From positions 1 through 21,936 of the IMG/VR virus record IMGVR_UViG_3300031629_000096: 21,936 nt of DNA; one strand, given 5' to 3'. This document shows, one piece after another, positions 1 to 21,936 of the stretch. The first letter of the stretch is position 1, and the number at the start of each line of letters is the position of its first letter. The notes beneath the pieces are model-generated. The model worked only from the letters and a program-made list of their open reading frames with translations. It searched no databases and was not told the DNA's origin. This DNA is from a virus. A program made the position numbers and the translations under genes.

Positions 1-1569
1 GGTACTGGTGTAGGCTTTAGTGTTGAACGTAACTACATCAACAAGCTACCAGAGATTGCAGAGAGCTTCCATAAGACTGACAGTGTTATCATGGTAAGCG
101 ATAGTAAGATTGGTTGGGCCTCAGCATTCCGTGAGCTTATTGCTATGCTCTATGCTGGTAAGATACCGCAGTGGGATGTCAGTAGAGTACGTGGTGCAGG
201 TGAACGACTAAAGACCTTCGGTGGTCGTGCTTCAGGGCCAGACCCTCTGATTGATTTGTTTAACTTCTGTATCGAAGTGTTCCAGAAGGCTAAGGGTCGT
301 AAGCTGACCAGTATTGAGTGTCATGATATTGTTTGTAAGATTGCTGACATTGTGGTTGTAGGTGGTGTACGTAGGTCTGCACTGATCAGCCTCTCTAACC
401 TCTCAGATCAACGTATGGCAAAGGCTAAGTCAGGACAGTGGTGGTTAGACGAAGGGCACAGAGCGTTAGCTAACAACAGCGTAGCGTACACTGAGAAGCC
501 TGACTTCCAAGCATTCCTGTCAGAGATGCAGACGATGTACGAGAGTAGAGCTGGTGAACGTGGTATCTTTAGTCGTGTAGCAGCACAGAAGATTGCAGGA
601 CGCAATGGCCGTAGAGATAACACCTATGAGTTTGGTACTAACCCATGCTCTGAGATCATCCTACGGAGTAATCAGTTCTGTAACCTGTCAGAGATTGTTG
701 TACGGGCAGATGACACGCTAGAGACACTAAAGGCTAAGTCAGAGACTGCGGCTATCATTGGTACACTACAGGCTACGTTGACGGACTTTAGATACCTACG
801 TAACTGTTGGAAGAAGAACACAGAGGAAGAGGCTTTGCTAGGCGTTAGTATGACAGGTATTATGGATCACTACCTGTTGAGCAAGGGTAACTCACCAGAC
901 TTAGCTAAATGGCTAGAGGAAGTAAGAGATGTCGCTGTCGAAACTAACAAGGTATGGGCTGAGAAACTTGGAATTGCTCAGTCTGCGGCTGTTACGGCTG
1001 TTAAGCCTTCTGGTACTGTATCCCAGCTTGTTGATAGTGCTTCTGGTATCCATCCTCGCTTCTCTAAGCATTACATTAGACGTGTACGCAGCGACAAGAA
1101 AGACCCGCTTGCAGTCTTTATGGAAGCATCAGGATTCCCAGTAGAGCAAGACGTGTCATCACCTAGCTCGTCAGTGTTTAGCTTCCCTGTCAAAGCACCA
1201 GACACCAGCGTGACAGTAGAGCAGGTAGGAGCAATGGAACAGCTTCAGTTATGGAAGGCTTATCAGAACCACTGGTGTGAGCATAAACCAAGTATCACAG
1301 TTTATTATACAGATGATGAGTTCCTGCAAGTAGCACAGTGGATATGGGAGAACTTTGACATCTGTTCTGGTATTAGTTTGTTGCCGTTTAGTGACCATAT
1401 ATATCAACAAGCTCCATATGAGGACATCACTGCTGAGAAGTATGACGAGTTACTAGCAGCAATGCCACAGGGTGTAAGTTGGTCTGACCTAGAGAACCAT
1501 GAGAAAGAAGACAACACTACAGGTTCCCAAGAGTTAGCGTGTACAGGAGGGGCATGTGAGATAGTGTAA
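1..1569 (+). CDS. nrdJ: Class II (B12-dependent) ribonucleoside-triphosphate reductase, 5' truncated
   Basis: Reduces ribonucleotides to deoxyribonucleotides using an adenosylcobalamin-generated thiyl radical, supplying precursors for phage DNA synthesis. The frame is open from base 1 (GTGVGFS...), so the ATG at 91 is internal and the N-terminus lies outside the window. Visible fragment residues: NPCSEI with C216, the expected radical-bearing cysteine; C227 eleven residues later, matching the regenerating disulfide partner spacing of the Lactobacillus leichmannii enzyme; GGVRRSA at 121-127; a KPSGT...SGIHPRFS phosphate-binding and active-site block near 335-355; and a C-terminal CTGGAC pair (C514/C519) equivalent to the shuttle cysteines. 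The family is about 740 residues, so roughly 215 are missing; that figure is inferred. No intein or intron interrupts the visible part. It is the only plus-strand gene and converges on the virion genes. Monomeric class II is favoured over class I because of these cysteine spacings. Confidence 0.93.
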   Translation, partial: GTGVGFSVERNYINKLPEIAESFHKTDSVIMVSDSKIGWASAFRELIAMLYAGKIPQWDVSRVRGAGERLKTFGGRASGPDPLIDLFNFCIEVFQKAKGRKLTSIECHDIVCKIADIVVVGGVRRSALISLSNLSDQRMAKAKSGQWWLDEGHRALANNSVAYTEKPDFQAFLSEMQTMYESRAGERGIFSRVAAQKIAGRNGRRDNTYEFGTNPCSEIILRSNQFCNLSEIVVRADDTLETLKAKSETAAIIGTLQATLTDFRYLRNCWKKNTEEEALLGVSMTGIMDHYLLSKGNSPDLAKWLEEVRDVAVETNKVWAEKLGIAQSAAVTAVKPSGTVSQLVDSASGIHPRFSKHYIRRVRSDKKDPLAVFMEASGFPVEQDVSSPSSSVFSFPVKAPDTSVTVEQVGAMEQLQLWKAYQNHWCEHKPSITVYYTDDEFLQVAQWIWENFDICSGISLLPFSDHIYQQAPYEDITAEKYDELLAAMPQGVSWSDLENHEKEDNTTGSQELACTGGACEIV

Positions 1570-1584
1570 ACTAGAGATAAAACT

Positions 1585-1610
1585 AAGGGGCCTTAAGTGG
1601 CCCCTTTTTT
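1585..1610 (+). terminator. Rho-independent terminator between convergent modules
   Basis: An 8-bp stem, AAGGGGCC (1585-1592) with GGCCCCTT (1599-1606), has a 6-base loop and is followed on the plus strand by an uninterrupted T run (1605-1610). It starts 16 bases after the reductase stop codon. On the minus strand the stem is followed by a weaker T-rich stretch, so it may also stop minus-strand transcription, but only after the virion operon has ended. The T run reaches the stop codon of the convergent virion gene. Confidence 0.85.
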
Positions 1611-3495
1611 ATTCTTCGTCATTAGCCATCATCATTCCTGTCCCTACTCCGGCCCCTGCACCTACTGTCCCAGCGGCAGCGAGTTTAGCTTTTGATGCGT
1701 TAGCTGCACCTATGTGTCTTTGTTGGGCTACAACAGGTTTGGTCATTGCTTTCTTCGTGTAGCTTTTAGCGTTAGCAAGATAGTTTTTACCTGTGGCGTT
1801 AAGAGTTCCTTTTGGAGCAGGGATTCCCGTCAGTTCTTCTGTTCTTCGCACAGCAGCCGCTACGTTTTCACGAGTGTTCATTGTTTTATGCTGCTTTGTA
1901 AATCCTTTTGTTCCCCACTTTTCCATAGTAATTGGTTGAACAGTAATTAAAGGATGTCCTCCCGCAGGGTTTAAACCGAAGATGTCATGACCGTCACTAA
2001 TCATAGAATAATTTACTTGATTATAAGGATCAACAACAAACATGTGGTTAACACCACCAAGCTCTTTTTGTTCTGAAGCGTAAGAAGTTTGAGTAGACAT
2101 AAAACCTTCAGGCTTTTTAATGTTATTATAGTCTAAACTGCTAACCACGTTCCCTGCTTCATCTCTTAAAGTGGCTGGCTTAATAGCACCTGTGCCTACT
2201 GCTTCATCAAAAACTTTTAAAGCAGCAGCTTGGGTTGGTGTTAGCTTTTTACCAGTTCTTTGATAGAGTCTTGCTTTACTTATACGATCTAACAACTGAG
2301 CATTGGTTACTTTAAGGTCTGTCGTATCTAACATTTGATTAAGCATGATAGTAGTTTTCTTGTCTAGCGTTGCAGCTAGTTGTGTAAACTCTACTACATC
2401 TCTAGGATCAACTTCTGTAGCTTTAGAACCTTTAGTTGCTGTTGCGTTACTAACTGTTTTAATATAACTATCAAAAGGAGAAACACTTTTCCCTGCTTCA
2501 GTACCTGTGTTAAACGCACGAGCAAGGGCAGAACCTTTACTTGCAAAACCAGCAGACTCTACGTTACCTACTGTTCTGCTGGATTCTAAACTTTTGACTT
2601 GTACTTCATATAGCCTACCGTCACCTGTTTTTACATGAGGCCCCTCAGTAACATGTCTAGTAAACTTGTTTACAATATTGTCAGGAATGTTTGCTTCAGT
2701 ACGGAAGCCGTTACCTATGCCAGCAGCTATTCTGTCTACATCAGCTATGTCTATTGCTCTATCATAATAAGTAAGGCCGTCAACACCCTGTGCTAATGCT
2801 CCTCGCTGATCCACGGGTATAATATCGTTACCTTTCTGAGCCTCGATAGCTAACGCTGTCTTCTCCGCGTCTTCGTTAAGCCCTACAGCCTCATCTCCTT
2901 TTCCTTTTGCACGTAGCCTTTCAGCGGGCGCACCTTCGCCTATAATATCTTTAACTTTTGTTTCAGACGTTCCCCATGTTTCCTCGAATGCTCTGGCTGC
3001 TGGGTCTATTCTAGCTTTAACCGCTTGAGGTACATGAGCCACAGCCTCCTTACCGAAAGACTTAACTGCGGTAAGTGGATTACCTGAATAAAAGTCTTTA
3101 ATAAACGTAGGCATGTCCGTAGCTACTTGATTTACAAAATTCCCTGAACTTTTAAGCAGTCCTTTAGCTACACGAGGGGCATAACCTAAGAGAGGTATAG
3201 CTCCTAAAGCCCCTAATGTAGCCATGCCGTAGTTGCCTTTTTGGAAGTCTTCTACAGCTTCTTTACCAGAGATAACCTCACCAGTCCCGGGAGTTAAAGA
3301 AGCAACAATGTATGCGCCTTCCTTAGCTCTACGCCTACGTTCTTCTGGAGTAAGGCTTGCATAAAGTTCAGCACCATTAGGTTGTGCTGCCATATCTCTG
3401 CGCATATCTCTGCCCATATTTCGAAGGCCGTCCAAAAAAGAAGTGTCTGGCTCTTCAACCAACTGATTAAGTCTTTTTAGCGTTTCGTCAGCCAT
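1609..3495 (-). CDS. Large virion (probable ejection) protein, possible ART-like C-terminal region
   Basis: A 628-residue protein and the last gene of the virion operon. I do not recognise a named family with confidence. It is placed as a DNA-ejection or internal virion protein because it follows three similar large proteins distal to the tail nozzle gene. Visible features: a charged N-terminus with an Arg run (53-56); a hydrophobic Gly/Ala segment at about 91-110; a long helical, Lys/Glu/Ala-rich middle; and a mixed alpha/beta region at about 440-530 containing TLRDEAG (R444), GFMSTQTS (467-471), HMFVVDP and HDIFGLNP. That order resembles the R-S/T-S-(E) layout of ADP-ribosyltransferases, though the usual catalytic Glu is not evident and D504 lies near its place. 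The C-terminus has a Gly/Ala/Val hydrophobic stretch (605-623). The start follows a strong AGGAGG and overlaps the previous stop by one base (TAATG). Structural role moderately sure; enzymatic role speculative. Confidence 0.6.
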   Translation of the reverse strand: MADETLKRLNQLVEEPDTSFLDGLRNMGRDMRRDMAAQPNGAELYASLTPEERRRRAKEGAYIVASLTPGTGEVISGKEAVEDFQKGNYGMATLGALGAIPLLGYAPRVAKGLLKSSGNFVNQVATDMPTFIKDFYSGNPLTAVKSFGKEAVAHVPQAVKARIDPAARAFEETWGTSETKVKDIIGEGAPAERLRAKGKGDEAVGLNEDAEKTALAIEAQKGNDIIPVDQRGALAQGVDGLTYYDRAIDIADVDRIAAGIGNGFRTEANIPDNIVNKFTRHVTEGPHVKTGDGRLYEVQVKSLESSRTVGNVESAGFASKGSALARAFNTGTEAGKSVSPFDSYIKTVSNATATKGSKATEVDPRDVVEFTQLAATLDKKTTIMLNQMLDTTDLKVTNAQLLDRISKARLYQRTGKKLTPTQAAALKVFDEAVGTGAIKPATLRDEAGNVVSSLDYNNIKKPEGFMSTQTSYASEQKELGGVNHMFVVDPYNQVNYSMISDGHDIFGLNPAGGHPLITVQPITMEKWGTKGFTKQHKTMNTRENVAAAVRRTEELTGIPAPKGTLNATGKNYLANAKSYTKKAMTKPVVAQQRHIGAANASKAKLAAAGTVGAGAGVGTGMMMANDEE

Positions 3496-5216
3496 TATTG
3501 TACACCCTCCTGCATTTCCTCTTCAGTAATATCTTCTGCTTGAGTCGTAGGTAGTTTCATGATCTCAACAATAAACGCCCTGTCAGCAGCAAGTGCTTTT
3601 TTCATAGTTGAGTTTTTAGTTATTTTAATAGCATCATCAGTTTGCTTCAACACACCAGCTAAAGATTTTCTAACATTAGGGCTGATAGCACCACGCCTAA
3701 CTGCATAGCCAATAGCTCCCGCGGCTCCAATTGTTGTAGCTATAGGTAAGTAACCTGAAAGAGTCAAGCCGCTTACAGCTCCTACACCTAAAGAGGCCAT
3801 AACGTATTGACTAATAGCAGACGAAGGAGCTTTAGTTCCTGTACTACCTTCGATGTTTTGAACAATACGACCTACTTTTAAATTTGCTTCGTGTGCAGCT
3901 TTGTCCAGAACATTGTCATGCGCTTGTAACCAGAGGTGCATCTTACGCAAGTCTTTACGTACATTAATATCAGGTACAGCTTCAGCAACTTTAAGGTTTA
4001 AATGATTACGCATTGCTCTAGTAGCGATGTCAATACCATTCTGCTTGTTACCATCCCAGTTACCTTTACCTAACTTACTAAGCTCTGTGTCAATCTGTCT
4101 ACGAACATCTAAAATACTTTTAACGGAACCGTCAGATTTGTTGACTAAAGACTCAACTAAATTAAAGATTTTATTTGCAGAGGCTTCGGCATCTCCCACT
4201 AAAGCTGGGTTTTTTGTTTGGAGATTATCAGCTATGTCTTTTAATTCCGCAAGTATTTCTTTCTTATTTAACTTAACCTTTGACTTTTCTAACTTCCTAT
4301 CCAACGCTTTGTGTTTTGCTTCTACAGCTCTTGAAATAGTCTGACCATTCTCTGCAAAACTTAAACCGTCCTTTAAGTCTAACTCTAATAAATTACTAAC
4401 TATTTCTTCTTGATCTGCGTCAGGTACAACACTAAGTGTTCCAAACTTGTTTACTGCTTTTGTTTTAGCTTGCTCTCTAAGAACCTCTGTTGTTTCTACG
4501 GGTCTTGAAAGATCGAATAAAAAAGCACGGTCTGCTTTAGTTTGTTTTTTGCGTCCTGATTCATATAGCTTATCTGCTGCTCTACCTAGTAACGAGGGCG
4601 CTGTATCAGGCACAGGGTTCCGTAAAGGTGGTGGCTTTAACCACTCAGCTACGTTAACGACACCCTCAATGGAAGCGGCTCCGTTAGGGTTCTCATTCTT
4701 AAAGTTAACCCAAGAGTCTCTAAGAAAACCTGCTGGCCCACTAAGGATGTCTAACCCCTTCTTAGTCACAGGGTTGTCTATTAATGGAGTCATAGTGCTT
4801 ATTACTTTGTTAGCTACGTATTCCTCCATTGCATTAGGGACAATCTGAACCATTGCATTCTTTGTCGCAACCTTTATACCTTCACTAAGGTACGTGTTTA
4901 AAGCATCAAAACCGCCTTTAGCCCCGATATTAAAAGCAGCTTGAGGCGCACCTATGTCTCCTTGTGTAGCAGCTAAAAACTGCTCTCCTGCAAAGCGTTT
5001 AAAATCTTGAGGGACATTGGAAACGCCTTCCTGAAACCCTTGTAAATCTTTACGGCCAAAGCTCTCAGAAGCAACATAACCTCCTTGATCAACTTTTTCT
5101 GCTTTCTCTCGTTGAGTAACCTGCTCTTGTAGCAAAGGGGTCAGCTCATTGATAGCCGTTATGTTTTTTTGCGTAATAGCTTGTTGAATAGCAGCTCTTA
5201 GTTGATCTTCATTCAT
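3495..5216 (-). CDS. Large virion (probable DNA-ejection) protein with hydrophobic C-terminal segment
   Basis: A 573-residue protein with no family recognised by name. The N-terminus is a Gln/Lys-rich helical region, followed by long amphipathic helical stretches and a Lys/Leu/Asp/Ala-rich middle typical of internal virion proteins. Residues about 471-505 (YVMASLGVGAVSG...) are strongly hydrophobic and Gly/Ala-rich and could insert into a membrane. Such a segment fits a protein that leaves the capsid and helps form a channel through the host envelope during DNA delivery, but this is inference from composition and gene order. The ATG overlaps the preceding gene's stop as ATGA. Its GGAG Shine-Dalgarno lies in a small palindrome (GGAGTTACTCC) immediately before the ATG, which suggests coupling to translation of the upstream gene. 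Confidence 0.6.
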   Translation of the reverse strand: MNEDQLRAAIQQAITQKNITAINELTPLLQEQVTQREKAEKVDQGGYVASESFGRKDLQGFQEGVSNVPQDFKRFAGEQFLAATQGDIGAPQAAFNIGAKGGFDALNTYLSEGIKVATKNAMVQIVPNAMEEYVANKVISTMTPLIDNPVTKKGLDILSGPAGFLRDSWVNFKNENPNGAASIEGVVNVAEWLKPPPLRNPVPDTAPSLLGRAADKLYESGRKKQTKADRAFLFDLSRPVETTEVLREQAKTKAVNKFGTLSVVPDADQEEIVSNLLELDLKDGLSFAENGQTISRAVEAKHKALDRKLEKSKVKLNKKEILAELKDIADNLQTKNPALVGDAEASANKIFNLVESLVNKSDGSVKSILDVRRQIDTELSKLGKGNWDGNKQNGIDIATRAMRNHLNLKVAEAVPDINVRKDLRKMHLWLQAHDNVLDKAAHEANLKVGRIVQNIEGSTGTKAPSSAISQYVMASLGVGAVSGLTLSGYLPIATTIGAAGAIGYAVRRGAISPNVRKSLAGVLKQTDDAIKITKNSTMKKALAADRAFIVEIMKLPTTQAEDITEEEMQEGVQ

Positions 5217-6589
5217 GGAGTAACTCCTAACCCAGTAGTGTCGATACCCATTCCTTTCAACATATCAAGAGTTCCTTGAGATAAAGGTTGCTGTACGGAG
5301 TTTAACTGAGTTGAACTATCAAACTTTTCAGGTTGTGCGATATAGAAAGCGTTTGTAAGAGCTGTGGTATCTTCTCCACGACCCGCAGCAAGAGCCATTA
5401 CACCTTCAAGAGTTTCGTTGTTTAAGGTGATAGCAGTACGTGCTACTCGTTCTTCAAGGTCTAACAATCTATTAATTGACTCTGCGGTAAGAGAAGAGTC
5501 AGCACCTTTAATACCTACAAGGAACTTTCTATCTTGTTCCGTGAAGCCTTGACCACCACCAAATATATCAATAGACGCTAACACAGCCTCGCCTCTGGAA
5601 GCCATTAATGCTCTAGAAGCAGCTACACCGTCCATATATTTTGTAGGTAACAGCCCAGACTCATTAATAATCTCTAATGATTTGTTAGCCCAGTCCGTTC
5701 CAAAACCAGTACGCACACCTTCTCTTAATATCTGCCTAGTGTCTGCATTTGTCGCCATTACTTTAGCAGCAGATTTAGCATCTTTAAAGACTTCTAAGTA
5801 TTCGTCAGTAAGACCTTGTGTTAACTTAGAGATGACAGTGTTTGCTTGGCTAAGTGTTTTCTGTACAACAGGAGACGGCATTAAACCTAAGTCGCTAGGG
5901 TCTACCCACTTATCTGTGCCCTCGTCCATAACCTGTCCTGCTTCGTTGACACGATAAACTAAGTTAGTTTCTACACCGTTCTCCACGCGCTTGTATGGTT
6001 GTAGTTTAGCCTTACGTCCTTGTATTTTCTCAAGGAACAATGTGTCTGAGAAATCGTTATAATCACCGTTTGCAATAGCTTTCAAAACTACATCATCAGC
6101 GCCATACTGCTTTGCTAACGCTATGCGGCCTTGAAGCCCTCGCTTACTTATAAGGTCACGTTCTTCAGCTTCCATAACTTGCTTGGTAGCCACCTCTAAA
6201 TCACCACCACTTTTAATTATTTCAGCAGTCTCTTCTAAGCCTAGTTTTGTAGCCTGTGCAAGTAGACCTGTTCGTTTAGTCTTTTCTTTTCTACGTGCCT
6301 CAAGCTGCGCTGCAATCTTACCTGCACCAGCAGTATTACCAGTCATCTGCATGATCTCAGCCAGCTTACTCAAGTCTTCCGTCTTGTTTAAATCTAAATT
6401 ACCCATGAGCTTTTGCAATTGAGCTGCTTGTGCGCCCTGTGGTGGTTGTCCTTGCATGCTTCTCATGCCACCCTGCATCATATTGGCAGCGTTAGCGCCT
6501 AGAGCTAACTGCTGTTGCTGTACGCTTAAACTAGGGTTAATCTGCTGGCCTGCGCCACCTGTTAACATACCTTGTAAATCTATAGCCAT
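5213..6589 (-). CDS. Virion protein, probable DNA-ejection/internal protein
   Basis: A 458-residue protein. The first 60 residues are Gln/Gly/Met-rich and probably disordered. The rest is predicted helical with many Lys, Glu and Ala, including a basic RRKEKTKR stretch. Around residues 344-392 the sequence GQGFTEQDRKFLVGI followed by a helix with conserved-looking Leu, Arg and Asn resembles, as I recall it, the C-terminal part of injected proteins in other podoviruses. Together with its place between two other large helical proteins, this supports an internal or ejection role. The start is ATG after AGGAG with 8-base spacing, 11 bases beyond the previous stop (TAG). Function is inferred mainly from context. 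Confidence 0.6.
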   Translation of the reverse strand: MAIDLQGMLTGGAGQQINPSLSVQQQQLALGANAANMMQGGMRSMQGQPPQGAQAAQLQKLMGNLDLNKTEDLSKLAEIMQMTGNTAGAGKIAAQLEARRKEKTKRTGLLAQATKLGLEETAEIIKSGGDLEVATKQVMEAEERDLISKRGLQGRIALAKQYGADDVVLKAIANGDYNDFSDTLFLEKIQGRKAKLQPYKRVENGVETNLVYRVNEAGQVMDEGTDKWVDPSDLGLMPSPVVQKTLSQANTVISKLTQGLTDEYLEVFKDAKSAAKVMATNADTRQILREGVRTGFGTDWANKSLEIINESGLLPTKYMDGVAASRALMASRGEAVLASIDIFGGGQGFTEQDRKFLVGIKGADSSLTAESINRLLDLEERVARTAITLNNETLEGVMALAAGRGEDTTALTNAFYIAQPEKFDSSTQLNSVQQPLSQGTLDMLKGMGIDTTGLGVTP

Positions 6590-6600
6590 TATTTTATCTC

Positions 6601-8235
6601 CTAGTAATCGTAATCTGAGCCAGAGAAGTCTATATTCTCTTCAAAAGAGTTTGAGGGGTTTATTCCCGCATAAACTTGATCAGTCGTTAGTCCGTATTTG
6701 GCTCCTATGCCGTATACATCAAGAGGTGCTTGTGCAGTTTCATCATTCCCGCCTCCAAACAAACCACTAAAGAAACCACCAATGCTATTCCCAACACTAC
6801 CAGCTAATCCGCCGCCTGCTTCAATAGGAGTTCCACCCAGCTTACCAATCATGGCATTCATTAGCTGCTCTTGAGCTGTCAGAGGTTTACCCACTGCTCC
6901 AGTCATAAGGCCCTGTAGCTGCTGCTGTTGTAGCAGGTTAGCCATGTTAGCACCTTGCATATAGGACTCAAGACCTCGACCACCAGCCTGTGATTGTAAC
7001 TCTGCACCGCCAAGCTGACCTTTAGCTGCCAGTTGCGAGGGTACACCTGATGCACCAAACAAGTCAATAGCTTGACGTTGTGGGTCATAACCAGCTTGCT
7101 GCAACATGCCGCCTAACTGACCAGCCTGTAGCTGCTCTGCTTGTGATTGTGTCCTAGCAGCAAGATTAGCGTTAAGCATAGACTCTTGACGAGCCTTCTC
7201 GTAAGCCATCTGCTCTGGAGTACCACCGTACATAGCTGTCTGAACACCCCCACGACCGCTAGAGAACAAGTTCTCCTGCATCTGTAGACGCTGACGTTCT
7301 TCTTCAGGCTGCTGTGTGGCTCTTATCTGCTCATAGAGGGCTGATTGTGCTGCTGCGGGGTCTGCACCTACCTGACCAAACAAGCCTTGTGACTGACCTA
7401 ATAGCTGCTGCTGCATAGCCTGTTGTTCTGGAGATAGGTTAAGATTAACACCACCTTCAGGAGTAGTCTGTACATTGGCTAGATTAGATGTTACACCAAA
7501 AGGACGGAACTGAGACTGGTCATAGGCTCGTTTGCCCATAGACTCGCCTAAGTCTAGACCTGCTTGACCTGTGGCCATAGCGCCTTCAATGCCCTGTTGT
7601 CCAGCGTAGTAGCCACCAGCGGCCTGTAATGCCCCGCTAAGGTCATTGCCTAACAGACCACCTAACAACGCACCACCATAAGCCACAGTGTTGCTAGGGC
7701 CGCTTGTAGAGGCTGCTGGGCCTGTTAGGACATCTGTTGTGTATGGACTGCCTTGAGGTGCGCTGCCGGTGGCCTGTGACATGGGGGCTGTAAGCATCCC
7801 ACGGTAATCATTTACAAAAGAAGGGTTAAGATTAGGATTTGCTTGTACATAAGCCTCAAACGCTGCTTTATCATCCCCGTAAGTACCTCTGTTATCTTGC
7901 TCAAAGTTCCAAAAATCTTGTTGTGCGCTGCCAAAACCAGTCTGAAAGCCTCCACCCATGTTGCCTTGTTGTACCTGTCTAATATTAGGATTGAACTTTG
8001 GTAATCCTGTTGTCTCATACCCTTGATCGGACGGCTTAAGGGCATAATCATCTGCAAAAACGGCTCTGGAAAAAGGAGCGATTCCAGAATGCTCAAATTC
8101 AGCAGCGGGGGCTCTACCCGTCATGTCGGGCTGTACCATTCTCATGTTACTTGGTAATTCATTGGGGTTGTACATGTTGCCATTCGGCCCTTTAACCATC
8201 ATCCCTCTATATTGTTGAAACTGATTAACCGCCAT
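6601..8235 (-). CDS. Gln/Gly-rich virion protein (tail or ejection component)
   Basis: A 544-residue protein unusually rich in Gln, Gly, Ala and Met. It has hydrophobic Gly-rich stretches at about 186-212 (GGALLGGLLGNDLSGAL) and 474-496 (GGGLAGSVGNSIGGFFSGLF), and a block TPEGGVNLNLSPEQQAMQQQ at about 258-277 that I associate with a conserved protein near the tail genes of marine phages, without being able to name a family. Between these lie Gln-rich helices. The C-terminus is acidic and Tyr-rich (SGSDYDY). The start is preceded by GGAGGAG at 7 bases and overlaps the stop of the small fibre-like gene by one base. A virion or ejection role is inferred from the operon position directly after the nozzle gene. 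Confidence 0.6.
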   Translation of the reverse strand: MAVNQFQQYRGMMVKGPNGNMYNPNELPSNMRMVQPDMTGRAPAAEFEHSGIAPFSRAVFADDYALKPSDQGYETTGLPKFNPNIRQVQQGNMGGGFQTGFGSAQQDFWNFEQDNRGTYGDDKAAFEAYVQANPNLNPSFVNDYRGMLTAPMSQATGSAPQGSPYTTDVLTGPAASTSGPSNTVAYGGALLGGLLGNDLSGALQAAGGYYAGQQGIEGAMATGQAGLDLGESMGKRAYDQSQFRPFGVTSNLANVQTTPEGGVNLNLSPEQQAMQQQLLGQSQGLFGQVGADPAAAQSALYEQIRATQQPEEERQRLQMQENLFSSGRGGVQTAMYGGTPEQMAYEKARQESMLNANLAARTQSQAEQLQAGQLGGMLQQAGYDPQRQAIDLFGASGVPSQLAAKGQLGGAELQSQAGGRGLESYMQGANMANLLQQQQLQGLMTGAVGKPLTAQEQLMNAMIGKLGGTPIEAGGGLAGSVGNSIGGFFSGLFGGGNDETAQAPLDVYGIGAKYGLTTDQVYAGINPSNSFEENIDFSGSDYDY

Positions 8236-8468
8236 TAGTATGCTCCTCCAGTTATTGTGTCAGCCGTTAGTGTACCAGTTACGTTTACGGTGGCGGCTGT
8301 GACAGTACCTGTAAATGTAGGGCCAGCAGTGTTAGCTTTAGTAGCACTGGCGGTAGATATATTGTTAAACTCTGTGTCAATCTCTGTGCCTTTAACAATC
8401 TTGTTGGGATCACCCGAACTTAGGGAGTCCTTAGTTGCAAAGTTAGTAGTCTTTGTGTAGTTGGACAT
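8235..8468 (-). CDS. Small fibre-like tail protein
   Basis: A 77-residue protein. The N-terminal half (GDPNKIVKGTEIDTEFNNIS) resembles the start of many phage tail-fibre-associated proteins. The C-terminal half is a low-complexity beta-type stretch, TFTGTVTAATVNVTGTLTAD, ending in ITGGAY. Its last residues match the end of the 397-residue fibre (LLGGTY), suggesting related C-terminal modules. It sits between the nozzle and a virion protein, with one-base TAATG overlaps on both sides and an AGGGAG ribosome-binding site. It is probably a minor tail appendage or a linker; the exact role is unknown. Confidence 0.65.
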   Translation of the reverse strand: MSNYTKTTNFATKDSLSSGDPNKIVKGTEIDTEFNNISTASATKANTAGPTFTGTVTAATVNVTGTLTADTITGGAY

Positions 8469-10012
8469 TAGATAAGTCTCCCTAGTAGAGCGTGTATGTC
8501 AATTTTTTGAATAGAAAAAGGTGAATCGTTAACTTCAGCTTCAATACCAATAGTCACTACCTCACCGTTACCGCTGGTGTTGACTTTAGGTGTTTGAATA
8601 ACAATAGACGCTGTGTACTCGCCTGTTGTGTTGTACTCTGTGACTCCGTACTCAGCAGCGGAAGCAGTACCAAAAGTCAATGCTTGCTTAGTGTAATCAG
8701 AGGTGTAGTCATAGCCCCAGTTAAGCGTTGACTCTGTGTTCTGACCACCGATAATAGTTACATTAAACTTCTTTAAAAACTTTAAGTTAGAAGCGTTACC
8801 AAAGTCTAACGGGTTGCTGAAGTAACGCATCTGATATTTAGTAGTACCATCTAGGTACGAGCCATACTCAACAATGCCTTCATCGTGTCCCATGTACAAA
8901 TGATCATCTGCAAAGATAGAGAAAGAAATAGGATTAATAGCAGTCCATGTTGTTGCACGATATGCTCCGTTCTCTAAAGCCTGTCTAAGATCAAAACAAT
9001 AAACTAAAGAACTGTCAGGGAAGGTTATCAAATAGAAAGCGTCTATCGGGCTGTAGATGGACTTAATAGCTTCTCTGTGACCGTTCGCGTGAGTCTCTTG
9101 TGCCAGTGTTTGCAACAAGTCAGATCGTACATTCTTGCTTATATCGTTCAGCGGTAAAGACTTCTCTTGAACAACACGGCCTAGTGACATAACACCACGA
9201 CTAGACAAGAAGAACAGATCACTACCTGTAGACTGCACAGAATCCCTAGCAACACAACCAACACCTTCAATAGTGTCATGTAGCTTTAGATCAGAAGAAG
9301 GACTCTCAGCGCCTGTGTAAATGATGATGCTCTTCTTACCAAAGATAATTAGGAAGCCGTTATGCTCTGCAAGCGACACAACCTCGTCAAAACCCGTAGG
9401 CCAAACAGTTGTTAAATCTACAGATCCTGAAGAACCACCATGCCAGTCATCACCAGCTAGCAGAGAACTCCAATATACTGTGTACTTGTTGCCAGCTAAA
9501 TCGCAAGTCCATACTCTACCAAAAGCAGCTAAGACTTCATTACCTTGGGGAGCAGAGTTACCGCCTGTGGAAGTTAAACCAACAAGCGTAGTAGAACCAG
9601 CAACACTTTCTAAAGGCTGGTGACCACTTTGATAGAAGTAAACATCGTTGTTAAACGACATAACCTTCCAGTTGTTGTCCGTGATAGTGTAGCCAGCAGG
9701 AAGAGTTACTTCAACAAGTGTAGTAGTGCCTGTAAATATCTTATTGTTACCACAGCTAAAGACAGTTGTTACACCTGCTCTGTTGATAAACTCAAACACA
9801 ACCTCTATACCACGGCTGCTGCCTAGGACTGCTGCGCCATTAGTTGTGACTGTTTTGTAGCCCTTACGCGCAGCAATACGGCCTAGCTTATCAATAATAC
9901 AATTGTCAGCAATAGAGGCATAGGAAGGATCTAGACCAATAGGTGACTCTTGAGTGTTTAACCCAAAAAATCCCGGCGCTGCTACTGTAATGTTCTGTAG
10001 TTGTTGTGCCAT
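8468..10012 (-). CDS. Tail nozzle / packaged-DNA stabilisation-like protein
   Basis: A 514-residue protein of mainly beta character. It begins with GFFGLNTQESPIGLDPSYAS, followed by CIIDKLGRIAARKG, the usual opening of podovirus tail hub or nozzle proteins in which the polypeptide wraps into a beta-propeller. Repeated strands such as GFLIIFGKKSIIIYTG, DLFFLSSRGVMSLG and DDHLYMGHDEGIVEYG are consistent with propeller blades. The C-terminal part (about 400-514) looks like a separate beta domain. It would close the tail tube below the adaptor ring and hold packaged DNA. It follows the adaptor gene directly (TAAATG) with no strong Shine-Dalgarno, so it is probably translationally coupled. The alternative name is tail tubular protein B-like. 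Confidence 0.72.
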   Translation of the reverse strand: MAQQLQNITVAAPGFFGLNTQESPIGLDPSYASIADNCIIDKLGRIAARKGYKTVTTNGAAVLGSSRGIEVVFEFINRAGVTTVFSCGNNKIFTGTTTLVEVTLPAGYTITDNNWKVMSFNNDVYFYQSGHQPLESVAGSTTLVGLTSTGGNSAPQGNEVLAAFGRVWTCDLAGNKYTVYWSSLLAGDDWHGGSSGSVDLTTVWPTGFDEVVSLAEHNGFLIIFGKKSIIIYTGAESPSSDLKLHDTIEGVGCVARDSVQSTGSDLFFLSSRGVMSLGRVVQEKSLPLNDISKNVRSDLLQTLAQETHANGHREAIKSIYSPIDAFYLITFPDSSLVYCFDLRQALENGAYRATTWTAINPISFSIFADDHLYMGHDEGIVEYGSYLDGTTKYQMRYFSNPLDFGNASNLKFLKKFNVTIIGGQNTESTLNWGYDYTSDYTKQALTFGTASAAEYGVTEYNTTGEYTASIVIQTPKVNTSGNGEVVTIGIEAEVNDSPFSIQKIDIHALLGRLI

Positions 10013-10657
10013 TTAAGAGTACCAGATAGTTTCTTCAGGGTGTTGTGAAGCATCAATAGCAATAGCATCAGCAAGTGTTCTGTCGGCTAGACCAAACAAC
10101 TCTGCTGCGCTTGTGCCACCAGTTTCTCCACGCTCTCTAGCGCCTAATGCTGTAGCTAGTTGTACCACAGCAGAGGAGGGGATAGTCATGTTGTCAGTGT
10201 CTTGAGTAAAGTCCGATGTACGTAGAACCACGTTAAAGCGTAGCTGGAACACACCGCTAGGCTTAGGGTAGACATCAACAGCGTTGTCGCCGTTAGCATC
10301 TACACCGTTGAAGCTGTAGAACTGTGGTGAACCAATAGGCGGTGTCTCGATCAAGAAGGCATTGTCCATCCAACGTGAAGGACGGTACTGCATAAAAAAG
10401 TCTGAGGTGTCATTAATAACATCTAAGAGCTTCATACGGTTCTGAGAGCCTGTTAGGACGTAGTTAAAGGTGTCTGATGTTGTTGAGACAGTCAAGGTAG
10501 TGCGTAAGGCCGTCCAGTCGTAAGAGTCCTCTACAGTCCTTTTAGCATCATTAACAAACTCACCTACAAGTTTAGAGTAACTGTTTTGAGAGACACTAGA
10601 TACTTCTTCTTCTCTAAGTCTACGGAGTACACTATTAACTAGCTGTAAGTATGTCAT
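10013..10657 (-). CDS. Head-tail adaptor (tail tubular protein A-like)
   Basis: A 214-residue protein. It starts with MTYLQLVNSVLRRLREEEV and continues with helices around AKRTVEDSYDWTALRTTLTV, then a beta insertion (residues about 55-150), and ends with a helix (ALGARERGETGG...LADRTLADAIAID). This helix, W-rich loop, beta and helix layout is that of adaptor proteins that dock under the portal in SU10- and T7-like phages. Its position immediately before the nozzle gene agrees. It starts three bases after the 663-residue gene with a weak AAAGG ribosome-binding site. I am fairly sure of the role and less sure of the subfamily. Confidence 0.7.
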   Translation of the reverse strand: MTYLQLVNSVLRRLREEEVSSVSQNSYSKLVGEFVNDAKRTVEDSYDWTALRTTLTVSTTSDTFNYVLTGSQNRMKLLDVINDTSDFFMQYRPSRWMDNAFLIETPPIGSPQFYSFNGVDANGDNAVDVYPKPSGVFQLRFNVVLRTSDFTQDTDNMTIPSSAVVQLATALGARERGETGGTSAAELFGLADRTLADAIAIDASQHPEETIWYS

Positions 10658-10659
10658 TG

Positions 10660-12651
10660 TTAAAACCTTTGTTGTTGATCAAAAGAAGAAGAAAAGGAGG
10701 AAGTCAAGAAATCTTCAATGTCTATAAGCTCTTCCCTGTCAGTAATGCCTACTTCTGTTTTAAATTTAAATAGTTCATTTTCAAATAATTTGTTAGTTGT
10801 AGCATTTGCTTGTGGTGTCAGTAAGCCCGTCATCATACCCATGTTACCCAGCGTAAAGCTAGGCAGGTTGAAATCTGGTAAGTTTATATCTGGTAAGTTT
10901 ATGTCTGGGAAGTTTATGTTAGGCAGTGCGTCTCTAATTGCCGTATCTAAGTCTGACAAAGCATCGCCAGCAGGCTGTATAACAGCATCATCAAACGCAC
11001 TAGCAGCGTCTCTAGCTGCTGTGTCTGCTGCCGATAGAACATCACCTGTAGCACTAGCACCTGCTTCAACTACTTGTATAACTGGTTGTATGACCTCATC
11101 GTCAACAACGCTCAGTACATCACCTACAACACTAGCGCCTTCTTCAATTACTTTTTTAGTGGGCTGTAGAACATTGGCATCTACTGTTTTTCCTGCTGTT
11201 TCAATTACTTTTTTAGTGGGCTGTAGAACAGCATCATCAAATGAACTTCCTAGGTCTTTAAGAGTATCTACAAGACCGCTACCGTTAACGTCAGGAATAG
11301 AGTCTTCAACAAAATCAGCAAGTGCTGTACCTACCGCACCAATAGGTCGAACAATGTCTCTAACAATATCTTCAATACCGCCTAAAGGTATATCAAGAGT
11401 TCCTCCGTCTCTAACATATTTGCTAAAGCCGCTAAGAAGAGCCTCATCAAAATCAGCACCGCCTACTGCTGCTTGTACAGTCCTGTCTACACCTGCTCTA
11501 AAGTCATCAGGCTGAATTCCTTTCTTTGTCAGAGTTGTTTCATCTAAACCTATTTTTTCTAAACCGGTGGTTACTAAGTCTTTTCCTATGTCAGTGCCCA
11601 TAACTAAGTTAAGAGCAGCCCCTTCAATATCACCAGCAGACGCTACGTTAATAGCTGTAGCTGTTTGAGCGTAAGTAGTGCCAAACAAGCCTGTGCCTGC
11701 GTCTGCTACTGCTGTACCTAAGTCTGGTGAAAACGGGTTTATGTTTCCTAACGCGTCACTATACTCTCCGTTATTAAAAACAACAGGTTTTTTAATAGCT
11801 CCTGCCATCTCTAGCCCTGTCATTGCCGCTGTAGCTATTTCCATAGGAGAAAGCTCAATGCCCGCTGCTGCTTTAGCTCCTGTAATAGCAAGCGTACCTC
11901 CCGGAATAAAGCTGGCAGCAACTCCAATAATAGGATCATTAAGAACTTGAGTGACTAAATTATCGTCTTTTCTAAAGGTAGTTGAGTACGACCCTACAGG
12001 GCCAGTAGCTACAAGATCACCACCAACAAACTCGTCTTTCCACAACTCTTGGTTAGCTTGGTCATTACCTGTTGTTAAATACTGACGCTTTCCGTCTATG
12101 ATTTTAGACAGAGGTATGTCGTTCTGTGTTACATACTCAGCAAGCCCTGTGCCAGCAGCTCTATTGCCTTCTCGTAAAGATACTGATGTCCTACCAAAAT
12201 CGCTGGGGTCAAAGTTGTTGTAATTGTATACTTTGTTTACTTGCTCTTCTTGACTTTTTAACGTGTTAAAGACATTACCATAGTTAGCAAGGGCTTCATC
12301 AGGGCTTCCAAACGTAGGCTGTGCGCCGAAGTCTTGTACTGACAAACCAGAAGTAGAAGCAGTTGTAGGGACACGCTCTGTAGGCGCTGGTGTAGGATTA
12401 ACAGTTTCACGTAAAGCGTTCATGTCTAAACCGCTAAGGTCTAAATCAATACCGCTAAAGCCGCTAAAGTCCATATCAAAAGGACTAGCCAATGAAGCAA
12501 ACTCTTCAGGAGCTGGTTGAACTACAGACTTTACAGGATTACTAACTACAGGATACGCAGGGCCACTAGCAAGTGCTGCCGCACGTTGGGCCGCTGCTGC
12601 TGCCACTGCTGCATTGACTCGATTGTTTGTACTGTAACGTCCACCACCCAT
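10660..12651 (-). CDS. Unknown 663-residue virion protein with internal repeats
   Basis: Not recognised. The N-terminus is Ala-rich (AAVAAAAAQRAAALASG), followed by a Ser/Asp/Gly/Leu-rich linker (SGIDLDLSGLDM). The centre has Ala/Gly-rich hydrophobic helices (IIGVAASFIPGGTLAITGA) that could be membrane-active. Residues about 470-580 contain degenerate repeats built on V(L/I)QPTKKVIE and ASxxGDVLS, followed by a run of five-residue units (NINFP, DINLP, DINLP, DFNLP) and a C-terminal helical tail ending in SFDQQQRF. The high acidic content and the repeats suggest an elongated structural protein. It lies between the lysis cassette and the head-tail adaptor and overlaps the three-helix holin stop by one base. 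It could be a tail or ejection component; no catalytic motif is seen. Confidence 0.6.
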   Translation of the reverse strand: MGGGRYSTNNRVNAAVAAAAAQRAAALASGPAYPVVSNPVKSVVQPAPEEFASLASPFDMDFSGFSGIDLDLSGLDMNALRETVNPTPAPTERVPTTASTSGLSVQDFGAQPTFGSPDEALANYGNVFNTLKSQEEQVNKVYNYNNFDPSDFGRTSVSLREGNRAAGTGLAEYVTQNDIPLSKIIDGKRQYLTTGNDQANQELWKDEFVGGDLVATGPVGSYSTTFRKDDNLVTQVLNDPIIGVAASFIPGGTLAITGAKAAAGIELSPMEIATAAMTGLEMAGAIKKPVVFNNGEYSDALGNINPFSPDLGTAVADAGTGLFGTTYAQTATAINVASAGDIEGAALNLVMGTDIGKDLVTTGLEKIGLDETTLTKKGIQPDDFRAGVDRTVQAAVGGADFDEALLSGFSKYVRDGGTLDIPLGGIEDIVRDIVRPIGAVGTALADFVEDSIPDVNGSGLVDTLKDLGSSFDDAVLQPTKKVIETAGKTVDANVLQPTKKVIEEGASVVGDVLSVVDDEVIQPVIQVVEAGASATGDVLSAADTAARDAASAFDDAVIQPAGDALSDLDTAIRDALPNINFPDINLPDINLPDFNLPSFTLGNMGMMTGLLTPQANATTNKLFENELFKFKTEVGITDREELIDIEDFLTSSFSSSFDQQQRF
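10874..10918 (-). repeat. 15-bp tandem repeat encoding (D/N)INLP units
   Basis: Three near-identical 15-base units (10874-10888, 10889-10903, 10904-10918) inside the 663-residue gene encode consecutive five-residue units. Degenerate copies flank them on both sides. The in-frame 15-base length means copy-number change would not break the gene. Confidence 0.85.
11143..11230 (-). repeat. 31-bp perfect direct repeat in the 663-residue gene
   Basis: Positions 11143-11173 and 11200-11230 are identical over 31 bases and begin 57 bases apart, giving a 19-residue period. Each copy encodes VLQPTKKVIE. Further diverged copies of the peptide (VIQPVIQVVE, VIQPAGDALS) follow, so this is the most recent or best-preserved duplication. 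Confidence 0.88.
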
Positions 12652-13034
12652 TATCGCTCTCTCTGTACGTTCTTAGTCTTCTCTACTGTACGCATAGCAC
12701 CTAAGCCTAACATACCCATTAGTACGGTTGTAAGTAATGAGCTATCGACAGGTGGGACAGTAAACCAGATGTTTAGTATTGGAGCTAGGATAGTAGAGTA
12801 AAGTAGAGCTAGTCCACATATCCAACCTATTGCAGGTCTCCAGCCAGCGACAAACAAACTCTTATGTGCTGCCTCAACCTTGTTGACCTCTAACTGACCC
12901 TTGGCTAACTCTTGGGCGTGCTTCTCAGCCATAGTAGCTAGTTCAAAGGCTATAGCATTCTTTTGGTCTTTATCTTCAATTACTTTATCTAATAACTTAG
13001 TAACTGGATTAATTAAACTATTTAAAATACTCAT
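12651..13034 (-). CDS. Three-transmembrane holin-like protein
   Basis: A 127-residue protein. The N-terminal half is a charged helix (IEDKDQKNAIAFELATMAEK). It is followed by SLFVAGWRPAIGWICGLALL, the hallmark of the three-helix holin family known from gene transfer agents and many phages, and two further hydrophobic segments (LLYSTILAPILNIWF and LLTTVLMGMLGLGA). The C-terminus is basic. It would oligomerise in the inner membrane to release a lysin or trigger lysis. The start codon has no Shine-Dalgarno sequence, and a near-consensus promoter -10 element ends two bases before the ATG, so a transcript from that promoter would begin inside the gene. Translation therefore probably depends on upstream readthrough, or regulation is unusual. 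Confidence 0.78.
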   Translation of the reverse strand: MSILNSLINPVTKLLDKVIEDKDQKNAIAFELATMAEKHAQELAKGQLEVNKVEAAHKSLFVAGWRPAIGWICGLALLYSTILAPILNIWFTVPPVDSSLLTTVLMGMLGLGAMRTVEKTKNVQRER

Positions 13035-13036
13035 AT

Positions 13037-13065
13037 AGTATACACTATTTAGTCTTGTTTGTCAA
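13037..13065 (-). promoter_or_regulatory. Sigma70-type promoter abutting the holin start codon
   Basis: On the minus strand, TTGACA (13065-13060) and TATACT (13042-13037) are separated by 17 bases. The -35 lies in the last codons of the small holin gene, and the -10 ends two bases before the ATG at 13034. The expected start point (about 13029-13031) is within codon 2 of the three-helix holin. It could serve the distal tail and ejection genes rather than the holin itself. Confidence 0.6.
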
Positions 13066-13234
13066 GTAGTTTCTTACCATGCACAAGTTTCTGTACAGTG
13101 TCAGACTCGTATATCCTTAAAGCCATCCATATAATTGTTAACAAAGAAGCTGTTGGTGGTAACCATGCTGCCATTGTCAAAAAGGCTGTAGAAGCTGCTG
13201 CTACGTCTAGTATTTGTTTAGTCTCTTCTACCAT
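13049..13234 (-). CDS. Small holin-like membrane protein
   Basis: A 61-residue protein with an acidic N-terminus (MVEETKQ), two closely spaced hydrophobic segments (VAAASTAFLTMAAWLPP and ASLLTIIWMALRIYE) and a positively charged tail (VQKLVHGKKLLDKQD). The size, charge pattern and the ALRIYES...VQ motif resemble the small holins of T7-like and marine podoviruses. It overlaps the preceding gene by one base (TAATG) and lies 14 bases before a second, unrelated holin-like gene. The two may form a holin pair or a holin and antiholin; which one sets the timing cannot be told. Confidence 0.68.
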   Translation of the reverse strand: MVEETKQILDVAAASTAFLTMAAWLPPTASLLTIIWMALRIYESDTVQKLVHGKKLLDKQD

Positions 13235-13677
13235 TACATACTTCCTAGTATTGTAAATATAATATAGGCTGCTCCACCTATAGCGGGAACAGCTACTAAG
13301 GCTGTACAGATAACTGTAAATATCTCAACCATCTGTTGCTTGTTCTTAGCTTGAGCGTAGAGCATGTCTTTCTCTTCCTGCGCCCTAGCTCTTTTAGCAT
13401 CAGCTTGAAACCTTAGCCAGTCGTCATACATATTGGCACGACCTGCGTAGATCATTATCTCTTTAAGCTCTGTCTCTTGTTCCTTGAGAGTCTCCAGAGC
13501 CATAAATGCTTCCATGTCACTCTTACCGCTTGACTTGTTGGCTTTCTTGGCAATGGAGCTTTTGGAATCAAAGTAGCTGGAAACTTGGTTAGCTACGCTG
13601 TGCAGTTCTTGACCGTTACTGATTGCGTTCTTTATTACACCGAATGCTGCATTAGCAATTGCAATCTCTGCAAGCAT
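13234..13677 (-). CDS. Helical protein with C-terminal membrane segment, lysis cassette
   Basis: A 147-residue protein. The N-terminal region (MLAEIAIANAAFGVIKNAIS) is an amphipathic or hydrophobic helix. The middle is highly charged and helical (KEQETELKEIMIYAGRANMY...RAQEEKD), likely a coiled coil. The C-terminus has a clear membrane segment (EIFTVICTALVAVPAIGGAAYIIF-type, about 120-145). I recall similar uncharacterised proteins in marine phages. Its place directly before two holin-like genes suggests a lysis or membrane role, possibly spanin-like. However, its membrane segment is C-terminal, whereas inner-membrane spanins are N-terminally anchored. The start has a strong AAGGAG six bases before the ATG. 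Confidence 0.62.
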   Translation of the reverse strand: MLAEIAIANAAFGVIKNAISNGQELHSVANQVSSYFDSKSSIAKKANKSSGKSDMEAFMALETLKEQETELKEIMIYAGRANMYDDWLRFQADAKRARAQEEKDMLYAQAKNKQQMVEIFTVICTALVAVPAIGGAAYIIFTILGSM

Positions 13678-13698
13678 AGCTTACTCCTTACTTTATTA

Positions 13699-13944
13699 TT
13701 AACTTGCTGTGTAACCGTTGCCTGCTGTAATAGCTGCGTTACATGCGGCCATGTCTTCGCTGCCCCAGTCTTCTTTAGCGACCATAAGTTCTAGGTGCTG
13801 AGTGTTTCTATCAACACAGCCTTGACGGTCTTCGGCAGACTCATCAGCCATAGAGTTTCCTGCGATGATGTCTGTGATTACTGCTACGCTGTCACCCATT
13901 GCTGAGTAGTCTTGTGCTAGTTGTTCTGCGGTACGTTCTGTCAT
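13699..13944 (-). CDS. Conserved small phage protein, function unknown
   Basis: An 81-residue acidic protein with the pattern TERTAEQLAQDYSAMGDSVA near the N-terminus and HLELMVAKEDWGSEDMAACN near the C-terminus. I associate this pattern with uncharacterised proteins located after tail-fibre genes in cyanophages and other marine phages. It is probably helical and soluble, without a signal peptide or membrane segment. The start follows an AAGGAT ribosome-binding site located at the 3' end of the spike gene, five bases upstream. A role as a fibre-associated or assembly factor would fit the neighbourhood but is a guess. Confidence 0.65.
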   Translation of the reverse strand: MTERTAEQLAQDYSAMGDSVAVITDIIAGNSMADESAEDRQGCVDRNTQHLELMVAKEDWGSEDMAACNAAITAGNGYTAS

Positions 13945-13949
13945 GGTTA

Positions 13950-16631
13950 TTATCCTTCTAAGGTTTCGATTCGTGCGGTGAGTTCTTGTATAGCTTTAAC
14001 CAAGATTGGTATTAATGCGGCCTCTGCTACTTCCTGAGAGCCATCTTCTCTATCGTCCCAAAGTCTAAAGCCATCCTTCAAGCCACTCTCCGCGTCAATA
14101 GCCGCTTTGACTTCTTGGGCTATAAAGCCGTGATTAGTTTGGGTGTTTTTAAAGACTTCGATTGAGCCTTCTTCATAGGCTCTAAAGGTTTCAGGTAGTT
14201 CGCCAAGGGTTCTGTAGTTCCAAGTGCGGGGCTGTAGAGCGTTGATAAAGCTCAAACCTGCTGTAGAGTCTACAATGTCTTTCTTGTAGCGTTCGTCAGA
14301 CACTGTGGCCCATGTAGCTACACCGTGTGCGGCTCTTATGTCTGAAGCCCCTGCGCCTAGTGTCGTATATCCAGAAGCACAGTCTATATTATAACCAAAC
14401 CCGTGTTGGTCGTTAGCAGTTGGAGATATTGGGTCAACATACGGGCCTACTAATATATTGGCTGTTCCTGTAGTAAGTGCTGTTTGATAGCTTCCTGCTG
14501 ATCTCCCTAAACAAAGGTTTGTAGTACCTGTAGTTATTGAGCCTCCCGCCTCATAACCTATTGCTGTGTTGGAAGATGCTGTAGTTATCGCATCACCTGC
14601 AAGACCACCAATAAGGGTGTTTTGAGTCCCCGTGGTTACTGCGGCTCCTGCTTCCGTACCAACCGCTGTGTTAAATATAGCACCAGCACTAGCAGGGTTT
14701 TGAGCGGCTAAAGCACTAAAACCTAATGCAACTGAGTAACTTCCTACTGTATTTGCGCCTAAAGAGCCATCACCCACGGCAACATTAGAACTAGCAGTAG
14801 TATTAGCATCTAATGCTAAAGCACCCACGGCAACATTGCTTGCGCCTGTGGTGTTAGCGGCTAAAGCATCGTTACCAACTGCTGTGTTGTTAGACCCTGA
14901 AGTTAGCCTGAATCCTGCATAGGAACCCAAAGCAGTGTTGTTAGATGCGGTGTTTGTGCCACCAAATCCGTACCCTGCCCCTAGTCCTAGAAAAGAGTTA
15001 TCCGACCCTGTGGTTGCGGTGTATCCACTGCCTTGCCCCACTGCGGTGTTTCTTGTGCCTATGGTGTTAGATTGTAGTGAGTTACCACCTATACCTGTAT
15101 TCTGAGCACCTGTGGTGTTTGATAATAAAGCTTCATTACCAACTGCTGTGTTGTTTGAAGCTGTGGAGCTTGAAAATAAAGCTCTACGACCTACAGCTAC
15201 GTTAGCTGTGCCTGTGGTATTTGTTAGTAAAGCAGTAGAACCGACTGCTGTGTTGTTAGCGGCTGTGGTATTAGCACTTAAACTACCATAACCAAGAGCT
15301 GTGTTTTCATTTCCAGTAGTATGGGCATCTAACGATAAAGACCCTAGTGAAGTGTTTTGTGTGCCGGTGGTATTAGCACCAAGCGATGCGTGGCCAATAG
15401 CAGTGTTGTTACTTGCGGTTGTGTTAGCGTCTAAGGCATAATTACCAACGGCTACATTGTTGCCGCCTGTGGTAGTTAGCCTTAACGCATAAAAACCAAC
15501 ACCAATATTGTTGCTTCCAGTCGTATTAGTTTTTAATGCTTCACCACCCAAAGCAGTATTTTGACCACCAGAAGTATTAGCCTCTAATGCTTGGTACCCC
15601 ACAGCAACGTGGTATGTATTTGTATTTACACCTGACAAAGAGCTAGCCCCAACGGCTGTGTTGTAGCTTGCGGTTGTGTTGGCGTCTAGTGCAGATTTAC
15701 CTACCGCTGTGTTTCCTGTACCAGTGGTATTTATCTGCAAAGCCCCACGCCCAATAGCAGTGTTGTTACTTGCTGTTGTATTTGCTGATAAAGCATGGTA
15801 ACCCAAAGATACGTTGTCGTGGCCTGTAGTAATTGCGTCGCCCGAAAGACCACCGATGAGGGTGTTTTGAGTGCCTGTGGATACAGATAGACCTGCGGAA
15901 TAGCCAACTGCTGTGTTGTAGGCATTAGTGGCTGAAGTGAAGTTTTGATTGTTTAAAGTAAACGCACCAATAGCTGTGCTTGTTGAACCCAACGTATCAT
16001 TGTTCAGTGCTTGCATACCGACAGCAGTATTGTAATCAGCATCAGTAAGATTATCACCTGCAAGACCACCGATGAGGGTGTTTTGAACGCCTGTGGTTAC
16101 TGCTGCACCTGCAAGATAACCCACCGCTGTATTGTAAACATCTACATCGCCACTCTGAGATTGTGCTGTTAAAGCACCCATACCAATAGCAGTGCTGTAA
16201 TTACCTGCAACTTCTGCATCAAGTGCTGTAGAACCTATTGCAGTGTTTTTTATACCTGTAGTAAGAGCGACTGCGGCATTCATACCTATTGCAGTATTAT
16301 AATCACCAGTAGTAATCGCAGTACCTGCCTCATCACCTACCAAGACGTTGTAGTTACCACCGCTAACAATGCTGTTACCTGCGTTGACACCTGCTATAAA
16401 GTTGCTTGTGCCTGATGTACTTGTGCTTAGTGACGTTATGCCGTCCACTGTGCCTGCGTTAATGTCTATAGTGCTAGGATTAGTACCTAGCTCGACAATA
16501 GCACCTGCGTTGTTCTCAGTATACAGACGCTTGTCCGTGACATTGACCGCTAACTCACCTTGTACAAGATCACTTGTTGAAGGTGCTGCGGAGGCTGTGC
16601 TGCTATTCTTTGTTACTATCTTTGTAGCCAT
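13950..16631 (-). CDS. Tail spike/fibre with beta-roll repeats and S74 autoprocessing chaperone
   Basis: An 893-residue trimeric tail protein. Residues 1-80 form a virion-binding N-terminus (LVQGELAVNVTDKRLYTENN). Residues about 93-730 consist of some 35 repeats of about 17 residues, consensus NTAVGxxALxxNTTGxx, as in YadA-like left-handed beta-rolls. Residues about 778-893 form the S74 intramolecular chaperone. SDERYKKDI gives S778 and K783, the expected Ser-Lys dyad spacing, GFIAQEV is the family motif, and a terminal coiled coil (IQELTARIETLEG) follows. The chaperone trimerises, then cleaves itself off before S778, leaving the mature receptor-binding spike. A 30-residue two-repeat unit appears three times almost unchanged. 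The start follows AAGGG with 8-base spacing, 12 bases after the fibre gene. No glycan-degrading active site is visible. Confidence 0.9.
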   Translation of the reverse strand: MATKIVTKNSSTASAAPSTSDLVQGELAVNVTDKRLYTENNAGAIVELGTNPSTIDINAGTVDGITSLSTSTSGTSNFIAGVNAGNSIVSGGNYNVLVGDEAGTAITTGDYNTAIGMNAAVALTTGIKNTAIGSTALDAEVAGNYSTAIGMGALTAQSQSGDVDVYNTAVGYLAGAAVTTGVQNTLIGGLAGDNLTDADYNTAVGMQALNNDTLGSTSTAIGAFTLNNQNFTSATNAYNTAVGYSAGLSVSTGTQNTLIGGLSGDAITTGHDNVSLGYHALSANTTASNNTAIGRGALQINTTGTGNTAVGKSALDANTTASYNTAVGASSLSGVNTNTYHVAVGYQALEANTSGGQNTALGGEALKTNTTGSNNIGVGFYALRLTTTGGNNVAVGNYALDANTTASNNTAIGHASLGANTTGTQNTSLGSLSLDAHTTGNENTALGYGSLSANTTAANNTAVGSTALLTNTTGTANVAVGRRALFSSSTASNNTAVGNEALLSNTTGAQNTGIGGNSLQSNTIGTRNTAVGQGSGYTATTGSDNSFLGLGAGYGFGGTNTASNNTALGSYAGFRLTSGSNNTAVGNDALAANTTGASNVAVGALALDANTTASSNVAVGDGSLGANTVGSYSVALGFSALAAQNPASAGAIFNTAVGTEAGAAVTTGTQNTLIGGLAGDAITTASSNTAIGYEAGGSITTGTTNLCLGRSAGSYQTALTTGTANILVGPYVDPISPTANDQHGFGYNIDCASGYTTLGAGASDIRAAHGVATWATVSDERYKKDIVDSTAGLSFINALQPRTWNYRTLGELPETFRAYEEGSIEVFKNTQTNHGFIAQEVKAAIDAESGLKDGFRLWDDREDGSQEVAEAALIPILVKAIQELTARIETLEG
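14583..16133 (-). repeat. Three copies of a ~90-bp module within the spike repeats
   Basis: Approximate positions 16044-16133, 15828-15917 and 14583-14672 encode NTAVGxxAGxxVTTGxQ followed by NTLIGGLxGDxxT. These are much more similar to each other than to the surrounding 51-bp (17-residue) repeats. Two lie near the N-terminal end of the beta-roll and one near its C-terminal end, so they bracket the more regular NTTG array. Confidence 0.75.
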
Positions 16632-16643
16632 AATATATACCCT

Positions 16644-17837
16644 TTAGTATGTTCCGCCTAGTAGCGTACCAGTAGTCATGTTGTCTGCGTTTAAGGTTGA
16701 GTTAGATTGTAAAGCTGAGTCTGCCTTTGCGCCCTGTGCTGCTGTAGCGTAAGCACTAGCCGCTGTTGTAGCTGCTGTGCCTAAGCCTAAGTTACTGCGT
16801 GCTGTACTAGCACTAGCCAAGTCAGACAGGTTGTTAGCCTTTAGTGCAGAAGCTGCTAAGGTACTGGCTGCATTAGAGGCACTACTGGCTGCTGCTGTAG
16901 CACTACTGGCTGCATTGGTCTCAGCAGTCTCTGCATTGGTCTCAGCAGTCTCTGCATTGGTTTCAGCAGTAGCCGCAGCCGTTGCACTAGCAGAGGCATT
17001 ACTTGCCTGTGTAGACGCTGTAGAGGCGCTTGTAGCTGCGTTAGAAGCACTGGTAGCTGCTGCACTGGCTTGAGTTGATGCAGTAGATGCACTACCTGAA
17101 GCTGCTGTGGCACTGTTGCCTGCATTGGTCGCTGCTGTTGATGCTGTAGTAGCTGAACCAGCCGCTGCTGTCGCTGAGTTACCAGCGTTAGTTTCAGATG
17201 TAGATGCTGCACTAGCACTGTTACTAGCGTTAGTTGCAGATGTAGAAGAACCACTAGCAGAACCAGCAGACGCTGTGGCTGAACTAGCTGCGTTAGTGGC
17301 GGAAGTAGATGCACCAGAGGCTGACGTAGCAGCATTGCTTTCGGAGGTTGAGGCATTGCTGGCGCTAGTGGAAGCCTCTGATGCTTTGGTCGTTGCCGTA
17401 GAAGCACTCGTAGACGCACTGGATGCGCTTGTAGAGGCTTCTCCTGCTTTAGTAGTAGCAGTGGCAGCAGATGTGCTTGCGTTGCTCTCAGCAGTCTCTG
17501 CGTTCGTCTCAGCGGTTTCAGCGTTAGTCTCTGCTGTAGCTGCTGCTGTTTCTGAGTCTGCTGCGTTAGTTTCTGAGGTTGCTGCGGCAGTCGCTGAGTT
17601 CTCTGCTGCTGTTGCGTACTGTGCAACACCTGTCGCGCTGTTAGCTGCGTTGGTGGCTGATGTAGACGCTGCTGCTGCTTTGTTTGTTGCTAATGTTGCA
17701 GAGTCACTGGCGCTTACGGCGCTGGCGGCTGCGTCACTTGCTTTCGTAGTAGCTATGACAGCTTGTTGTGTGACAGCTAGTAGCGTAGCGTCCGTATTGG
17801 AATCACCCGCACCTCCGTCACCTCTAAATATTGCCAT
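16644..17837 (-). CDS. Ala/Ser/Thr-rich coiled-coil tail fibre
   Basis: A 397-residue fibre. The N-terminus MAIFRGDGGAGDSNTDATLL is a likely tail-attachment segment. Residues about 30-325 are almost entirely Ala, Ser, Thr, Asn and Glu in seven-residue periods (AETNAET, ASTSASN), expected to form a long trimeric coiled coil. The C-terminal part holds a classic fibre repeat (NNLSDLASASTARSNLGLGTA) and ends in LLGGTY. There is no receptor-binding or chaperone domain at the C-terminus, so this is probably a shaft or connector that works with the 893-residue spike encoded next. It starts after a strong TAGGAG and is separated from the capsid gene by a terminator. Confidence 0.82.
   Translation of the reverse strand: MAIFRGDGGAGDSNTDATLLAVTQQAVIATTKASDAAASAVSASDSATLATNKAAAASTSATNAANSATGVAQYATAAENSATAAATSETNAADSETAAATAETNAETAETNAETAESNASTSAATATTKAGEASTSASSASTSASTATTKASEASTSASNASTSESNAATSASGASTSATNAASSATASAGSASGSSTSATNASNSASAASTSETNAGNSATAAAGSATTASTAATNAGNSATAASGSASTASTQASAAATSASNAATSASTASTQASNASASATAAATAETNAETAETNAETAETNAASSATAAASSASNAASTLAASALKANNLSDLASASTARSNLGLGTAATTAASAYATAAQGAKADSALQSNSTLNADNMTTGTLLGGTY
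16914..16976 (-). repeat. 21-bp tandem repeat encoding AETAETN heptads
   Basis: Three successive 21-base units (16914-16934, 16935-16955, 16956-16976) encode heptads; the first two are identical and the third has diverged at its end. A related block encoding the same peptide lies near 17480-17540 with different codons, showing selection for the heptad at protein level. Confidence 0.82.
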
Positions 17838-17861
17838 GTATAGCTCCTAAGAAAACAAAAG

Positions 17862-17895
17862 AAAAGTAAAAAGGGGACTCCGCGAAGAATCCCCT
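17862..17895 (-). terminator. Rho-independent terminator after the major capsid gene
   Basis: On the minus strand a ten-pair stem (17895-17872, AGGGGATTC... with ...GAGTCCCCT, two G-T pairs) encloses a four-base loop and is followed by TTTTTACTTTTC. It lies within the 69-base gap between the capsid and fibre genes, the typical place for a partial terminator that makes capsid mRNA more abundant than downstream tail mRNA. Confidence 0.88.
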
Positions 17896-17906
17896 AGTTT
17901 GTTACC

Positions 17907-18848
17907 TTATACTACAGCTAGAGTGAAGCCTGCTTCTGGACGCATAACCTGAACGCCATACAAAGTATCAGCAGTGTAGAGAGTGCCTAAGAACTCCTGC
18001 TTGTACTGAGTCTGTGAACGTACAGCTTGCTGCTCTGCAAGAACGGAAGTGTCCTTGTGGATCAACTGTGCGCCACGGATAGAAGCACCACCAGTAGTGT
18101 CAATAACAGGTACGTTGGTAGAAACAAATACGTCAACACCATACAAGTTACCAATCTTACCAGTCTCTACAGTTTTACCGTTAACAAAATCGGTAGAAGT
18201 GTAACGCTCGATACCCATGATGGCATTACGAAGCGAAGGTGGTACGATGAAGCTGCGGTTGTCCATAGGAACGTCTGCGTCGTCCATCTTCTGGATTAAG
18301 CCACGGAATACAGCATCAGTGAAAACACCAATGTCACCAGCGCCGTCAGCGTCAAATGCTTCTAAAGCACCAGTGCTAGTGTTAATCTGGAAAGAACCAG
18401 TGTTAACATAGCTAGAACCATTACCGTTGCCGAAAGACTTAGCCAGCTCAAACAAATCAGTATCAACTTTCTTGGCTAGGCCATAACCTGCATCGCCTGT
18501 ATAGAACTGACGCAAAGAAGCGAGAGCCTGTACTTCGGTAATGTCTTCGATCATACGGGAGAATTCAAAGTGCTTGTTAATGTTAATCAGAACTTCTGAC
18601 TCTGTGCTGTTTTGGATAGTTACGGCAGTGCCTGCTGTCTTAGCATGAGCAGAACCACGAGCTGGTTTAGGGACGTGAATAACATCGCCTTTCTTACCAG
18701 TCATGCTCATCTTCTTAACGAGGTTAGCTAGAACTAGGTTAGTCTTGTACGCTGCAATTACTTCGTCACTCCAGATTTCTGGGATGAACTTAGCTGCGCT
18801 AGTGTTTGTTACTGCTCCACCCATTAGGGGATAAACTGAATCGGTCAT
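17907..18848 (-). CDS. Major capsid protein
   Basis: A 313-residue protein that builds the head shell. Visible features are an N-terminal arm (MTDSVYPLMGGAVTNTSAAK), then IWSDEVIAAYKTNLVLANLV, a basic loop (MTGKKGDVIHVPKPARG), the IQNSTESEVLININKHFEFS strand region, a long spine-like helix with KKVDTDLFELA, and a C-terminal strand region with AEQQAVRSQTQYKQEFLG. This matches HK97-fold capsid proteins of podoviruses. Position confirms it: directly after the scaffold gene, with a strong terminator behind. The start has AGGAAG eight bases before the ATG. The size is near the usual 300-350 residues for T7-type coat proteins. Confidence 0.88.
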   Translation of the reverse strand: MTDSVYPLMGGAVTNTSAAKFIPEIWSDEVIAAYKTNLVLANLVKKMSMTGKKGDVIHVPKPARGSAHAKTAGTAVTIQNSTESEVLININKHFEFSRMIEDITEVQALASLRQFYTGDAGYGLAKKVDTDLFELAKSFGNGNGSSYVNTGSFQINTSTGALEAFDADGAGDIGVFTDAVFRGLIQKMDDADVPMDNRSFIVPPSLRNAIMGIERYTSTDFVNGKTVETGKIGNLYGVDVFVSTNVPVIDTTGGASIRGAQLIHKDTSVLAEQQAVRSQTQYKQEFLGTLYTADTLYGVQVMRPEAGFTLAVV

Positions 18849-18871
18849 AATATACTTCCTTTAAATAAGAG

Positions 18872-19651
18872 TTATTGGCGCACTCTTCCTTCTGCATAGG
18901 CTTGGGTGATCTCGTCACTCAAGGATAGGTAGCGGTCAGGATCGGTTTGCATTAGTTTAATAATGTCTGAGCGTCTATAAACTTTGCGAGATGCTGCTTC
19001 TCCGCTACCTCTGGCATTACCCGTTGAGGCGTTTTTAACTGCGGTCTTGCGGCTATCTTTCTCATTAGCTACAGTCTGACTAACAACACCTTGACGTTCC
19101 TTCCAATTAGTGAAAAGCTCATCAGCGGCTTCTGCGTCATACTGTTGATCTGCTTGTACAAAGAGCTGTGTACGAATCTTTGATCCTTTAATCCATTCAG
19201 CAAACTTACCGTCAGTTAGAATCGCTTGCATGTCGGGATGACGTTGTTGCAATTGAGACTGTGCTGCGTTATGTTTGTACTGCTGAGATACTGCTTCAGC
19301 CTGTTTGATTGAAGGATGATTCTTAATAGCTCTCTCGACAGCCTTGTCGGGATCAGAGAAAAAGTCTATTTCTTCTTCAGGTTCTTGGGTTGCTTTTGTT
19401 GTTGTGTCGAGTTGTGTCTGTATGTAGTTATCAACAACTGATCGTAACTCCCCTACTTCACCGCTCTGCTTTCCTAGTAGCTTCTCAGCTTCTTGGTGCA
19501 TCCTTACAATATCAGCGGTTGACTTTCCTTTGTACTTGTCAGGGATGTCATCTTCTTGAGGAGTCTCCTGTGTAGGTTCCTCAGTCAGACTACTTGTTAT
19601 TTCTTCTTCGTTGTCAACGTCTTCTAGACGCTCGTCGTGTAATGTTGCCAT
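18872..19651 (-). CDS. Capsid scaffolding protein
   Basis: A 259-residue, highly charged helical protein. It has an acidic, Thr/Glu-rich N-terminus (EEEITSSLTEEPTQETPQED), the DKYKGKSTADIVRMHQEAEK segment typical of scaffolds, where a long helix with GEVGELRSVVDNYIQ follows, a second acidic block (EPEEEIDFFSDPDKAV), and a basic C-terminus (RKVYRRSDIIKLM...EGRVRQ) that would bind the coat protein. It directs procapsid assembly and is then released. It sits 23 bases before the capsid gene. The start follows CGGAG at 7 bases. Confidence 0.85.
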   Translation of the reverse strand: MATLHDERLEDVDNEEEITSSLTEEPTQETPQEDDIPDKYKGKSTADIVRMHQEAEKLLGKQSGEVGELRSVVDNYIQTQLDTTTKATQEPEEEIDFFSDPDKAVERAIKNHPSIKQAEAVSQQYKHNAAQSQLQQRHPDMQAILTDGKFAEWIKGSKIRTQLFVQADQQYDAEAADELFTNWKERQGVVSQTVANEKDSRKTAVKNASTGNARGSGEAASRKVYRRSDIIKLMQTDPDRYLSLSDEITQAYAEGRVRQ

Positions 19652-19707
19652 TATTAAACTCCGTGAGTAATCTCATTATGGAGGTGTATTATGCAGGGCT
19701 TCCTTGG

Positions 19708-19938
19708 TTAGGAGTTGGCCTTGCGTTCTTGTTGTAGCTTCTGTTCTCTGTTCTTTTCCCACTGTCTGGTCGCACCCATAAAGTCTCCAGAAACAGGGTC
19801 TAGCTTAGAACGAACAGCACTTACAATTCTTTTTGCTATCTTGTCGCAATCTAAACAAGGTATGTGAGTGCAATCATCTTCAACGAATCTCTCATTGACA
19901 TGACCGTCCTCACACTTAAACTCTAAGATGATACGCAT
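19708..19938 (-). CDS. Small zinc-ribbon-like protein
   Basis: A 76-residue protein with C9-xx-GH13 followed by C23, C28-LD-C31, then a basic, Gln-rich tail (RQWEKNREQKLQQERKANS). This is the look of FmdB-type zinc ribbons, although the first half of the usual double CxxC is replaced by CxxGH, so metal binding is plausible but not certain. It overlaps the upstream gene by one base and is 56 bases before the scaffold gene. Small zinc-ribbon proteins occur between portal and scaffold genes in several phage groups; their function is unknown. It might act in transcription or in head assembly. Confidence 0.7.
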   Translation of the reverse strand: MRIILEFKCEDGHVNERFVEDDCTHIPCLDCDKIAKRIVSAVRSKLDPVSGDFMGATRQWEKNREQKLQQERKANS

Positions 19939-20198
19939 TAAGCTGCTTCGTCTTGGTCTTCTTCTTCAGACAAAGCCTGCTCTTCTGCTGCTCTTAGCTG
20001 AGTCTCTAAAGTAATAACGCTTGCAAGAACTGACAATTGCCCTTTACGGAAGTGCAGGTCTTCGTTATCCTTAGTGTACTCAACAGAGTTAATGTTGTTT
20101 GCGTTAGCTGTTAGGTCACTGATTAGCTGCTGCCAGCCTTCAGTTATAAACATGTCGGACGCGTTGCGATAGTATAGCTCTAAATCTTTATCAATCAT
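19938..20198 (-). CDS. Conserved small head-module protein, unknown function
   Basis: An 86-residue acidic helical protein with ITEGWQQLISDLTANANNIN, then FRKGQLSVLASVITLE, and a very acidic C-terminus (EEQALSEEEDQDEAA). I recall similar proteins encoded between portal and scaffold in marine podoviruses, without an assigned function. It is the first gene after a strong promoter. The ATG at 20198 is chosen; a GTG at 20201 would add one residue, and GGAG is 8 and 5 bases upstream of the two respectively. The acidic tail could interact with the basic small proteins encoded just upstream, which is only a suggestion. Confidence 0.72.
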   Translation of the reverse strand: MIDKDLELYYRNASDMFITEGWQQLISDLTANANNINSVEYTKDNEDLHFRKGQLSVLASVITLETQLRAAEEQALSEEEDQDEAA

Positions 20199-20232
20199 CA
20201 CTGTTTCTCCATTAAGGACAGTTGTTTAAGTG

Positions 20233-20243
20233 TAGGTTACCTA
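20233..20243. promoter_or_regulatory. Palindrome at predicted transcription start (possible operator)
   Basis: TAGGTTACCTA is a perfect 5+1+5 inverted repeat. It begins four bases after the -10 element of the promoter at 20247-20275 and covers the predicted start point. It could be a repressor site or a short transcript hairpin; one copy alone is weak evidence. Confidence 0.3.
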
Positions 20244-20246
20244 GTT

Positions 20247-20275
20247 ATTATAACATAAAAGCATAAGAAAGTCAA
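20247..20275 (-). promoter_or_regulatory. Strong sigma70-type promoter for the head operon
   Basis: On the minus strand TTGACT (20275-20270) and a consensus TATAAT (20252-20247) are 17 bases apart, in the AT-rich gap between the 41-residue gene and the 86-residue gene. The expected start is near 20240. It would boost expression of the scaffold and capsid genes relative to the portal, and suggests use of host RNA polymerase for late genes. Confidence 0.8.
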
Positions 20276-20278
20276 GCG

Positions 20279-20404
20279 TTATTTCTTCTTTTTACTTGAC
20301 TTCTTGGTTGGTTTGCTGTATATAGCGTCCCAGTTGCTTGCAAACTTGGCTGAATCGGTCTTTCTAGTGGTACTTCCCTTGCCACCGTGTGTCTGACCCT
20401 TCAT
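20279..20404 (-). CDS. 41-residue basic phage protein, short overlapping gene
   Basis: A 41-residue protein: MKGQTHGGKGSTTRKTDSAK, then FASNWDAIYSKPTKKSSKKKK. The THGGKGS...R..D..KFASNWDAIY pattern is one I recall from tiny conserved phage proteins near portal and scaffold genes. It has a very high Lys content and one Trp, with no membrane segment. Its ATG overlaps the previous stop as ATGA, so translation is probably coupled. The stop codon lies 3 bases from the promoter -35 element. Function is unknown; nucleic-acid or capsid binding would fit the charge. Confidence 0.72.
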   Translation of the reverse strand: MKGQTHGGKGSTTRKTDSAKFASNWDAIYSKPTKKSSKKKK

Positions 20405-20478
20405 TTCTTTACTGGCTTCTTTTTCTTCTTAGGTGGTCTTCCGACCTTTGTTCCGTATGTACCTGTACCGTATGGCAT
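20401..20478 (-). CDS. 25-residue Lys-rich mini-protein
   Basis: A 25-residue frame, MPYGTGTYGTKVGRPP followed by nine mostly Lys residues. The motif MPYGxGTYG...GRPPKKK recurs, to my recollection, in tiny phage proteins of this neighbourhood. The GRPP motif followed by Lys resembles an AT-hook-like DNA-binding tail. The ATG is one base after the 84-residue gene's stop and has a GAGG ribosome-binding site seven bases upstream. It overlaps the next gene by four bases (ATGA). Its size makes it easy to overlook; position, ribosome-binding site and coupling support that it is real. Confidence 0.62.
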   Translation of the reverse strand: MPYGTGTYGTKVGRPPKKKKKPVKK

Positions 20479-20479
20479 G

Positions 20480-20734
20480 TCATTTCCTCGATTTAGCGCC
20501 AGAACATTTCCAGCGTTTGCGTGATAAGTTATTAGGCGTGTTAGGGTCGTTCTGTTTAGCTTTAGGTAAGCCCTTCTTAATGCCTAGGCTTCTAGCGCAG
20601 TAGCTATCTCCTTTAGAAGTCCCCGCCTTTACACGAGGGCCTCCGTCCTTGGCTTTGCCTGCTTGACCGTAGCTAACCTTCTTACCGCTAGCCGTTACCT
20701 TAACCTTTGCTTTGCCCTTTGCTGGCTTTGCCAC
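20480..20734 (-). CDS. Basic 84-residue phage protein with two cysteines
   Basis: An 84-residue, Lys/Gly-rich protein. The first 40 residues are low-complexity and basic (AKPAKGKAKVKVTASGKKVS). The second half carries GDSYCARSLGIKK and PNNLSRKRWKCSG, a pattern of two Cys that I recall as conserved in uncharacterised marine phage proteins. It probably binds DNA or an acidic partner. The start is GTG at 20734 with AGGAG seven bases upstream, and it overlaps the end of the 52-residue gene by 35 bases in another frame. Function is unknown. Confidence 0.78.
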   Translation of the reverse strand: MAKPAKGKAKVKVTASGKKVSYGQAGKAKDGGPRVKAGTSKGDSYCARSLGIKKGLPKAKQNDPNTPNNLSRKRWKCSGAKSRK

Positions 20735-20858
20735 TGGCTTTCTCCTGTGTCAGGGCCTTAACCTCGTCTTGTAGTTTGTCAACCTTTTTGTTGACTTGTG
20801 CAAATGCTTCATTAATCTGACTCATTGCATCTTCAAACATTTTACCTGTTAATATCAT
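20700..20858 (-). CDS. 52-residue coiled-coil mini-protein overlapping the portal stop
   Basis: A 52-residue protein: MILTGKMFEDAMSQINEAFA, then QVNKKVDKLQDEVKALTQEK and a basic tail. Hydrophobic residues at heptad spacing suggest a short coiled coil. The ATG overlaps the portal stop as ATGA, and its 3' end overlaps the next gene by 35 bases. An internal ATG (Met7) is an alternative start. The codon chain from portal to the 41-residue gene suggests one coupled transcript. Function is unknown. Confidence 0.66.
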   Translation of the reverse strand: MILTGKMFEDAMSQINEAFAQVNKKVDKLQDEVKALTQEKASGKASKGQSKG

Positions 20859-21936
20859 TGTGGCAATTCTCCTTGTGGTAAGGTTGCTTGTGGGTTTGGT
20901 TTAGAATTTTCCTTAACAGCTACTTCACGCTCCTTGAGTAACTGTGCAGAGATTGCTAGACGCTTCTCAAACTCTTTGTCATCTGCATCTCCTACTTGCA
21001 AGTTACTAGTTACAGCTTTCATACGGTCAATCTCAAGCTCCTGTGGTACTGCCTGTGCTTCCGCTGTTAACTTACTAGAGCGTGCAGAGGATTCCTGTGC
21101 TTGTCCGTTCAGTGCAGCAGCCTGTGCAGTTTGTAGTGCTAACTGAGCTTGCTGTGCTTGTTGTGCTGCTTGCTGTGCTGCTTGTTCTGCTTCTGGGTTA
21201 GGCTGGTTAGCTTGCTCTAGTGTAGCGATAAGCTCTTCACGGTTAGACAGGTTCATGTTGTCAATGATCGACATAACCAGCTTAGGATACATAGGTGTAT
21301 CTGGGGACATGGTCTGTAGGAGCTGTACAAGCTGTGTAACCTCATACTCACGAGCAATAATGCCTAATGAGCTAGACGTGTGGAACTTATAGTCAGCTAC
21401 TGGGTACATTTCTGGCTCAAACTGCATATAACGCCAAGCTGCTTTAGTAACAAAAGGAATCACAAAAGACTCCTGAAAGTTAATAAGAGTACGCTTATGG
21501 CGCTTTATGATAGCACCTAGTGACATAGACACACCAGCAGCAGTAGCATCGCCATTAACGGAACCAGCAATACCTGCTGAGTCAATAGCGCCTGTGGCTG
21601 TCTGTACCATTGTCTGTAATGCTTGAGCCTGTGCAAAGGTAATCTGATTGACCTGACCAAAGTTAAATGGCTGTAGAATCTCAGCGGGGTTACCGTTGGT
21701 GAGGATAGTTTTTCCCGGTTGTATGCTAGGTTTAGCGCCTCTAGGCATACGAGAAGCATCCATAGCCATCATTGGGTGAATGGTTAGTGCAAGAGCATCA
21801 ATCCTAGCGCGTAGTTCTGTGTCTAACGCCTTCTGACTGTTATAGCCTTTCTCACATACTCCTCTGCCCCAGAAGCGGCTAGGAACGACATCCCATGGGA
21901 ATGCTACGACTGGACGATCCTGCATCATGTAGGGGT
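20855..21936 (-). CDS. Portal protein, 5' truncated by window edge
   Basis: C-terminal ~359 residues of the portal, the twelve-fold ring through which DNA enters and leaves the head. The frame is open to the window edge (Pro-Tyr precede the first Met), so the ATG at 21928 is internal. Visible features are GRGVCEKGYNSQKALDTELR and ARIDALALTIHPMMAMD, the helical wing typical of P22/T7-type podovirus portals, then a helix with AQALQTMVQTATGAIDSAG, and a C-terminal Ala/Gln-rich coiled-coil region (AEQAAQQAAQQAQQAQLALQ) corresponding to the barrel. It is followed by a chain of overlapping small genes. Terminase genes would be expected to the right, outside the window. Confidence 0.88.
   Translation of the reverse strand, partial: PYMMQDRPVVAFPWDVVPSRFWGRGVCEKGYNSQKALDTELRARIDALALTIHPMMAMDASRMPRGAKPSIQPGKTILTNGNPAEILQPFNFGQVNQITFAQAQALQTMVQTATGAIDSAGIAGSVNGDATAAGVSMSLGAIIKRHKRTLINFQESFVIPFVTKAAWRYMQFEPEMYPVADYKFHTSSSLGIIAREYEVTQLVQLLQTMSPDTPMYPKLVMSIIDNMNLSNREELIATLEQANQPNPEAEQAAQQAAQQAQQAQLALQTAQAAALNGQAQESSARSSKLTAEAQAVPQELEIDRMKAVTSNLQVGDADDKEFEKRLAISAQLLKEREVAVKENSKPNPQATLPQGELPQ

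Follow-up and report, generated by a model that had tools for sequence, protein, structure and literature searches.

Which genes are served by a near-consensus promoter that lies directly on the start codon of a phage holin gene, and from which RNA would that holin be made? The question is raised by the window analyzed here, i.e., the entire 21,936 bases of the IMG/VR record IMGVR_UViG_3300031629_000096, possibly a fragment of the genome of an uncultured phage. A late operon runs on its minus strand from the portal gene (21928) to position 1609. It includes the major capsid protein gene (17907 to 18848; phrog_267, E = 3.9e-52), a 61-aa open reading frame (ORF) with a hydrophobic stretch (13049 to 13234) that recovered no Pfam or PHROG match, the gene for a predicted 127-aa holin of the GTA_holin_3TM family (gene A, 12651 to 13034; PF11351, 63.7 bits against a curated cutoff of 24.8, E = 3e-17; phrog_3427, E = 1.7e-38), gene B, and, by Pfam and PHROG assignments, the remaining co-directional genes for adaptor (10657 to 10013), structural, and unassigned proteins (1609 to 10657). 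Positions 1 to 1569 of the plus strand hold what we recognized by eye as a ribonucleotide-reductase-like gene, of which the 3' end is present and which converges on the late operon.

A near-consensus promoter abutting the holin ATG

In accord with the initial annotation, which had placed a TTGACA-17-TATACT promoter two bases before the holin ATG, we find on the minus strand a −35 hexamer TTGACA (13060 to 13065) within the 3' end of the 61-aa ORF and, after a 17-nt spacer in which that ORF ends, a −10 hexamer TATACT (13037 to 13042), with two bases between it and the ATG (13034 to 13032). The two ORFs are separated by 14 nt. The initial annotation mentions neither the strand of the promoter nor the termination of the upstream ORF in the spacer. 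The hexamers are of the TTGACA/TATAAT type with a spacer within the 16 to 18 nt of sigma70 promoters, and they match 11 of the 12 consensus positions (12 of 12 in some relatives), the consensus being that of Escherichia coli, which may not be that of the host. Taken by itself, such a match is not decisive: two sites with at least 11 of 12 matches occur in the window against 0.43 expected from Markov shuffles, a number that leaves room for a consensus match by chance, and since promoter-like sites overall show no excess (14, against 21.4 expected in scan shuffles), the case for the promoter rests on the comparison with relatives. For matches 0 to 4 nt from the 21 gene starts, the expectation is 0.001.

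For sigma70 polymerase, the excerpt of PMC5730371 on which we draw places the favored start 7 bp downstream of the −10 and gives a range of 6 to 9. By this 7-nt rule, an E. coli spacing that may not be the host's, the predicted +1 falls at 13030, the middle base of holin codon 2, and the predicted start zone covers 13028 to 13031, i.e., codons 2 and 3; the earlier suggestion that transcription would begin around codon 2 agrees with this placement.

Conservation of the promoter among relatives

Relatives were collected by two routes: the holin protein served as the query for one set of 80 loci, and the adaptor protein, so that the choice did not depend on the holin, for a second set of 80 loci. 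In the adaptor set together with the window (81 loci), where absence was scored only with at least 3,000 nt of upstream sequence, the promoter lies directly before the ATG in 42 loci and is absent from none, the 39 shorter loci being set aside; a loss of the −35 and −10 in close relatives, which the initial annotation had named as telling against it, was not encountered. TTGAC is present in all 42, and the TATACT of the window is the sole deviation from TATAAT, which the other 41 carry. Among 39 distinct promoter sequences, which were prefiltered on TTGAC and TATA[AC]T so that the conservation of their columns is not proof, the −10 ends 1 nt (4 sequences), 2 nt (31), or 3 nt (4) before the ATG. 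In the 13 loci compared, the upstream ORF stops as early as 64 nt ahead of the first −35 base and as late as 17 nt beyond it, and in one locus (L138) the gene behind the retained promoter encodes a different protein (phrog_2524); hence, the promoter is conserved independently of the neighboring coding sequence. On these comparisons, no relative with enough sequence lacks the promoter, which excludes a chance match, to which we assign a negligible probability, and the observation of a promoter on the ATG is confirmed in a stronger form than that in which it was first stated.

Outside the promoter clade, homologs of the holin have no such promoter (80 distinct upstream sequences). A −10 at the start codon is likewise absent from the six cultured or named records with a matching region (CRP-810, C72C1, CRP-823, Vibrio 1.183.O, HTVC112P, and CRP-831), among which we found no cultured member of the promoter clade.

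Two further observations concern this junction. The phrog_2524 protein, which is 125 aa long, replaces the 3TM holin in both L138 (672 to 1049) and L197, with the promoter and the first 15 bases unchanged. In L004, L005, and L018 and, in part, in L083 and L085, the stretch separating the upstream ORF from the −35 contains an inverted repeat, ACATAAAAGTGTA..TACACTTTATGT, that runs into the −35; it could be an operator.

Use of the holin start codon

The initial annotation had also noted that the holin ATG lacks a Shine-Dalgarno (SD) sequence, while almost all neighboring genes have one or overlap their predecessor, and the lack of an SD holds: pairing with the anti-SD core yields −1.8 kcal/mol, and of the 20 starts in the window whose upstream sequence is complete, just one is weaker (19938, +0.1), a start that overlaps its predecessor by 1 nt. 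The median energy is −1.8 in the promoter class (n = 46) versus −5.8 in the nonpromoter homologs (n = 31), a tendency and not a rule, as 11 of these 31 homologs have an SD weaker than −4. Across 20 distinct N-terminal sequences, the variation in codons 2 to 12 is mostly synonymous (e.g., AGT/TCT at Ser2 and AGT/TCC/TCG at Ser6), and the median dN/dS of the holin is 0.063 (577 pairs from 44 distinct 127-aa genes), which points to strong purifying selection. This coding constraint from the ATG onward indicates that the ATG at 13034 is used, i.e., that the holin is translated from it despite the absent SD.

Three other starts were considered and rejected. A dual-start holin/antiholin of the lambda S type is contradicted by the absence of the window's Met34 from L135 and L037; an internal GTG start at codon 11 after AGGG occurs in some relatives, while the window has GTT; and an in-frame start upstream of the ATG is closed off by an in-frame TAA.

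A second family at a T5-like junction

When viral contigs were scanned for the promoter followed by an ATG 2 nt later, at least 120 stretches were returned, with 80 loci and 83 matches inspected. Besides the holin family, at least 18 loci belong to a single family of ~130-aa proteins encoded between a helicase and a single-strand-binding protein (SSB); many other matches of this ATG-requiring scan open no real ORF. The second family occupies the T5-like junction of D10 (helicase), T5.125, and D11 (SSB), which is matched by 881 phage records, T5-like where inspected. Because the scan pattern required the ATG, the discovery of this family is ascertained; the count of its members that follows is not. 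From a protein-profile search (80 loci; 43 duplicates and 1 locus that was too short left out), there were 36 distinct loci, and all 36 have the promoter on the ATG, 2 nt away in 19 and 0 nt away in 17, a count that describes the marine branch and not all T5-like phages, as the profile was seeded with promoter-bearing members. In two loci from a separate sample (L375 and L376), the ATG begins inside the −10. The small gene (gene A) of this family is without an SD (median, +0.6; 32 distinct sequences), and the SSB gene behind it has a strong one (median, −7.1; 26 distinct sequences). By sequence, then, the same layout is present in a T5-like lineage unrelated to the holin family.

The promoters P31A and P31B of T5, which precede T5.125 and D11 (AY543070), are similar in being strong sigma70-type promoters at a junction homologous to that of the marine family. 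They differ in that P31B has a leader with GAGGAG between its −10 and the small gene, so that this gene is on the RNA, whereas the marine relatives no longer have this leader and their −10 directly adjoins the ATG. Proteus phage Stubb, like T5, has the promoter followed by a leader with an SD. Regarding the T5 gene itself (AY543070; L512, 317 to 425), T5.125 is annotated from the ATG at 425, but its frame extends farther upstream without a stop, and comparison with the homologous marine genes suggests a start at an ATT near 347, behind GAGGAG.

Strong phage promoters and the starts of genes

To set these families beside promoters chosen without regard to an ATG, we used a sample of 89 distinct promoters of the form TTGACA-N14-TGN-TATAAT with enough sequence. 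Seven of them (two from the T5-like family) touch or overlap the beginning of an ORF with at least 60 aa, against 1.1 expected and with 0 of 300 shuffles reaching seven, and nine stand 5 to 10 nt before an ORF start, the leaderless spacing, against 0.55 expected; the ORFs of this survey are mechanical, and its shuffles do not model real gene density.

The former count bears on the reading that the promoter is real and serves the downstream genes but that genome compaction accounts for its placement on the ATG, the skipping of the holin not being selected. The majority of late-gene gaps in the window are indeed <25 nt, and a promoter of 35 bp has to overlap something. We nevertheless consider this reading unlikely: along with the survey excess of promoters on ORF starts, the distance to the ATG is constant (1 to 3 nt in the holin family and −2, 0, or 2 nt in the T5-like family), and it stays so while the upstream gene ends shift by ~80 nt.

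The latter count, together with the missing SD of the holin, would favor a leaderless or near-leaderless local RNA that begins at or before the ATG and itself yields the holin, and leaderless RNAs exist. In a leaderless promoter, the start codon is at +1, about 6 to 7 nt past the −10, whereas the holin ATG stands only 1 to 3 nt from the −10 in 39 of 39 distinct sequences. Transcription of such an RNA would have to start 2 to 4 nt past the −10, outside the 6 to 9 nt given in the excerpt of PMC5730371, and the two T5-like loci in which the ATG begins inside the −10 itself argue further against it. We regard a leaderless origin of the holin as very unlikely.

Layout of the late operon and a proposed mechanism

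A second strong late promoter, TTGACT-17-TATAAT (20247 to 20275, minus strand), precedes the capsid genes with an ordinary leader and SD, there being 45 nt from its −10 to the GTG at 20201. An intrinsic-terminator-like hairpin lies 3' of the major capsid gene (17872 to 17895, minus strand), with a hairpin of the same type in 4 of 4 relatives scanned. The order of capsid promoter, ~2.4 kb, hairpin-T terminator, several kb, and holin promoter is common to the window and all four of these relatives. Ten larger relative records have between one and four TTGAC-N17-19-TATAAT sites apiece, and the reversed control pattern has none. Further sites precede a putative small terminase gene, named by eye (leader of ~140 nt), and the small gene located before the capsid genes (leader of ~46 nt; SD GGAG), and among the promoter sites inspected in relative records the holin site alone is without a leader. 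In the 10 records, which may be partial, searches recovered neither a T7-type RNA polymerase (PF00940; detected in the T7 positive control) nor a sigma region 4.

We propose that the site is probably a sigma70 promoter from which the tail/ejection half of the late operon would be transcribed, with its −10 and discriminator covering the holin start codon. Host RNA polymerase would start in holin codons 2 to 3 and make an abundant local RNA that extends from gene B onward. Since a start 6 to 9 nt past the −10 would leave this RNA without the holin AUG, the holin would be made only by read-through from RNA begun upstream, e.g., at the capsid promoter, part of which would stop at the terminator behind the capsid gene. 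The downstream genes would be boosted and the holin left out, all within the 14-nt gap. We infer a two-level operon, in which the tail fiber, lysis, and holin genes would be expressed by lower read-through and the tail/ejection genes by renewed transcription. The site, its conservation, the lack of an SD, the coding constraint on the holin, and the promoter-terminator layout support this proposal, as does the recurrence of the arrangement in the unrelated T5-like lineage.

Of the two uses that the initial annotation had envisaged for the promoter, this anatomy supports the first, in which the distal tail/ejection genes would be uncoupled from the holin, while interference by the polymerase as a lysis-timing device found no support. 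In the latter, promoter-bound polymerase would hinder read-through into the holin and set the time of lysis; the position of the promoter fits and near-consensus promoters can be slow to escape, but the T5-like junction has no lysis gene, and we judge this use quite unlikely.

If the local RNA begins as proposed, the first start codon on it would be that of gene B (663 aa; 10660 to 12651, minus strand; SD energy, −3.3), whose ATG shares 1 nt with the holin stop (TAATG). The gene B SD is weak in most of the holin clade (median, −3.3; 18 distinct sequences) and strong in a smaller subclade (L129, L131, and L134; −6.9 to −7.8); one locus yielded no gene B start. Given the weak SD and the TAATG overlap, translation of gene B may depend on coupling to that of the holin, which the local RNA would not provide; this counts against the proposal. 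Gene B varies in length from 493 to 1,446 aa across relatives (some cut by contig ends), unlike its neighbors.

Relation to known promoters and significance

Internal promoters of phage late operons boost distal genes from within or between genes. The holin promoter differs from these in being fixed on a start codon, where it takes the place of that gene's SD. Leaderless promoters such as lambda PRM have the −10 near the start codon and no SD, both of which are shared by the holin promoter, but their spacing is about 6 to 7 nt, compared with the 1 to 3 nt found here. In the literature searched, judged by titles and the beginnings of abstracts, we found no description of a phage promoter that overlaps a start codon. 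Internal promoters are known; the novelty, as far as we searched, is that two unrelated lineages each conserve a promoter in a position that buries the start codon of a gene read in the same direction.

We tentatively suggest, as a serious possibility that we place just short of probable, that burying a start codon under a promoter is a regulatory device that has been selected in marine phages and is present in at least two unrelated lineages. The body of the small gene would act as an untranslated leader, RNA begun upstream would be the only source of the small gene's product, and what follows (the SSB gene in one lineage and the tail genes in the other) would be expressed in bulk. If this is true, it would be a compact means of changing the expression level between adjacent co-directional genes, requiring neither a terminator nor a spacer at the junction. 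It would also explain conserved phage genes that have neither an SD nor a leader, and it would caution against taking such promoters as drivers of the gene that they touch.
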